Assembly: GCA_947501275.1 (NCBI GenBank)
Contig: CANMVD010000012.1
Coordinates: forward strand, 1-64,000
DNA from: an uncultured Tateyamaria sp.
Lineage (GTDB): Bacteria > Pseudomonadota > Alphaproteobacteria > Rhodobacterales > Rhodobacteraceae
Length of the DNA: 64,000 bases
Direction of reading: 5' to 3'
Below, one piece after another: positions 1 to 64,000 of this stretch (its first letter is position 1; every line of letters starts with the position of its first letter). The notes under the pieces were generated by a model. It had not been told where the DNA came from. It made no database searches and saw only the letters and a list, made by a program, of their open reading frames with translations. The position numbers and the translations under genes are program-made.

Positions 1-77
1 ACAGGTGCGTCAGTCTATCATCGCACCACAGGTGCGTCAGTCTATCATCGCACCACAGGTGCGTCAGTCTATCATCG
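1..77. repeat. 27-bp tandem repeat, about 2.9 copies, overlapping the end of pntB
   Basis: Two exact 27-bp units (1-27, 28-54) are followed by a 23-bp partial unit (55-77) that runs into the pntB stop codon. The array may continue beyond the left edge. Read on the minus strand each unit repeats the last codons of pntB (Met-Ile-Asp-stop), flanked by GGTGCG and CGCACC, which could pair as a 6-bp stem around the stop codon. The array therefore looks like serial duplication of the gene end together with a small hairpin. No function is evident. Confidence 0.9.
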
Positions 78-1581
78 GCAACAGCTTGTCGATGGACGCC
101 TTGGCATCGCCGTAGAACATGCGTGTGTTGTCCTTGAAGAACAGCGGGTTCTCGATACCCGAATACCCTGTCCCCTGCCCGCGCTTGGACACGAAAACCT
201 GCTTGGCCTTCCAGCACTCCAGAACCGGCATACCCGCGATGGGTGAGTTCGGATCGTCCTGTGCGGCCGGGTTCACGATGTCATTCGAGCCGATCACGAT
301 GGCCACATCCGTATCCGGGAAGTCATCGTTGATCTCGTCCATTTCCAGCACGATGTCATAGGGCACTTTGGCCTCGGCCAAGAGCACGTTCATGTGGCCA
401 GGCAAGCGCCCCGCGACAGGGTGAATAGCAAAGCGCACGTTCTTGCCCTTGGCGCGCAATTTGCGCGTCAGTTCGGCCACACCTTGCTGCGCTTGGGCAA
501 CCGCCATCCCGTAACCGGGGATGATGACGATGCTATCCGCCTCATTGAGGGCCGTGGCAACACCGTCCGCCTCGATCGCGATCTGTTCGCCCTCAACCGC
601 CATCTGCTCGCCCGCTGGGCCACCAAAGCCGCCCAGAATAACCGACACAAATGACCGGTTCATCGCCTTGCACATGATGTATGACAGGATCGCACCGGAA
701 GAGCCGACCAGCGCGCCCACAACGATCAACAGGTCGTTGCCAAGCGAGAAGCCAATCGCCGCAGCCGCCCAGCCGGAATAGCTGTTCAGCATCGACACAA
801 CGACAGGCATATCCGCACCACCGATGCCCATGATGAGATGATACCCGATGAACAGACCGGCCAGCGTCAGCAACACCAGCGCCCATGATCCGCTGCCGCT
901 GAGATACATGATCAGCAGAAGCACCGACAAAGCCGCAGCGCCTGCGTTCAGGAAATGCCCGCCGGGCAGCTTCTTGGCGCTTGTGTCGATGTCAAAGGGC
1001 AGCTTCGATGACGAACCCGCCAATTTGGCATAGGCGATGACGGAGCCTGTGAAGGTGACCGCCCCGATCCAGATGCCCAGCACCAGTTCGACGCGCAGAA
1101 TGCCGATCTCGACCGAGGACTTCTTGGCGATCAACTGACCAAAAGCAGACAGACCTTCATAGATTTCCTTGGGCAGGCCAACAGCCTTGACGCCATCCGT
1201 GCCCACGGCGCCCATCACAAGGCCCTCAGACTCGTATACACCGCCGATATAGTTGATCATCAGATCCGCGTTAAAGCCGACAAAGACCGCCGCCAGCCCC
1301 ACAAGGCTGTGCATGATAGCCACAAGTTCGGGCATCTGCGTCATCTCGACCTTCGTGGCCAGTTGATAGCCCACGGCTGCACCGCCCGCGATCAAGACAA
1401 GCGAGGCCAGCCACAGGCCCGAGCCGGGCCCAAACAGCGTCGCGAGCACCGCAATGGCCATGCCCACGATGCCGTACCACACGGCCCGCTTGGCGCTTTC
1501 CTGACCGGACAGACCGCCCAGTGACAGAATGAACAGGATGGCTGCGACCACATAGGCCGCGATGGTGAATGCGTTTTCCAT
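64..1581 (-). CDS. pntB: NAD(P)(+) transhydrogenase, subunit beta
   Basis: Beta subunit of the proton-translocating transhydrogenase of the inner membrane, which uses proton entry to reduce NADP+ with NADH. The first ~270 residues contain many hydrophobic helices (domain II). The C-terminal ~190 residues form the NADP(H)-binding domain III, with the [10 protein letters not shown] segment and the conserved [13 protein letters not shown] and MPVLE stretches. At 505 aa it is longer than the ~462 aa E. coli protein; much of the excess is an insertion between early helices (roughly residues 115-155). It lies 12 bp after pntA and shares its operon. The last codons are embedded in the tandem repeat at the window edge. 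Confidence 0.96.
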
Positions 1582-1593
1582 GATCCCGCCCCC

Positions 1594-3174
1594 TTAAGAT
1601 TTCTGGAACATGGCGAGCATGCGCCGTGTCACGAGGAAACCGCCAAAGATGTTGACGGACGCCATGAAGATCCCCAACGCCCCGAGCAATGTAATGAGCA
1701 AACTGGACGATCCGATCTGGATCAAAGCGCCAAGGATGATGATGGACGAAATCGCGTTGGTTACGGCCATCAGCGGCGTGTGCAGTGAATGCGCCACGTT
1801 CCAGATCACCTGGAACCCGATGAACACGCTCAGCACGAACACGATAAAGTGCTGCATGAAGCTGGCTGGCATACCCGGAATGAGGCCAACGCCAAGTACC
1901 AATGCGCCACCAATCCCCAGCAGCGTGATCTGGTTGCGGGTCTGCTGCTTGAAGGCGGCATCTTCCGCCGCACGCTTTTCTTCCGGCGTCAGCTCTTTGG
2001 CCGCTTCCTTTTTCGGTGCCGCAGCGATGGCTGCGACTTTGGGCGGTGGCGGCGGGAATGTGACTTCTCCGGCATGGGCAATGGTCGCCCCGCGGATCAC
2101 GTCGTCTTCCATGTTGTGATTGATCACACCGTCTTTTTCAGGTGTTAGGTCTGTCATCAGGTGACGGATGTTGGTCGCATAAAGGCTGGAGGATTGCGTC
2201 GCCATCCGGCTGGGGAAATCGGTATAACCGATGATGGTCACGCCGTTGTCGGTCACGATCTTTTCGTCCTTGACCGTCAACTTGCAATTGCCGCCCTTTT
2301 CCGCTGCAAGGTCCACGATGACGGAGCCGGCTTTCATGGATTTCACCATGTCCTCAGTCCACAGTTCGGGCGCTTCCCGGTTGGGGATCAAAGCCGTGGT
2401 GATAACGATGTCGACCTCGGGCGCGAGCTCACGAAACTTTGCAAGCTGGGCTTCACGGAATTCTGGTGACGATACAGATGCATAGCCGCCCGAAGACGCG
2501 CCATCGCTCTGCTCTTCTTCGAAATCGAGATAGACAAATTCGGCGCCCATCGATTCCACTTGCTCGGCCACTTCGGGGCGCACGTCAAAGGCGTATGTGA
2601 TGGCCCCCAAGCTGGTTGACGTGCCGATTGCGGCCAATCCCGCAACACCCGCACCGACAACGAGAACCTTGGCCGGGGGGACCTTGCCCGCCGCCGTGAT
2701 CTGGCCCGTAAAGAAGCGGCCAAAATTGTTGCCCGCCTCGATCACCGCGCGGTAACCTGCGATGTTCGCCATGGATGACAGCGCATCCATTTTCTGAGCG
2801 CGCGAGATCCGGGGGATCATCTCCATCGCCACAACGGTGGCGCCCTTCTTGGCGGCAGCGCCCATGTGCGCCTCGTCCGCAACGGGGCTGAAGAAGGAAA
2901 TGAGGGTCTGTTCAGCGCGCAGCCGCTTCATCTCGCCCGCATCCGGCGCTCGGACCTTGGCAACAACATCGGCCGCTTTCCACAGCGCGGCGGCTGTCTT
3001 GACCACCTCGACGCCTGCGTCTTTGTAATCCGCGTCGGCAAATCCTGCGGCATCTCCCGCGCCTGTTTCGATCACACAGTCATGACCCAGTTTTTGCAGC
3101 GCTTTTGCGCTGTCCGGCGTCATCGCCACGCGGCGCTCACCCTCAAATGTCTCTCTCGGCGTCCCGATCTTCAT
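1594..3174 (-). CDS. pntA: NAD(P)(+) transhydrogenase, subunit alpha (fused form)
   Basis: Alpha subunit of the proton-translocating transhydrogenase. The N-terminal ~380 residues are the NAD(H)-binding alanine-dehydrogenase-like domain I, beginning MKIGTPRE and containing VVGAGVAGLAAIG. A proline- and lysine-rich linker (FPPPPPK then a charged stretch) leads to three or four C-terminal membrane helices. It is the E. coli-like fused layout, not the split PntAA/PntAB of Rhodospirillum. I chose the ATG at 3174 because MKIGTPRE matches the family N-terminus and a GGGGGAT box lies upstream; the longer frame from 3204 adds ten unconvincing residues. First gene of the pntAB operon, about 526 aa. 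Confidence 0.95.
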   Translation of the reverse strand: MKIGTPRETFEGERRVAMTPDSAKALQKLGHDCVIETGAGDAAGFADADYKDAGVEVVKTAAALWKAADVVAKVRAPDAGEMKRLRAEQTLISFFSPVADEAHMGAAAKKGATVVAMEMIPRISRAQKMDALSSMANIAGYRAVIEAGNNFGRFFTGQITAAGKVPPAKVLVVGAGVAGLAAIGTSTSLGAITYAFDVRPEVAEQVESMGAEFVYLDFEEEQSDGASSGGYASVSSPEFREAQLAKFRELAPEVDIVITTALIPNREAPELWTEDMVKSMKAGSVIVDLAAEKGGNCKLTVKDEKIVTDNGVTIIGYTDFPSRMATQSSSLYATNIRHLMTDLTPEKDGVINHNMEDDVIRGATIAHAGEVTFPPPPPKVAAIAAAPKKEAAKELTPEEKRAAEDAAFKQQTRNQITLLGIGGALVLGVGLIPGMPASFMQHFIVFVLSVFIGFQVIWNVAHSLHTPLMAVTNAISSIIILGALIQIGSSSLLITLLGALGIFMASVNIFGGFLVTRRMLAMFQKS

Positions 3175-3345
3175 AGGAACAAATCCCCCGTCATATTTTG
3201 GCACAGGCCCGGATCACTGCGGGCTGTCGTCAGCTACGGCAGCGACATGTCGCAAAATGGTGCAAATGTCGCGCGTGTCCACTACGCGGATGTGCGCGCG
3301 GGTGCAAGGTGCACGCAGATGACGGCGCGTAATTAAATTACCGCA
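3175..3345 (-). promoter_or_regulatory. pntAB upstream region with a 12-bp palindrome
   Basis: This gap must carry the pntAB promoter. It contains the perfect palindrome GCGACATGTCGC (3242-3253) and repeated GTGCAA/GTGCAC words at 3260-3315. No confident -35/-10 pair was found, so a role as an operator is inference. Confidence 0.35.
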
Positions 3346-3798
3346 CTACACCCACCTGCGTACTTTTTGTTCGTAGCGCGCAAAATCAACCTTGAAATGG
3401 CGGCGCAAGCGGTCCTCTTCGGCAAAGATAAAATGCCGCTCGATCCACCAAAGGAAAACCGGGACAAGACCCCACGACAACACCGCGTCAAAGCGCAGAA
3501 TAAATCCTGCAAGGATCAAAACATCAGCCAGATAGATCGGGTTGCGCGTGAGACTGAAAATACCGGATGTTATCAACCTTGCCGGTTCCTGATGCGGAAT
3601 AATTGTAGTGCGCGCGCGCCAGAACTCCCACGCTGCAAGGGCGATCAGGACAAGGCCACCACCGATCAACACGCCAGACAAGAACTGTGTCACCGGATAG
3701 TCGAGGCTCAGGCCGAAGGTCAGAAACCGGCTTTGGATCCATGCCACAATGATGGCAAGGACCAGCCAGATCGGCGGGATATCAAGCACTGTGCGCAT
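3346..3798 (-). CDS. isoprenylcysteine carboxyl methyltransferase-family membrane protein
   Basis: A 150-aa integral membrane protein with about four hydrophobic helices. The C-terminal half carries the ICMT/PEMT-type signature: TSGIFSLTRNPIYLADV (around residues 77-93), then a late EEDRLRRHF...YEQKVRRW motif. Family members transfer methyl groups from S-adenosylmethionine to membrane substrates. Bacterial members are mostly uncharacterised and the substrate cannot be read from sequence. It lies upstream of pntA on the same strand but 171 bp away, so co-transcription is uncertain. It is divergent from the SDR gene at 3964. Confidence 0.85.
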   Translation of the reverse strand: MRTVLDIPPIWLVLAIIVAWIQSRFLTFGLSLDYPVTQFLSGVLIGGGLVLIALAAWEFWRARTTIIPHQEPARLITSGIFSLTRNPIYLADVLILAGFILRFDAVLSWGLVPVFLWWIERHFIFAEEDRLRRHFKVDFARYEQKVRRWV

Positions 3799-3963
3799 AG
3801 CCTCTTTGTCAAACTCTCCGTCAAAGTGACGTCGTTTCGTGCCGTGTCAACGCGGCACCTTGTTCCTGTCGCCGTTCGTTCGCAAAATTCGCGCCACCGT
3901 TGAAACAAATCACGCAATCGCGCAGGATTTACCCTGAACCGGAAGAAACAAGGGAAAGACGAG

Positions 3964-4728
3964 ATGGCCAATACATATCTGAAAGGCAAACATGCGCTCG
4001 TCACCGGAGGTGGCACCGGGATCGGCCTCGCCATTGCACAAAGCCTCGTGTCGCAAGGCGCGCATGTGACGATCACCGGGCGACGCTTGGATGTTTTGCA
4101 AGGGGTGGCAACGCAAGGGATGGTCCCGCTCGAAATGGATATCAGAGACGAGGCGTCGGTCGTGGACGGCATCGCGAGAGCGGTCGCGGCACGCGGGCCT
4201 GTGCAGATCTGCGTTCCCAATGCGGGCATTGCCGTTGGGCGCGCCTTGCACAAAACCGATCTGGCATTTTGGCGTGACATGATGGCGACAAATCTGGATG
4301 GCGCCTTTTTGACCATAAGGGAGTGTCTTGGCGGTATGCGGGAAACCGATTGGGGACGTGTGATTGCGGTGTCCTCAATTGCAGGATTGCGCGGGTTGCC
4401 CGGTGGTGCGGCCTATTCCGCGTCCAAGCACGGCCTCATCGGTTTGATCCGCTCCTTGAGCGAAGACTACATGGGCCAACCCTATACGTTCAACGCGCTC
4501 TGCCCCGGCTATGTGGACACCCCAATTGTGGACCGCAATCAAGAGGCGATTGCCGCGCGCACAGGCATGAGCGTCGATGAGGCGCGCGAGGTCATGGTTT
4601 CGGCCAATCGGCACAAACGCTTGCTTGATGTCGAAGAGGTTGCGGCCGCCGCGCTTTGGTTGACGGGACCGGGTTCACAAAGCATCAACGGGCAGTCCAT
4701 CCAGATCAGCGGCGGTCAGACCGTCTGA
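3964..4728 (+). CDS. short-chain dehydrogenase/reductase (3-hydroxyacyl/3-hydroxybutyrate dehydrogenase-like)
   Basis: A 254-aa classical SDR. The TGGGTGIG dinucleotide-binding motif (residues ~15-22), PNAGI, the catalytic Ser of VSSIAG and the YSASKHG active-site motif are all present. PGYVDTPIV and the C-terminal QISGGQTV are typical of 3-oxoacyl- or 3-hydroxybutyrate-dehydrogenase-like members. AAGGGA lies at a good distance before the ATG. The gene stands alone, divergent from the methyltransferase-like gene. The substrate is unknown; similarity to bacterial D-3-hydroxybutyrate dehydrogenases is only general. Confidence 0.9.
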   Translation: MANTYLKGKHALVTGGGTGIGLAIAQSLVSQGAHVTITGRRLDVLQGVATQGMVPLEMDIRDEASVVDGIARAVAARGPVQICVPNAGIAVGRALHKTDLAFWRDMMATNLDGAFLTIRECLGGMRETDWGRVIAVSSIAGLRGLPGGAAYSASKHGLIGLIRSLSEDYMGQPYTFNALCPGYVDTPIVDRNQEAIAARTGMSVDEAREVMVSANRHKRLLDVEEVAAAALWLTGPGSQSINGQSIQISGGQTV

Positions 4729-4794
4729 GGCAAGAACGGGGACATTTCGGACGTTGCGCGCGTGTGTAAAGGCACTGCTTCACGCATCTGCAAC

Positions 4795-5205
4795 GACACA
4801 CGCGCATGGGCTTGCATGCGTGCCGCAACGGGCGTGCCCCTGTCGCAGTGCGCTGTGCGCAGCCAAGTCCTGCGCATCCGAAATCACATCTCCATGAAAC
4901 CCACGACCATATCCCGTTGTCTGCAAACCGCTGTCGACGCATCTGTGTAGCGCTCGGCGCTGGTACAGCGCGCCACAACAGGCTTTTGAGCATACGCCCA
5001 CGTCCTGCGGCATCGCCATCCTCGACGCGCAACGTCCAAATCACGTGAATAACATCCCCCAGAACGACAATTTCGGCGATGTCGAACGGGTATCGCGCCA
5101 GCGTCATCCGCGTTGCACGGCGCAAATGATCCACTGCGCGGACCAGCAGATCTGCACCGCGCAAAGCCGTGCGCACCGTGGAAAAGACAGTTTGAGAGCG
5201 AAGAC
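4795..5205 (-). pseudogene. decayed REP-associated tyrosine transposase (RAYT, Y1/HUH superfamily)
   Basis: One minus-strand frame reads TVFSTVRTALRGADLLV, then LARYPFDIAEIVVLGDVIHVIWTL and NGIW. These align with the RAYT core pattern (FFTV...DLLV...PF.I.A.VVLPDH.H.IWTLP...RGIWQ). The reading then slips frame to DVISDAQDLAAH, matching the ...IRDE.D..AH segment. The first His of the HxH metal motif is lost (DVIH where DHMH is expected), no good start remains, and at least one frameshift separates the halves. It is therefore inactive. RAYTs mobilise short palindromes, and REP-like palindromes occur nearby at 6.7 and 13.5 kb. Confidence 0.7.
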
Positions 5206-5299
5206 GCTGCGCGCAATAGCTTGAAATAGATGCAGACGATCGCCAGCCCGATTACAGACGCGCGAATGACAACAGCAGCGCCAGTCGTTGTCGGGCCGA

Positions 5300-6079
5300 C
5301 TATGCGCTTTTCAAAACCGGCGTGGCATGATGGCCATTCGCCCAATCCCGACAGGCTGCACCAAAGGCTGCGAACAAGGGGCGTGATACCGGGTCAGCCT
5401 TGGCATTCCACTCAGGATGCCACTGTACCGACAGGGTAAATCCGGGCGCGTCCTTGATATATATGGCTTCGGGTGTGCCATCCGGGGCATGCCCCTCGAC
5501 CACAACACGTGGGCCCGCAGCCTTGATGCCCTGCCCATGCAACGTATTGGTCATCACAGACGGGGCCCCCATCAAGCGATGGAAAACGCCGCCCTCTTCA
5601 AACGTCACCTCATGGCGCAGCTCGAATTTCTCCTCCAGCGTGCCATCGGGTGGCATGCGGTGATTGTCGCGCCCCGGCAAATCCCGGATCTCAGGGTATA
5701 GCGACCCGCCCATGGCAACGTTCACTTCCTGAAATCCACGGCAAATCCCCAGAAACGGCTGGCCCCGTTCAACCAAAGCCCGGATCAGCGGCAATGTCAG
5801 GGCATCGCGTTTGCGATCAAATGCCCCGTGGGCCTCGGTCGCAACCTCGCCATATTCCTCGGGATGCACATTGGCCCGCCCGCCCGTGAAAACAAAGCCC
5901 GCGCAATGCTCCAGCAGGTCCGACACGCGCACCGCATCCGGCTCGGCAGGCACCAGCAGCGGCACACCCTCGGCCACATCCGCAACGGCAGAAATGTTGA
6001 TCAGGCCAGCCGCCTGTACCTGATAGTCATCGCCGATCAGGTGGTGGTTCGAGATGATTCCAATAATGGGCCGGGCCAT
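5300..6079 (-). CDS. class I glutamine amidotransferase-like hydrolase (PuuD / peptidase C26 family)
   Basis: 259 aa with the class I amidotransferase triad: Cys113 in LGICRGFQE, and His221 with Glu223 in QWHPEW. GFVFTGGRANVHPEEY near residue 65 is characteristic of gamma-glutamyl-gamma-aminobutyrate hydrolases (PuuD), which release GABA in polyamine breakdown. No other puu gene is nearby, so the substrate is uncertain. The gene is monocistronic, 111 bp downstream of the glcG-like gene on the same strand. Confidence 0.88.
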   Translation of the reverse strand: MARPIIGIISNHHLIGDDYQVQAAGLINISAVADVAEGVPLLVPAEPDAVRVSDLLEHCAGFVFTGGRANVHPEEYGEVATEAHGAFDRKRDALTLPLIRALVERGQPFLGICRGFQEVNVAMGGSLYPEIRDLPGRDNHRMPPDGTLEEKFELRHEVTFEEGGVFHRLMGAPSVMTNTLHGQGIKAAGPRVVVEGHAPDGTPEAIYIKDAPGFTLSVQWHPEWNAKADPVSRPLFAAFGAACRDWANGHHATPVLKSA

Positions 6080-6190
6080 GCAGTCCTCTACAACACGTTC
6101 AAGTTAACGGCTGTATAATCTGCGCGGTCCAAGCTGAATAGGCCTCGTCCCGCGCAGAGCACTGTGCATAAAGCCGCAAAGCGGAAGCGC

Positions 6191-6616
6191 CTAGATTTCG
6201 GGCACAAGATCTGCGGCTGATATGCCCGCTGCGGCTGCAGCGGCGTCGTTATCGGACGTGTCGCCCGTCACGCCAACGGCACCAACAACGGCACCGTCCG
6301 CGTCACGCACCAACACACCGCCCGGTACCGGAACAACCTGCCCACCAAAAACACCGTTCACCGCTGCCAGAAAATAGGCCTGTTGCTCGGCGCGTGCCAT
6401 CTGAGCGGTACCGGCCATGCCCAACATGACCGCGCCATAGGCTTTGCCATGGGCAATCCCGAACCGCCCCGGAGAGGCACCATCTTCACGCTCAAACGCC
6501 TGAACATGCCCACCCGCGTCAAGCACCACGACAGAGAGGGGTTTCAAATCCATCTCCCGCCCCTTTTGTCGGGTGACTTCAATAATTTTACGCGCCTGAT
6601 CCAATGTTATGGCCAT
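6191..6616 (-). CDS. GlcG/HbpS-family heme-degrading-domain protein
   Basis: About 141 aa matching the GlcG/HbpS (DUF336) fold: ITLDQARKII at the start, LSVVVLDAGGH, GKAYGAVMLG, VPVPGGVLVRDADG and GAVGVTGDTSDND. Its position after the malate synthase G gene recalls glcG in the E. coli glycolate operon, where its role is unresolved. I start at 6616 because AAGGAG lies 8 nt upstream of that ATG; a longer frame to 6643 lacks this. Probably co-transcribed with glcB. Confidence 0.85.
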   Translation of the reverse strand: MAITLDQARKIIEVTRQKGREMDLKPLSVVVLDAGGHVQAFEREDGASPGRFGIAHGKAYGAVMLGMAGTAQMARAEQQAYFLAAVNGVFGGQVVPVPGGVLVRDADGAVVGAVGVTGDTSDNDAAAAAAGISAADLVPEI

Positions 6617-6655
6617 GTCGGTTCTCCTTGTGTGACCCTGCATGTCTTTGGGTTA

Positions 6656-6711
6656 AAAATTACCTTCGGGGAGCACGAGGGGCAGACAGCCCCTCGGTCC
6701 TGACGTCTCAC
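6656..6711. repeat. REP-like palindromic element, copy 1
   Basis: An intergenic palindrome just after the glcB stop codon. CGAGGGGC (6676-6683) pairs with GCCCCTCG (6689-6696) around a 5-nt loop. It is flanked by CGGGGAG on one side and GACGTCTCAC on the other, the same layout as the element at 13544-13590. It sits between glcB and the glcG-like gene and could act as an mRNA-stabilising or attenuating hairpin. Confidence 0.65.
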
Positions 6712-8873
6712 TGCGCGTTTTGGGCGGCCTTGGCTTCCAACCGGCGCGCATGAAGCACCGGTTCCGTATACCCAGAAGGCTGCACCCGCCCCTGCAAGAC
6801 CAGATCACAGGCCGCCTTGAATGCCACACCGTCAAAGCCGGGCGCCATCGCCGTGTAGGTGGGGTCATCTGCATTCTGGCGATCCACGACGGCAGCCATC
6901 TTTTGCAAGGCGGACATCACCTGATCTTCACTAACAACACCATGATGCAGCCAATTGGCCATGGCTTGCGCGCTGATCCGGCACGTCGCGCGGTCTTCCA
7001 TCAGACCAACATCGTTGATGTCAGGCACTTTGGAACAGCCAACTCCCTGATCAACCCAGCGCACCACATAACCAAGGATGCCTTGTGCGTTGTTTTCCAA
7101 TTCCCGGCTGATTTCGGTGTCCGAAAAGTTACGCCCCACTGCAACGGGAACGGTCAACAGGTCGTCCAGAGTGCCGCGGGCGCCACCGGCCTTGATCGCA
7201 TCCTGACGCGCCATCACATCAACCTTGTGATAATGCGTTGCATGCAGCGTCGCGGCTGTGGGTGAAGGCACCCATGCACATGTCGCGCCGGATTGAGGGT
7301 GACCGATCTTGGCCTCCAGCATCTCTGCCATGCGATCCGGCATCGCCCACATGCCCTTGCCGATCTGCGCGCGCCCTTTCAGCCCGCAGGCCAACCCAAT
7401 GTCGACATTGCGATCTTCATAAGACGCAATCCATGCCGCCCCTTTCATTTCGCCCTTGGGGATCATCGGACCCGCTTCCATGGACGTGTGGATCTCATCG
7501 CCCGTGCGATCAAGGAACCCCGTGTTGATAAACGCCACCCGCGATTTGGCTGCGCGGATACACTCTTTGAGGTTGGCAGAGGTGCGGCGTTCCTCGTCCA
7601 TGATCCCCAATTTGACCGTGTTGGCGGGCAGGCCCAGAACCTTTTCGACCCGACCAAAGATCTCGTCCGCAAAGGCGACTTCTTGGGGCCCGTGCATCTT
7701 TGGTTTCACCACGTAGACCGATCCGGTAACCGAATTGCGCATCCCATCGGTCTTGTTCAGATCATGCATCGCGATCAGCGTCGTCGCCATCGCATCCATC
7801 AGGCCCTCCCCGATCTCCAGCCCGTCACGGTCGAGGATCGCAGGGTTCGTCATCAGGTGACCCACGTTGCGGATCAGCATCAAGCTGCGGCATTTCACGT
7901 TGAGCGGTGCGCCAGCAGGATCGGTATAGGTAAAATCGCCATACATCCGGCGCGTAACCGTCTTCCCGCCTTTCTCGAATGTTTCAGACAGATCACCCTT
8001 CATGAGGCCAAGCCAGTTGCCGTAGGCCAGCACCTTGTCCTCGGCATCGACCGCCGCAACGCTGTCTTCGCAGTCCATGATGGTTGACAGAGCGGATTCC
8101 AGATTGACCGTGGCGATGCCCGCCGGGTCGGTCGCGCCGATTTCGTTGTCCCGATTGACCAGAACTTCAATGCCCAGACCATTGTTCCTGAACAGGAACA
8201 TACCCCATTCATCTGCCTGCGCAGAACCGGCAAACTGCGCAGGATCACGCAGAGCCACTGATCGCGCACCGATGCGCATCTCCAACGCGTGGCCATCGAC
8301 GCCGAGATGATCCACATCCGCCCAGCTGGCATTTTCCAACGGAACCGCGTCATCCAGAAACGCCTTGGCCCATGCAATGACCCTGTTGCCGCGCTCTGTA
8401 TCGTACCCTTTGCCCGTGGCCACATCGCCCAAGGCATCCGTGCCATACAGCGCATCATACAGACTGCCCCAGCGCGCATTGGCGGCGTTCAATGCAAACC
8501 GGGCGTTCATGATCGGCACAACCAACTGCGCGCCGGGAGTTTCGGCAATCTCGGGGTCTACATTGGTCGTATCGATCTCAAAATCCGGCCCCTCGGGCAC
8601 AAGATACCCGATGTCTTCAAGAAAGGCGCGGTACGCCGCAGGATCATGAGCGGCGGATCGGTTGGCTTTGTGCCACGCGTCGATCTGCGACTGGATCTCG
8701 GCCCGCTTTTCCAGAAGCGCGCGGTTCTTGGGTCCGAGGTCATGCACCAGTGCAGACAGCCCGGCCCAGAAATCCGCCGTGGCCACCCCGGTGCCGGGCA
8801 ATGCATGTGTTTCGATGAATTGTGCCAGCGTGTCCGCGACCTTGAGGTCAGCGCGCTCGATATAGTCGGTCAT
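6708..8873 (-). CDS. glcB: malate synthase G
   Basis: A cytosolic 721-aa enzyme that condenses glyoxylate with acetyl-CoA to give malate. Length matches E. coli GlcB (723 aa) and distinguishes it from the shorter isoform A. Diagnostic stretches include [15 protein letters not shown] and, near the C-terminus, [21 protein letters not shown], which holds the conserved Cys and the Asp used as catalytic base. It is the first gene of a probable glcB-glcG pair. An imperfect palindrome lies 76 bp upstream of the start and is a candidate operator. Confidence 0.97.
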
Positions 8874-8948
8874 GGGGGGAGGTCTCCGCGGTCGTCTGAA
8901 TGTATTTGGCAGCAGGACTAGAGAAAAAGTTTCCTATCGTAAACAGCA

Positions 8949-8969
8949 TTGGTCAAAAATTTTTACCAA
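8949..8969. promoter_or_regulatory. candidate operator upstream of glcB
   Basis: A near-perfect AT-rich palindrome with TTGGT and ACCAA arms around an A5T5 core, ~76 bp upstream of the glcB start. GntR/FadR-type regulators such as GlcC bind operators with inverted TGGT/ACCA-like arms, so this is a plausible glyoxylate- or glycolate-responsive site. On the minus strand it overlaps a TTGACC that could be a -35 element. No regulator gene is adjacent. Confidence 0.4.
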
Positions 8970-9121
8970 CCCGTAAAATCTGGAAGGAAGCCACGTGTGT
9001 GTTGCATCTAAAGCGGGATGAATACCTGAGAACGGCAACCTGTCTTCCATAACAATGGCCTTGGAAACTCATGGGCATATGCGGGCAGGCACTTGCGACA
9101 CCGGCAGGGTAAATTGCCCGC

Positions 9122-9274
9122 TCACGCGTTGTTTTTGGCGGCACGCCGGCACCGTTCGGAACAGTATTTCACATCCTCCCAGACCTTTTCCCACTTCTTG
9201 CGCCATGTGAAAGGGCGCGCGCAGACCGGGCACATTTTCTCGGGAAGCTCGGATTTCTTGCGCATACGACCCAT
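9122..9274 (-). CDS. DUF2256 small cysteine-rich protein, coupled to photolyase
   Basis: A 50-aa basic protein with two CxxC-like pairs: CPVC near residues 15-18 and YCSERC near 43-48, with the PFTWRKKW signature between them. This is the DUF2256 family, often found next to photolyase/cryptochrome genes and presumed to bind zinc. Its ATG overlaps the photolyase stop (TGATG), implying translational coupling. Its biochemical role is unknown. Confidence 0.85.
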
Positions 9275-10800
9275 CAGAATTCGAACCCAAGTTGGCGGCT
9301 GTCTTTTGCGGGTAGCGGGCTGCCTTTGCGCCGTTTCGGCGCGCGATCATCCACAAAGTGCCCTTGCGGGTCTTTACGGCTGGCATGTTTGTCAACCACG
9401 CGCGCGGCCTCGCTGCGGAACGCATCGCCACGCCGGACGGACCACACCTTTTCGCGCGCGTGTCTTGCGGCTTCGGCAACGTCGACGATGGGCGCGGGAT
9501 AGGATGTGTCGAGGATTTGCGCAGCACCTGCCCACAACCAAGGCTCTTGCAGATATTCATCCGGCACTGCCGCAAGTTCCGGCACCCAGCGGCGCGTAAA
9601 AACGCCGGTCGGATCCTGATCCTTGCCCTGTTTGACCGGATTATAGATGCGGATGGTATTCATCCCCGTTGTGCCGGATTGCATCTGGACCTGTGGCCAA
9701 TGGATGCCGGGTTCGAAATCCGTGAACTGCCGAGCCAGGTGCAGGCCTGTATCGCGCCAATCGAGCCACAGATGATAGGACGCAACCGCCATCACCATCG
9801 ACCGCATACGGAAGTTCAGCCACCCTGTCGCATCCAGATACCGCATGCACGCATCCACAAACGGCAGACCCGTTTCGCCAGCTTGCCACGCGGCAAGGCG
9901 CGCGGCATCCGGCACTCTGGGGCGCAAACCCTCGTAAGCCGAATGCAGACAGCGATGTTCCAATGCGGGTTCGTCTTCGAGCTTTTGCATGAAGTGATCA
10001 CGCCACGCCAAACGTGCCTGAAAGGACTTGAGCGAACTACCCCACCCTTCCCGCGTGCCTATTACTTCGCGTTGACGGACGGCGGTGGCCTGTGATGCCT
10101 CGCGCCCGCTCAGACATCCAAAGGCGAGATAGGGTGACAGGCGCGAACATGATGTCTCTCCTGTGACTGGTGAGGACATATCACGTCGGTAGGTTTGTCC
10201 ACGCTGCGTCAGAAAACTGCCCAACAAGGACAACGCCTGCGCCCGCCCGCCTGTCTGGCGCAGGCGGCAGTGATCGTCGCCCCCAAACGCAGGCACTGCG
10301 TCAGAGGCAAGCACCGGGCCGTTCAACCGCTCTGGCACCTCGATTTGGGGTTTGCGCAGATACGCGTTGCGCTGTTTGGCCCAACCGTCACGCCCATTGA
10401 GGCGGCGCACAACACCCGATTGCGCCATCTCTTCCCACGCAACGCCCTGTGCGCGGCACCATGCGCCCACCTCACGATCGCGCGCAAAAGTCCACGCATT
10501 TCCGGTCTCTTCGTGGCTGATCAGACGCTCAAAAGTGACCTCCGCACGCAGGGTATCCAACACATCGACCACACGCCCCACCCGCACGACAAGCGGGGTG
10601 CCCATGCGCGCCAGCGTTGTGGCCAGATCAGCGACACTTTCCTTCACAAAGTCGCATTGACGCCCAGAGACGTCTGGCTGGGTCCAATAGTCGGGCTCGT
10701 AAACATAGAGGGGCACAACATGCCCAAGGGCCGCCGCGCGCGCCAAAGCGGCGTGATCGCTTGCCCGTAAATCCCGTTTGAACCACACAATGCTTGTCAT
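9274..10800 (-). CDS. cryptochrome/photolyase family protein (deoxyribodipyrimidine photolyase)
   Basis: A 508-aa flavoprotein predicted to repair UV pyrimidine dimers using light. N-terminal photolyase domain begins [10 protein letters not shown]. The C-terminal FAD-binding domain shows [37 protein letters not shown] and the late [20 protein letters not shown] signature. I start at the ATG at 10800 ([10 protein letters not shown]), since photolyases begin within a few residues of this strand; the frame extends 23 codons upstream. A photoreceptor role is possible, as some family members have lost repair. Followed by the coupled DUF2256 gene and divergent from pepN. Confidence 0.93.
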
Positions 10801-10971
10801 TGACCCAAACCTAGGCTGCACCGCCGGAACGCCAAGCAACGCCGCCCGGAATCTCTTGCGTGGTGTCAAGTGGCCAACCCGCCTCTATTCGAAACGGCGC
10901 GCCATCGCCACGCCTTGCAGCCGCCCGCGCCGCGTCTTACGCTTTGGACGACCCCAGCAGGCAAAGGCAAG

Positions 10972-13518
10972 ATGATGCGCGACGCGGCCCCCCAGACCAT
11001 CTACCTCAAGGACTACACACCGTTTGGCTACACCGTCGAAGAGGTACACCTGACCTTCGACCTTGCCCCCAATGCCACGCGGGTGACATCCCGCATCCGC
11101 TTTGCCCCAAATCCCATGGCAAAGGATGACACGTTTTTCCTGCACGGCGAAAACCTGACGCTGATCTCGGCCAAGATCGACGGCGAAGCTGTCAAGCCCA
11201 GGCTGACAGAGACAGGCCTGACCTGCGACGTGCCCAACATGCCCTTCACATGGGAAGCCGAGGTGCAGATCGACCCGGCGGCCAATACAGCACTTGAAGG
11301 ATTGTACCTGTCCAACGGAATGTATTGCACCCAGTGCGAGGCCGAAGGGTTTCGCAAGATCACCTATTACCCGGATCGCCCGGATGTCATGAGCACATTC
11401 ACCGTGCGCGTGAATGGCCCGCACCCGGTCCTGCTTTCCAATGGCAATCCGGTGGCTACGGGTGATGGCTGGGCGGAATGGCATGATCCATGGCCCAAGC
11501 CGGCCTACCTGTTTGCGCTGGTGGCAGGCGAGTTGATCGCCCACCGTGACACCTTCACGACGATGGAGGGACGCAAGGTAGATCTGGCGCTTTATGTGCG
11601 GGCCGGGGACGAGGGCAAATGTGCCTTTGGGATGCAAGCGCTCAAGGATTCCATGAAGTGGGATGAAGACGTCTATGGGCGGGCCTACGACCTCGAAGTG
11701 TTCAACATCGTAGCGGTGGACGATTTCAATATGGGCGCAATGGAAAACAAGGGGCTGAATATCTTCAACGCCTCCGCTGTTCTGGCCTCTCCCGAAACGT
11801 CGACCGACATGAATTTCGAGCGGATCGAGGCGATCATTGCGCACGAGTATTTCCACAACTGGACGGGCAATCGTATCACCTGCCGTGACTGGTTCCAGCT
11901 GTGCCTCAAAGAGGGGCTGACGGTATTCCGCGACAGTCAATTTACGTCAGACATGCGCTCCGCTCCGGTCAAGCGCATCAGCGATGTTATTGATCTGCGC
12001 GGGCGGCAGTTCGCAGAGGATCAGGGACCACTGGCGCACCCTGTCCGGCCCGAAAGCTTTCAGGAAATCAACAACTTCTACACCGCAACTATCTACGAGA
12101 AAGGCGCCGAAGTCATTGGCATGCTCAAAACGCTGGTGGGGGATGATGCCTATAAGCGCGCACTGGATCTCTATTTTGAACGGCACGATGGAGATGCGGC
12201 AACGATCGAGGACTGGCTGCAAGTGTTTGAAGATGCAACCGGCCGTGATCTGACCCAGTTCAAGCGCTGGTACGGACAGGCAGGCACACCCCATGTCACC
12301 GCCAGCGAAAGTTTCGACAATGGCACCTACACGCTGACGTTCGAACAGAACACGCCGCCCTCTACGGCCACGCCCGCACCCGAACCCCACGTGATCCCGA
12401 TTGCCATGGGGCTTCTGGACAACGACGGATCAGAAGTGTTGAGCACGCAAATTCTCGAATTGACGCAAGCCAGGCAAAGCTTCAGTTTTCCGGGGCTTGC
12501 GGCAAAACCGGTGCCGTCATTGCTGCGTGGCTTTTCAGCTCCGGTGATGCTGCATCACGACGCCGATCACGGCTTTCTTCTGGCCCATGACACGGATCCC
12601 TTCACACGGTGGGAGGCGGCAAACAATCTTGCGCGCGCGTCGCTGATGGCGACGATCACCAAGGGCTCGGATCACGACCCGGCTTGGCTGAACGGCATTG
12701 CCAAGCTGCTGAAAGACAACAACTTCGACCCGGCCTACCGCGCCTTGATGCTGGATCTGCCGGGACAATCGGAACTCGCCGCACAGCTTCACCGTGATGG
12801 ACACACGCCAGACCCGGACGCGATCTGGAACGCGGTGCAAGGCCTGATCCTTCAGCTGTCACACACCATGGCGGACGATCTGCCCGCGCTCTATGCGGCA
12901 CATCAGGTCAGCGACGCCTATGCACCCAACGCAACCCAGTCCGGCATGCGAGCGTTCGCCAGCACGATCCTTAACCTGCTGACCCGCCAAGACGGTGGCG
13001 ATCAGGCGCAAGAACAATACGACGCATCGGACAACATGACTCTGCAACTCAGCGCGCTGGCCAATCTCATCCGCGCCGGGCGCGGAGATGCCGCCCTTTC
13101 CCAGTTTGAAGCACAGTGGAAAGACGACCGACTGGTCATGGACAAGTGGTTCGGATTGCAAATCGGAACAGCCAAACCGGATGATGCCGCCGATACCGCC
13201 AAGGCCCTGACGCAGCACCCGGACTTCAACTGGAAAAACCCCAACCGCTTCCGCGCAACATTGGGCAGCCTCGCCGGACATCACGCAGGTTTTCACGCCA
13301 AGGATGGATCTGGCTACACATTGCTGGCCGACTGGCTGATCAAACTAGACCCCCTGAACCCGCAAACCACTGCGCGCATGTGCGCGGCGTTCCAGACATG
13401 GCGGCGCTACGACGCCATCCGCCAATCCATGATCAGTAAGGAACTTGACCGCATTGCAAACACGCCAAACCTCAGCCGCGACACCACCGAAATGATCACA
13501 CGCATTCAGGAAGCCTGA
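10972..13518 (+). CDS. pepN: aminopeptidase N (M1 family zinc metallopeptidase)
   Basis: About 848 aa, close to E. coli PepN (870 aa). It cleaves N-terminal residues from peptides in the cytoplasm. The GAMEN exopeptidase motif (NMGAMENKG) lies near residue 253 and the zinc motif HEYFHNW near residue 290, followed by KEGLTVFRD with the third zinc ligand. The C-terminal helical domain completes the bacterial PepN form. The frame extends upstream, but MMRDAAPQTIYLKDYTPFGY matches the family N-terminus and AAGGCAAG precedes that ATG. Followed by a REP-like palindrome. Confidence 0.96.
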   Translation: MMRDAAPQTIYLKDYTPFGYTVEEVHLTFDLAPNATRVTSRIRFAPNPMAKDDTFFLHGENLTLISAKIDGEAVKPRLTETGLTCDVPNMPFTWEAEVQIDPAANTALEGLYLSNGMYCTQCEAEGFRKITYYPDRPDVMSTFTVRVNGPHPVLLSNGNPVATGDGWAEWHDPWPKPAYLFALVAGELIAHRDTFTTMEGRKVDLALYVRAGDEGKCAFGMQALKDSMKWDEDVYGRAYDLEVFNIVAVDDFNMGAMENKGLNIFNASAVLASPETSTDMNFERIEAIIAHEYFHNWTGNRITCRDWFQLCLKEGLTVFRDSQFTSDMRSAPVKRISDVIDLRGRQFAEDQGPLAHPVRPESFQEINNFYTATIYEKGAEVIGMLKTLVGDDAYKRALDLYFERHDGDAATIEDWLQVFEDATGRDLTQFKRWYGQAGTPHVTASESFDNGTYTLTFEQNTPPSTATPAPEPHVIPIAMGLLDNDGSEVLSTQILELTQARQSFSFPGLAAKPVPSLLRGFSAPVMLHHDADHGFLLAHDTDPFTRWEAANNLARASLMATITKGSDHDPAWLNGIAKLLKDNNFDPAYRALMLDLPGQSELAAQLHRDGHTPDPDAIWNAVQGLILQLSHTMADDLPALYAAHQVSDAYAPNATQSGMRAFASTILNLLTRQDGGDQAQEQYDASDNMTLQLSALANLIRAGRGDAALSQFEAQWKDDRLVMDKWFGLQIGTAKPDDAADTAKALTQHPDFNWKNPNRFRATLGSLAGHHAGFHAKDGSGYTLLADWLIKLDPLNPQTTARMCAAFQTWRRYDAIRQSMISKELDRIANTPNLSRDTTEMITRIQEA

Positions 13519-13543
13519 CGCCACACATTTTCTTCTGACCCAA

Positions 13544-13590
13544 ATACCACGGGGAGTGTGAGGGGCTGGCCCCTCACTTCGACATCTCAC
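13544..13590. repeat. REP-like palindromic element, copy 2
   Basis: GTGAGGGG (13558-13565) pairs with CCCCTCAC (13570-13577) around a 4-nt loop. It is preceded by ATACCACGGGGAG and followed by GACATCTCAC, matching copy 1 at 6656-6711. It lies between pepN and the next SDR gene and may also help end or protect the pepN transcript. Confidence 0.65.
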
Positions 13591-13612
13591 ACATGAAACC
13601 GGACCATCGCAA

Positions 13613-14356
13613 ATGACTCAAAAACCTGTCTGCCTCATCACCGGAGCCTCTGCCGGGATTGGAGCCGCCTGCGCGCGACTTGCCGCCAATGACTACGCGC
13701 TTGTGCTCAACTACCGCTCCGACCCGGACGGCGCCGCCCGCACCAAAGCAGATGTCGAAGCCGCCGGCGGGACTGCGGTACTGGCGCAAGGCGACGTGGC
13801 AGACCCGGACGATATCGCACGCATCTACAAGACACTGGATGACAGTTTTGGGCGGATCGACGTTCTGATCAACAATGCCGGTATAGTGGCCGATTCCGCA
13901 CCTTTGACTGAGATCGACCATGCCCGTCTGACACGCATGATGAACGTCAACGTTATTGGCGCCATGCTTGTGGCCAAAGAGGCGGTGATCCGAATGAAAG
14001 CCCAAGGGGACGGAGGGGCAATCGTCAATCTGTCCTCCGCCGCGGCCCGTCTCGGTTCGGGCAACCAGTACATTGATTATGCGGCGTCCAAGGCCGCCAT
14101 CGACACCTTCACCAAGGGACTAGCCGACGAAGTGGCGCCGGACAACATCCGCGTCATGGCCGTCCGACCCGGTCTGATCGACACCGAAATTCACGCCAAG
14201 GGCGGTCAGCCCGGCCGCGCGCAGAAACTGGCTCACATGGTGCCGATGAAGCGCGAAGGGTCTGCCGAAGAAGTCGCGCGCGCGATCCTGTGGCTCGCAT
14301 CGTCGCAAGCAAGCTATGTCACGGGATCCACCCTCGAAGTGACCGGAGGTCGTTAG
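13613..14356 (+). CDS. short-chain dehydrogenase/reductase
   Basis: A 247-aa classical SDR with TGASAGIG at residues ~10-17, NNAGIV, NLSSAAAR with the catalytic Ser, and the active-site YAASKAA. It ends SYVTGSTLEVTGG, as in glucose-1-dehydrogenase- and YgfF-like members. LNYRSD after the second strand suggests preference for NADP(H). It is the first gene of a compact unit: the next gene starts 4 bp after its stop and the following two overlap by ATGA. Substrate unknown. Confidence 0.88.
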   Translation: MTQKPVCLITGASAGIGAACARLAANDYALVLNYRSDPDGAARTKADVEAAGGTAVLAQGDVADPDDIARIYKTLDDSFGRIDVLINNAGIVADSAPLTEIDHARLTRMMNVNVIGAMLVAKEAVIRMKAQGDGGAIVNLSSAAARLGSGNQYIDYAASKAAIDTFTKGLADEVAPDNIRVMAVRPGLIDTEIHAKGGQPGRAQKLAHMVPMKREGSAEEVARAILWLASSQASYVTGSTLEVTGGR

Positions 14357-14360
14357 ATAA

Positions 14361-14882
14361 ATGCATATTATCATTGGAATAATCGGAATTGCGACAGCAG
14401 CGTATTTCCTTGTCATGCGCGCACGCCACGGGGCTGAAATGGCGACCGAGTTGATGGATGTGGCGCAGGATGTTGCATCCGCTGCACGGCGTTTCGGGTT
14501 CAGACGGCGCCAGAATATGCACCCGGTCGAAAGTATTGATGACATCAACGTCGCCATTGGCGCGCTTGGTACAGCATTCATTGCACTGGATGACCTGCCC
14601 ACCCAGGAAGGGCGCGCTCAGCTCGACGTTGCGTTGCGCAAGCATCTCAATCTGGATGGTCCGGCAGCGCAAGAACTCGAAGTGTTGGGGCAATGGCTGG
14701 TCGAGCAATGCAATGGCCCCACACCTGCTGTCCCCCGGCTCGCCAAGCGGCTGCGCACCCTTGGCGGTGCCGACGCATTCACGCCGCTGATGCGAGTGAT
14801 CCAAACCAGTGCCACACCGCCCTTGTCGACCCGCCAGAGCGAAGCGCTCGACGACATCAAGCGCGCCTTCCGTTTGCAATGA
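14361..14882 (+). CDS. conserved hypothetical protein, one N-terminal membrane anchor
   Basis: 173 aa. A single hydrophobic helix at residues 2-18 is followed by a largely alpha-helical domain with regularly spaced hydrophobic residues and an acidic LDDLPTQEGR turn. The pattern is reminiscent of TerB-like helical domains, but I cannot assign it. It sits in the middle of a coupled unit: 4 bp after the SDR, with its stop overlapping the next start (ATGA). Confidence 0.75.
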   Translation: MHIIIGIIGIATAAYFLVMRARHGAEMATELMDVAQDVASAARRFGFRRRQNMHPVESIDDINVAIGALGTAFIALDDLPTQEGRAQLDVALRKHLNLDGPAAQELEVLGQWLVEQCNGPTPAVPRLAKRLRTLGGADAFTPLMRVIQTSATPPLSTRQSEALDDIKRAFRLQ

Positions 14883-15310
14883 CCCCATATGCTTTTCACA
14901 CCACCGGGCGGAACCGCACCACATTGCTGGTTGTGCTTGGCGTGTGGGCGGCATTGATCGGCGCGTTTATTTTTCTGGACGCAGCCTTCTGGATCGTGAT
15001 GTTGTTGGCGGCCTTTACGGCACCCGCCCTCTACGATCTCATCTCGGGGCGGGCCGCCGGTGTGACGCTGGATGACAGCGGGCTTGCATGGCACGCCGGG
15101 CGACGGTCCGGTGATATCGCATGGCCTCGTATCTCGCACCTCAGATTGGACACACGGCTGGATCTTTCAGTTCGTGCCAGCGCTGTTTTGGTGTCGGGAC
15201 GCAAAATTGCTTTGCCGCTTGAGGCCACGCCGCCTGCGGATCAGTTTGAAAAGGTGCTGAGCGCACGCGGCATCAAAGTGGAACGACATCACTTTTCTCT
15301 GCTGGGATGA
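14879..15310 (+). CDS. small membrane protein with PH-like domain architecture
   Basis: 143 aa. Two adjacent hydrophobic helices (residues ~18-50) form a hairpin, followed by a beta-rich segment (GVTLDDSGLAWHAGRRSGDIAWPRISHL and on) that resembles bacterial PH-like domains. The start ATG overlaps the previous stop, and its own stop overlaps the next start by ATGA, so translation is probably coupled. The longer upstream frame is rejected because it would overlap the previous gene heavily. Confidence 0.75.
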   Translation: MTPYAFHTTGRNRTTLLVVLGVWAALIGAFIFLDAAFWIVMLLAAFTAPALYDLISGRAAGVTLDDSGLAWHAGRRSGDIAWPRISHLRLDTRLDLSVRASAVLVSGRKIALPLEATPPADQFEKVLSARGIKVERHHFSLLG

Positions 15311-16191
15311 GGATCATCGCCGCCCTCTTGGCCGTGGTGGTACTGGCAACATGTGCTCCGCGCCCGCCCACAACCACCGATCCGCTGGTCTATGACACGT
15401 CACATGCGGCACGGGCCACGCGCGCTGTGATCGGCATCCCCGGCGCTTTGTCGCCAGTTCTTGTACTCGAACCGCTGAACAGGTTGGAGGCTCCGGACCG
15501 CTTTGTCGCGTTCTACCGCCTGCCCGGCTTTGACGGGCGCAGTGCAGACGAATTTGTCAGCTTTGCCTTTGCCGCCCAGCACATTGCCGCATTGGTAGGA
15601 AAGACCGGTCTGAAAGAAATCGACCTTGTCGGCCACTCCACAGGTGCAGCCATTGCGCTGGAAGCGGCCAAGGCCATCCGCCGTGCCCATCCAGATACGA
15701 AAGTCCAGGTTGTTGCGATTTCATCCGCTCTGCCCGCCCCGCAGCCCGTTCTGGCGGGGATACGTGGCGTTGCAGGAACTGTACGGGCCGCAGCGCGGGC
15801 GGGCAGCCTGAACCCTCGTAAGGTCTGGCTCGAATATTACCGGTACCTTGCCTACGGGCCCGGTGCCGAAACCAACCCTCAGGTGGCTGATGCGGCGGAC
15901 GCACTGGTCGATGCGAACCAGTCCCGCATAACGCTGCCGCAAGAAGGTCTGGCACGTCGCCACACGCGCGATCTGCGCGGTTGGCGCAACCCCGACCCGC
16001 AATATCTGGAGGGCGTGGACGTGACGCTGTATCACGGCGCGGTAGATCCGGTTTTCCCACCCAAGGCGGTGGCACGCTTCGCCCGCACACTTCCCCAAGC
16101 CGAACTGCGCCTTGTTGAAGGTCACGGGCATCTGTTGATGCTGACCTTCCCTGAGATTTGGGATTACGTGGGCCAAGATCTGTCTGACTGA
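15307..16191 (+). CDS. alpha/beta hydrolase, exported
   Basis: 294 aa. A short hydrophobic signal ends VVLATC at Cys16; this resembles a lipobox, but Thr at -1 is atypical, so lipidation is uncertain. The hydrolase core shows the nucleophile elbow GHSTGA (Ser111), Asp247 in GAVDPVFPP and His273/His275 in EGHGH. It is the last of four tightly coupled genes starting at 13613 and probably acts in the periplasm or at the envelope on an ester or amide of unknown identity. Confidence 0.8.
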   Translation: MRIIAALLAVVVLATCAPRPPTTTDPLVYDTSHAARATRAVIGIPGALSPVLVLEPLNRLEAPDRFVAFYRLPGFDGRSADEFVSFAFAAQHIAALVGKTGLKEIDLVGHSTGAAIALEAAKAIRRAHPDTKVQVVAISSALPAPQPVLAGIRGVAGTVRAAARAGSLNPRKVWLEYYRYLAYGPGAETNPQVADAADALVDANQSRITLPQEGLARRHTRDLRGWRNPDPQYLEGVDVTLYHGAVDPVFPPKAVARFARTLPQAELRLVEGHGHLLMLTFPEIWDYVGQDLSD

Positions 16192-16262
16192 CCGTGGGGC
16201 TTGTCTGCGACAGCGATCGCAAATGTACGGCGCGGCGGTGTTACCGCTGCAAGGTCAAGAAT

Positions 16263-16964
16263 TTAATCTGCAACAGACTGCGCTGCCGATTGCCCTAATC
16301 GTGTTGGGCGCACCTTTGGTCGGACCGCATCAAGTGGCGCGCAATAGGTTTGCCGTTTTAGCCAACCCGCCATATCAGCGCGCTTTGAAGACGAGCGCAG
16401 TGGCCCCCAATCCGCCGCAACGCCACGACCACCGGGGCCGTAAATCACCCCGTCTCGAGGCACAGTCACGGACATGATCCGCAACGCACAACTGAGATTG
16501 GCTGCGCCGTTTTTCAGCGCCTCGCCAGTTCCTGCGTTGCAGCTATAGCCGCGTGCCGTGGCGGGCAGAATTTGCAGCAGGCCAAACCATTTGCCGCCGC
16601 CGCCCACAGCGCGCGGTTTGTAGGTGCTTTCAAACTTTGCCAATGCCGAGAGGAAACCGACCCAGAACGCACGCCGATCAACATCATCCGCCGTTGGGTA
16701 GCGTGGGCACCAATCGGCAATATCCGCAGGTACCAATGCGACCAAGGGCGCGCCATGGGTCTTGAGTACCGACATGGCGGCCTGATTCCACAAAAGGTGC
16801 CCGGGCTGATGGGACCAACGGGTGCGCGGCACCTCATTTGGGCGAACGGCGGGGCGCAGGTTGGTGAAACTGTCGGCGTTCACTGGCGCAGGCGTCGCAT
16901 CTGCCAAGGCCAATCCCGATACGCACACACTCAGGAGTCCGGCACAGAGAATCTGTTTGAACAT
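16263..16964 (-). CDS. exported lytic transglycosylase-like (SLT domain) protein
   Basis: About 234 aa with a cleavable signal peptide (MFKQILCAGLLSVCVSGLALA). The SLT-type core includes ALAKFESTYKP, where Glu would be the catalytic acid, then KWFGLLQILPATARGY. Such enzymes cleave peptidoglycan glycan strands non-hydrolytically. The start at 16964 gives a clean signal peptide; the frame allows seven more residues. It is convergent with the hydrolase unit. A 7-bp inverted repeat (GTTAACC/GGTTAAC) lies upstream. Confidence 0.85.
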   Translation of the reverse strand: MFKQILCAGLLSVCVSGLALADATPAPVNADSFTNLRPAVRPNEVPRTRWSHQPGHLLWNQAAMSVLKTHGAPLVALVPADIADWCPRYPTADDVDRRAFWVGFLSALAKFESTYKPRAVGGGGKWFGLLQILPATARGYSCNAGTGEALKNGAANLSCALRIMSVTVPRDGVIYGPGGRGVAADWGPLRSSSKRADMAGWLKRQTYCAPLDAVRPKVRPTRLGQSAAQSVAD

Positions 16965-17008
16965 GCGGCGCAATATGCGCCCCACACACCGAACCTGTCC
17001 ACCGTTCC

Positions 17009-17037
17009 GTTAACCTTTGAAGTAACGTTTGGTTAAC
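17009..17037. promoter_or_regulatory. inverted repeat GTTAACC-N15-GGTTAAC
   Basis: Perfect 7-bp arms lie between the divergent transglycosylase (start 16964) and the hypothetical gene at 17222. The position fits an operator for the transglycosylase gene; no binding protein can be named. Confidence 0.35.
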
Positions 17038-17221
17038 CCCTGTGGCGGTTGTTTGGCGTTTTGCAGAAACAATCTTCAAGTGTTGCGTGTATTAAGGGAA
17101 CTCTTGGTTGCAGCTACCGCAAAATCATCCCGGCAAGAGCGTGAAGTTGACCCCTGTACGCCCTGTTTATGTCCCAATTTGGCGGCAAGTTATGTCCAGT
17201 TAGCAAGTTACGGATTTAACT

Positions 17222-18520
17222 ATGGCCCTCGCAGAACGCCTCACCGCACACCTCGTGCAAATGCGCAATGCCTTTCGCCCCGCGGGCGAAACCGTCGCGC
17301 ATGATGGCGTTCTGCACACCGGCCCGCAACAGCCTCCGGCAAACCCGCCGCAACCGCCGCAGGCTTTTGATCAGGCGCTCAGCATTCCCTGCCCCGACCC
17401 TACCGGTGAAGACAGCGCACGTGATGCAAACCAAAACCATGCACTGCGTCTCGTCCGCCAAGAAGAGTGGGTGGAATTGTCCATGCAGATGGCGCATGTC
17501 GACCGGGAACGCGCCAAAACCGACGGCGGGATGCCCATAGCAGAACTGCTTGCTTACGGCGCCCGTTCGGATGTCGTGTCGGCAGCGGAACATGCACTTC
17601 TGTCAGGTCGCCCTGACCGGGATGCCCCCCTACTGACTGGCATCGAAGCGCTGGAAACTGTCCACGCAGAATATCCCGACGACCCAATGATTGCTGCGAT
17701 TGTCGCGCAAACACATATGGACATTGGCTGGGCTTGGCGCGGCACGGGCTGGGATATTGAAGTCCCATTGCGCAATCGCGAGGCCTTCTCCGCCCACTTT
17801 GACCGTGCGTCCGACATTTTGGACGCATTCAAGGACGCGGCAGCCAAATCGCCGTTCCTGTCCGGCACGATCTGTGCACTCAATGCAGGCCAAGGCGCAT
17901 CCACCCGCAAAGTCGTTGCAGATTACGAAGCCTGGATGGATCTTGACCCTCACAACGCACGCGCCATGCGCGCAATGGGTGGCCATTTGTTGCCACGTTG
18001 GCATGGCACCTACGACCGCCTCGAGCTCGAAGCGCGCCGCACAGCCGCTCGCACATTCGATGTGTGGGGATCAGGTGGTTACACATGGGTCATGTTCGAC
18101 GCCATTGCGGCAGATACCGATGCTTGCGCACGTATCGACCTCGATTTTTTCCTCGACGGGATGCACGACATTTTACGCAACACGCGCGACCAACACATCG
18201 TAAACCTGCTGGCCGCGTATTGCGCCAATACGATGGGGGCGACACCCACCGGACATGACGAGGCCGACTACGTCCGTGCGCAGATCGCAGATGCAGGGCG
18301 CTGGATCGTGCGCGAACACCTCAAGGAATTGCATCCGATGCTGTGGGCCCATGCCGCTCGCGGATTCGACAACGCATTGCGTGTGCGGTGCCCCGACCGT
18401 TTTGCAGCGTCCGGTTACGCCGATGCCTTGAGATATCTCACAGACATGTTCCGCCGCGAATTGGCGTCGGGAAAACGCATTGTCTTTACCGAAAACGGCG
18501 TGGACGCACGCCCAGCATGA
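17222..18520 (+). CDS. conserved hypothetical protein (432 aa)
   Basis: No signal peptide or membrane segment. A proline-rich region at residues 38-48 precedes an alpha-helical body rich in Trp, His and Asp (for example MDIGWAWRGTGWD around 161-173). Helices of 30-35 residues in the middle could be TPR-like repeats, but this is weak. I do not recognise the family. It stands apart from the transglycosylase, with ~235 bp of leader holding the inverted repeat at 17009. Function unknown. Confidence 0.8.
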   Translation: MALAERLTAHLVQMRNAFRPAGETVAHDGVLHTGPQQPPANPPQPPQAFDQALSIPCPDPTGEDSARDANQNHALRLVRQEEWVELSMQMAHVDRERAKTDGGMPIAELLAYGARSDVVSAAEHALLSGRPDRDAPLLTGIEALETVHAEYPDDPMIAAIVAQTHMDIGWAWRGTGWDIEVPLRNREAFSAHFDRASDILDAFKDAAAKSPFLSGTICALNAGQGASTRKVVADYEAWMDLDPHNARAMRAMGGHLLPRWHGTYDRLELEARRTAARTFDVWGSGGYTWVMFDAIAADTDACARIDLDFFLDGMHDILRNTRDQHIVNLLAAYCANTMGATPTGHDEADYVRAQIADAGRWIVREHLKELHPMLWAHAARGFDNALRVRCPDRFAASGYADALRYLTDMFRRELASGKRIVFTENGVDARPA

Positions 18521-18533
18521 GGATCCAGAATCG

Positions 18534-18680
18534 ATGTCACTTCTGATGAAATACGCGGCATCCACACCGCAGGGACAGGGCGATGACGACCCAATTGTGT
18601 TTCGCCGCAACATCCCAAGCACGGTCTTTCGCCGTCACACTCCCGTGCATGTGCGCCGCCGCGCAGGGACACTCGGCTAA
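18534..18680 (+). CDS. possible small basic protein (48 aa)
   Basis: A short frame beginning MSLLMKYAAS, 13 bp after the 432-aa gene, with GAGGA upstream. Its C-terminal half is Arg/His-rich (FRRNIPSTVFRRHTP). It ends by overlapping the convergent gene at 18677. It may be real and co-transcribed, but nothing beyond frame and position supports it. Confidence 0.35.
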   Translation: MSLLMKYAASTPQGQGDDDPIVFRRNIPSTVFRRHTPVHVRRRAGTLG

Positions 18681-19165
18681 GCGACCCCAAGACGGCGCAC
18701 AGCCCCTGCCAGCAGGGCGCGCGAGTACACTTTGTGCGCCCCAAGCAGGCTGTAAAAAACCGGCCCAAGGGTCAATCGCCCTCGCCGATCGCGCTGAGGG
18801 ATCACAACAGATCCAAATAGAATGCGTTCGGGCGCGATCATCAGCCATGACATCGTACGCCCAGAGCGGTCCGCCAGAAGGATCTCCGTTTCTGAACGGT
18901 GTCTGACCTCCCAGACCGCAAAGCGCGTGGCCCGACCGAACGCCAAAGCCTCGACATCCGCATCGGTGGATGGCGCACGCGCTGCGACACGCAATACCAG
19001 ACGTTCCGCCTTGAACAATGGCTGCGTGTAAAACGCACAAATGAAGTCGCTCAGCGCGACGGGCTCCGTGATCGCGGCTTCAAAACAGTCAGTGTAATGC
19101 GCCTCTTGCGTTGCAAAGGGCTCTATGAAGCTACTTGCGGGCACTTGTGTTTCGTCAATCTGCAT
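18677..19165 (-). CDS. conserved hypothetical protein, DUF2867-like
   Basis: 162 aa. The pattern of an N-terminal YTDCFEAAI, a mid region [26 protein letters not shown] and a C-terminal [22 protein letters not shown] is reminiscent of DUF2867 proteins; this is recognition by pattern only. The start at 19165 (MQIDETQVP) gives a sensible length. The same frame runs open antisense through gatB for another ~1 kb, which I regard as a shadow. Divergent from gatB. Confidence 0.7.
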
Positions 19166-19285
19166 GGGCAGCACTGTGGCCCATACAAGCGGGTGACTGA
19201 AGGCGTGCAATGGTCGCGCCCCCTTGCAGCAACCAACGTGCTGTTTTACACCGCCACACGCGCCTGCAACCAACCCGGTGATCCC

Positions 19286-20800
19286 ATGCTTGACCTGACC
19301 TTCGACACACCCAAACCCAAAGTGATTGCGGGTGCCAAACATGACTGGGAGCTTGTCATCGGCATGGAGGTGCATGCCCAGGTCTCTTCCAACGCAAAAC
19401 TGTTCTCTGGGGCGTCGACGAAGTTCGGCAACGAACCCAACGCAAACGTGGCCTTTGTGGATGCCGCCATGCCGGGCATGTTGCCTGTGATCAACGAGTA
19501 TTGCGTGGAACAGGCTGTGCGCACAGGGCTGGGGCTCAAGGCCCAGATCAACCTGTCTTCCGCATTTGATCGCAAGAACTATTTCTATCCTGACCTCCCG
19601 CAAGGCTACCAGATCAGCCAACTCTACCACCCCATCGTCGGCGAAGGCGAAGTTCTGGTGGAACTGGGCGACGGGACCGCGAGACTGGTGCGGGTCGAGC
19701 GCATCCACATGGAACAGGACGCAGGCAAATCGATCCACGACATGGATCCAAACATGTCTTTTGTTGACCTCAACCGCACCGGTGTTTGCCTGATGGAGAT
19801 CGTGTCGCGCCCCGACATCCGCGGCCCCGAAGAGGCGGCGGCCTACATCACCAAGCTGCGCCAGATTCTGCGCTATCTCGGCACATGTGATGGCAACATG
19901 CAAAACGGGAACCTGCGCGCAGACGTCAACGTCTCGATTTGCCGGCCCGGTCAATACGAGAAGTATCAGGAAACGCAGGACTTCTCGCACCTTGGCACGC
20001 GCTGCGAAATCAAGAACATGAACTCCATGCGCTTTATCCAGCAGGCTATCGACGTGGAAGCGCGCCGTCAGATCGCCATCGTCGAAGCTGGCGGAACAGT
20101 GGATCAGGAAACGCGGCTCTATGACCCGGACAAAGGCGAAACGCGTTCTATGCGCAGTAAGGAAGAAGCGCACGACTACCGCTACTTCCCTGATCCTGAT
20201 CTGTTGCCGCTCGAGATCGAACAGGCATGGGTGGATGACATTGCTGCTGCGCTGCCGGAACTTCCGGATGACAAAAAGGCGCGCTTCATCAAAGACTTCG
20301 GTCTGACAGATTACGACGCCTCGGTTCTGACAGCAGATGTAGACACAGCCGGATATTTTGAAGAGGTCGCGCAGGGCCGTGATGGCAAACAGGCGGCCAA
20401 CTGGGTGATCAACGAGCTGTTTGGACGCCTCAAGAAAGACGACACCGATATTTCGGACAGCCCGGTCTCACCCGCTCAACTGGGTGGCATTGTGGATCTG
20501 ATCGCATCTGACGCGATTTCAGGAAAGATCGGCAAGGACCTATTCGAGATCGTCTATACCGAAGGCGGAAATCCGGCCGACATCGTCGAGGCCCGCGGCA
20601 TGAAGCAGGTGACGGACACTGGCGCGATTGAAACTGCTGTCGATGACATCATCGCCGCCAATCCTGCGCAGGTTGAAAAAGCCAAGGCGAATCCGAAACT
20701 GGCGGGCTGGTTCGTGGGCCAGGTCATGAAGGCCACTGGTGGCAAGGCCAACCCCAAAGCGGTCAATGAAATCGTGGCGCAAAAGCTGTCCATCGACTGA
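19286..20800 (+). CDS. gatB: aspartyl/glutamyl-tRNA(Asn/Gln) amidotransferase subunit B
   Basis: 504 aa. GatB is the kinase/tRNA-binding subunit of the GatCAB complex, which converts mischarged Glu-tRNA(Gln) or Asp-tRNA(Asn) to Gln-tRNA(Gln) or Asn-tRNA(Asn). Signatures: [45 protein letters not shown], the SRPD segment and the C-terminal YqeY-like helical tail. The frame extends ~390 bp upstream, but the ATG at 19286 matches the expected N-terminus. gatA and gatC are not adjacent, so the complex genes are dispersed here. Confidence 0.97.
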
Positions 20801-20836
20801 CTGCACGCGCGACGGTCATGGGACGGCGGGCACGGG

Positions 20837-20880
20837 ACGGTGGGTGGGGCGCCTTTGGCGCAGCCAAACAGCGCCAGCCG
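20837..20880. repeat. GC-rich hairpin element, copy 1 of a two-copy family
   Basis: Between convergent gatB and the methyltransferase gene. It begins CGGTGGGTGGGGCGC and carries the hairpin TTTGGC-GCA-GCCAAA followed by CAGCGCC. The element at 44416-44460 has the same plan with TTTGCC-GTCA-GGCAAA, so the stem is preserved by a paired base change. It may serve as a transcription end signal. Confidence 0.5.
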
Positions 20881-20886
20881 CCGCCC

Positions 20887-22080
20887 TTAGGCCAAAAGGC
20901 GCGAATAGTGCATCATGCCCGACGCGCACAATGCGTGCTCAACCGATGCCCATAGGGGGCCAAACTCTGCCGCCTCAATCCCTGCGCGCGCCCGGATTGC
21001 CATCAGACTCTGGCGTCCATCCACGCCCTCAATCAATTCTGCAGCAGCCCTTGGCACCTCAAAAGCAAATGCTTCGCCCGCCGTATCAATCGTGATCTGC
21101 CCGGTCTTGGCCACATGTTTTGCAAGGTCGCCCCCTGCCACACCGCGCAAATGCGGGACAGCCGCGTCCTGCCCGAACGGAGGCGGCACCACCTGTCCTT
21201 TTTTACGCGCATAAGCAACGTGTGTTTTGAACGTACCGCGCAAATTTTCCGCCACCTGCATGGCCGCCAGGCCGCTCAACTCCACCTCGCCCACCAAAGA
21301 CGCAGGGTCATAAAGCATTGGCTCGGGCGCGCCTGCATAGGCCAACCCCGCGCCTTCCAGCGCAGCCATCAAGTCCGTTATCGTGTATGGGCGGTCACGC
21401 CCGTGCAGCAACAGGTCATAAAATCCCGCATCGCCGTTTTTGTGATCCACCACGCGACTATTTTGCTTGAATGGGTGAGCGTCCGGCAGGGCCCGATAAA
21501 CCACCTTGGCCCGCTTCAAACGCTTTTCCGGTGCCAACCCGTCAAACAACGTCGCAAATGCCGCCTGAAGCGGATACACCCCCGAGCGCCCCAACGGCGC
21601 GTAAACCATGAGGCCGATTCCACCCTCAGGCGCCAATGCACCGGCCAAAGCATCAAACCCAGCTTGCGGGTCCGGCAAGTGATGCAGCACCCCGCAGCAA
21701 TCAATATAGTCAAACGGACCATACTGCCCCGCGTCCAACAACGATCCCGTCAGAAAGGTGATGTTCTCAAGCTTGCGGATCTGCGCCCGTTTTTCCGCGA
21801 TGCGCCGCGACGCGGCTGACATATCCAGATAGGTGATGTCATAGGGGCGCCCCGCATCGGTTAGAATTTGGGCCAACTGGATCAGGGCATCGCCCGTCCC
21901 ACCACCTGCCACCAACACTCGCAATGGCACGGACCAATCACGAGCGCCTCCCCACAGCCAATGATCCATTTCGACCGGCAAAGACGGCGAGCCGGTAATC
22001 AGGCGCTTGCGCTCATCAGTTGGCTTGCGCTCGGGATAAGGAAACGCCTCATATTGGGCGGACACTGGGTCTTGGGTCAT
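20887..22080 (-). CDS. class I SAM-dependent methyltransferase
   Basis: 397 aa. The Rossmann methyltransferase core is clear: VLVAGGGTGDAL (SAM-binding glycine motif, residues ~55-66), an acidic ITYLDMSA at the end of strand 2, and DYIDCCGVLHHLPDPQAGF. An extra C-terminal region (~residues 280-397) is unassigned and could recognise substrate or partners. Substrate unknown. Convergent with gatB and divergent from the thioesterase at 22187. Confidence 0.85.
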   Translation of the reverse strand: MTQDPVSAQYEAFPYPERKPTDERKRLITGSPSLPVEMDHWLWGGARDWSVPLRVLVAGGGTGDALIQLAQILTDAGRPYDITYLDMSAASRRIAEKRAQIRKLENITFLTGSLLDAGQYGPFDYIDCCGVLHHLPDPQAGFDALAGALAPEGGIGLMVYAPLGRSGVYPLQAAFATLFDGLAPEKRLKRAKVVYRALPDAHPFKQNSRVVDHKNGDAGFYDLLLHGRDRPYTITDLMAALEGAGLAYAGAPEPMLYDPASLVGEVELSGLAAMQVAENLRGTFKTHVAYARKKGQVVPPPFGQDAAVPHLRGVAGGDLAKHVAKTGQITIDTAGEAFAFEVPRAAAELIEGVDGRQSLMAIRARAGIEAAEFGPLWASVEHALCASGMMHYSRLLA

Positions 22081-22186
22081 CAGTTACGGATCCCTGAAAT
22101 CGGTCACGCCTTTCTATCAGGCGCTTCCTTGGTTGCAATCCGGCAGAGGGGCGGTAGCGTGCAAGGGCCTCAAGGAACACCACACC

Positions 22187-22663
22187 ATGACCACGCCTTT
22201 CCGATCATCCACGCTTACCGTCAGACCCGAATGGATTGACTACAATGGGCATCTCAACATGGCCTATTACAACGTATTGTTCGATCAGGCGGCCGATGAA
22301 ATCTATGAACAACTGGGCTTTGGCCCCGATTATCAGCGCAACACCGGCAACACGACCTACACTGCGGAATTTCACCTCAGCTATGTACGCGAACTGCACG
22401 TCAACGATGCCGTCAACGTCACCTTCCAAATGGTTGATTTTGATGCCAAACGGTTCCACTCCTATCAGGAGATCTGGCACAGTGATGGCTGGCTCGCCGC
22501 AACGGGCGAGGCAATGACATTGCATGTGGATCAATCCGGCCCACGGGTCGCGCCGATGCCCGATGATGTCTACGCCAAAGTGTCCGCACTGCACGCAGCC
22601 CACGCCGCGCTTGCACGCCCTTCGCGCGTCGGGGCCAGCATAGGCATCAGACGCAAACCGTGA
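22187..22663 (+). CDS. acyl-CoA thioesterase-like hotdog protein
   Basis: 158 aa in the hotdog (4HBT-like) fold: VRPEWIDYNGHLNMAYYNVLFDQA carries the conserved DYNGH.N active-site region typical of these thioesterases, followed by FHLSYVRELHVND. AAGGA sits upstream of the ATG at 22187; 18 extra upstream codons are unlikely to be translated. Likely hydrolyses an acyl-CoA thioester in the cytoplasm; substrate unknown. Confidence 0.85.
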   Translation: MTTPFRSSTLTVRPEWIDYNGHLNMAYYNVLFDQAADEIYEQLGFGPDYQRNTGNTTYTAEFHLSYVRELHVNDAVNVTFQMVDFDAKRFHSYQEIWHSDGWLAATGEAMTLHVDQSGPRVAPMPDDVYAKVSALHAAHAALARPSRVGASIGIRRKP

Positions 22664-22730
22664 CCGCAAAGGGTTTTCACCCGCCATCCGCCCCGCTATA
22701 GGGCGCGTCAGACAGCGTGAAAGGTGGCCC

Positions 22731-23306
22731 ATGTCCGGTTGGGAATATAAAGTCGTGCCCGCCCCCACAAAAGGGGTGAAGGGCAAAGGGATCAAAGGCG
22801 CGGAAGCGCGGTTTGCCCATGCCCTTGAAACCCTGATGAACACGATGGGTCAGGAGGGTTGGGAATTCCAGCGCGCCGAAACCCTTCCATCAATCGAGCG
22901 CAGTGGACTGACCGGGAGCACAACCGAATGGCGCAATGTAATGGTGTTCCGCCGCGCCCTTGTTGCTGCAATGGACGCATTCGAACCCGAATTGCTGCCA
23001 GCACCTGAGGTTGTTGCACAGCCTGTTTCCCCGTCGAGCGCCGCAGATCGTGTGGATCAATCGGCAGAACATACGGCAAGCGCCGCGTCAGACACTTCCG
23101 AAAGTGACACCACCACGGATGCTGACAACGCCGAAGAACCCACTATCGCGCAGGATACGGGCGTTGACGCGAACTTTGTGCCCGGCGAAGGCGCAAAGCA
23201 GATGCTGCCCGACAACGGCGTCGAAGGAACATCCGATGTCGCAGGCATGACCGCATCGCTGCGCAAATTGGCGTCGCGGCGCAGCGACGCAGCCACCAAG
23301 TCGTAA
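22731..23306 (+). CDS. DUF4177 domain-containing protein
   Basis: 191 aa. The N-terminal ~75 residues (WEYKVVPAPTKG...GWEFQRAETLP...VFRR) match DUF4177, a small beta-rich domain of unknown function. The remainder is low-complexity, rich in Ser, Ala, Asp and Thr, and probably disordered. It starts 67 bp after the thioesterase gene and converges with bolA. Confidence 0.82.
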   Translation: MSGWEYKVVPAPTKGVKGKGIKGAEARFAHALETLMNTMGQEGWEFQRAETLPSIERSGLTGSTTEWRNVMVFRRALVAAMDAFEPELLPAPEVVAQPVSPSSAADRVDQSAEHTASAASDTSESDTTTDADNAEEPTIAQDTGVDANFVPGEGAKQMLPDNGVEGTSDVAGMTASLRKLASRRSDAATKS

Positions 23307-23312
23307 TCCCCG

Positions 23313-23582
23313 CTAAGCGTCCAGATCAAGCGCAAGGGCGTGGATGCTCTCCATCAGCGAAGCACCCAGTGCGGCATGTACCATTCTGTGGCGCGCGATC
23401 CGGGTTTTCCCTTGAAAATCATCGCTGCGCAAGCGGACATTAAAGTGACTTTCACCTGCAGCAGGAGCGCCTACATGTCCGGCATGTGACGCGCTGTCGT
23501 CCACCACTTCAATCTCTCGCACTTCAAATCCGTCGCGCAGCGCATCTTCGATCTTCTGCCTTTTTGTGCCGATTTCAGACAT
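23313..23582 (-). CDS. bolA: BolA family protein
   Basis: 89 aa with the BolA fold: a helical start (IEDALRDGFEVREIEVVDDSASHAGH), SHFNVRLRSDDFQGK and ARHRMVHAALG. BolA proteins pair with monothiol glutaredoxins in Fe-S cluster and iron homeostasis. It is divergent from the J-domain gene at 23658, a neighbourhood widely conserved in alphaproteobacteria, often with cobS and cobT as here. Confidence 0.92.
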   Translation of the reverse strand: MSEIGTKRQKIEDALRDGFEVREIEVVDDSASHAGHVGAPAAGESHFNVRLRSDDFQGKTRIARHRMVHAALGASLMESIHALALDLDA

Positions 23583-23657
23583 TTTTTTCTCGCACCCCCT
23601 TCAATCTCTGCGCCTACACCGTAAACTTAGCGGCCTGAGTCGAAAAGGACGGAACCC

Positions 23658-24284
23658 ATGCCTAAAAGTGATCCCTTCGGTTTTGATATGTCCGTCTCTT
23701 CAGCCAAGAAGAAAAATCCGCGCGGACGACGCGGCATGTCGGGCGCATCAGAGACATCAACACGCGTGTGCGACCACGACGGCTGCTCCGAAGCTGGCAA
23801 GTTTCGCGCGCCCAAAGCACCAGATGTGCTCGATGATTTTTTCTGGTTCTGTCAGCAGCACGTGCGCGAGTACAACACCAAGTGGAATTTCTTTGACGGC
23901 ACGACCGAGGCGGAGATCAACGCGCAGCAGTCCAAGGACAAGGTCTGGGAGCGTGCAACCAAGCCGATGACCGACCCCGAAGCGCGCGCATGGGCGCGCT
24001 TGGGCATTGAAGATCCGCATCAGGTGCTGGGCAAGAATGCGACCCAAAACCCCGGTCGCGGCGGCAGCGCGTCCGCCCGCCGCCTGCCCCCGACCGAAAA
24101 GCGCGCGATCGAAATCCTCGACGCCAAGGCGGATGCAACAAAGGCCGAAGTGCGCAAGTCCTACAAGGCCCTGATCAAAGTGTTGCACCCCGACATGAAT
24201 GGCGGCGACCGATCGCAGGAAGAACAACTGCAAGAGGTTGTCTGGGCATGGGATCAGATCAAGGACAGCCGTAACTTCAAGTAG
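23658..24284 (+). CDS. J-domain (DnaJ-like) molecular co-chaperone
   Basis: 208 aa. The C-terminal ~65 residues form a J domain: RAIEILDAKADATKAEVRKSYKALIKVLHPDMNGGD, with the HPD tripeptide that stimulates Hsp70 ATPase. The N-terminal part contains CDHDGC and the aromatic-rich FFWFCQQHVREYN, typical of the alphaproteobacterial J-protein found beside bolA. No Gly/Phe or classical zinc domain, so it is a type III J protein. Its stop overlaps the convergent gene at 24277 by 8 bp. Confidence 0.9.
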   Translation: MPKSDPFGFDMSVSSAKKKNPRGRRGMSGASETSTRVCDHDGCSEAGKFRAPKAPDVLDDFFWFCQQHVREYNTKWNFFDGTTEAEINAQQSKDKVWERATKPMTDPEARAWARLGIEDPHQVLGKNATQNPGRGGSASARRLPPTEKRAIEILDAKADATKAEVRKSYKALIKVLHPDMNGGDRSQEEQLQEVVWAWDQIKDSRNFK

Positions 24285-24777
24285 TTACGGCGCGTTGCTG
24301 TTTGACAGCTGCGTGCACAGCCAAGGCTGACACGATCCAGATACCTGCAACTGCGGGGCTTGTCACAATGCCGTCTGCCACGGCGAGCAACCCCAAGGGC
24401 GCGGCCTCTTCGGCGGCCGACAGTAGCGATGAGAGCATGCCGCGATGCGTGTGTTGGTCTATCAGCCCAAAGGGGAGCGCTCCTAATATAGCGCCCAGTG
24501 CTGTGACTAATGGCCATAGCAGCACAGCAACCAGTGTGCCAAGCCATCCCGGGCGGCCAATGACACCTGCGCATATCATACCAGCGCATGCGGCACCGCC
24601 AGACCCTCCCAGCATCATGAGAGTTGCAGGCGGCAGGAAGCGGGCCAGAGTGCCGCCCCAGACACACATGGCCTGTGCCACGGCACCTCCGGCGAGTCCG
24701 GTCAGAATGGCAGCATGTGCGCGGGGTGAAAACGTCTCAAAAATCGTCATGGCATTGTCCATTTGTTGCGATGGCAC
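24277..24777 (-). CDS. hypothetical integral membrane protein
   Basis: Up to 166 aa with about four hydrophobic, Ala/Gly/Leu-rich helices. The start is uncertain: MPSQQMDN at 24777, or MTIFETFSPRAH at 24750, with no clear ribosome-binding site for either. It overlaps the J-domain gene tail-to-tail and is divergent from cobS. No recognised family. Confidence 0.65.
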   Translation of the reverse strand: MPSQQMDNAMTIFETFSPRAHAAILTGLAGGAVAQAMCVWGGTLARFLPPATLMMLGGSGGAACAGMICAGVIGRPGWLGTLVAVLLWPLVTALGAILGALPFGLIDQHTHRGMLSSLLSAAEEAAPLGLLAVADGIVTSPAVAGIWIVSALAVHAAVKQQRAVTT

Positions 24778-24942
24778 GACCTTCTCCGAGTTATGTGCAA
24801 ACGCTTGAAGACACTTGTGCAGTCAACGTGCAAATTGTGCGGCCAAGACCGGCCCCTTCCCCTTGCCCTTTCCCGCTATATGTTGCACCACGAACGGCGC
24901 GCCAATTGTGGGCGCGTTTTATGCTTTTGAAGGGACGGCGAG

Positions 24943-25929
24943 ATGGCGGACGGCAGCATGGATATCAATGCAAAACCAAGCGAAGAGATCTCTGTCCGCG
25001 AGGTATTTGGAATCGACACGGATATGGTTGTTAAAGGTTTTGCCGACAACACCGACCGCGTGCCCGAGCTGGACAGTACCTACAAGTTCGATCCCGACAC
25101 CACTTTGGCGATCCTTGCCGGGTTCAACCACAACCGCCGTGTGATGATCCAGGGCTATCACGGGACGGGCAAGTCGACGCACATCGAACAGGTCGCTGCA
25201 CGCCTAAACTGGCCAACGGTACGCGTGAACCTTGATAGCCACATCTCGCGGATTGATCTGATCGGCAAGGATGCCATCAAGTTGAAAGATGGCAAGCAAG
25301 TCACTGACTTCCAAGAAGGAATCTTACCTTGGGCGCTGCGTACGCCAACAGCGATTGTATTCGACGAATATGATGCGGGCCGCGCCGACGTGATGTTCGT
25401 GATCCAGCGCGTGCTTGAAGTTGACGGCAAGTTGACGCTGCTCGATCAGAATCAGGTGATCGAGCCTCACCCCTATTTCCGCATCTTTGCGACGGCCAAC
25501 ACGGTTGGTCTTGGCGATACAACCGGCCTTTACCATGGCACGCAGCAGATCAACCAAGGCCAGATGGACCGTTGGTCACTGGTCGCGACGTTGAACTATC
25601 TGAGCATAGATGCCGAAACGGCGATCGTGCTGTCCAAGAACCCTCATTACAACACGGCTGAGGGGCGCAAGACCGTCAAGCAGATGGTGACCGTCGCGGA
25701 CCTGACGCGCACAGCGTTCATGAACGGTGACCTCTCCACCGTGATGTCGCCTCGGACGGTTATCGCATGGGCGCAAAACGCCGAGATCTTCCGCAACGTA
25801 GGCTATGCGTTCCGCCTGTCCTTCCTGAACAAATGCGATGAACTTGAGCGCCAGACGGTCGCCGAGTTCTATCAGCGTCTGTTCGACGAAGAACTGCCAG
25901 AGTCGGCGGCAAGTGTGAGCTTGGGGTGA
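24943..25929 (+). CDS. cobS: aerobic cobaltochelatase subunit CobS
   Basis: 328-aa AAA+ ATPase subunit of the CobNST complex, which inserts cobalt into hydrogenobyrinic acid a,c-diamide in aerobic vitamin B12 synthesis. Walker A is GYHGTGKS (residues 71-78), Walker B is [10 protein letters not shown] near residue 140, and [14 protein letters not shown] is the sensor region. The N-terminal [10 protein letters not shown] is typical of CobS. GACGGCGAG precedes the ATG. First gene of an apparent cobS-racemase-cobT-kptA-peptidase unit. Confidence 0.97.
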
Positions 25930-25943
25930 GGCGCGTAGACAGG

Positions 25944-26645
25944 ATGCATATTGGCCTAATCGGAGGCATTGGTCCTGCCGCAACAATATCTTACTATCAG
26001 CGCTTGACCTCTGCGATGCGTCAAGAGGGTCATCAACTTGAGTTGACCATCGTCAATGCGGATGTTGATACCCTGCTGCATAACAATACGTCGCGAAATG
26101 CAGACGCCCAAGCCAAAGTCTATGCAGGTTTGATAGACAGGTTGAAAGCTGCGGGGGCGGACTGTGTTGCCATTACGTCTCTGGGCGGACACTTCTGTCT
26201 GGAAGAAACTGTGCCGCTCTCCAGCCTCCCGATTGTCAGCGCCGTGGCCCCCGTGGATGCCTTTTTTGTGTCGCAAGGCATCCAAACCGTTGGTCTACTG
26301 GGCACGGGAGTTGTCATGCGTACGAAGCTATACGATCAGCTCGAGCACACGAATGCAGTTGTTCCCGACGATGTCGAAGATGTGGGCCAAGCATATACAG
26401 ACATGGCTGTTGTTGGCGCGTGCAATGACACTCAGCGCAATTACTTCTTTGAAGAAGGGCGCAAACTGATCGCTAAAGGCGCGCAAGCCGTTGTTCTCGC
26501 CGGTACAGACCTTAACCTCGCCTTTGATGGGCCCGACGTGGGGTATAAAGTTATCGATGCACTTGATATTCATGTGACAGTACTGGTCGATCTCGCGACC
26601 GGCAGGGCAAAACTGTCCAATCACTCCTTAGGCGGTTCCGCATGA
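25944..26645 (+). CDS. aspartate/glutamate racemase-family protein lacking the usual catalytic cysteines
   Basis: About 233 aa in the Asp/Glu racemase superfamily: [21 protein letters not shown] at the start, and [13 protein letters not shown] at the second-domain entry. Active racemases have Cys in a CNTxH-like motif and in a GCTE-like motif. Here these positions read ITSLGGH (Ser79) and LAGTDLN (Gly187), so normal two-base racemisation looks impossible. The ATG at 25944 fits the family; a GTG at 25926 overlapping the cobS stop is an alternative start. The stop overlaps cobT by ATGA. It splits cobS from cobT, which are usually adjacent. Confidence 0.85.
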
Positions 26646-28519
26646 GCGCAAACAACGACAACCCCGCCGATCCGTTCAAAAAGGCCCTCGCCGAGGCCAC
26701 CAAGGTCATGGCCAATGACCCTGAGTTGAACGTCAGCTATTCCGTCGACCCCTCGGGCGTGTCTGGCGATGCGATGCGGTTGCCTCAGGTCAGCCGTCGC
26801 ATGACGCGTGAAGAGGTCATGTTGGCGCGCGGTACGGCAGACGCCTTGGCCCTACATCGCCGCTATCACAATGGCCAGACCCACGCGCGCTATTCGCCCC
26901 AGGGCGACATGGCACGTGATCTCTATGAGGCGATGGAGACGGCCCGCTGCGAGGCGATGGGCGCCCGCGACATGCCCGGCACCGCTGGCAACATTGACGC
27001 CAAGATTGCCAATGACGCGATGCGCCGGGGCTATGATCAGTGCAAGCAAGCCTCCGATGTGCCGTTATCGGCTGCTGCGGGCTATCTTGTGCGTCATCTG
27101 GCAACGGGCCGGGATTTACCCGCTGGCGCGCAGAACGCCATGGAATTGTGGCGTGGGTTCATCGAGGATCAGGCCGGTGGCACCCTTGAGGATCTCAACG
27201 AAATTCTGGACGATCAGGCCGCCTTTGCCCGCTTTGCACGGCGCGTGATCACCGATCTGGGTTACGGCGATCAGCTGGGCGACGACCCGGATCAACTGGA
27301 CGAGGATCAGGAAAACGAGGCCGAAGAGGGCGAGGACGAGGATCAGGATCCCGATTCCACAGGTCAGGACGATCAAGACGACGAGAACGCCGAAGGCACA
27401 CCGGAATCCTCGCAAGAGGAACAACAGGACGCCTCGCAGGCACAAGTGTCCATGGATGACATGGCCGATCAGGAGCTGGGTGAAGAGGCAGAAATGCCCG
27501 AGGGTGAGGCTCCGCTTGAACCCCCTGCCCCGCAGCCCGTATCCGAGGCAGATCCCGACTATATGGTCTACCTCGACACGCATGACGAAGAGATTGCCGC
27601 CGAAGATTTGGCCGAACCGGTCGAGTTGGAACGCTTGCGCGCCTATCTTGACCAGCAGCTTGAACCTTTGAAGGGCGCTGTGAGCCGTCTGGCCAACAAG
27701 TTGCAACGCCGCCTTCAGGCCCAGCAGAACCGGTCTTGGGAATTCGATCTGGAGGAAGGCACGCTGGATGCGGGCCGCCTTGCGCGGATCGTGGCAAACC
27801 CCACGACGCCATTGTCGTTCAAGGTCGAGAAAGACACAGAATTCCGCGACACCTGCGTGACGCTGCTGCTCGACAACTCCGGTTCTATGCGCGGGCGTCC
27901 GATTTCCATTGCGGCCATCTGCGCTGACGTTCTGGCGCGCACGTTGGAGCGGTGCAACGTCAAAGTCGAAATCCTTGGGTTCACCACACGGGCATGGAAA
28001 GGCGGGCTGGCGCGCGAGGCATGGCTGAACGAAGGCCGTCCCACACAACCGGGGCGCCTGAACGATCTGCGCCACATCATTTACAAGTCTGCGGATGCAC
28101 CATGGCGGCGTACACGCCCCAATCTCGGCTTGATGATGAAAGAAGGGCTGCTGAAGGAAAACATCGACGGCGAGGCGCTGGAATGGGCGCACCGGCGGAT
28201 GGTGGGCCGCCTGGAGGCGCGCAAGATCCTGATGGTGATTTCAGATGGTGCGCCGGTGGACGATTCGACCCTGTCCGTGAACCCCGCCAACTATCTGGAA
28301 AAGCACCTGCGCGACGTCATCGCCATGGTCGAACGCAAGCGCGCTGTCGAGTTGCTGGCCATTGGCATCGGACACGATGTGACGCGCTATTACGACCGTG
28401 CCGTGACAATCACGGATGTCGAACAGCTGGCAGGTGCAATGACAGAACAGCTTGCTGCCCTCTTTGACAGTGATCCACGGGCGCGCGCGCGCCTAATGGG
28501 TATGAAACGGGCCAGTTGA
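26642..28519 (+). CDS. cobT: aerobic cobaltochelatase subunit CobT
   Basis: 625 aa. Partner of CobS and CobN in cobalt insertion. An N-terminal helical domain is followed by a strongly acidic Asp/Glu/Gln-rich stretch at residues ~215-295. The C-terminal von Willebrand factor A domain carries the metal-ion motif DNSGSMRGR near residue 410 and [11 protein letters not shown] later. The start overlaps the racemase-like stop (ATGA), so translation is probably coupled. Confidence 0.96.
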
Positions 28520-28539
28520 CCGCAGGTATTGCACGCACG

Positions 28540-29079
28540 ATGACATCTTCAGATGACAAGCGGGCAAGCAAGTTCATGAGCCTTGTTTTGCGCCACGCGC
28601 CACCAGACATCGGCATTGCGCCCGATCCGTTTGGCTGGGTGGAAATTGAAACCCTTGTGTCTGCGTCGGACGGTGTTTTGAGTGCACAGGCACTGCGCCG
28701 CATTGTCGAACAGAGTGACAAGCAACGCTTCGCGCTCTCTGAAGATGGTCGTAGGGTGCGGGCCAATCAGGGCCATTCGATTGAAGTTGATGTCGGGTTG
28801 GTTGCGCGCAAACCGCCGGAGGTGCTGTTCCATGGCACCGCGACTTTGACGGCAACGGCAATTAGGGACGAAGGCCTGAAGCCAATGTCGCGCCAGTATG
28901 TTCATCTGTCATCTGACGCTGAAACGGCTCGCAAGGTCGGAATGCGGCACGGCAAGCCAGCAATCCTGCCCATTCTTGCAGGCGATATGCACTCTGCAGG
29001 GCATGTGTTTTATCTCTCTGACAATCAGGTATGGTTGACTAGGGCAGTGCCTGCACATTTCCTCAAAGGTCCAGAATAA
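28540..29079 (+). CDS. kptA: RNA 2'-phosphotransferase (Tpt1/KptA family)
   Basis: 179 aa. Tpt1/KptA enzymes remove an internal RNA 2'-phosphate using NAD+. The key motifs are present: SKFMSLVLRHAP (RNA-binding Arg-His), RVRANQGHS, LFHGTA, LKPMSRQYVHLSSD and the late VGMRHGKPAIL. Bacteria rarely have known 2'-phosphorylated RNA, so its physiological role is open. The ATG at 28540 is preferred; a TTG at 28516 overlapping the cobT stop would add 8 residues. It sits 20 bp after cobT and 10 bp before the peptidase gene. Confidence 0.92.
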   Translation: MTSSDDKRASKFMSLVLRHAPPDIGIAPDPFGWVEIETLVSASDGVLSAQALRRIVEQSDKQRFALSEDGRRVRANQGHSIEVDVGLVARKPPEVLFHGTATLTATAIRDEGLKPMSRQYVHLSSDAETARKVGMRHGKPAILPILAGDMHSAGHVFYLSDNQVWLTRAVPAHFLKGPE

Positions 29080-29089
29080 AGGGTTTAAA

Positions 29090-30880
29090 ATGCTCCAGTC
29101 TTTTGAAGTCACGGCCCGACCTGAACAGGGACCTCCACGGCTGGCGGCTTTGCGTATTGAATTGGAAGCCGAGGGCATTGACGGATTCCTTGTGCCGCGC
29201 GCCGATGCCCATCAGGGCGAATATGTATCCGCACGAGATGAACGGTTGTCATGGCTGACGGGGTTTACGGGCTCTGCCGGTTTTTGTGTCGTGCTGCGCA
29301 ACATTGCCGGGGTGTTCATAGATGGGCGTTACCGCACGCAGGTCAAAGCGCAGGTGGCCGACGATTACACCCCCGTCCCGTGGCCGGATGTGTCCCTTGC
29401 CGATTGGCTCAAAGAGCAGTTGCCGAATGGTGGAACTGTCGGTTTTGATCCATGGCTTCACACGCCTGCGCAGATCATGCAGGCCGAAAAGGCGTTGAAA
29501 GGCACAGGAGTCGCACTGACGCCCTGCGCCAATCTTGTGGACCGTATCTGGAACGATCAGCCCGGCCCGGCCGCTGAACCGGCCAAGGTGCATCCCCTCG
29601 AATTCGCAGGCGAAAGCCACGCCGAGAAACGCGCACGGCTCGCGCAAACCATTGCGCAAACCGGAGCGCGATGCGCCGTCATCACCCTGCCTGACAGCCT
29701 ATGCTGGCTTCTTAACATCCGGGGGGCCGACATCCCGCGCAATCCGATTGTTCAGGGCTTTGGCATTCTGCATCAGGATGGCAGCGTCGATTTGTTCATC
29801 GATCCTGACAAACTGACGGATGTGACAGAACACCTTGGCCCGGACGTGCGCTGCCACTCGACAGATGCCTTTCTCAGCGCGCTTGCCGATTTGACGGGGC
29901 CAGTACTGGTCGACAAATCGTCAGCCCCGGTCAGCGTTGCGGACACGTTGGGTGATCGCGTTCAGTGGGGTGACGATCCCTGTGCCTTGCCCAAGGCCTG
30001 CAAGAATTCGGCCGAAATCGAGGGCTCCGCCGAGGCGCATCTGCGCGATGGCGCGGCAGTGGTCGAGTTGCTGGCTTGGCTTGACGCGCAACCTGTCGGG
30101 ACGTTGCACGAAACCCAGGTGGTCAGCCAGCTTGAGGCATTGCGGCGGCGGGACAATGCGCTGCAGGACATCAGCTTTGAGACGATTGCCGGAACCGGGC
30201 CAAACGGGGCCATCATGCACTACCGTGTCACGGAAGAGACCGACAGCCCGTTGGAAGAGGGCCAGTTGCTGGTTCTGGACAGTGGCGGGCAATATCTGGA
30301 TGGCACAACCGACATTACCCGCACCATTGCCATCGGCACTCCGGCGCCCGAGGCACAGGCAGCCTTTACGCGGGTGTTGATGGGCATGATCGGCATGTCA
30401 CGCCTGCGCTGGCCCGTTGGTCTGTCCGGTCGCGATATCGAGGCGATTGGCCGGGCACCGCTTTGGTATGCCCATCAGGACTTTGATCACGGGCTGGGCC
30501 ACGGTGTCGGGGCGTATCTGTCCGTGCATGAGGGGCCGCAGCGGCTCAGCCGGGTCAGCACCGTGCCGCTGGAACCGGGCATGATCCTGTCAAATGAGCC
30601 GGGATATTACCGTGAAGGCGCGTTTGGCATTCGCATCGAAAACCTACTGGTCGTGACCACGGCCACAGCGCCCGAAGACGGGGATGCGCACCGCGCCATG
30701 CTCAATTGGCGCACCCTGACTTTTGCGCCCATTGACCGGCGACTGATCGTGCCTGAGATGCTGGACACCCCGACACGCGATTGGCTCAACAGCTATCACG
30801 CCGAGACCCGGGAAAAGATCGGACCGCGCGTTTCTGATGCCGCGCGCGCGTGGTTGGACACGGCAACGGCGCCCCTGTGA
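29090..30880 (+). CDS. aminopeptidase P family (M24B Xaa-Pro peptidase)
   Basis: 596 aa in the three-domain eukaryote-like aminopeptidase P layout: two creatinase-type N-terminal domains then the pita-bread catalytic domain. Metal ligands are visible: Asp residues in LDSGGQYLDGTTDITRT, His in HGLGHGVGAYL, Glu in NEPGYY and Glu in FGIRIEN. It releases an N-terminal residue preceding proline. It begins 10 bp after kptA and is probably in the same operon. Confidence 0.94.
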   Translation: MLQSFEVTARPEQGPPRLAALRIELEAEGIDGFLVPRADAHQGEYVSARDERLSWLTGFTGSAGFCVVLRNIAGVFIDGRYRTQVKAQVADDYTPVPWPDVSLADWLKEQLPNGGTVGFDPWLHTPAQIMQAEKALKGTGVALTPCANLVDRIWNDQPGPAAEPAKVHPLEFAGESHAEKRARLAQTIAQTGARCAVITLPDSLCWLLNIRGADIPRNPIVQGFGILHQDGSVDLFIDPDKLTDVTEHLGPDVRCHSTDAFLSALADLTGPVLVDKSSAPVSVADTLGDRVQWGDDPCALPKACKNSAEIEGSAEAHLRDGAAVVELLAWLDAQPVGTLHETQVVSQLEALRRRDNALQDISFETIAGTGPNGAIMHYRVTEETDSPLEEGQLLVLDSGGQYLDGTTDITRTIAIGTPAPEAQAAFTRVLMGMIGMSRLRWPVGLSGRDIEAIGRAPLWYAHQDFDHGLGHGVGAYLSVHEGPQRLSRVSTVPLEPGMILSNEPGYYREGAFGIRIENLLVVTTATAPEDGDAHRAMLNWRTLTFAPIDRRLIVPEMLDTPTRDWLNSYHAETREKIGPRVSDAARAWLDTATAPL

Positions 30881-31005
30881 AACGGTCTGGGTAAACAGGT
30901 CGCGGCCCTTCGCGTTTAGGTTGGGTTTGCGCACTGGTCGCGGGGCCAAGTATCTGTTACACCTCGCTTTCATCACCCGCATACTCCTGCAGGAAAGGAC
31001 CGGTC

Positions 31006-31350
31006 ATGGCCGATCATATCACTATTCGTAAAGCCCCCGGCACATGGACTGTCCGCGCTGGCGGCGCTGTTCTGGGCGAAAGCAACGATGCGCTGGAACT
31101 TAGCGAAGGGTCTTACAGCCCGGTCATTTATTTCCCGCGCAATGACATTGCGATGGCATTTCTGGACAGCAGTGAAAAATCAACACATTGCCCGCACAAG
31201 GGGGATGCCAGTTATTTTTCCGTCGTGACCAAGTCGACCACATTGCAGGACGCTGCGTGGAGCTATGAAACCCCGTTGGAGGACATGGCCCGCATCAAGG
31301 ACCACATCGCGTTTTACGTCGGGGATGGCATCACTGTTGAGCAGATTTGA
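31006..31350 (+). CDS. DUF427 domain-containing protein
   Basis: 114 aa spanning one DUF427 domain: [24 protein letters not shown], and the conserved [15 protein letters not shown] with Cys and His, followed by AAWSYETP and [10 protein letters not shown]. Function unknown; the fold is small and beta-rich. AGGAAAGG precedes the ATG. Its last 20 bp overlap the 3' end of murD on the opposite strand. Confidence 0.92.
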
Positions 31351-32740
31351 TATGGCGCGCGACCGCGGCGGCAAAGTCCTCGCCGCGCCGCTCAAAGCTG
31401 TCATATTGATCGAAACTCGCCGCGGCTGGAGCCAATAGCACGACATCTCCGGCCTCGGCATCCGAGACAGCCGCTTCTACAGCGGCCTGCATGGTGCCGC
31501 ACACTTGCGCATCGACGTCCAGCTGCATCGCAAAGTTCGCCGCCTCCCGCCCGATCACATAAGCTTTCCTGACCTTGGCTGCGGCAGCGTTGACGGCCTC
31601 CAGGCCACCCTCTTTCTGCAACCCGCCACAGATCCAGCGGATGTTGTCAAAGGCAGCCAAAGCCTTGGCCGCGCTGTCGACATTTGTTGCCTTGCTGTCA
31701 TTCACAAACCGAATGCCGTCATGTTCACCTATCAGTTGGCTGCGATGGGGCAATCCGGCAAAGCTGTGAAAGGCCGCTTCGATCACTTTGGGGGCCACTC
31801 CAACAGCGCGGGACGCCGCATAGGCTGCACAGGCGTTTTGATGGTTGTGCGCACCGGGCAATCCCGACACGTTGCGCAGATCGATGGACGCAACCTGCCG
31901 CCCCTTGCGCTGTTCAACGAGGAACCCTTTGCGCGCAAAGACACACCAGCCGGGGCCGGACAGCTTTCCTTGCACCGAGACCCGGATCACGCGATCATCC
32001 GATGCGCCTTCGCTCAGTTGTCCCGCCAGATAGAGCCCCTCGTTTTCGTCCACTCCGATGACGGCACGATCGGGGCCACCTTCTGCAAACAACCGGCGTT
32101 TCGCAGCAAAATAACCGCCCATACCGGCATGACGGTCAAGGTGATCGGGGGTCAGGTTCGTGAACACCGCAACATCCGGGGTCAGACTGCGCGCCAGATC
32201 GGTTTGGTAGCTGGACAGCTCCAGCACGACGATCTCTCCGTCATGAGGGGTGTCGATATCAAGTACACCGCGCCCGATATTCCCGGCCAGCTGGCAAGGC
32301 CGCCCGGCGCTTTCCATGATGTGATGGATCAGCGCAGAAGTCGTGGATTTTCCATTCGAACCCGTCACTGCAATCACTCGCGGGGTTGTGTCAAACGCAC
32401 TCCACTCTTGGGTCGCAAAGGATTGAAAAAACAGCCCGATGTCATTGTCGACGGGCACCCCTGCTGCCAACGCAGCCGCCACAACGGGGTTCGGCGCGGG
32501 ATACAGATGCGGAATACCCGGGCTCACAATAAGGCGGGCGATATCATCAAAGGCACCGTGTTTCTTGAGATCCAGACAGGCAAAGCCTTCTGCTTCGGCG
32601 CGTGCGCGTGCCTCGGGGTTGTCATCCCAACAGATTGGCGTCGATTGCCCTTCCGCCAGCGCACGCGCGGCAGACAGCCCGGACCGGCCAAGGCCCAGAA
32701 CGGCGACTTTGGCCCCGGAAAGACCTCGTACAGGGATCAT
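31331..32740 (-). CDS. murD: UDP-N-acetylmuramoyl-L-alanine--D-glutamate ligase
   Basis: 469 aa. Adds D-Glu to UDP-MurNAc-L-Ala in cytoplasmic peptidoglycan precursor synthesis. N-terminal [18 protein letters not shown], the ATP motif [20 protein letters not shown], and FVNDSKATN are all characteristic. The start at 32740 ([11 protein letters not shown]) is supported by the family N-terminus; the frame runs 67 codons further upstream into the SDR gene. Last gene of the dcw cluster in this window; ftsW, murG and murC do not follow. Confidence 0.96.
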
Positions 32741-32819
32741 TGGTTTGCACCTTTTTTGCAGAACATTGCGCAGGCAGACACCTGCCACCGACTGGCGCCT
32801 CGGATCAACACAGACACAG

Positions 32820-33476
32820 TCACCACGGCTTCTCCTGTCGGTCGCGAAAGAATTTCCCTGTGAGTGAAGCAGGCGCGTCCAAGGCCAGCCAGATCGCAGT
32901 ATCTGCGCCCTGCTCGGGCGTGCGCGGAGCGGCCTGGCCACCCATGCGCGTGTGAACCCAGCCGGGGCACATCGCGTTTATCTGCACACCCTGCGGCAAG
33001 TCGCGCGGCAACGCGTAGCTCAGTGCATTCAAAGCGGCCTTGGCAACGCCATACCCGCCGGGCCCCTCCATACCTTCTTCATATGCGCCCCAGCCAGAAC
33101 TGACGTTGATGATCCGCCCCTGCCCCTGGGCCGTCATATGCGGCAGCACCAGACAGATCAGATCAAACGGCGCGTGAAACATCACCTGCATCGAGCGGCG
33201 CAGCCCATCGGGATTGGTGATCATGCTGTCTTCGATCAAAACTCCGGCGTTGTTGATCAGTATATCGATCGGTCCCGCGACATCCATCGCGCCCTCAAAC
33301 CCGTTGGGATTTTCGAGATCCAGAGTCACCGACGCGCAGTTCAATTCCTGCGCAGCCAATTGGCCTTCATCGGCATCGCGCGCACCGATCACCACATCCA
33401 CACCGCGCGCAACAAGCCCTTGCGCAATCGCAAATCCGATGCCGCGATTGCCCCCGGTGACCAGAGCGCGCGCCAT
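32820..33476 (-). CDS. short-chain dehydrogenase within the cell-wall cluster
   Basis: 218-aa [11 protein letters not shown] at residues 7-14, [14 protein letters not shown] with catalytic Ser, and YGVAKAALN as the active-site motif, then [11 protein letters not shown]. It starts 1 bp after the mraY stop and ends 79 bp before murD, so it is co-transcribed with cell-wall genes, though SDRs are not part of the usual dcw set. Substrate unknown. Confidence 0.88.
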
Positions 33477-34559
33477 CTACCGCACCTTCAGCGTGGCAAG
33501 CCCAATCATCGCGAGGATCAGCGAGATGATCCAGAAGCGGATCACGATCTGAGGTTCCGCCCAACCCTTTTTCTCGTAGTGGTGATGGATCGGTGCCATC
33601 AAAAACACCCGTTTGCCGGTCCGTTTGAAATACAGCACCTGGATGATCACGCTGAGTGCCTCGACGACAAACAGTCCGCCGACAATGGCCAGAACAAGCT
33701 CGTGTTTGGTGACCACCGCAATAGCGCCCAAAGCACCGCCCAGAGCCAATGACCCCGTATCGCCCATGAACACCGCAGCAGGTGGCGCGTTGTACCACAG
33801 AAAGCCAAGCCCGCCGCCAAAAAGAGCCGCTGTAAAGATCAACAATTCCCCTGTGCCAGGCACGTAATGCACATCCAGATATTCGGTGAAGTCGACCCGC
33901 CCAACGGCATAGGCGATAACCCCGAGCGTGCCTCCGGCAATCATCACCGGCATGATCGCTAACCCATCCAGACCATCGGTCAGGTTCACGGCGTTGGCCG
34001 CCCCAACAATCACGATGATCGAAAAGGGAATGAACAGGATGCCCAAATTAATCAGCAGGTCCTTGAACACCGGCACAGCCAGTTGATTTTGCAATGCGTC
34101 CGGGTGGTTGATCGTGGCGAAATAGGCTGCGATCCCCGCAATCGCAAATCCGAGCAAAAGTCGCACTTTGCCCGACACGCCAGCGGTCGTTTGTTTGGAT
34201 ACCTTGGCGTAATCATCCGCAAAACCGATCAGCGCAAAGGACAGCGTGACACCCAGCACGATCCACACAAACGGATTGTCCCACCGCGCCCAGAGCAGCG
34301 TAGATGTGGCAAGCGCGCCAACAATCAGCAACCCGCCCATCGTGGGTGTGCCGGCCTTTACGAAATGGCCTTCGGGACCGTCATCTCGGATCGGTTGCCC
34401 CTTGCCCTGCCGGCGCCGGAGCACCGCAATCAGAGGTCGCCCAAACAGAAAGCCGAAAATCAGGGCCGTAAGAAAGGCACCCCCAGCACGAAACGTGATG
34501 TAGCGAAACAGGTTGAAGAAGTCGCCCCCGTCCGAAAGTTCCGTCAACCAATAGAGCAT
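33477..34559 (-). CDS. mraY: phospho-N-acetylmuramoyl-pentapeptide-transferase
   Basis: 360 aa, about ten membrane helices. Transfers phospho-MurNAc-pentapeptide to undecaprenyl phosphate, making lipid I. Conserved stretches: [29 protein letters not shown] (aspartate-rich), [13 protein letters not shown] and [10 protein letters not shown], ending with [15 protein letters not shown]. Lies between murF (12 bp) and the SDR (1 bp). Confidence 0.98.
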
Positions 34560-34571
34560 ATGTGCCTGTCC

Positions 34572-36020
34572 CTACGCATTATCTTGTGGGTATTCACCCT
34601 TGTCTACCCGATGGCCCATTTTCCGTATCGCGTCAACGATTAGGGCCAGTTTCATGCTGAGCGAGCCCTTGGCCAGCACCACATCTCCACTGTCCAAACG
34701 CCGCGGTACGAGTTGCGCCATTTCCTCTGCGGTCTCGCACCACAGCCCTTGTTTTTCCGCTGGCAGCGCTGCGTGCAATTCCTTCATCAGCGGCCCGACG
34801 CAATGGATCACATCAATGGATTGCACCGCATCAAGGTCGGCAATGTCGCGATGCATGATTTGAGCTTGATCTCCCAACTCCTTCATATCACCCACAAAAG
34901 CGATCCGGCGCCCCTTACTGACCCGCCCGATGTCATGGGTCACTTCCGCTGCGGCCAAAACGTCCAAAGCCGCCGCCATAGAGGTTGGATTGGCGTTGTA
35001 GCTATCGTCGATCAACTCGAGCGTCATGTGGGTCTCGACCGGATCCAGCACGATCACCTCGCGCGCGCCGCGCCCCTGATAGGGTGACCATCGCCCAAGT
35101 GACTGTGCCGCAAGGGCCAGATCTGCCCCAAGTGCTTCGACGGCGGCCAAGGCACCCAGCCCGTTCATCGCATAATGCTTGCCCACGGCTGCGATCTTGA
35201 ACAAAAGAGGTTGGTCATGTGCCTGCGCCTGTACAACTGTTGCCTCGCGCTGGACATCCACGGAAACCATTTTGAAATCAAAACCATGCTCGCCAAAGCC
35301 AATGTCGCGCCGCTTTACGTCATGCGCCTTGGCCTGCAGAATGGCAGCCGTCGAGCAATCGTTGTTCAGCACTGCGGTGCCGCCATATTCGAGGCCCTCA
35401 AGGATCGCCGCCTTTTCAAGCGCAATACCTTCGATATTCTCAAACGCTTCCAGATGCGCGGCCGCCACGGTGGTGATCATGGCCACGTGGGGTCGCGCCA
35501 TGCGTGCCAAGGGCGCAATCTCTCCGGGGTGATTCATGCCAATTTCGATGACGGCGAATTCGGTGTCTTGGGGCATGCGTGCCAATGTCAGCGGCACGCC
35601 CCAATGGTTGTTGTAGCTTGCGACGGAGGCATGTGTGCGCCCCTGATCGCTCAGCATTGCGCGCATCATTTCCTTGGTCGAGGTTTTGCCGACAGAGCCG
35701 GTGATGGCCACCACCTGTGCCTCGGTGCGCTCCCGTGCTGCGCGACCAAGTGCTTCAAGCCCATGAAGGACATCGTCCACTATCAATAGCGGTGCATCCT
35801 CCGCCACGCCCTCGGGCACACGCGACACAAGCGCCGCCGAGGCACCAGCGTCCAACGCCTGAGCCACAAAATCATGACCATCCCGCGCGGCTTTCAGCGC
35901 CACAAACAAATCACCCTGCTGAAGCGAGCGGGTGTCGATGGACACGCCCGTGGCCGACCATGTGCGTGTTGCACGCCCACCGGTTGCGGCTGCAGCGGCA
36001 TCAGATGTCCAAAGTGTCAT
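34572..36020 (-). CDS. murF: UDP-N-acetylmuramoyl-tripeptide--D-alanyl-D-alanine ligase
   Basis: 482 aa. Adds D-Ala-D-Ala to complete the UDP-MurNAc-pentapeptide. It carries SIDTRSLQQGDLFVALK, the ATP motif ITGSVGKTSTKEM, IEIGMNHPGEI and the C-terminal DDSYNANPTSM. Its start overlaps the murE stop by 4 bp (ATGA), giving coupled translation. Confidence 0.97.
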   Translation of the reverse strand: MTLWTSDAAAAATGGRATRTWSATGVSIDTRSLQQGDLFVALKAARDGHDFVAQALDAGASAALVSRVPEGVAEDAPLLIVDDVLHGLEALGRAARERTEAQVVAITGSVGKTSTKEMMRAMLSDQGRTHASVASYNNHWGVPLTLARMPQDTEFAVIEIGMNHPGEIAPLARMARPHVAMITTVAAAHLEAFENIEGIALEKAAILEGLEYGGTAVLNNDCSTAAILQAKAHDVKRRDIGFGEHGFDFKMVSVDVQREATVVQAQAHDQPLLFKIAAVGKHYAMNGLGALAAVEALGADLALAAQSLGRWSPYQGRGAREVIVLDPVETHMTLELIDDSYNANPTSMAAALDVLAAAEVTHDIGRVSKGRRIAFVGDMKELGDQAQIMHRDIADLDAVQSIDVIHCVGPLMKELHAALPAEKQGLWCETAEEMAQLVPRRLDSGDVVLAKGSLSMKLALIVDAIRKMGHRVDKGEYPQDNA

Positions 36021-37492
36021 GTGATTTTCCCTTCCAATGCAGCCACGGCCACGCTGGCCTGCTCGACGTCGTCGAAAGGCAGCACGTCGTCACCAACGAT
36101 CTGTCCGCTTTCATGGCCTTTGCCCGCGATGAGCAGTGCATCTCCCGGCCCAAGCGCATCAACGGCGCGCAAGATCGCTTCGGCGCGGTCTGCAACCTCT
36201 GTAGCCTCAGGGCACCCTGCCATCACCGCCGCCCGGATCGACGCCGGGTCCTCTGAACGGGGATTGTCGTCTGTGACAAAGACAACGTCAGCGTGGTCGC
36301 GCGCGGCCTGCCCCATCAGGGGGCGTTTGCCTGCATCGCGATCTCCGCCTGCCCCGACAATGGCAATCAACCGCCCCATCACATGGGGGCGCATCGCCTG
36401 AAGCGCCGTTGCCACTGCATCCGGGGTGTGTGCGTAATCCACAAAAACCGCCGCACCATTTTCGCGCGTTGCGGCCAATTCCATGCGCCCGCGCACCGTG
36501 CCCAGATGGGGCAGTGTATCAAAGACACGTGCCGGGTCTGCGCCACAGGCGATCACCAATCCACAGGCCAGCATGATGTTATCCGCCTGAAATCCCCCGA
36601 TCAGGGACAACCGCGCACCATAAGCCCGCCCTTCGTATTCGAATCTCACGTCCTGGCCAGTCGCGTCGTAGCGATGCGCCGTCAATTGGAGATGTCCGCC
36701 ACTCCTCCCGACGCAAAGAACACGTTGCCCCCGCGCCTCGGCAATAGCGGCCATATCAACACCGCGCGCATCATCGACGTTGACAACGGCGACGCCGTCT
36801 TCGGGCAACACACGCGCAAACAGACCGGCCTTGGCATCAAAATAGGCCTCGAATGTGTGGTGATAATCCAGGTGATCCTGCGTGAAATTGGTAAACCCGG
36901 CGGCGCGCAGCGTGACCCCGTCCAGACGACGCTGATCCAGCCCGTGCGACGACGCTTCCATCGCGGCATGGGTGATCCCGGCCGCGCGCGCAGCCGCCAA
37001 GGTACGGTGCAGGGTGATCGGCTCTGGCGTGGTGTGGGCCAGCGGCGCGCTCCATGCGCCCTCAACGCCGGTCGTTCCCAGATTGACCGCAGGCAAATCC
37101 ATTTCCAGCCAGATCTGGCGCACAAAGGTCGACACGGACGTTTTGCCGTTGGTGCCTGTGACGGCCACCATCACTTCGGGTTGCGCCCCAAACCACAAAG
37201 CAGCCGTGCGCGACAGGGCTCCGCGTGGATCGTCGGTGAGGACAACTGCAATGCCATCCAGATGCGGGGCCGCAATGTCGGCGCCTTCCGCGTCCGTCAG
37301 AACCGCAACCGCCCCCATCCGCACGGCAAATTCGATGAACTCCGCCCCATGCACGCGTGCGCCGGGCATGGCGGCAAACAAAAAGCCCTCTTTGACCTCG
37401 CGGCTGTCTACCGCAATGCCGGTAATGTCCGGGTTGATCCCTGCGCGCGCATTCAGACCCAACGCGGTTAACGAACGTGACTGCTCACCCAT
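36017..37492 (-). CDS. murE: UDP-N-acetylmuramoyl-L-alanyl-D-glutamate--2,6-diaminopimelate ligase
   Basis: 491 aa. Adds the third stem-peptide residue. VTGTNGKTSVSTF is the ATP motif; GTTGVEGAW and DYAHTPDAVATAL are family signatures. DDNPRSEDP is the motif typical of enzymes that add meso-diaminopimelate, as expected for a Gram-negative. Overlaps murF by 4 bp; 33 bp downstream of ftsI. Confidence 0.97.
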   Translation of the reverse strand: MGEQSRSLTALGLNARAGINPDITGIAVDSREVKEGFLFAAMPGARVHGAEFIEFAVRMGAVAVLTDAEGADIAAPHLDGIAVVLTDDPRGALSRTAALWFGAQPEVMVAVTGTNGKTSVSTFVRQIWLEMDLPAVNLGTTGVEGAWSAPLAHTTPEPITLHRTLAAARAAGITHAAMEASSHGLDQRRLDGVTLRAAGFTNFTQDHLDYHHTFEAYFDAKAGLFARVLPEDGVAVVNVDDARGVDMAAIAEARGQRVLCVGRSGGHLQLTAHRYDATGQDVRFEYEGRAYGARLSLIGGFQADNIMLACGLVIACGADPARVFDTLPHLGTVRGRMELAATRENGAAVFVDYAHTPDAVATALQAMRPHVMGRLIAIVGAGGDRDAGKRPLMGQAARDHADVVFVTDDNPRSEDPASIRAAVMAGCPEATEVADRAEAILRAVDALGPGDALLIAGKGHESGQIVGDDVLPFDDVEQASVAVAALEGKIT

Positions 37493-37525
37493 ATCAGGCC
37501 TTTTGGCTCGGGTGCGAGACGCACC

Positions 37526-39313
37526 TCAGTTGCTGCTGGTGTGCGTTATATCAGCAAGAACTGCCGGTTCAACGCCGGGACGCAAGCCCAGGAGCGGCGC
37601 AATGCGCCCAATCATTTCGGCCGCCACGGGAACGGCTGTCCAACCCGCTGTGCGACGTGGTTTGTCGCCGGAAGTCTCGACCGGTTCGTCCAGCGTGACC
37701 ACCAGAACATAGCGCGGGTCGTGCGCCGGAAAGATCGTGGCAAAGGTGGCGATGACCTTGTCGTCATAGTACCCACCACGGGGTTTGGGCTTGTCGGCTG
37801 TGCCCGTCTTCCCCCCCACGGCATAGCCCGGCACCTCGCCCATGCTGGCGGTGCCGGATGTCACAACCTTGCGCAGCATCTCGCGCGACGCGCGGGCTGC
37901 ATTTGCGCTCATGACCCGATCCCCAAGACGCGTGCCATATTGCTTGAGGATGGTTGGCTGCACGGCGTGCCCACCATTGGCGATCGCTGCATATCCGGCG
38001 GCAAGGTGCATCGGAGAAGACGACAGACCGTGACCATAGCTCACGGTAACGGCGCTCAGATCCGTCCAGCGTTTGGGCAACAGCGGCTTGCCTGTTCTCG
38101 CCTCCACGATCTCGAACGGGGTGGCATCGAAAAAGCCAAGGGAGCGCAGGAAGTCCTGTTGCCGCTTCACACCAATTTGCAACGCCATCCGCCCGGTGCC
38201 CCGGTTCGAGGACTTTACGATGATGTCGGCAACGCTCAGCTTGCCGTAATTCTTGTTGCGGAATTCGCCGATGCGAAACCCGCCGACCTTCATCGGGCCA
38301 GATGTGTCGATCACCGTAGAGGGTGACACGAGGCCCAGATCCACCGCCTGCGCTGCCGCGAAAATCTTGAAGGTGGAGCCCAGTTCGTAAACCCCCTGCA
38401 CGGAGCGGTTGAACAATGGGCTGTCGGACTGGTCCCCTTCGGTCGCGGGGCGCGGGCGGTTGTTCGGGTCAAAGTCCGGCAGCGACACGACCGAGATCAC
38501 CTCGCCCGTGTACACATCCATCAAGACGCTCGTGGCCCCTTTGGCGTTCATGATCTTCATGCCGCCATAAAGCACACGCTCAGAGGCCGCCTGCACGGTC
38601 AGATCCAGCGACAACTCAAGCGGCTTTTGCCCGTTGGCAGGATCGCGCAGGTAATCATCAAATTGCTTTTCCACGCCCGCGACGCCAATCACTTCGGCGG
38701 CGCTGACGCCCTCCTTGCCAAAGGACGCACCGCCCATGACATGGGCCGCCAGCGACCCATTTGGGTAAAGCCGCATCTCGCGGGGGCCAAACAGCAGACC
38801 GGGATCGCCGATCTCATGGACGGCCTGCAACTGCTCAGGGCTGATTTTCTTCTTGATCCACAAGAACTTGCGCTTGCCGGTAAAGTCCTTGAGCAGGTCT
38901 TCTTCCTTCAGATCAGGAAAGATGCCAGCAAGCCCTTTGGCGGCGGCCACAGGGTCCACCATCTGGGGGGGCTGGGCATAAAGCGCGTGTGTTTCGAAAT
39001 TTGTCGCCAACAGTCGGCCTGACCGGTCCACAATGTCAGCACGTGCCGCAGAAATGGCCGCACCACCCGCATTGGCACGCGGCTCGACAGGCTCAGACGT
39101 CGCCAATGCGCCCATGCGGAAACCAACCGTCAGGAACGCACAAAAGAAAAACAGGCCAAGCACAAACAAACGACCCTCGGCACGGGTGCGCATCGTGTCA
39201 CGCATTTCCTCGTGGCGGGTGCGCAAGTTCTCGCGTTCAATCGCGGCAGGATTTTCGCCAGCGTCACGCGCGGGCAAGATACGGGCAAGCGGGCGTAGAG
39301 GTGTGCGGATCAT
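37526..39313 (-). CDS. ftsI: penicillin-binding protein / septal transpeptidase FtsI (PBP3)
   Basis: 595-aa class B transpeptidase for septal peptidoglycan. One membrane anchor at residues ~49-68 follows a cytoplasmic tail, then a pedestal domain. The catalytic motifs are in order: SxxK as GSTFK (Ser313), SSN (368-370) and KTG (502-504). Overlaps the ftsL stop by ATGA and precedes murE, the standard dcw order. Confidence 0.96.
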   Translation of the reverse strand: MIRTPLRPLARILPARDAGENPAAIERENLRTRHEEMRDTMRTRAEGRLFVLGLFFFCAFLTVGFRMGALATSEPVEPRANAGGAAISAARADIVDRSGRLLATNFETHALYAQPPQMVDPVAAAKGLAGIFPDLKEEDLLKDFTGKRKFLWIKKKISPEQLQAVHEIGDPGLLFGPREMRLYPNGSLAAHVMGGASFGKEGVSAAEVIGVAGVEKQFDDYLRDPANGQKPLELSLDLTVQAASERVLYGGMKIMNAKGATSVLMDVYTGEVISVVSLPDFDPNNRPRPATEGDQSDSPLFNRSVQGVYELGSTFKIFAAAQAVDLGLVSPSTVIDTSGPMKVGGFRIGEFRNKNYGKLSVADIIVKSSNRGTGRMALQIGVKRQQDFLRSLGFFDATPFEIVEARTGKPLLPKRWTDLSAVTVSYGHGLSSSPMHLAAGYAAIANGGHAVQPTILKQYGTRLGDRVMSANAARASREMLRKVVTSGTASMGEVPGYAVGGKTGTADKPKPRGGYYDDKVIATFATIFPAHDPRYVLVVTLDEPVETSGDKPRRTAGWTAVPVAAEMIGRIAPLLGLRPGVEPAVLADITHTSSN

Positions 39314-39663
39314 GGGCGGTTTTCCCCTTCAATCGTGCCGGACACTTCGACCGCGTCCGTGATGGGCAACAGCTCTGGCACTGGATAGGCGACCTCATCC
39401 ACCCGACCGAACTGTTCGGGGCGCAAGGGCAGCAGGCCCAGGCGATCAAAGTTGATGTCCGCGAGGTCGTGCAGGCGGTCGGGGCGATTGAGATAGGCCC
39501 ATTCGGCGCGCAACACGGCCAGACGCGCGTGCGCCGCGCGAATGTCGCGGTGCAATTTGTCGGTTTCAGCCAGCGCTTCCTGGGTCGCGTAGTTCTCGCG
39601 GTAAGCCCAGAAGGCCAGACCGATCACAGCCAATGTGGTCAATATATAGAGTATAGTGCGCAC
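39310..39663 (-). CDS. ftsL: cell division protein FtsL
   Basis: 117 aa. A short N-terminus, one membrane helix at residues ~3-20, then a periplasmic coiled-coil-like region (residues ~27-58) with LAVLRAEWAYLNRPDRL, which is typical of alphaproteobacterial FtsL. Identification rests on this signature and on its place between rsmH and ftsI. The start overlaps the rsmH stop (TGATG) and the stop overlaps ftsI. Confidence 0.92.
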   Translation of the reverse strand: MRTILYILTTLAVIGLAFWAYRENYATQEALAETDKLHRDIRAAHARLAVLRAEWAYLNRPDRLHDLADINFDRLGLLPLRPEQFGRVDEVAYPVPELLPITDAVEVSGTIEGENRP

Positions 39664-40628
39664 TAGATCTGCCCTCGTACCTGCGGCATCCCGATGGATT
39701 TCGCATCAATCTGTCCAGCAGGCGCGTCTGTCCGTGTCGCAACACGCAACTTGGCCGAGCGACTGCGCGGATTGGCCGCCAGTTCAGCCGCATCCGGGCC
39801 AATCGCCTTGCGGGTCTTCAATTCAAACTGCGCCGGGGCGCTTTGCGTTTCGGGCGCATAGCGGTTGGCATTGGACTGACGCCCGCCTCGCGCTGTCATG
39901 AACCGCTTGACCATGCGATCCTCGACCGAATGAAAGGTCACAACCGCCAGCTTGCCGCCGGGTGTCAGGGCACGCTCTGCTGCCATAAGCCCCTGATAAA
40001 GTTCGTCGTATTCGTTGTTCACGGCAATCCTGAGCGCCTGAAAGCTGCGCGTGGCAGGGTGCGACTGTCCGGGCTTGGGACGCGGCAGGCACTTTTCGAT
40101 CACGCCTGCCAACTCCAAGGTTGTCGTGATCGGGCGCGCCGTGATGATCGCGTGCGCAATGCGGCGCGACGCCCGCTCCTCACCGTATTGAAACAGGATA
40201 TCGGCCAGCACCGTCTCGTCCGCCTCGTTGACCAGATCTGCCGCAGATGGGCCATCCTGGCTCATGCGCATATCAAGCGGTCCGTCCTTCATGAATGAGA
40301 ACCCACGCTCCGCCAGATCAAGCTGCATGGAACTGACACCCAGATCGAGAACAACACCATCCAGCCCGTCGCCATACTGATCGAGCTTGGAAAACACGCC
40401 TTGCTGCATGATCAGCCGGTCGCCGTACTGCGCCGCCCAGTCCGATGCCATATCAAATGCCAGCGGGTCGCGATCCACCGCGATCACGCGATCCGCCCCA
40501 CCCTCAAGCAATGCCCTCGTGTACCCGCCAGCGCCAAAGGTTCCGTCCAGCCACGTGCCACCAATGGGCGCGCACCGCTCCAGAATAGCGTCAATCAGAA
40601 CTGGAATATGTGGCCCCCCAGCCGACAT
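39663..40628 (-). CDS. rsmH: 16S rRNA (cytosine(1402)-N(4))-methyltransferase
   Basis: 321 aa (formerly MraW). Methylates N4 of C1402 in the ribosomal P site. [12 protein letters not shown] at the start, [15 protein letters not shown] (SAM site), [19 protein letters not shown] and [11 protein letters not shown] are all present. It lies 26 bp after mraZ and couples to ftsL through TGATG. Confidence 0.97.
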
Positions 40629-40654
40629 CTTAAATATCCACCGCGGTCGACATC

Positions 40655-41146
40655 TTATTCCATGTCCCCGTCCAGATATGCAGATGGATCAAGGTCCGGG
40701 TCGAACCCGTCCTCATCGAGCGAGGCGATGGAGTCGTCATAGGCCTCGGGCTTCCAGATTTCGAACGTGTCCCCGGAGGACACAAAACGCGCCATGCCAT
40801 CAAGGCCGATCTTGTCGCGCAACTTGGCGGGCAACACGATACGTCCGGTGTCATCCACGACAGTCTCGATGGATTGCGCCGAATAAAGCCGCTCCATCGC
40901 CTTGCGTTGTGCCGATCCACGCGGGCGCTTGGCGATCTTGTCATCCACCTCGTCCATGGCCTCGATGGTGAAGCCTTCGAGATAGTCACGGGTTGCGCCG
41001 CCATAAACGATGATAATGCGGGGTGGCAGACCTTCGGTCCAATCGGGATCGCAGGCTTCGATCACACGGCGGAACGAGGCCGGGATAGACACCCTGCCTT
41101 TCGCGTCCACCTTGTGGTCGCTTTCGCCTCTGAACCTGCGTGCCAC
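40655..41146 (-). CDS. mraZ: transcriptional regulator / cell division protein MraZ
   Basis: 163 aa with two AbrB-like swapped-hairpin domains: one at the N-terminus ([24 protein letters not shown]) and one at residues ~93-135 ([20 protein letters not shown]). MraZ binds TGGGN direct repeats and autoregulates the dcw promoter; matching boxes lie upstream at 41556, 41631 and 41767. The start codon is GTG (41146), which places the first domain correctly. An acidic tail follows the second domain. Confidence 0.95.
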
Positions 41147-41238
41147 CTGCTTGGCCCGTCCCTTTCAAACAAGCGCTGTTACGCGCCTTACCGTCTGCGT
41201 TCGCGCGGGCCCCGAATCCCGTGCGGTAGAAATGGAAA

Positions 41239-41274
41239 CGGCGGGTTGATCTGCTGCCACTGATCAACCCGCCG
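41239..41274 (-). promoter_or_regulatory. 13-bp stem-loop in the mraZ leader (possible attenuator)
   Basis: A perfect 13-bp stem (41239-41251 with 41262-41274) closes a 10-nt loop, about 93 bp upstream of the mraZ GTG. On the minus strand it is followed by TTTCCATTTCT, a weak T-rich tract. No minus-strand gene lies upstream to be terminated, so a role as an attenuator or mRNA stabiliser in the dcw leader is the natural reading. A second short hairpin (TCCCGCT-G-AGCGGGA, 41281-41295) precedes it. Confidence 0.6.
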
Positions 41275-41555
41275 CCCTCGTCCCGCTGAGCGGGAAGTCC
41301 AGCTGCGCGCGCCACCTGGGGGGATGTCTGCTCGCTCGCGCGCCGGATCTCTGGTCTGATGAAAGCGAGGTGCCTGTATGAAACCTGCTAGAGTTTTGTT
41401 TTGTGCGGGGTCGTTTGGTGCCCCTTGGCTCGTTCTCATCTGATGCACTAGGGATACGATGGGAAAACATGGTACGCAATGGTTTTTTAAGGGCGATTAG
41501 CTGCATACAGGCTTTTTGGCAATTCCAAAAACCAACAAAATAGAGGCAATTCTGC

Positions 41556-41570
41556 CCCCATGTCAGCCCA
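41556..41570 (-). promoter_or_regulatory. MraZ box C: TGGGC-N5-TGGGG
   Basis: On the minus strand, two TGGGN repeats separated by exactly 5 nt, the arrangement known for MraZ binding. About 410 bp upstream of mraZ. Confidence 0.6.
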
Positions 41571-41630
41571 TAGTGTTGCGCGTGCGAAAATGGGCACAAT
41601 ATATAGATCATCGACTGCGGATCAAAAATC

Positions 41631-41645
41631 GCCCATAAATTCCCA
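41631..41645 (-). promoter_or_regulatory. MraZ box B: TGGGA-N5-TGGGC
   Basis: On the minus strand, TGGGA-ATTTA-TGGGC. Same orientation and spacing as boxes A and C. Its core is almost identical to box A (TGGGA-ATTCA-TGGGC). Confidence 0.65.
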
Positions 41646-41766
41646 AAAAACTTGCAATCAAACTCAGACTCAAAAACATGTTCTTTTTATGTTCTCAATC
41701 GAATTGGTCAAAATCTTCCAAAAAACGCTCAGAATGATTCGAATCACAGTGTTTTTCACATAAATT

Positions 41767-41781
41767 GCCCATGAATTCCCA
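41767..41781 (-). promoter_or_regulatory. MraZ box A: TGGGA-N5-TGGGC
   Basis: On the minus strand, TGGGA-ATTCA-TGGGC. It lies ~105 bp before the divergent gene at 41886, so it could also influence that gene. Confidence 0.6.
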
Positions 41782-41885
41782 TACGCCACTCTCAACCGAG
41801 CCCCCTACCCCGCCAATTTCCGGTTGCACCCCCGCCAGACCTGCGTCACGAACGCGTTCAGCGTCCAACACGCAAGAGGCTACAC

Positions 41886-42653
41886 ATGACGACTGCAACC
41901 GCGATCCTGTCCCACGCCCTTAAAATGGTGTTTCACGACTTCGCTGGCACATTGCGTGCAACGGCTGCAGGGCTGATCGTTGTCGCAGGCGCTGCTGTGC
42001 TCCTGCTCAGCTTTGCGCCGAACTTCGCGGACTTGATGATCTCAGGCGATGAAGCGGCTGCCCGCAAGTTCACCACCGACAACCTCGGCCTCGCGCTCTT
42101 GGGTATTTTGGGATTCGTGATCGGCTACATGCTGTTGGTCACATCATGGCACAGATATGTGCTGCTCCCTGACGATGGGCATCATAGCTACACACCCGGC
42201 TTTGGCATTCTTCTGGGCTATTTCGGACGCAGCCTGCTGATCGGCTTGATCACTCTGATCGCCGCCATCCCACTTGGCTTTATCATCGGATTGGTCGCAA
42301 CACTCCTGAACAGCGTGCTGCTCGCGCAAGCGTTATCTGTCCTGATGATGGCCTGTTTGGGTTGGCTGGCCTTGCGGATCAGCTTGATCCTGCCCGCTTG
42401 CAGCATCGACAAGAAACTCACCATCGGCGAAAGCTGGGCCGCGACAGACGCTGTGTCCTTCGTGATCCTCAAGCTGACAATTGCAATCGGCGCGGCCAAT
42501 GTCCTGATCGGTTTCCTGCAAACGGCCCTGTTCGGCACAACCGGCATCGTCGCAGGCAGCATTGGTGTTGCAGTCTCGGTCCTGTTCACGTTGATCAGCG
42601 CAAGCGTTTTGACAACACTTTACGGCACCCTCATCGAAGGACGCGAGATCTAG
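41886..42653 (+). CDS. multi-pass membrane protein of unknown function
   Basis: 255 aa with about six hydrophobic helices (for example residues 25-45, 68-90, 115-140 and 205-245). A polar central segment [17 protein letters not shown] resembles the cytoplasmic loop seen in many 'glycerophosphoryl diester phosphodiesterase membrane domain'-like or YciC-like bacterial proteins; this is only a resemblance. Divergent from mraZ; its stop overlaps the mrp stop tail-to-tail by 4 bp. Confidence 0.8.
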
Positions 42654-43723
42654 GCCATCCCGCCCTTGATCAACCCTTCGGCGATACGGGCATAGGCCTG
42701 AGCCATCGGACCGTCACCTGCCGCAATCGGCGTGCCCCCGTCACCGGACAACCGCGTGTCCAGATCAATCGGCAGCGCCCCCAACAACGGCACACCCATT
42801 TTTTCGGCCTCGGCGGCCACCCCACCCTGCCCAAAAATCTGATGCTCCGCGCCGCAGTCCGGGCACACAAACAACGACATGTTCTCGATCAGGCCCAATA
42901 CCGGTGTCTTGAGGGTCGTAAACATATCCAAAGCCTTGCGCGCATCAATCAACGCAACGTCCTGTGGTGTGGACACAACAATAGCGCCCGTCAGCTCCGA
43001 CTTCGTACACAGAGTAAGTTGCACATCGCCGGTGCCGGGGGGCAAATCGACAAGCAACACATCCAGCTCGCCCCACTCCACCTGCCCCAACATCTGTTGC
43101 AGTGCCCCCATCAGCATGGGGCCACGCCACACCACGGCCTTGCCTTCTTCCATCATGAAGCCGATGGACATCAAGGTCACCCCATGCGCGTGCAGGGGAA
43201 TGATGGTCTTGCCGTCCGGCGAAGCGGGGCGCTTGTTAACCCCCATCATGCGGGGCTGCGAAGGCCCGTATATATCAGCATCGAGCAATCCCACTTTGCG
43301 CCCCGCCCGTGCCAAAGCGACAGCAAGGTTCGAAGACACTGTGGATTTGCCCACCCCCCCCTTGCCCGACCCAATGGCAAGGATACGTTTGACGCCCGTC
43401 GGTTTTGTCGGCCCGTCCTGAGGCTTGGGATGGCCGCCGACCTTCAGGCTGGGCGGTGCAGCAGGCTTCGGCGCGGGGCCGTGCGCAGTCAATGCCACGC
43501 GAACGGCCTCAACGCCCGGCAATGCGCGCACAGCGGCTTCGGCTGCGGCGCGCACCGGCTCCATCCGAGACGCAATATCCGGATTGGGCGCCTCAATCAC
43601 AAACTGAACGGCCGTGCCGTCCACCTGAAGCGCCCGAATCAAATCGCGGCTGATCAGGTCGCCGCCTTCAGGTAGCGCAATGCGCGCCAGAACCTGCGCA
43701 ACTTCATCTTTCGTTACAGCCAT
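42650..43723 (-). CDS. mrp: Mrp/NBP35-family P-loop ATPase (Fe-S cluster carrier)
   Basis: 357 aa. An N-terminal MIP18-like domain (residues 1-~85) is joined by a proline-rich linker to a ParA/MinD-type ATPase: [17 protein letters not shown] (deviant Walker A), [21 protein letters not shown] and [14 protein letters not shown] with the CxxC used for cluster binding. Probably a cytosolic Fe-S assembly or transfer factor. The start at 43723 is set by GGAG 8 nt upstream; a much longer frame to 43903 lacks support. Confidence 0.95.
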
Positions 43724-43847
43724 GCCCATTTCTCCGCCAGTATGACGCATTAACTGGCAGATTTTCGGGCAGGAACAAGAGCGGCTCGCGAAAAACGGCG
43801 CAAACGCTGAAAGCTTGGGCAACACGGTTGCTTTTTCAACCCAAACC

Positions 43848-43866
43848 CCATGCAATTGCTGCATGG
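43848..43866. repeat. inverted repeat CCATGCA-N5-TGCATGG
   Basis: Perfect 7-bp arms between mrp and the DUF1127 gene, ~83 bp before the DUF1127 start. Could be an operator or hairpin; a possible promoter for the DUF1127 gene (TTGTGC-N16-TAAGTT) lies just downstream of it. Confidence 0.35.
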
Positions 43867-43948
43867 CAGCATTGCTTACGCGTCTATTGTGCACATGCAG
43901 CATTGGACTAAGTTAGGTCGCATAGCGAACGAGTAGAAAGGCAAAACA

Positions 43949-44182
43949 ATGGCCTATTACAATGAAGTAGCACGGCGCGGAAACCTGATTGAGCGTACGC
44001 TTGGCACGGTATCTCGCTTCGTGAACGCGGCCGCCGAGCGGCGCGCAATGCGCACAAGCTACCGCAACACACTGGCAGAGCTTCAAACACTGTCAAACCG
44101 CGAACTGGCCGATCTGGGCCTGCACCGCTCCGAACTGAAGCGCATCGCGTGGGAATCGGCGCACAGTGCAAAAGCGCACTAA
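43949..44182 (+). CDS. DUF1127 small basic protein (CcaF1-like)
   Basis: 77 aa. The C-terminal ~40 residues form the DUF1127 motif (ELQTLSNRELADLGLHRSELKRIAWES). In Rhodobacter sphaeroides a DUF1127 protein called CcaF1 is encoded just upstream of, and co-transcribed with, RNAs carrying CCUCCUCCC loops, and it binds RNA. Here the same arrangement is seen: RNA hairpins start 12 bp after the stop codon. A likely stress-regulated RNA-binding factor by homology. GAAAGG precedes the ATG. Confidence 0.92.
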   Translation: MAYYNEVARRGNLIERTLGTVSRFVNAAAERRAMRTSYRNTLAELQTLSNRELADLGLHRSELKRIAWESAHSAKAH

Positions 44183-44194
44183 GAGTTAACGAGA

Positions 44195-44268
44195 TCAGAT
44201 GTTTCTCTCCTCCTCCCTGAAACATCTGAAATTGGCGGCGGCACCGACCTCCTCCCTGGTGTCGCCGC
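44195..44268 (+). ncRNA. cuckoo/CcsR-type RNA, first double-hairpin unit
   Basis: Hairpin 1: an 11-bp perfect stem (44195-44205 with 44219-44229), loop TCTCCTCCTCCCT. Hairpin 2: an 11-bp stem (44235-44245 with 44258-44268, one G-T pair), loop GACCTCCTCCCT, followed by a T-rich tract. Both loops expose the anti-Shine-Dalgarno-like CCTCCTCCC motif that defines alphaproteobacterial cuckoo RNAs (CcsR in R. sphaeroides). Probably processed from the DUF1127 transcript; exact ends cannot be read from sequence. Confidence 0.88.
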
Positions 44269-44280
44269 ACCTTTTCTTCA

Positions 44281-44297
44281 GCACCTGAGACAGGTGC
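44281..44297 (+). other. short linker hairpin between the two cuckoo units
   Basis: GCACCTG-AGA-CAGGTGC, a perfect 7-bp stem with a 3-nt loop lacking the CCTCC motif. It may be a processing signal separating the two RNAs. Confidence 0.5.
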
Positions 44298-44313
44298 ACC
44301 ACAGATACATTGG

Positions 44314-44383
44314 CGTGGTCCTCCTCCTCCCTGACCACGAAAATGTTGAAAGAGCGGCGGCCCCTCCTCCCTGGGGTCGCCGT
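44314..44383 (+). ncRNA. cuckoo/CcsR-type RNA, second double-hairpin unit
   Basis: Hairpin 3: CGTGGTC (44314-44320) with GACCACG (44333-44339), loop CTCCTCCTCCCT. Hairpin 4: an 11-bp stem (44354-44364 with 44373-44383, G-T pairs included), loop TCCTCCCT, running into TTTTT. It repeats the two-hairpin plan of the first unit with unrelated stem sequences but the same loop motif, a strong sign of selection on structure and loop. Confidence 0.88.
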
Positions 44384-44387
44384 TTTT
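44354..44387 (+). terminator. rho-independent terminator of the DUF1127-cuckoo transcript
   Basis: The fourth hairpin (GC-rich 11-bp stem) runs directly into TTTTTC, so the last cuckoo hairpin doubles as the transcription terminator. Confidence 0.75.
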
Positions 44388-44415
44388 CATTTCTCGCACA
44401 GGAAAATGCGTATGG

Positions 44416-44460
44416 GTCGGTGGGCGGGCGCATTTGCCGTCAGGCAAACAGAGCCGCACA
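44416..44460. repeat. GC-rich hairpin element, copy 2 of a two-copy family
   Basis: CGGTGGGCGGGCGC, then TTTGCC-GTCA-GGCAAA, then CAGAGCC. Matches the element at 20837-20880, with a compensated base pair in the stem. It lies between the cuckoo RNAs and the convergent uvrD gene. Confidence 0.5.
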
Positions 44461-44493
44461 GCGACGCATTACACTAAAAATGTCTGGATCCGC

Positions 44494-46923
44494 TCAGAAC
44501 GGAATGTCGTCACATCCCGAAATAAAGCGCGACACAACTTTCTTGATACCGGCCTTCTCGAATTCAATCTCGAGCTTGTCGCCCTCAATCCCGATGATCG
44601 CGCCATATCCAAACTTTTGGTGAAACACCCGCTCTCCCATCACAAAGCTCGACACGGCATTCATATCTATGATCGTGTTTCGGCTTTCCTTGGGTTGGCT
44701 GATCGGGCGATCTGAGGCACGGGCCTGCAATCGTTTCCAGCCGGGTGAGTTGTAAACATTGGCTTCCGCCGCAGCTTCATGAAGGGTCGATTTCACCCCC
44801 ATCGACGGCGCCGCCGCGCCGTACCCGCCGCCGTAAAGGCCCGGTGGCGTCAGTACATCCACATGATCTTCGGGCAACTCATCAATAAAACGGGACGGCA
44901 GTGCAGATTGCCACTGCCCAAACACACGCCGATTGGCCGCAAATGAGATCGTACACAACTCTTCTGCGCGCGTAATCCCGACATATGCAAGGCGGCGTTC
45001 TTCCTCGAGGCCCTTCAAACCACTTTCATCCATGGAACGCTGAGAAGGGAACAATCCGTCCTCCCAACCGGGCAAGAAAACCTGCGGAAACTCTAATCCC
45101 TTGGCCGCATGCAGCGTCATGATCGACACTTTGGCCTCTGCATCTTCGCTGGCATTGTCCATGACCAGCGACACATGCTCCAGAAAACCCTGCAGGTTTT
45201 CAAAGGCTTCGAGGGCCTTCACCAATTCCTTGAGGTTCTCCAACCGCCCCGGCGCCTCGGGTGTCTTGTCATTCTGCCAGTGCGCCGTGTAACCGGACTC
45301 GTCCAGAATGATTTCGGCCAATTCCATGTGGCTGACAGGCGGCGGCCCGTAATCGACGCGCAATGGCACAACGCCATCATCCAGAACCGCGTCGTCTTCC
45401 GCCACCTCGATGCGTGGCCCACGTAACTTGCTGTTCCACCGCGCGATGCCCTCCACCAGCGTGCGCAATTCCGCGCCACCCTTGCCCTTGATCAACCCCT
45501 GATCCACGGCCAGACGCGCGCCTTCCACCAAGGATACACCGTTGGCCCGCGCCGTGATCTGGATGGTCTGTTGGGCCTTGTCGCCCAAACCCCGCTTGGG
45601 CGTATTCACAATCCGCTCAAAAGCCAGATCATCATCCGGGCTCACAACCACGCGAAAATATGCCATTGCGTCGCGGATCTCGAGGCGTTCGTAAAACCGC
45701 GGGCCACCAATGACACGGTAAGGCAATCCGATGGTCAAAAAGCGGTCCTCAAAGGCGCGCATCTGGTGGCTTGCACGCACAAGGATCGCCATGTCCTCCA
45801 GCGATTGGGGCCCCATGCCACGGGTTCCGGATTGCGCCGCTTCGATCTCTTCTCCGATCCATCGCGCCTCTTCCTCACCGTCCCAGTGACCGATCAGACG
45901 CACTTTTTCGCCACTCTCCTTGTCTGTCCAAAGCGTCTTGCCCAAACGGTTTTCGTTGCCATCAATGACGCCTGACGCAGCGCCCAGAATATGCGGGGTC
46001 GAGCGGTAGTTCTGTTCCAGCCGCACCACATGTGCGCCCGGGAAATCCTTTTCAAAGCGCAGGATGTTGCCGACTTCGGCCCCGCGCCAGCCGTAGATCG
46101 ACTGATCATCATCTCCAACGCAGCAGATATTCTGATGCCCCTGCGCGAGCAGCCTCAGCCACAGATACTGCGCGACGTTTGTATCCTGATATTCATCCAC
46201 AAGGATAAACCGGAACCATCGCTGATATTGCTGCAACACGTCTTCGTGCGTTTGAAAGATCGTGACCATGTGGAGCAGCAGGTCGCCAAAATCACACGCA
46301 TTCAGTTCAATCAGGCGGGCCTGATACTGTGCATAAAGCTCCACACCTTTGTGATTGTAAGCGCCGCCATCGGCGGCGGGGATTTTGTCGGGGGTCAGCG
46401 CACGGTTTTTCCAGCCATCGATAATGCTGGCCAACTGGCGCGCCGGCCAGCGTTTGTCATCAATGCCTGCCGCTCTGATCAGCTGTTTTATCAGACGGAT
46501 CTGATCGTCGGTGTCCAGAATGGTGAAGTTGCTTTTCAAGCCCACAAGCTCGGCGTGGCGGCGCAGCAACTTGACGCAGATCGCGTGAAACGTGCCCAGC
46601 CACGGCATCCCCTCAATGGACTGCCCCAACATCGACCCAACGCGGTTTTTCATCTCGCGCGCCGCCTTGTTGGTAAAGGTCACGGCGAGGATTTCGTTGG
46701 GACGCGCACGGCCCGTGTTGAGCAGATGCACGATGCGCGCAGTCAGCGCCCGGGTCTTGCCCGTGCCTGCCCCCGCCAACATCAACACCGGACCATCCAG
46801 CTTTTCCACGGCCTCGCGTTGGGCCGGGTTCAACCCATCCAGATAGGGCTGCGGACGCGCGGCCATGGCGCGTGCAGACAGCGAAGCGCCTTCAAAGGCG
46901 TCCATTTCGTCAAAACTGCTCAT
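44494..46923 (-). CDS. uvrD: ATP-dependent DNA helicase UvrD/PcrA
   Basis: 809-aa superfamily 1A 3'-5' helicase for nucleotide-excision and mismatch repair. N-terminal LNPAQREAV is the Q-motif region; Walker A is GAGTGKT (residues 51-57); VDEYQDTN is motif II; GDDDQSIYGWRGA is motif III; then EQNYRS, MTLHAAKGLEF and YVGITRAEE. The C-terminal 60 residues (GERVFHQKFGYGAIIGIEGDKLEIEF) match the UvrD/PcrA tail. Convergent with the cuckoo locus. Confidence 0.96.
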   Translation of the reverse strand: MSSFDEMDAFEGASLSARAMAARPQPYLDGLNPAQREAVEKLDGPVLMLAGAGTGKTRALTARIVHLLNTGRARPNEILAVTFTNKAAREMKNRVGSMLGQSIEGMPWLGTFHAICVKLLRRHAELVGLKSNFTILDTDDQIRLIKQLIRAAGIDDKRWPARQLASIIDGWKNRALTPDKIPAADGGAYNHKGVELYAQYQARLIELNACDFGDLLLHMVTIFQTHEDVLQQYQRWFRFILVDEYQDTNVAQYLWLRLLAQGHQNICCVGDDDQSIYGWRGAEVGNILRFEKDFPGAHVVRLEQNYRSTPHILGAASGVIDGNENRLGKTLWTDKESGEKVRLIGHWDGEEEARWIGEEIEAAQSGTRGMGPQSLEDMAILVRASHQMRAFEDRFLTIGLPYRVIGGPRFYERLEIRDAMAYFRVVVSPDDDLAFERIVNTPKRGLGDKAQQTIQITARANGVSLVEGARLAVDQGLIKGKGGAELRTLVEGIARWNSKLRGPRIEVAEDDAVLDDGVVPLRVDYGPPPVSHMELAEIILDESGYTAHWQNDKTPEAPGRLENLKELVKALEAFENLQGFLEHVSLVMDNASEDAEAKVSIMTLHAAKGLEFPQVFLPGWEDGLFPSQRSMDESGLKGLEEERRLAYVGITRAEELCTISFAANRRVFGQWQSALPSRFIDELPEDHVDVLTPPGLYGGGYGAAAPSMGVKSTLHEAAAEANVYNSPGWKRLQARASDRPISQPKESRNTIIDMNAVSSFVMGERVFHQKFGYGAIIGIEGDKLEIEFEKAGIKKVVSRFISGCDDIPF

Positions 46924-47090
46924 GGCCTTAATCTAGCCTGACATGCGTCAAAGGGAAAGCCAGATGTTCGTGCGTTGTTCTGCTTTGGATGTTCTGGGAA
47001 ATTCTGTGCTTTGCCCAGTATCAACTGGGGCAGAGCCGCAGCAAAAACAACGCCTTGCCCCGCTCCTTGTGCCCAGCCATAGTCAGCGCC

Positions 47091-48230
47091 ATGGACCTCA
47101 CGTCTCAATATCCCGCCCTGTCCGATCTACGTGCAAAGGCACGCACGCGGATACCCAAGTTTGTGTGGGAGTATCTGGATAGCGGCACCGGTGTCGAAGC
47201 CACAAAAGCGCGCAATCGCAGTGCCTTGGACCAAGTTGGCCTGACGCCATCCGTGCTGCACGGCGAATTTGACGTAGACCTGTCCGCCACATTCCTGGGT
47301 GTCAAATACCCCCTGCCTTTCGGTATTGCGCCGGTCGGCATGTCGGGATTGATCTGGCCTCAGGCAGAACATCATCTGGCACGCGCCGCTGCACAGCTTG
47401 AGATCCCATATACCTTGTCGACAGTGGCGACAAAGGCGCCAGAGGACATCAAGGACGATCTGGGGGCGCATGCCTGGTTTCAGATGTATCCCCCCAGAGA
47501 TGAAACCATTCGTCAGGATATGCTTAATCGCGCGAAGAGATCCGGCTTTTCCACGCTTGTGCTGACGGTGGACGTGCCTGTGGCGTCACGGCGCGAACGG
47601 CAAACACGCTCTGGTCTGACCAATCCGCCGCGCTTGACCCCGCGGCTGCTGGCGCAAGTGGCATTGCGACCCGCATGGGCCGCGGGCATGGCGCGCTCAG
47701 GGATGCCACATATGCGTATGCTGGACGCCTATGCGACCAAGGCAACCGCCAACCTGCCGGTGAACGCGCATGTCGGATACTTGCTGCGCACGTCTCCGGA
47801 TTGGGATTATGTGAAATGGCTGCGCGATGCGTGGGATGGCCCTTTTGTCATCAAGGGCATTCAGCGCCCTCAGGATGCGGAGCGTCTCCAAACCCTCGGG
47901 GTCGACGCACTTTGGGTCTCAAATCATGCAGGACGGCAATTTGATGCGGGGTCTGCAACCATTGAGGTGTTGCCAAGAATTCGGGCCGCAACAACCCTGC
48001 CCCTGATCTTTGATTCCGGTATCGAAGGCGGGCTCGACATCCTGCGGGCATTGGCACACGGCGCGGATTTCGTAATGCTTGGGCGCGCATGGCATTTTGC
48101 GTTGGCGGCCCTTGGGCCAAAGGGGCCAGCACATCTCGCACACTTGCTCAGCGCGGATCTCAAGGCGAATATGGGTCAACTTGGCAGCCCAACGCTCAGT
48201 GATGTGCCCGCCCCGTTCTCACTCGACTGA
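47091..48230 (+). CDS. FMN-dependent alpha-hydroxy-acid dehydrogenase (L-lactate dehydrogenase-like)
   Basis: 379 aa in the LldD / glycolate oxidase family. TIM-barrel FMN enzyme: LPFGIAPVGMSGL, TLSTVATKAPEDI, WFQMYPPRDE, LTVDVPVASRRER and the active-site stretch SNHAGRQFD, then LIFDSGIEGGLDILRALAHGADFVMLGR. The catalytic His is kept, but Ala replaces the usual first Gly of SNHGGRQ. Probably oxidises lactate or a related 2-hydroxy acid. The ATG at 47091 fits the family N-terminus; the frame extends 34 codons upstream. Confidence 0.9.
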   Translation: MDLTSQYPALSDLRAKARTRIPKFVWEYLDSGTGVEATKARNRSALDQVGLTPSVLHGEFDVDLSATFLGVKYPLPFGIAPVGMSGLIWPQAEHHLARAAAQLEIPYTLSTVATKAPEDIKDDLGAHAWFQMYPPRDETIRQDMLNRAKRSGFSTLVLTVDVPVASRRERQTRSGLTNPPRLTPRLLAQVALRPAWAAGMARSGMPHMRMLDAYATKATANLPVNAHVGYLLRTSPDWDYVKWLRDAWDGPFVIKGIQRPQDAERLQTLGVDALWVSNHAGRQFDAGSATIEVLPRIRAATTLPLIFDSGIEGGLDILRALAHGADFVMLGRAWHFALAALGPKGPAHLAHLLSADLKANMGQLGSPTLSDVPAPFSLD

Positions 48231-48357
48231 CCTGCCGCGCGGCACGCCTCTGCCCGCCTACCCAGAACTACGTGTTGTTTGAGCCTCGCAAACATCATAA
48301 ACCATGCTGCAACTGCAAAAGGACGGCCAACAAGGCTGTCATCTGGGGACGCATACC

Positions 48358-51300
48358 ATGCCCGAATTCAACAAGATCCTGATTGCCAACCGCGGCGAAA
48401 TCGCCATCCGCATCATGCGGGCTGCCAACGAGATGGGCAAAAAGACGGTCGCCGTCTTTGCCGAAGAAGACAAGTTGGGCCTGCACCGTTTCAAAGCGGA
48501 CGAAGCATACCGCATTGGCGAAGGTCTGGGTCCGGTGGCCGCCTATCTCAGCATCGAAGAGATGATCCGCGTTGCTCGTGAAAGTGGCGCGGACGCGATC
48601 CACCCCGGATACGGCCTGTTGTCAGAAAACCCCGATTTCGTGGATGCTTGCGAGAAAAACGGCATTACGTTTATCGGCCCCAAATCCGAAACCATGCGCG
48701 CCCTTGGTGACAAGGCCAGCGCGCGCCGTGTCGCGATCGAGGCCGGTGTGCCGGTTATCCCGGCCACCGAAGTGCTTGGCGACGACATGGCCGCCATCAA
48801 GAAAGAGGCCAAAGAGGTCGGCTATCCCCTGATGCTGAAGGCGTCCTGGGGCGGCGGTGGGCGCGGGATGCGCCCGATCATGGGCGAGGACGAAGTCGAA
48901 GAGAAAGTCCTTGAGGGGCGCCGCGAGGCTGAAGCGGCCTTTGGCAATGGTGAGGGTTATCTGGAAAAGATGATCCTCAAGGCGCGCCATGTCGAAGTGC
49001 AGATCCTCGGGGACAAACATGGCGGCATGTATCACCTGTTCGAACGGGATTGTTCGGTTCAGCGCCGCAATCAGAAAGTTGTCGAACGTGCACCGGCCCC
49101 TTACCTGACCGATGCACAGCGCGCTGAGATCTGCGAACTTGGCTACAAGATCTGCAAACACGTGAATTATGAATGCGCTGGCACCGTCGAATTCCTGATG
49201 GATATGGCGGATGGTAAATTTTACTTCATCGAGGTGAACCCGCGTGTGCAGGTCGAACACACCGTCACCGAAGAAGTCACCGGCATCGATATTGTGCAGG
49301 CGCAGATCCTGATCGCTGAGGGCAAAACCATTTCCGAAGCCACTGGCAAGCCTTCGCAAGATGATGTTGTGCTGACGGGACATGCCTTGCAGACCCGCAT
49401 CACCACCGAAGACCCCCAGAACAACTTTATCCCCGACTATGGCCGCATCACCGCATATCGTGAGGCGACAGGTATGGGCATCCGTCTGGACGGCGGCACA
49501 GCCTATGCCGGTGGAGTGATTACGCGCTATTACGACTCGCTGCTGACCAAGGTCACAGCCAAGGCCCCCACCCCGCAAATGGCCATCGCGCGCATGGACC
49601 GCGCATTGCGTGAATTCCGCATCCGGGGTGTTTCGACAAATATTGCATTTGTCGAGAACCTGCTGAAACATCCGACCTTTCTCGACAATACCTACCACAC
49701 CAAGTTCATCGACGAGACGCCGGACCTGTTCCAGTTCAAGCGCCGCCGCGATCGCGGCACCAAGGTCCTGACCTACATCGCCGACATCACCATCAACGGA
49801 CACCCGGAGGTCAAGGATCGTCCCCGCCCACGGGCCGATTTGAAAACACCCCGCGCGCCAGAATTGCAGGCCGATCCCTCTCATCAGATGGGCACCCGCA
49901 ATCTGCTGGAGCAAAAAGGGCCGCAAGCTGTTGCCAACTGGATGAAATCGCAACGGCAGTTGTTGATCACTGACACAACCATGCGTGACGGGCACCAATC
50001 GCTTTTGGCGACCCGAATGCGCAGCCACGACATGATCAAGGTCGCGCCTGCCTATGCGGCGAACCTGCCGCAGCTGTTCTCCGTCGAATGCTGGGGTGGC
50101 GCTACGTTCGACGTCGCCTACCGGTTCTTGCAGGAATGCCCTTGGCAGCGCCTGCGAGATCTGCGCGAGCGGATGCCGAACCTGATGACACAGATGTTGC
50201 TGCGCGGTGCAAATGGCGTTGGCTACACCAACTACCCAGACAACGTTGTGCAGGAATTTGTGCGCGTCGCCGCGACCACCGGCATCGATGTGTTCCGCGT
50301 CTTCGACAGCCTGAACTGGGTGGAGAACATGCGTGTCGCCATGGATGCCGTGCAAGAGCAGAACAAGGTCTGCGAAGGCACGATCTGTTATACAGGCGAT
50401 ATCCTGAACCCCGATCGCGCCAAGTATGATCTGAAATACTACGTGGACATGGGCAACCAGCTGAAGGACGCAGGCGCGCATGTGCTTGGTCTCAAAGACA
50501 TGGCAGGCTTGCTGAAACCAGCCGCCGCTCGTGTGCTGGTCAAGGCCCTGAAACAAGAAGTTGGACTGCCCATCCACTTCCACACGCACGACACCGCCGG
50601 TATCGCCTGTGCCACAATCCTTGCCGCTGCAGAGGCGGGCGTGGACGCTGTTGATTGCGCAATGGATGCGCTTTCGGGCAACACTTCGCAGGCGACGCTG
50701 GGCACAGTCGTTGGCGCTTTGCAGAACTCGGATCGTGATACCGGCCTCGATATGGATGCCGTGCGCGACATCTCCGACTACTGGGAATCCGTGCGAGACC
50801 ACTACGCCGCATTTGAATCCGGCATGCAGGCCCCCTCCTCCGAGGTATACTTGCACGAAATGCCCGGCGGTCAGTTTACAAACCTCAAGGCGCAGGCCCG
50901 CTCCATGGGGCTTGAGGAACGCTGGCACGAGGTTGCGCGCACCTATGCGGATGTGAACCAGATGTTCGGCGATATCGTCAAAGTCACGCCAAGCTCCAAG
51001 GTGGTTGGCGACATGGCCCTGATGATGGTTTCACAGAACCTGACGCGGGAAGAAGTCGAGGACCCGGACAAGGACGTGGCCTTCCCCGACTCGGTTGTGG
51101 ACATGATGCGCGGCAACCTGGGTCAGCCTCCCGGTGGGTTCCCGGCAGGGATCCAGATCAAGGCCCTCAAGGGCGAAAAACCCAACACGAAACGCCCCGG
51201 AGCGGACGTGCCAGCGGTCGATCTCGAAAGCACGCGCGCTGATCTGTCCAAACAACTCGAAGGGCGGGACGTCGACGACGAAGACCTGAGCGGATACCTG

Positions 51301-51804
51301 ATGTACCCCAAGGTTTTCCTTGATTATATGGGCCGCCATCGCACCTACGGACCCGTACGCGTGCTGCCGACAAAGACATTCTTTTACGGCATGGAGCCGG
51401 GAGAAGAGATCACGGCTGAAATCGACCCTGGAAAAACACTTGAGATCCGCTTGCAGGCCGTTGGCGAAACCAACGAGGACGGCGAAGCCAAAGTGTTCTT
51501 TGAACTCAATGGCCAGCCCCGCGTCATCCGCGTGCCCAACCGTATGGTGACCTCGCAAACCATTGCCCGCCCCAAGGCTGAAGTTGGCAATGCAGCGCAT
51601 GTGGGCGCACCAATGCCCGGCGTTGTGGCAAGTGTTGGCGTGTCCGCAGGCCAAGAGGTTTGCGAGGGTGATCTGCTGCTGACCATCGAGGCCATGAAGA
51701 TGGAAACCGGCATCCATGCCGAACGGGACGCTGTCGTCAAAGCGGTCCACGTCTCGCCCGGCGGTCAGATCGATGCCAAGGATCTGTTGGTCGAATTGGA
51801 GTAA
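48358..51804 (+). CDS. pyc: pyruvate carboxylase
   Basis: 1148 aa, the full-length single-chain form. Makes oxaloacetate from pyruvate, bicarbonate and ATP. Domain order: biotin carboxylase (1-~455, starting KILIANRGEIAIR, with LKASWGGGGRGMR and FIEVNPRVQVEHTVTEE), carboxyltransferase (from ~538, DTTMRDGHQSLLATRMR), tetramerisation region, and C-terminal biotinyl domain with EAMKMET (Lys ~1113). The start at 48358 is chosen because KILIANRG follows directly and GGGGAC lies upstream. Anaplerotic role suits a marine heterotroph/phototroph. Confidence 0.97.
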   Translation: MPEFNKILIANRGEIAIRIMRAANEMGKKTVAVFAEEDKLGLHRFKADEAYRIGEGLGPVAAYLSIEEMIRVARESGADAIHPGYGLLSENPDFVDACEKNGITFIGPKSETMRALGDKASARRVAIEAGVPVIPATEVLGDDMAAIKKEAKEVGYPLMLKASWGGGGRGMRPIMGEDEVEEKVLEGRREAEAAFGNGEGYLEKMILKARHVEVQILGDKHGGMYHLFERDCSVQRRNQKVVERAPAPYLTDAQRAEICELGYKICKHVNYECAGTVEFLMDMADGKFYFIEVNPRVQVEHTVTEEVTGIDIVQAQILIAEGKTISEATGKPSQDDVVLTGHALQTRITTEDPQNNFIPDYGRITAYREATGMGIRLDGGTAYAGGVITRYYDSLLTKVTAKAPTPQMAIARMDRALREFRIRGVSTNIAFVENLLKHPTFLDNTYHTKFIDETPDLFQFKRRRDRGTKVLTYIADITINGHPEVKDRPRPRADLKTPRAPELQADPSHQMGTRNLLEQKGPQAVANWMKSQRQLLITDTTMRDGHQSLLATRMRSHDMIKVAPAYAANLPQLFSVECWGGATFDVAYRFLQECPWQRLRDLRERMPNLMTQMLLRGANGVGYTNYPDNVVQEFVRVAATTGIDVFRVFDSLNWVENMRVAMDAVQEQNKVCEGTICYTGDILNPDRAKYDLKYYVDMGNQLKDAGAHVLGLKDMAGLLKPAAARVLVKALKQEVGLPIHFHTHDTAGIACATILAAAEAGVDAVDCAMDALSGNTSQATLGTVVGALQNSDRDTGLDMDAVRDISDYWESVRDHYAAFESGMQAPSSEVYLHEMPGGQFTNLKAQARSMGLEERWHEVARTYADVNQMFGDIVKVTPSSKVVGDMALMMVSQNLTREEVEDPDKDVAFPDSVVDMMRGNLGQPPGGFPAGIQIKALKGEKPNTKRPGADVPAVDLESTRADLSKQLEGRDVDDEDLSGYLMYPKVFLDYMGRHRTYGPVRVLPTKTFFYGMEPGEEITAEIDPGKTLEIRLQAVGETNEDGEAKVFFELNGQPRVIRVPNRMVTSQTIARPKAEVGNAAHVGAPMPGVVASVGVSAGQEVCEGDLLLTIEAMKMETGIHAERDAVVKAVHVSPGGQIDAKDLLVELE

Positions 51805-51816
51805 CCCATGGCGCCT

Positions 51817-51850
51817 CTCCCGCTCTGAGCCAGTTTGGCAGTTGCGGGAG
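51817..51850 (+). terminator. possible terminator hairpin after pyc
   Basis: CTCCCGC (51817-51823) pairs with GCGGGAG (51844-51850), enclosing a nested GCCA-GTT-TGGC stem. There is no T-run, so it is a weak candidate. The remainder of the 290-bp gap to 52095 contains another short inverted repeat (TTCGGG/CCCGAA near 51861-51885) and no gene that I can support. Confidence 0.4.
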
Positions 51851-52094
51851 CGGGCAATGGTTCGGGCTTGCGCATAGAACCCGAAACAAGACGGTTTTGG
51901 ACCGCTGCAAGCACGATCACCCGTGATGCAAAGCGGGTGAACTCGATGAATTGTGTTGCTGATCTGAGGTTGCCCGGGCCCTGCGATGGCCGCTTTACAC
52001 AAACCGTCTTCCGTTTCGCCCCAAAGCGGCGCACGATGATCGCTTGCCGCCGCGCCGATAGCGTGCCTTTTCATCCGCCAGAGGAACCCACCAC

Positions 52095-52475
52095 ATGCGT
52101 CTTTCCGCCTTGTCCCTGATCGTGCCTGACTACGACGCCGGTATTGCGTTTTACTGCGGACAAATGGGGTTTGAACTGATGGCCGACGAAGATCAGGGGC
52201 GCAAACGATGGGTCGAGGTGCGCCCTTTCGGTGGTGGTCCAAGTTTTGTTCTGGCGCGTGCAGACACGCCTGCCCAAAAGGCCGCGATTGGCCAACAAGG
52301 CGCAGGGCGCGTTTGGCTGTTCTTGGAAACAGATGACTTTACGCGCGACCATGCCCGCCTGAGTGCTGCCGACGGTGTGACATTCGAAGAAGAGCCACGT
52401 CACGAGCCCTATGGCATTGTCGCTGTTTTCAACGATGCGTTTGGACATCGCTGGGATTTGATCCAGAGAGCCTGA
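52095..52475 (+). CDS. VOC-family (glyoxalase/bleomycin-resistance-like) protein
   Basis: 126 aa. LSLIVPDYDAGIAFYCGQMGFELMADED and the C-terminal YGIVAVFNDAFGHRWDLIQ are the two beta-alpha-beta modules of vicinal oxygen chelate proteins; the final Asp/Gln region is near the usual metal-ligand position. The reaction is unknown. It follows pyc by 290 bp. Confidence 0.88.
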   Translation: MRLSALSLIVPDYDAGIAFYCGQMGFELMADEDQGRKRWVEVRPFGGGPSFVLARADTPAQKAAIGQQGAGRVWLFLETDDFTRDHARLSAADGVTFEEEPRHEPYGIVAVFNDAFGHRWDLIQRA

Positions 52476-52511
52476 CCAAGGCCTGCACTGTTGTCGCACA
52501 AGGAAGAGTAT

Positions 52512-52784
52512 TCAGCCTTTGACCCGTGGATGGCCAGCAGTCTTGGGCGATTTGCGAGCAAGATGCTTGAGTTTCTTTGACGAAACGTCGCCGGTTGGCG
52601 TGCTTTTGCGCTTTGACAACTCCGTATCTAAGCGACGCGCGGATGCAGGCGTGGCGGCAACCGTCTGATGCGGCACAAACGTCTGTGTGCTCACCTGCGC
52701 CTGCGCCTCTGCCTTTACCACCAAGGCCGCGATGATCGCCGCGCTGAGGGCCAGGATTTTCAAACTGCTGAAAGTCATCGGCAT
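52512..52784 (-). CDS. small exported basic protein
   Basis: About 90 aa. A signal peptide (MPMTFSSLKILALSAAIIAALVVKAEAQA) precedes a Lys/Arg/Ser/Thr-rich mature part ending KHLARKSPKTAGHPRVKG. GGGAGAG lies upstream of the ATG at 52784; an ATG at 52814 overlapping the previous stop (ATGA) is an alternative. Follows the exported protein gene at 52811 on the same strand. Family unknown. Confidence 0.65.
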   Translation of the reverse strand: MPMTFSSLKILALSAAIIAALVVKAEAQAQVSTQTFVPHQTVAATPASARRLDTELSKRKSTPTGDVSSKKLKHLARKSPKTAGHPRVKG

Positions 52785-52810
52785 GTGTTCTCTCCCTTTC
52801 AGAATTGTCG

Positions 52811-53218
52811 TCATTTGAGTGCGGGTGTGGACGTCACGTGCACCCTTCCCTCTCCAATCGCGCCGAAATCGAGGCGAAGCATGAAAACGTCCGGTGGCTG
52901 TTCGTCAAATTCAAGTTGCGCCACAACTGGAACATCCAACACAAACGGTATGAATACCGGCCCGGCTGCCACTTTGGCCGCACCCGGCGTGTCGACGGTG
53001 TGTAAGATCAGTGAACCGGACAGGCGTGTCAGCGTCAAAACGATATCCACCGACCTGCCTGCCCGGTTGGCGCTGTCCACACGCTCAAGAATACTCGGTA
53101 CATGAGCGCCGTCATGGGCGCGCGCAGGCGCGCAGAACATGGCAACGGCAGCCCCAATCATCAGGATCGCCGTCAGGCCACTGATTTCGCGCACAAGGAT
53201 GTTTCGCCAACGTCTCAT
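52811..53218 (-). CDS. exported hypothetical protein
   Basis: 135 aa with a hydrophobic signal (TAILMIGAAVAMFCAPARA) cleaved before HDGAHVPS. The mature part is beta-rich (VDIVLTLTRLSGSLILHTVDT) with MLRLDFGAIGEGRVHV at the end. ATG at 53218 is the only sensible start though its ribosome-binding site is poor. Probably periplasmic, co-transcribed with the downstream small basic protein. No family recognised. Confidence 0.65.
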   Translation of the reverse strand: MRRWRNILVREISGLTAILMIGAAVAMFCAPARAHDGAHVPSILERVDSANRAGRSVDIVLTLTRLSGSLILHTVDTPGAAKVAAGPVFIPFVLDVPVVAQLEFDEQPPDVFMLRLDFGAIGEGRVHVTSTPALK

Positions 53219-53337
53219 GAACAATTTAACGCAGATCCCGCGCCGTTCCGTCGCTTCGGGGGCAATTTTTTTGCTGAGGTCCGATTTTCCTCTTGCAGGG
53301 CGCGCCCGGGGTAAGTATCTGCACCTCACCCAAGGAA

Positions 53338-53412
53338 GCGGGCGTAGCTCAGGGGTAGAGCATAACCTTGCCAAGGTTAGGGTCGGGCGTTCGAATCGCC
53401 TCGCCCGCTCCA
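53338..53412 (+). tRNA. tRNA-Gly (GCC anticodon)
   Basis: A full cloverleaf: acceptor GCGGGCG with CGCCCGC, D-arm GCTC/GAGC, anticodon stem TAACC/GGTTA with loop TTGCCAA (anticodon GCC), TTCGAAT T-loop, discriminator T and an encoded CCA. Confidence 0.97.
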
Positions 53413-53419
53413 ACATACC

Positions 53420-53459
53420 AAAATGCGGTGGCATGGATTTCTCCTGCCGCCGCATTTTT
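53420..53459 (+). terminator. rho-independent terminator of tRNA-Gly
   Basis: A 14-bp stem (53420-53433 with 53445-53458, one G-T pair), 11-nt loop, ending in a TTTTT run. It begins 8 bp after the tRNA 3' end. Confidence 0.85.
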
Positions 53460-53539
53460 GTTTCCGGCCTAGATGATCCCGAACTACCGAAAATCGCGGT
53501 TTCGATAGGTACTCCGCCCGCAGATCAGGCAAGATACCC

Positions 53540-53779
53540 TTAGAACACCTTGAACGTCATCGTGGTCAACGACCGTTCCAAACCGTCAATGTCCAACAGC
53601 CGTTCATTGATGTATTTGCCCACGTCCTCACTTGCTGGAATGTACAGTTTCATCAGCAAGTCGAAGTCGCCAGATGTGGAATACAGTTCCGAGTGGATTT
53701 CGCGCAGGGCGATCTCTTCGGCGACGCGGTATGTGGTGCCGGGACGGCAGCGGATCTGGACAAAGACGCAAGTCGACAT
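53540..53779 (-). CDS. stand-alone Lrp/AsnC ligand-binding (RAM) domain protein
   Basis: 79 aa, equal to the C-terminal effector-binding domain of Lrp/AsnC regulators with no helix-turn-helix: VFVQIRCRPGTTYRVAEEIA, IHSELYSTSGDFDLLMKLYIP and a terminal LERSLTTMTFKVF. Such small proteins bind amino acids and may oligomerise with full-length regulators. AGGGTG precedes the ATG. Divergent from hisB, so a link to histidine regulation is conceivable but unproven. Confidence 0.88.
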   Translation of the reverse strand: MSTCVFVQIRCRPGTTYRVAEEIALREIHSELYSTSGDFDLLMKLYIPASEDVGKYINERLLDIDGLERSLTTMTFKVF

Positions 53780-53914
53780 GGAACACCCTGTTTGTTTTTC
53801 TCTCGGCTTGTAGTGGCATGACAGCACCGCTGCGCGCAAGCGTGCCCACAGGCCTTGGCCCCGCGCGCCCCTCCGCCTATAGAGATCGCAATTGACGCCA
53901 GCAGGAGGCCGCGC

Positions 53915-54502
53915 ATGCGCAGCACGACCCTCACCCGGACCACTGCCGAGACCAATATTTCGGTTGAGATCAACCTTGATGGGACCGGTGCATATGACAA
54001 CCAGACCGGCGTGGGCTTTTTTGACCACATGCTGGATCAATTGGCGCGCCATGCGCTGATGGACATGACGGTACGGTGCAGCGGCGATTTGCACATTGAT
54101 GATCACCACACTGTTGAAGATGTGGGGATCGCTCTGGGTCAGGCCCTGAGCGCCGCAGTTGGCGACAAGCGCGGCATTGTTCGGTACGGATCATGCCTTT
54201 TGCCCATGGATGACGCCCTCGTGCGGACAGCGCTCGATTTGTCGGGCCGCCCCTATCTGGTGTGGAATGTAACCATGCCGACCCAGAAAATCGGCACCTT
54301 CGACACCGAACTCGTGCGTGAGTTCTTTCAGGCGTTTTCGACCCATGGCGGCATCACCTTGCACGTCGACATGCTGCATGGCCTCAACAGCCACCACATT
54401 GCCGAGGCGGCCTTTAAATCCGTCGCGCGCGCCATGCGCACGGCATTGGAGGTTGATGCGCGCACGGCCAACAAAATCCCTTCCACCAAGGGCAGCCTAT
54501 GA
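53915..54502 (+). CDS. hisB: imidazoleglycerol-phosphate dehydratase
   Basis: 195 aa, the monofunctional HisB form. Converts imidazole glycerol phosphate to imidazole acetol phosphate. Metal-binding motifs: [27 protein letters not shown], and the C-terminal [19 protein letters not shown] stands just upstream of the ATG at 53915, which fixes the start. Its stop overlaps hisH (ATGA). Confidence 0.97.
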
Positions 54503-55140
54503 GCCTGACGGTTCTGATCGACTACGAAAGCGGCAACCTGCACTCAGCCGAAAAGGCGTTTGAGCGGATGGCCCGTGAGGCCGACGCTGGAACCGTTCAG
54601 GTGACATCTGACGCCGACGTCGTGGCGCGTGCCGACAGAATTGTGCTGCCCGGTGACGGCGCATTTCCGGCTTGTGCAGCAGCTCTGCGTGGAACGGGTG
54701 GACTTTATGATGCGCTGCGCGAGGCCGTTGAAGTCAAGGGACGTCCGTTCCTCGGGATATGTGTGGGGATGCAGTTGATGGCGACGATGGGCCGAGAGTA
54801 CACGGACACGCCGGGCCTTGACTGGATTGCTGGATCCGTTGTGCCGATTGCGCCCAGTGATGCCGCATTGAAGGTGCCGCATATGGGATGGAATAACCTC
54901 GTCCTTGATGCCCCGCACCCGGTTTTTGATGGCATCTCATCAGGGGATCACACCTATTTCGTACACTCTTACCAGTTTGATGTATCCATTGAATCGCAGC
55001 GACTGGCGCATGTGGATTACGGTGGGGATGTCACTGCCGTCGTTGGGCGTGACACGATGCTGGGCATGCAATTCCACCCCGAAAAAAGCCAGGATGTCGG
55101 CTTGCGCATGATCCGCAATTTCCTGACGTGGACGCCTTAG
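54499..55140 (+). CDS. hisH: imidazole glycerol phosphate synthase, glutaminase subunit
   Basis: 213-aa class I glutamine amidotransferase. Supplies ammonia to HisF. Nucleophile Cys88 in FLGICVGMQ; His and Glu in [17 protein letters not shown] near the start. Overlaps hisB by 4 bp. Normally followed by hisA in the same direction, but here the next his gene is on the other strand. Confidence 0.97.
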
Positions 55141-55206
55141 GCTAGGGCCGGACGTCAACGAAGCCAGGTGTGCTGCCATCTGTCAGAAACGCAACGCGGT
55201 GGTGAT

Positions 55207-55515
55207 TCAGGAACGCGCGGCTTTCTCTGCGATGCCGGAAACGCCCTGACGGCGCGCGAGTTCGTTCATCACGTCGTCCAGTGCGATGTCCCGCGCTGCC
55301 AGCATCACCAGCAAGTGGTACAAGACATCGGCGGCTTCTGACGTTAGCGCATCCTTGTCGCCTTTGACGGCTTCGATGATGGCTTCCACGGCTTCTTCAC
55401 CGAACTTCTCGGCGCATTTCTCGGGCCCTTTTGCCAGCAATTTGGCGGTCCAGGAACTGTCAGGGTCTGCGCCCTTGCGCGTCTGGATCGTGGTGAACAG
55501 ATCATCCAGTGTCAT
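55207..55515 (-). CDS. hisE: phosphoribosyl-ATP pyrophosphatase
   Basis: 102 aa. Hydrolyses phosphoribosyl-ATP to the AMP form (second step of histidine synthesis). An all-helical MazG-like fold with [29 protein letters not shown] and [14 protein letters not shown], holding the Glu/Asp metal ligands. Its start overlaps the hisF stop (ATGA). Convergent with hisH. Confidence 0.96.
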
Positions 55516-56273
55516 GTCATCCTCATCGGGATACCGGCATTTGCCATATGTGCTTTGGCCTGCCCAATTGTGAAATCACCAAAGTGGAATATCGACGCTG
55601 CCAGAACAGCCGACGCTCTGCCTTCGATAACGCCGTCCACAAGGTGATCCAGAGTACCGACGCCACCGCTGGCAATCACGGGGATGCTGACTGCATCAGA
55701 AATGGCGCGGGTCAGGGGCAGGTTGAAACCAGCCCGTGTGCCATCGCGGTCCATGGAGGTCAGCAAAATCTCCCCTGCCCCCTTGGCAGCGGCTGTGCAT
55801 GCAAATTCCACCGCATCGATGCCAGTCGGTTTGCGCCCGCCATGCGTAAAGATTTCCCACTTGCCGGGGCTTACGGTCTTGGCGTCGATGGCGCAGACAA
55901 TGCATTGGCTGCCGAACTGATCTGCGGCGCGCGCCAACACGTCAGGATCTGCAACAGCGGCCGAATTGAATGACACCTTGTCAGCCCCCGCCAAAAGCAA
56001 AGCCCGCACATCTGCAACAGTGCGTACACCCCCGCCAACTGTGAGCGGAATGAAACATTGCTCGGCAGTGCGCCGCACCAGATCGAACATGGTGCCCCGG
56101 TTTTCATGCGTGGCGTGAATGTCGAGAAAACACAACTCGTCCGCACCGGCAGCATCATAGGCGCGTGCTGCTTCCACAGGATCGCCTGCATCAATCAGAT
56201 CGACAAAATTCACACCTTTGACAACGCGCCCATCGGCAACATCAAGGCAGGGGATGATACGGGTCTTGAGCAT
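55512..56273 (-). CDS. hisF: imidazole glycerol phosphate synthase, cyclase subunit
   Basis: 253-aa TIM barrel. Forms imidazole glycerol phosphate and AICAR with His[24 protein letters not shown] is the family N-terminus, with the first catalytic Asp in [14 protein letters not shown] and [12 protein letters not shown] bind phosphates. GGAG lies 8 nt before the ATG at 56273; the frame extends 19 codons further. hisF and hisE form an overlapping pair. Confidence 0.97.
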
Positions 56274-56468
56274 GACTGCTCCAATAGTGCCTATCGGCAC
56301 CGGTTGAAAGGGGCACGCTGTCTTCTTCATGCTCCGGTGCCATTGGCCTTTTCAAAGATCCTAACCCGGCCCGTATGGCTGATGTGGCAGCGAAACGCTG
56401 ATCACAAGAAGGTGGTTGGTCAGCGGGCAGTCTTCGTGTCAACTTGGCGTTGAAAAAGGGAGAGTGCG

Positions 56469-56921
56469 ATGCGATTTTTAGCGGTTCTGGCAACAATTTG
56501 GATGATGACGGGCGTGGCTATGGCTGGGGACAATGGAATTTTGCGCAAGGAAAGCGCGCAAGGCGTAACTGAAACAGTGGATGCGCTGGTAATTGCAATG
56601 GAAGGGGCTGGGCTCAAGATATTTGCCCGCGTTGACCATGGCGCAGGCGCGAAATCCGTTGACGCGGATGTGGGTGACTCGCAATTGCTGATCTTTGGCA
56701 ATCCCAAAGTTGGCACGCCAGCCATTCAGGATGACCCCGTATCCGGACTGTTCCTGCCGCTCAAGGTCCTCGTATTTGATGATGGCACAGGCAAAACGAT
56801 GATCGCCTATGAAGATCCCAAGGAGATGTTGGGGCATCTGGGCGGCGTTTCGGATGATGCGCCCTATCTCAAGGTCATGGCGGGTGCATTGGCCAAATTC
56901 ACGGACAGCGTCGCCAAATAA
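56469..56921 (+). CDS. exported DUF302 domain protein
   Basis: 150 aa with a signal peptide (MRFLAVLATIWMMTGVAMA). The rest is one DUF302 domain: GVTETVDALVIAMEGAGLKIFARVDHGAGAKSV, LLIFGNPKVGTPAIQDDP and LPLKVLVFDDGTGKTMIAYEDP. The function is unknown; the domain is linked to small-molecule or metal binding. It is on the opposite strand between hisF and hisA. Confidence 0.9.
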   Translation: MRFLAVLATIWMMTGVAMAGDNGILRKESAQGVTETVDALVIAMEGAGLKIFARVDHGAGAKSVDADVGDSQLLIFGNPKVGTPAIQDDPVSGLFLPLKVLVFDDGTGKTMIAYEDPKEMLGHLGGVSDDAPYLKVMAGALAKFTDSVAK

Positions 56922-56944
56922 CCAACGCTTGTGACAGGCAAAAG

Positions 56945-56966
56945 CTGCATCAATCCTTTGATGCAG
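56945..56966. terminator. bidirectional terminator between the DUF302 gene and hisA
   Basis: CTGCATCAA and TTGATGCAG form a perfect 9-bp stem with a 4-nt loop, flanked by AAAG and CTTT. It serves the convergent DUF302 and hisA transcripts. Confidence 0.65.
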
Positions 56967-56972
56967 TGCGCT

Positions 56973-57692
56973 TTAGTCTTTGAGCGCAGCGAGGGCCTCG
57001 GCCAAGTCGATGGCCCCGTCATAGAGCGCACGGCCTGAAATGGCCCCGGCAATCACACCCGTTTGCTTGAGGGCTTCCAGATCGCCCAGTGAAGAGACGC
57101 CACCCGACGCGATCACTGGGATCGAAACCGCCAGAGCCAACGCAGTTGTCGCTTCGACATTCGGGCCACCCATCGCACCATCGCGGTTGATGTCCGTATA
57201 AATGATCGCGGCAACGCCTGCGTCTTCAAACGACTTGGCCAGATCTGTTGCATCTACATCGGTTTCTTCGGCCCAGCCCTTGGTCGCGACGCGCCCGCCC
57301 CGGGCGTCGATGCCCACTGCCACGTGGCCGGGAAAGGCCTTTGCAGCCTCACGCACAAGATCGGGATTTTCCACAGCAACAGTGCCAAGGATGACCCGCT
57401 GCAGGCCCTTGTCCAACCACGCCTCGATGGTTGCCATGTCCCGAATGCCGCCGCCCAACTGGGCGGGCACATCACAGGCTTTCAGGATGGCTTCGACCGC
57501 GGCACCGTTCACGGGCGTTCCCGCAAAAGCGCCATTGAGATCAACCAGATGGATCCACGCGCACCCGGCCTCGACAAAGCTGCGCGCCTGCGCAGCGGGG
57601 TCGTCACTGAACACCGTGGCACTGTCCATTTCGCCATGCACCAGTCGCACGGCCTGGCCGTCTTTGAGGTCGATTGCGGGGTATAGGATCAT
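56973..57692 (-). CDS. hisA: ProFAR isomerase (HisA)
   Basis: 239-aa TIM barrel. Converts ProFAR to [25 protein letters not shown] is the family start, with the catalytic Asp in [22 protein letters not shown] and [13 protein letters not shown] follow. The ATG at 57692 is chosen from the family N-terminus; the long upstream frame is ignored. It is separated from hisF by the oppositely oriented DUF302 gene. Confidence 0.97.
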
Positions 57693-57826
57693 GAGGGCAC
57701 CGCCATTCCATTGCTTGCGCGCCTCTTTGCACCCTTGGTTGAGATTTGCAACGCGACCCAAGGTCATTCTTGCCTTTGCGTACAGCAATGCCCCAAGGTT
57801 TCGCTTATCTATCGGAGGAAACACTC

Positions 57827-58204
57827 ATGAAACATCTGATTGCAGCGGCTTTTGTGGCTGTGGCCAGCGCGGGGGCCGCGATGGCTGACCCGGTCGAAGG
57901 CACATGGAAAACGGAAACCGGCGAAACAGGCGGCTATCTGCACGTCAAAATCGCCGCTTGTGGCGACTCATTCTGCGGCACCATTGCCAAGGTCGTGAGC
58001 AACGACAACACAGACATCACCGGCAAACGCATGATTTGGGACATGAAAGCCAAGGGCAACGGCAGCTACTCGGGTGGCCGCATTTGGGCTCCGGATGTCG
58101 ACAAGACATATCGCTCGAAAATGTCTCTCACCGGAAACACGCTGAAAGTGTCGGGCTGCGTCGGGCCGATTTGCCGTGGTCAAAGCTGGTCACGCATCAA
58201 TTAA
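57827..58204 (+). CDS. exported DUF2147 protein
   Basis: 125 aa. A signal peptide ending GAAMA is followed by a DUF2147 domain: VEGTWKTETGETGGYLHVKIAACGDSFCGTIA, IWDMKAKGNGSYSGGRIWAPDVDKTYRSKMSL and CVGPICRGQSW. A beta-rich periplasmic fold; the function is unknown. GGAGG lies 8 nt before the ATG. Divergent from hisA. Confidence 0.9.
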   Translation: MKHLIAAAFVAVASAGAAMADPVEGTWKTETGETGGYLHVKIAACGDSFCGTIAKVVSNDNTDITGKRMIWDMKAKGNGSYSGGRIWAPDVDKTYRSKMSLTGNTLKVSGCVGPICRGQSWSRIN

Positions 58205-58253
58205 GCCGATGACATTGACACCCGCGCGAACATCGCGGGCGGGTGTCGCACAC

Positions 58254-58724
58254 CTAAAGCCGCGATGAGATGACGCCGGTGTTGAACCCGCCCATCCGCA
58301 GCTCTCCGAACAACCGCTGATATTCGATTTTGGGGCACCGGTTTTGAATGACCGTGATGCCACGCGCCTCAGCTTTTCTGGCCGCCTCTGCGTGTTTTAC
58401 CCCGATCTGCATCCAGATCGTGCGCAGATGAGGCAGGACCTCCAAAGCTTCGTTGACGATAGGCGGCACAGCGTCCGAGCGGCGGAAAATGTCCACCATA
58501 TCAACCGGTTCCTGAAGCTCACTGAGACTGGCAACCACGGTGCGCCCAAAAAGCGTTTGCCCCGCACAAACCGGATTGACCGGCAGCACGGTATACCCCT
58601 TGAGCCCAAGATATCGGGCCACAAAATAGCTGGGCCGCACAGGATTACTGGACACGCCCACAAGCGCGATCACCTTGGTGGTGCTCAGAACAGAGCGCAG
58701 ATGGCCGTGTGAATAGTCTGTCAT
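58254..58724 (-). CDS. CoA-binding domain protein (YccU-like)
   Basis: 156 aa with one CoA-binding Rossmann domain: KVIALVGVSSNPVRPSYFVARYLGLKGYTVLPVNP, then LFGRTVVASLSEL and VDMVDIFRRSDAVPPIVNEAL, ending with IVIQNRCPKIEYQRL-like sequence. Family members bind CoA but their role is unclear. Start at 58724 (MTDYSHG) or 58730; no strong ribosome-binding site for either. Confidence 0.88.
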   Translation of the reverse strand: MTDYSHGHLRSVLSTTKVIALVGVSSNPVRPSYFVARYLGLKGYTVLPVNPVCAGQTLFGRTVVASLSELQEPVDMVDIFRRSDAVPPIVNEALEVLPHLRTIWMQIGVKHAEAARKAEARGITVIQNRCPKIEYQRLFGELRMGGFNTGVISSRL

Positions 58725-58943
58725 GCCCATGCTATAACTGCTGTGGTACAGAAAAAAACGCCCCAATCGCATCGCGAAGGGGCGCAAGGTGCGGAACGAG
58801 GGACAGTGACTGTTCTGCAGGCGTTCCAAACCTGCAGCTCATGTTAAGAAGATAAGATCTTCTCGCTCACACAAAAGAGCCTCTCGCAAACCTGTGAACG
58901 CAAAGTTAATGCAACAGATCTCTGTCACATGCTGTCATCTGTC
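58725..58943. other. intergenic region with small hairpins
   Basis: About 220 bp without a gene. Contains CTGCAG-N11-CTGCAG-like repeats (58817-58836) and a perfect hairpin AGAAGAT-AAG-ATCTTCT (58847-58863). The latter may terminate the small gene remnant upstream or belong to the promoter of the CoA-binding gene. Confidence 0.4.
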
Positions 58944-59243
58944 CTAGTCGAGTATATCTTCAATGATATCAAAGGCGTCCTCAAACAGATCGCCCCAACG
59001 CGACAATCTGCTTTTGCGTTTTTTCTTTTTCTGCTTGGGCATTTTGGACTGGTATCCGCCACCGGATGACGTGTTTCGGACCAACTCGCGATCCCCCTGC
59101 GCGGATTTCGGCAGCTACTTGAGATTGTGCAATGGCGCACCACAGCTGGAGCAGGCCAATTCATGTCGCTCGCGCCCTGCAAGCACAAGGGCGGCGCGTG
59201 TGCCGCAATAACAGCACGTCGCGATTTTGGTTGGGTGCGCTAT
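58944..59243 (-). pseudogene. disrupted zinc-ribbon protein gene (ATA start, in-frame amber)
   Basis: A 100-codon frame on the minus strand, 9 bp after rlmB. It encodes CCYCGTRAALVLAGRERHEL and CSSCGAPLHNLK (a four-Cys zinc ribbon), then TAG at codon 43 (59115-59117), then in frame LPKSAQGDREL, a Lys-rich stretch and a tail FEDAFDIIEDILD ending in TAG. An AGGAGG box sits 5 nt before an ATA codon where ATG would be expected, and no ATG/GTG/TTG is usable there. Start and interior are thus both damaged, while the frame beyond remains intact: recent loss, or unusual decoding. Confidence 0.7.
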
Positions 59244-59252
59244 GACTGCCTC

Positions 59253-60029
59253 CTATTCGTGGGTCTGACTTGCATATAGGGCCACGGCAGCCGCGTTTGA
59301 AACGTTGAGCGAACCAAAACCGCCACTTGCGTCGATTCGCACCAACGCATCGCACGTCTCTTTGGTTTTTTCGCGCAGGCCCGGCCCCTCGGCACCAAGT
59401 ACCAATGCAACCGGGCGATCCTTGCGCCCGGACAAGGCCGCTTCCACACTTTGCTCGGCGGTGCCATCCAGCCCCAGCACGATATAGCCCATCGCCTGCA
59501 ACGCAATAATGGCATCGGCCAGATTGCGGACCCGCAGATAAGGCTGACGCTCCAGCGCGCCGGATGCGGTTTTTGCAAGAGCGCCGGTCTCAGGTGCGGA
59601 ATGGTGGCGTGTGCCGATCACCGCAGATGCACCAAACACTTCCGCCGATCGCAGGATCGCACCTACGTTGTGAGGGTCCGTCACCCGGTCCAGCAACACA
59701 AGACGCGGTGCATCCGCCCCAATGGCCACGTCTTCGAGGCGGCCCCAATCCAATGGTTTGACCTCAAGTGCCGCCCCCTGATGCACAGAGCCCGGATCAA
59801 GAGGTGCCGAAAAGCGGCGCGCGTCATCTATCTCTGGTGTGATTGCAGCCGTATCAACGGCTTCTTGCAGTTTGGCCAGCGCATTCTTGGTCACCACAAG
59901 GCGCAGTTTTTCCCGCGCAGGGTTCATCAGGGCGTCCCGAACAGCATGCAACCCAAACAGCCAAACCGTTTGCGCGGCCTCCGCCTTTTTCGCTTGCTCT
60001 TTCTGGACAACCCACTTCGGCTTTTTCAT
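59253..60029 (-). CDS. rlmB: 23S rRNA (guanosine(2251)-2'-O)-methyltransferase RlmB
   Basis: 258 aa (268 if started at 60059). SPOUT-fold rRNA methyltransferase acting on G2251. An N-terminal substrate-binding domain (WLFGLHAVRDAL) is followed by the knot domain: LVLLDRVTDPHNVGAILRSAEVFGA, VLGAEGPGLRE and GSLNVSNAAAVALY. The start at 60029 (MKKPKWVV) has GGAG upstream. The target site is assigned from family resemblance; TrmH-like relatives are hard to separate by eye. Confidence 0.92.
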   Translation of the reverse strand: MKKPKWVVQKEQAKKAEAAQTVWLFGLHAVRDALMNPAREKLRLVVTKNALAKLQEAVDTAAITPEIDDARRFSAPLDPGSVHQGAALEVKPLDWGRLEDVAIGADAPRLVLLDRVTDPHNVGAILRSAEVFGASAVIGTRHHSAPETGALAKTASGALERQPYLRVRNLADAIIALQAMGYIVLGLDGTAEQSVEAALSGRKDRPVALVLGAEGPGLREKTKETCDALVRIDASGGFGSLNVSNAAAVALYASQTHE

Positions 60030-60135
60030 CTCATGCTCCGCGGCCGACCGGCCATTCATTTCGCCCTTGACCCTGCAAAGACCTCCCGTTAGTCACGCGC
60101 TCACGCGTCAGACGGGCCTCGCCCTAATGGCGCAG

Positions 60136-60220
60136 TGGGCGACAGGCCGCAAGGTGTGGCAGGGGACTGTAACTCCCTCGCGGAGACGCACGCCTGGTTC
60201 GATTCCAGGGTCGCCCACCA
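60136..60220 (+). tRNA. tRNA-Tyr (GTA anticodon)
   Basis: Acceptor TGGGCGA pairs with TCGCCCA, followed by encoded CCA (60218-60220). Anticodon loop CTGTAAC gives GTA. The long variable arm typical of bacterial class II tRNA-Tyr is present, with a TTCGATT T-loop. Divergent from rlmB. Confidence 0.96.
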
Positions 60221-60286
60221 TCTCCTCTCTACATACGGTACTCGGTCGGATTATCCGGCTTTTGGACGGCTTGCACCAATACACAG

Positions 60287-61246
60287 CTATCGGCGCTCAG
60301 CATCTGCATTTGCTTCAAGTACGACCTGGGCTATCGCAATGTCCTGAGCGGCAATGCCCGTCAAATCCGCTATGCTCACTTGGGCGTCGCTGGAACGGCC
60401 CTGCCGCGCCCCAGACAGAATTTGGCCAATCGTGAGGATCTGTGGGCGAGAAATCCTGTTGGCAGCATGGGCATGGGACAATTCGCCATGGTCCAAACAC
60501 TGGTCCATAGAATCCGCGACCAGAACATCCGCGCGAGAAACCAAATCTACATCCAGTTCCTGTTTGCCCGGTGCGTCGGCACCCACTGCCGTTATGTGGG
60601 TCCCTGCCCTGACCCAAGCATCCTTGATCACAGGCTGCGTTGCGCCGGTCACTGTAACAATAACATCCGCCTGCCCAACCGCGCCGGCCAAATCTGTGGC
60701 AACAGTGATCCGGCAGCGGTCTTGCACCTGCTCCACAATCGCCTGCGCCCTTATCGCTGATCGACCCCAGATCTGAAATGTCAGATGCGTGCCGATCAGC
60801 GCGATGTGGCTTTCAATCTGTCGCAACGCTTGTGGGCCAGTTCCAACCACAAGAACCTGCTTACTGTCGGCGCGGGCCAAACTGCGCGTGGCGATGGCAC
60901 CACCAAGCCCGGTGCGGATATCTGTCATCACCATCTCGTCATGCAGAACGGCCTGCACCGCACCAGTTTTTGCCGACAGAACCAGCGACACACCGTTGCC
61001 GGTCTGCAGACCCGCTTGCGCATTTTGCGGAAATCCGGTTGCGACCTTGATGACAAAATACGGATCGCCCGCCTTGTGGCCGTACTTGATATGACAGTCT
61101 GCTGATACGTCAGGAAAGGCGATGTGCCCGACAGGCGGCAGATTGACCTCGCCCAGACTGGCAGCGACGTAAGCGGCTTTGATTGCGGCCCCTGCAGTGT
61201 TCAGGTCAATTAGCTCTTCGATTTGTTTGCGATCCAAGATAACCAT
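60287..61246 (-). CDS. ornithine cyclodeaminase / mu-crystallin family protein
   Basis: 319 aa. NAD(P)-dependent family that includes ornithine cyclodeaminase, alanine dehydrogenase and imine reductases. FVIKVATGFPQN and the substrate-binding MVMTDIRTGLGGAIATRSL precede the Rossmann motif VLVVGTGPQALRQIE; ITAVGADAPGKQELD is typical near the active-site Asp. Substrate cannot be fixed. Its start lies only 20 bp from the divergent aminotransferase gene, so the two are likely co-regulated. Confidence 0.9.
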   Translation of the reverse strand: MVILDRKQIEELIDLNTAGAAIKAAYVAASLGEVNLPPVGHIAFPDVSADCHIKYGHKAGDPYFVIKVATGFPQNAQAGLQTGNGVSLVLSAKTGAVQAVLHDEMVMTDIRTGLGGAIATRSLARADSKQVLVVGTGPQALRQIESHIALIGTHLTFQIWGRSAIRAQAIVEQVQDRCRITVATDLAGAVGQADVIVTVTGATQPVIKDAWVRAGTHITAVGADAPGKQELDVDLVSRADVLVADSMDQCLDHGELSHAHAANRISRPQILTIGQILSGARQGRSSDAQVSIADLTGIAAQDIAIAQVVLEANADAERR

Positions 61247-61266
61247 GGTTTAACACCCCTTCATAT

Positions 61267-62418
61267 ATGGCCACCACAATGCCGACACTGCCTGATTTCC
61301 GCCTAGAGACACATTTCTCAAAGTGGGAGTTCAAGGCGCGATACCATATGACCGCGTCAGATGCCGAGAGCATTTCCATGCGCGATTTGCTGGCCATGGC
61401 AACACCACAGGAGCGCGAAGCTTTTGATGGGATGTGGCTTGGTTATACCGAAACATTTGGCGCTCCGGATCTGCGCGCGGTCATTGCGCAAACCTATGTG
61501 AACCAGTCTGCATCGGACATCTTGTGCTTTGCTGGTGCCAGCGAGGGCATCTTTGCCGCCAACAATGTTATCCTCGAGCGGGACAGCCATGCGATTGTTG
61601 TTACGCCAAATTACCAAAGCCACGAAACTCTGCCTGTCGCGATTTGTGAGGCCACGGGCGTTCCTTTGGACCCCGACGATGGCTGGTCGCTTGATATTGA
61701 TCGCGTCAAGGCTGCGATCAGGCCCAATACTCGGTTGGTCACCATCAATTTCCCGCACAACCCGACGGGTGCGATCCTGCCGCTGGACCGCTACATGGCA
61801 TTGATCGCGCTGTGTCGCACGCACGGCATCTACATCCTGCATGACGAAATCTTCAACGGCCTTGGGCCAACGGGCACTTCTCACCTGCCATTTGTCGCAG
61901 ACCTGTATGAACGGGGGCTGTCACTGAATGTAATGTCCAAATCGTACGGTTTGCCCGCGCTGCGCATTGGTTGGATTGCGTGTCAGGACGCTGAGATCCT
62001 GTCCAAGATGGAACGGATGAAGCACTACCTTTCCATCTGCAATTCGGGGCCCAGTGAACAGCTTGCAAAAATCGCGTTGCAGAACCGCGACAAGCTTTTG
62101 CGGCGCAATTGTCAGATCGTTGATGAAAACCTGCCCAAGTGGGACGCGTTTTTTGCCCGCCACCCGGACCTGTTTGATTGGCGGCACCCGGATGGGTCAT
62201 GCATGGCGTTCCCGAGATACAAAGGTGCAGACGGCGTCGAGGCGTTCTGTCGGGCGTTGGTCGAGGATAGCGGAGTTTTGTTGTTGCCGGGTACGATTTA
62301 TCGCTCAGAACTCGGGCCGGTTCCGCGTGACCGTTTTCGGATTGGATTTGGGCGCGGCGGTTTGGATGAAGGGCTTGCGGCGATGGAGGCGCACATCATG
62401 CGCAACAAGGCCAGCTAG
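61267..62418 (+). CDS. PLP-dependent class I/II aminotransferase
   Basis: 383-aa fold-type I enzyme. NFPHNPTGA (162-169), DEIFNGLG (193-200) and SKSYGLPALRIGW with the PLP lysine (Lys225) are all present, with FRIGFGRGG carrying the carboxylate-binding Arg near the C-terminus. Substrate unknown. Paired head-to-head with the ornithine-cyclodeaminase-like gene, suggesting joint amino-acid or opine-like metabolism. Last gene before the puc promoter region. Confidence 0.92.
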   Translation: MATTMPTLPDFRLETHFSKWEFKARYHMTASDAESISMRDLLAMATPQEREAFDGMWLGYTETFGAPDLRAVIAQTYVNQSASDILCFAGASEGIFAANNVILERDSHAIVVTPNYQSHETLPVAICEATGVPLDPDDGWSLDIDRVKAAIRPNTRLVTINFPHNPTGAILPLDRYMALIALCRTHGIYILHDEIFNGLGPTGTSHLPFVADLYERGLSLNVMSKSYGLPALRIGWIACQDAEILSKMERMKHYLSICNSGPSEQLAKIALQNRDKLLRRNCQIVDENLPKWDAFFARHPDLFDWRHPDGSCMAFPRYKGADGVEAFCRALVEDSGVLLLPGTIYRSELGPVPRDRFRIGFGRGGLDEGLAAMEAHIMRNKAS

Positions 62419-62802
62419 CAACTGATTGTGAGTGTACATACTGGCGGCGCATGCACCTCCGTGCGGGTTTGACCTTTCTACATGATCTGCCTGCCCCAAA
62501 GCGTGTCGACGGATGTTTTAAACCCTGGTGTAGCCGCCATGCACATTACGCCACGTCTGGTATCTGATTTACCGTTATTTTGCAGCACGCTTAAAGCGTG
62601 AATGCACCGACTCGCGTGCACTCATTACCAAGATGCTTTGGTGAATTGTTGCCAGAAACACTGTGATTCCAATGGCTCGCGCCCCGGTGATGTGACTTTT
62701 CTGTCCCATTTACGGACGAGCCTCATGATTGCAAGATCAGGAAATTTGCATTTTATCCCACCTTTTCCAACACTTGCTTCGCCCTAGGTCAATCCACATA
62801 AG

Positions 62803-62820
62803 TGTAAAATAAAATTTACA
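62803..62820. promoter_or_regulatory. PpsR/CrtJ box 1 (TGT-N12-ACA)
   Basis: TGTAAAATAAAATTTACA, an exact TGT-N12-ACA palindrome, the recognition site of the photosynthesis repressor PpsR/CrtJ. Confidence 0.85.
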
Positions 62821-62828
62821 CTTGGATG

Positions 62829-62846
62829 TGTACACAAATGATGACA
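62829..62846. promoter_or_regulatory. PpsR/CrtJ box 2 (TGT-N12-ACA)
   Basis: TGTACACAAATGATGACA. It follows box 1 with an 8-bp gap, the spacing known for cooperative binding of two PpsR/CrtJ dimers. Represses puc in light and oxygen by homology. Confidence 0.8.
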
Positions 62847-62938
62847 CACTTGAAGGACAGTGTGCATCTTTTGGGTTGTATGCAGGTTCGGGACGATTCC
62901 GACCGGCGACAACCAGCGTCGATACGGAGGATGATATC

Positions 62939-63094
62939 GTGGCGGAAAACGAAGATAAGGTCTGGCCAACCGGCTTGACTCTGGAAGAAGCCGAAGAGGT
63001 GCACAGCTATCTTATTGATGGCACACGCGTCTTTGGTGCGATTGCCCTTTTGGCTCACATTCTGGTCGCTGTGTCGACCCCGTGGCTTGGATAA
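62939..63094 (+). CDS. pucB: light-harvesting complex 2 (LH2) beta subunit
   Basis: 51 aa with a GTG start (62939), fixed by ACGGAGG 8 nt upstream. [16 protein letters not shown] is the cytoplasmic LH2-beta signature; one membrane helix follows, with His40 in ALLAHILV as the bacteriochlorophyll ligand and the closing TPWLG. It forms alpha/beta pairs in the LH2 antenna ring of the photosynthetic membrane. The frame stays open upstream but that part overlaps the PpsR box and is not expected to be coding. Confidence 0.96.
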
Positions 63095-63106
63095 GGGAGA
63101 ACAGTC

Positions 63107-63445
63107 ATGAACAATGCAAAAATGTGGCTGGTCGTTAAACCAACCGTAGGTGTGCCGCTGTTTCTCAGCGCCGTCGCAGTCGGCAGCTTTGCCGTACACG
63201 TCGCCGTTCTGAGCAACACGTCATGGGTCTCTGACTTCTTGTCAGGCCAGGAACTGGGTTCCGGAGATGCGCAAGCCGCTCTGATCCAGGACACGCAGAC
63301 AGCAAAAGTGTCTTATGTGACGCCCTCCACGGATGGCACACGCGAAGTCACGATTATCATGTCTGACGGTACACCTGTGAAAGCGATCCTTCAGCCCTCA
63401 GAGCAACACGCGAGTGTCGCCTCTCCGGCTGTGATCACACAATAA
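63107..63445 (+). CDS. pucA: LH2 alpha subunit with a long C-terminal extension
   Basis: 112 aa, about twice the usual 50-60. The first ~54 residues are a normal LH2-alpha: KMWLVVKPTVGVPLFL, then the membrane helix with His31 (bacteriochlorophyll ligand) and Trp40. Positions 44-45 are Phe-Leu, where 850-nm antennae have Tyr-Trp or Tyr-Tyr; Phe-Leu is known from blue-shifted 820-nm LH2. Residues ~55-112 form an added periplasmic tail, predicted beta-hairpin (KVSYVTPSTDG and REVTIIMSDGTPVKAIL). GGGAGAA precedes the ATG, 12 bp after pucB. Confidence 0.95.
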   Translation: MNNAKMWLVVKPTVGVPLFLSAVAVGSFAVHVAVLSNTSWVSDFLSGQELGSGDAQAALIQDTQTAKVSYVTPSTDGTREVTIIMSDGTPVKAILQPSEQHASVASPAVITQ

Positions 63446-63452
63446 AGCTTTG

Positions 63453-63476
63453 GCCCGCGGTACAATCCCCGCGGGC
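63453..63476 (+). other. intercistronic hairpin between pucA and pucC
   Basis: GCCCGCGG (63453-63460) pairs perfectly with CCGCGGGC (63469-63476) around an 8-nt loop, 7 bp after the pucA stop. No T-run follows. In related puc and puf operons such hairpins protect the abundant BA message and lower expression of the downstream gene. Confidence 0.75.
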
Positions 63477-63535
63477 TGACGATTTTCTGGGGCCACGTGC
63501 ATCACGCCGTTGCCCACCAACTGACAGTGGCACAT

Positions 63536-64000
63536 ATGCTTGACACCCGCGCCTTTGCGACACGCAAACTCGCGGCACTGGGCCCGAAATATCTGCCGTT
63601 TGCGGATGTCGCTTCGGACACGGTGCCCTTGTCACAGCTGCTGCGCCTGTCTCTTTTCCAAGTTACCGTCGGAATGGCCCTTGTTCTGCTGGTTGGCACA
63701 TTGAACCGTGTGATGATCGTGGAGTTGTCGGTGCCTGCGACCCTCGTGGCGCTGATGCTGGCATTGCCATTGGTGTTTGCACCCTTCCGCACCCTTATCG
63801 GGTTCAAATCTGATGTTCATGTTTCGGCTTTAGGCCTGCGGCGGGTGCCTTACATCTGGAAAGGCACGCTTTACCAGTTTGGCGGATTTGCCATCATGCC
63901 GTTCGCGTTGTTGGTTCTTTCGGGATACGGCGAGGCCGTGGATGCGCCGCGCTGGATCGGCTATGGATCCGCCGCACTGTCTTTTCTGCTGGTTGGCGCG
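63536..64000 (+). CDS. pucC: PucC family LH2 assembly protein (partial, runs off the window)
   Basis: First 155 codons of a PucC/LhaA-type (BCD family) major-facilitator-like membrane protein needed for LH2 assembly. LPFADVASDTVPLSQLLRLSLFQVTVGMALVLLVGTLNRVMIVEL is the family N-terminus, and RVPYIWKGTLYQFGGFAIMPFALLVLSG continues it. The ATG at 63536 gives the expected start; an in-frame GTG at 63497 would add 13 residues. Neither has a strong ribosome-binding site, fitting low expression after the hairpin. Confidence 0.93.
   Translation, partial: MLDTRAFATRKLAALGPKYLPFADVASDTVPLSQLLRLSLFQVTVGMALVLLVGTLNRVMIVELSVPATLVALMLALPLVFAPFRTLIGFKSDVHVSALGLRRVPYIWKGTLYQFGGFAIMPFALLVLSGYGEAVDAPRWIGYGSAALSFLLVGA

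Follow-up and report, generated by a model that had tools for sequence, protein, structure and literature searches.

A conserved tandem dyad and a candidate LsrB/VtlR-type regulator at DUF1127–cuckoo RNA loci of Rhodobacterales

Introduction

In Rhodobacter sphaeroides, the DUF1127 gene ccaF1 is reported to be co-transcribed with the small RNAs CcsR1–4, and a DUF1127 gene together with CcsR-like sRNAs is termed a CIN1 locus (PMC10253847). Cuckoo RNAs, the family of Reinkensmeier and Giegerich (2015), are described as two to four hairpins with a conserved loop (PMC4504443), and PMC3927594 gives the CCUCCUCCC loops of SmelA075 and SmelA099, and a two-hairpin R. sphaeroides RNA. In a 64,000-nucleotide stretch of DNA from an uncultured Tateyamaria sp., hereafter the window, a DUF1127 gene is followed by four hairpins with the same loop motif. 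What kind of locus is this, and what switches its RNAs on? The kind of locus is itself known; what is new is a conserved tandem dyad in front of it, together with a candidate regulator.

Results

A DUF1127 gene followed by four hairpins

The gene and its downstream region comprise the following features.

43949–44182, + strand: gene for a CcaF1-type DUF1127 small protein, 77 aa (Pfam match)
44193–44273, + strand: double-hairpin unit 1, CcsR1-like/cuckoo RNA (relaxed Rfam search)
44195–44229, + strand: hairpin 1, loop CCTCCTCCCT at 44209–44218 (motif, folding, pairing alignment)
44235–44268, + strand: hairpin 2, GCGGCGG stem, loop motif at 44248–44257 (motif, folding, pairing alignment)
44281–44297, + strand: spacer hairpin between the units, without the loop motif (folding)
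44304–44388, + strand: double-hairpin unit 2, CcsR1-like/cuckoo RNA (relaxed Rfam search)
44307–44346, + strand: hairpin 3, loop motif at 44320–44332, CCTCCTCCTCCCT (motif, folding)
44350–44387, + strand: hairpin 4 and terminator, GCGGCGG stem, loop motif at 44363–44372 (motif, folding)

The 77-aa product matches Pfam PF06568 (DUF1127) with an E value of 3.3e-10, which bears out the gene call of an earlier, sequence-only reading of this DNA. Behind the gene, CCTCCTCCCT starts at 44209, 44248, 44323 and 44363 on the + strand, with a chance expectation of 0.05 copies in the window. None of 100 shuffles of the window reached four copies, and in the whole genome (4,608,369 bases, both strands) the motif occurs only at these four sites, with two occurrences in the backward-read control. 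Folding of the hairpin region gives −99.8 kcal/mol (z −9.3; 0/200 shuffles as good). Each hairpin folded alone gives a z score between −4.0 and −7.2 and carries the motif in its loop, so that the earlier description of four hairpins with the motif in every loop (4/4) stands; for hairpin 2 alone, 1 of 200 shuffles folds equally well. The loop of hairpin 3 is longer by one CCT. Hairpin 4 ends in a terminator-like TTTTTC, which fits its assignment as the terminator. The stems had also been called unrelated: this is true of hairpin 1 against 2 and of 3 against 4, whereas stems 2 and 4 have GCGGCGGC in common.

The loop letters CCTCCT are the anti-Shine-Dalgarno core of a 16S-type 3' end, GGATCACCTCCTTTCT, which is present once in the genome at a site that we take to be the 3' end of the 16S rRNA. 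The genome encodes three further DUF1127 genes, none of which has the CCTCCTCCCT 10-mer.

For comparison across relatives, we used 81 loci, namely the window and the best 80 of at least 192 confirmed relatives of the DUF1127 protein; the ten best-ranked relatives among the matches listed are Tateyamaria. The gene order mrp–DUF1127–hairpins–uvrD recurs in relatives. Searches with the window's own proteins located mrp in 58 of the 80 relative loci and uvrD in 45, both together in 33 and neither in 10, several of the loci ending early.

Kinship with CcsR, CIN1 and cuckoo RNAs

At the gathering threshold, Rfam finds only a tRNA in the window. When 651 bases were searched with relaxed settings, each unit matched CcsR1 (RF02791) along all of its 83 positions, unit 1 with 44.6 bits (E 1.2e-9) and unit 2 with 32.9 bits (E 3.5e-6), and unit 1 scored 48.1 bits against ar14 (RF02344). 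The curated cut-offs of 65.3 bits for CcsR1 and 58.8 bits for ar14 are reached by neither unit and not by unit 1, respectively. The suggested division into two double-hairpin units is supported by the full-length alignments, and the covariance search proposed along with it placed both units end to end on CcsR1 with scores under the cut-off.

Among 12 named relative loci, 3 of the 62 listed matches passed an Rfam cut-off. Directly behind DUF1127, the first unit passes that of CcsR1 in Gemmobacter (L079, 87.6 bits) and Cypionkella (L094, 69.1 bits), and a Paracoccus locus (L074) passes that of ar14; the best scores in two Tateyamaria loci (L036 and L040), at 45–48, are like those of the window. 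The full-length CcsR1 alignment, with the Gemmobacter and Cypionkella units above the cut-off at the equivalent place, confirms the kinship with ccaF1–CcsR and the cuckoo RNAs that the sequence-only reading had recognized. In the window itself, adjacent hairpins carry CCUCCUCCC loops (4/4) and a short DUF1127 gene stands in front of them. Because the alignments are full-length yet below the cut-off, and in view of the descriptions in the literature, we assign the locus to the known CIN1/cuckoo kind and not to the gathering-level CcsR1 matches.

The locus shares with ccaF1–CcsR1–4 the DUF1127 gene, the double hairpins with CCUCCUCCC loops and the terminator at the end; the R. sphaeroides locus has four units, whereas the window has two, both below the CcsR1 cut-off. 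With NfeR1/ar14 of Rhizobiales (RF02344) it has in common the identical loop motif in each hairpin, the variable stems and an upstream box resembling the LsrB type, but NfeR1/ar14 has three hairpins and is a free-standing gene without DUF1127. From the cuckoo RNA family at large, the window locus differs in the GCGGCGG arm common to its second hairpins.

Stems and loops across relatives

We aligned 12 orthologous first units and compared their pairing with 500 shuffles. In this alignment 97.0% of the cells pair, a value reached by none of the shuffles. Both sides are changed in 5 of 22 pairs (2/500 shuffles equal), and the covariation score is matched by 0/500 shuffles. The number of further pair types does not exceed that of the shuffles (226/500), and two hairpin 1 pairs are open in 4 of the 12 rows.

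The 81 loci hold 464 loop sites behind the DUF1127 gene. A stem of at least 7 pairs encloses 385 of these sites, against 49 with shuffled flanks, and a stem of at least 9 pairs encloses 333, against 7. By this stem test, the number of hairpins per locus ranges from none (12/81 loci) to 16, the latter in one named relative. Among the 54 loci whose first pair is 28–50 nt apart, a GCGGCGG-like arm is found in hairpin 2 of 34 and in hairpin 1 of none. The stems are thus variable but paired, as in the cuckoo/CIN1 kind, with the GCGGCGG arm of the second hairpins as a partial exception.

These data bear on the idea that the hairpins do nothing but stabilise the 3' end of the DUF1127 mRNA and terminate it. 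Hairpin 4 does have the form of a terminator, but constant loops, compensatory changes in the stems, the 16 hairpins of one relative and the existence of hairpin units with no DUF1127 gene detected (see below) make this explanation highly improbable.

Two copies of CCTCCTCCC at a distance of 20–50 nt were found in 352 of 390 Rhodobacterales genomes. The backward control of this pattern is not clean (about 80/390 rows, counted by eye); almost all of its matches share the strand of the true ones and so probably fall inside the same arrays. In a sample of 385 Alphaproteobacteria, the pattern occurs in 19 genomes (4 of the 5 Rhodobacteraceae and 15 of the 380 others), against 13 rows by eye in the backward control, and the exact pattern is of little informative value outside the Rhodobacteraceae because it is about as frequent there as the control. 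Absence of the exact pattern from the other 38 genomes of the order does not always mean a loss. The hairpins of genus g8, a genus that contributes 8 of the 30 loci fetched by the dyad pattern described below, have variant or single CCTCCTCC sites; the loops of these loci (L335–L342) are mostly CTCCTCCC or TCCTCC instead of CCTCCTCCC, and the g8 loci therefore escape exact-motif scans.

The modules are reordered in some Sulfitobacter and Roseobacter loci (L093, L095, L100, L108, L111 and L055), where two to four loop sites precede DUF1127 and one lies behind it, or none in L055.

A tandem dyad in the promoter region

Upstream of the DUF1127 gene, the following elements were assigned.

43724–43948, + strand: intergenic promoter region between the divergent mrp/apbC and DUF1127 genes (mrp start set at 43723, MAVTKDEV...)
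43857–43871, + strand: dyad D1, TGCTGCATGGCAGCA, a 6-3-6 inverted repeat (upstream alignment)
43887–43902, + strand: dyad D2, TTGTGCACATGCAGCA, starting 30 nt after D1 and overlapping a −35-like element (upstream alignment)
43909–43914, + strand: putative −10-like element TAAGTT, 16 nt after TTGTGC

The conserved upstream block of the aligned loci reads TGCTGC-ATR-GCAGCA at D1 and TTGTGCANNNGCAGCA at D2. The dyad pair is present with at most 5 mismatches in 28 positions in 77 of the 81 loci; none of 405 shuffled sequences has fewer than 7 mismatches. The starts of D1 and D2 are 30 or 31 nt apart in 75 of these 77 loci, and dyad and downstream loop site occur together in 73 of the 81. The dyad is missing from L073 and L112, which have CCTCCTCC loops, and from L046 and L047, which have TCCTCC sites. 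Conversely, L056, L070 and L076 carry the dyad with no downstream loop site (the sequence of L076 ends 360 nt after the gene start), and in L055 the loop site lies upstream only.

In a further analysis, loci were fetched by the dyad alone, irrespective of DUF1127 and loops. Its strict pattern occurs in 188 of 380 Rhodobacterales genomes, with no backward-control match among the matches listed, and in 2 of 385 genomes of the Alphaproteobacteria sample, both Rhodobacteraceae. All 31 dyads in the 30 loci fetched in this way are followed within 1.4 kb by anti-Shine-Dalgarno loop sites, CCTCCTCC at 29 and TCCTCC variants at 2, and at each of the 30 dyads rechecked (L323 was left out) at least one site lies in a stem of at least 7 pairs. 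A DUF1127 gene was detected behind 28 of the 31 dyads and none at the other 3. The conservation of the dyad across Rhodobacterales is solid.

We also searched 72,556 plasmid records with the promoter region 43845–43945 as query. The single match, a weak one (E 0.02), lies on Phaeobacter inhibens plasmid pP88_c, where D1 with three mismatches and D2 with none immediately precede a double hairpin that is not annotated and has the motif in both loops. No DUF1127 gene lies between dyad and double hairpin, nor is one listed in the 2.5 kb examined.

At promoters activated by LysR proteins, the usual plan is a pair of sites separated by about three turns of the helix, with the proximal site on the −35 element. 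The window promoter reads TTGTGC, 16 nt, TAAGTT, and its near-invariant −35-like TTGTGC is part of the dyad. The place of the −10-like element varies in relatives, with TAT-TT-like or CCAT-TT-like sequences, and the −10 is less well conserved than the dyad. A consensus scan for sigma-70 gave no match at the dyad. By eye, the upstream block had been read as a possible sigma-32 promoter, a reading that was dropped when an alignment of 12 loci placed the conservation in the dyad instead. The sequence does not by itself point to induction by heat or singlet oxygen, its conserved promoter feature being a LysR-like tandem dyad and not an evident heat-shock promoter.

The same locus might nevertheless be transcribed by a heat-shock sigma factor, RpoHI/RpoHII, with the dyad bound by another factor or only modulating. 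The ccaF1–CcsR locus of R. sphaeroides is reported to be under RpoHI/RpoHII and not LysR (PMC10253847, PMC8307010), another R. sphaeroides DUF1127 gene is treated likewise (PMC10673084), and CCCAT-TT stands at the −10 place in a number of relatives. This must be set against the near-invariance of TTGTGC as a part of the dyad, the better conservation of the dyad compared with the −10, and the TAAGTT of the window, which is not of the CCCAT type; a CCCAT-type −10 is absent at that spacing, the consensus scan having covered sigma-70 only. We consider heat-shock control of this form unlikely, and RpoHI/RpoHII control and LysR control are not exclusive. As far as the descriptions of ccaF1–CcsR that we compared go, a LysR-like tandem dyad such as that preceding the window locus is not mentioned for it.

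The LysR reading is consistent with the similarity of the dyad to a known box. The motif of Brucella VtlR is given as CAATGCAGCCATGCA (PMC12595884), and positions 43860–43874 match its reverse complement at 14 of 15 positions, the sole mismatch being an A where the consensus GCAT-N3-TG-N3-T has the T of its TG. The exact TGCATRGCNGCATTG occurs once in the window genome, at the dyad; box-like 15-mers with at most two mismatches number 157 in the genome, against 33 in the backward control. The complete dyad pair is absent from each of the three other DUF1127 genes of this genome, one of which (L237) has a two-mismatch box 264 nt before the DUF1127 match.

A candidate LsrB/VtlR-type regulator

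Of 90 class genomes with a trxB match, 30 trxB loci were fetched; 14 of these have a LysR neighbour of trxB, and the 14 proteins served as query. The best match in the window genome, at C4:260821-261684 within the gene G000:C4:260821-261723, scores 371.6 bits, against 178.5 bits for the second of 56 LysR matches. The nearest solved structure of its product is 9HH1 (E 8.2e-70; next 8.4e-28), which is Agrobacterium tumefaciens LsrB, deposited by PMC11975290. A clear LsrB/VtlR relative is thus encoded in the window genome and, at E 1e-60 or better, in 341 of 341 Rhodobacterales genomes. LsrB is placed only in Rhizobiales by PMC11975290, as judged on selected representatives, and described as conserved in many alphaproteobacteria by PMC7486931; our count for the order agrees with the latter.

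The candidate has a single cysteine and lacks the cysteine pairs of A. tumefaciens LsrB, so that a redox switch as in that protein is not to be expected. In Agrobacterium, lsrB is a neighbour of trxB. The corresponding place beside trxB was considered for the window regulator and rejected: when the translations are inspected by eye, its neighbours resemble an Lrp/AsnC protein and a cyclase.

Brucella VtlR is reported to control three DUF1127 genes and an sRNA (PMC12595884). The VtlR/LsrB regulons of Brucella, Agrobacterium and Sinorhizobium resemble the present system in their genes for DUF1127 or other small proteins, their anti-Shine-Dalgarno sRNAs and a LysR-like box of near-identical sequence; they differ in that the window regulator is not next to trxB and that one base of the box is changed. 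Control of the AbcR RNAs by LsrB in S. meliloti is denied in PMC7486931 and stated in PMC8844928. Among the matches listed, no paper linked LsrB/VtlR or another LysR protein with CcsR/CcaF1, the primary papers on CcsR/CcaF1 lying outside the scope of this search; in three co-mentioning or related papers, the LysR and CcsR/CcaF1 words stand only apart or in references. We propose that an LsrB/VtlR-type LysR protein drives the DUF1127–hairpin loci, the candidate described here being the putative binding protein.

A SorX-like sRNA (L313:4333-4395, on G000:C4) lies directly behind the LsrB/VtlR-type gene, with 44.9 bits at a cut-off of 46.6. SorX matches were found beside the LsrB/VtlR-type gene in 17 of 17 relatives scanned (20 loci fetched), 16 of them over the cut-off, an arrangement that mirrors vtlR–abcR of Rhizobiales.

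Discussion

Starting from the observed gene, hairpins, loop conservation, compensatory pairing, dyad and presence of a regulator gene, we consider it likely that the window holds a CIN1-type locus with one transcript and anti-Shine-Dalgarno silencing RNAs, activated by an LsrB/VtlR-type LysR protein through the tandem dyad. Transcription would be switched on by the activator bound to the dyad at 43857–43902, the second half of which overlaps a weak −35. The predicted single transcript would consist of a CcaF1-like DUF1127 mRNA with two double-hairpin anti-Shine-Dalgarno RNAs in its 3' part, and hairpin 4 would end it. The RNAs would then be cut from the precursor, as is done by RNase E in R. 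sphaeroides, and their CCUCCUCCCU loops would pair with the extended Shine-Dalgarno sites of selected mRNAs and block their translation. Several equal loops on each transcript would raise the dose.

By analogy with NfeR1 of S. meliloti, the window RNAs most likely silence mRNAs by pairing with Shine-Dalgarno sites. The three loops of NfeR1 are described as redundant in silencing mRNAs at the ribosome-binding site, in reporter assays with a triple-loop mutant control that the authors read as base-pairing silencing, and the NfeR1 gene is activated by LsrB (PMC10746234). Alternatively, the loops might titrate a protein instead of pairing with mRNAs. The DUF1127 protein would be one candidate, since CcaF1, whose gene accompanies the CcsR RNAs, is described as binding RNA. 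The NfeR1 assays speak against titration, as do the fixed loop letters, which are the anti-Shine-Dalgarno sequence, and the four dyad-led hairpin loci with no DUF1127 gene detected (three from the dyad pattern search and the plasmid), and we regard it as quite unlikely. As for targets of the favoured pairing with mRNAs, GGGAGGA located 3–10 nt before ATG was found 0 times in the window, against an expectation of 1.2.

The window locus combines both outputs, loops like those of NfeR1 and a DUF1127 gene like those under VtlR. In A. tumefaciens, short DUF1127 proteins act on the sensor kinase PhoR, and CcaF1 can reportedly take their place (PMC12501420); the DUF1127 protein of the window may thus have a second role.

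With somewhat more reserve, we favour a broader view in which the DUF1127–cuckoo locus of Rhodobacterales is the core target of the LsrB/VtlR-type regulator via the tandem dyad, the LysR/DUF1127/anti-Shine-Dalgarno circuit of Rhizobiales is as old as the class, and cuckoo RNAs that stand alone, on chromosomes as well as on a plasmid, are driven from the same box. The locus is a widely conserved, probable riboregulator of a main marine bacterial group, most copies of which lie under the Rfam cut-offs. Dyad and candidate regulator reduce what switches these RNAs on to a two-gene experiment, and LysR control, if true, joins two systems that have been studied separately, CcsR/CcaF1 and VtlR/LsrB.

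Similar hairpins occur on viral contigs. In IMG/VR stretches (L115–L234, from at least 120 pattern matches), two neighbouring stems of at least 8 pairs were found in 40 of 120, against 2 of 120 with shuffled flanks; the dyad was absent from these 120 stretches among the matches listed, and L196, at least, looks like a coding repeat. The viral anti-Shine-Dalgarno hairpins are possibly phage-borne decoys or silencers. Some of the cuckoo-type hairpins lie near phage helicase, exonuclease or ribonucleotide reductase genes. One viral stretch is matched by two phages isolated on Rhizobium, RHph_TM3_3_3 and RHph_N28_2 (L364:2501-2561 and L365:2501-2551); their hairpins overlap an annotated hypothetical-protein gene, and the loop motif of RHph_N28_2 is carried by the second hairpin only.
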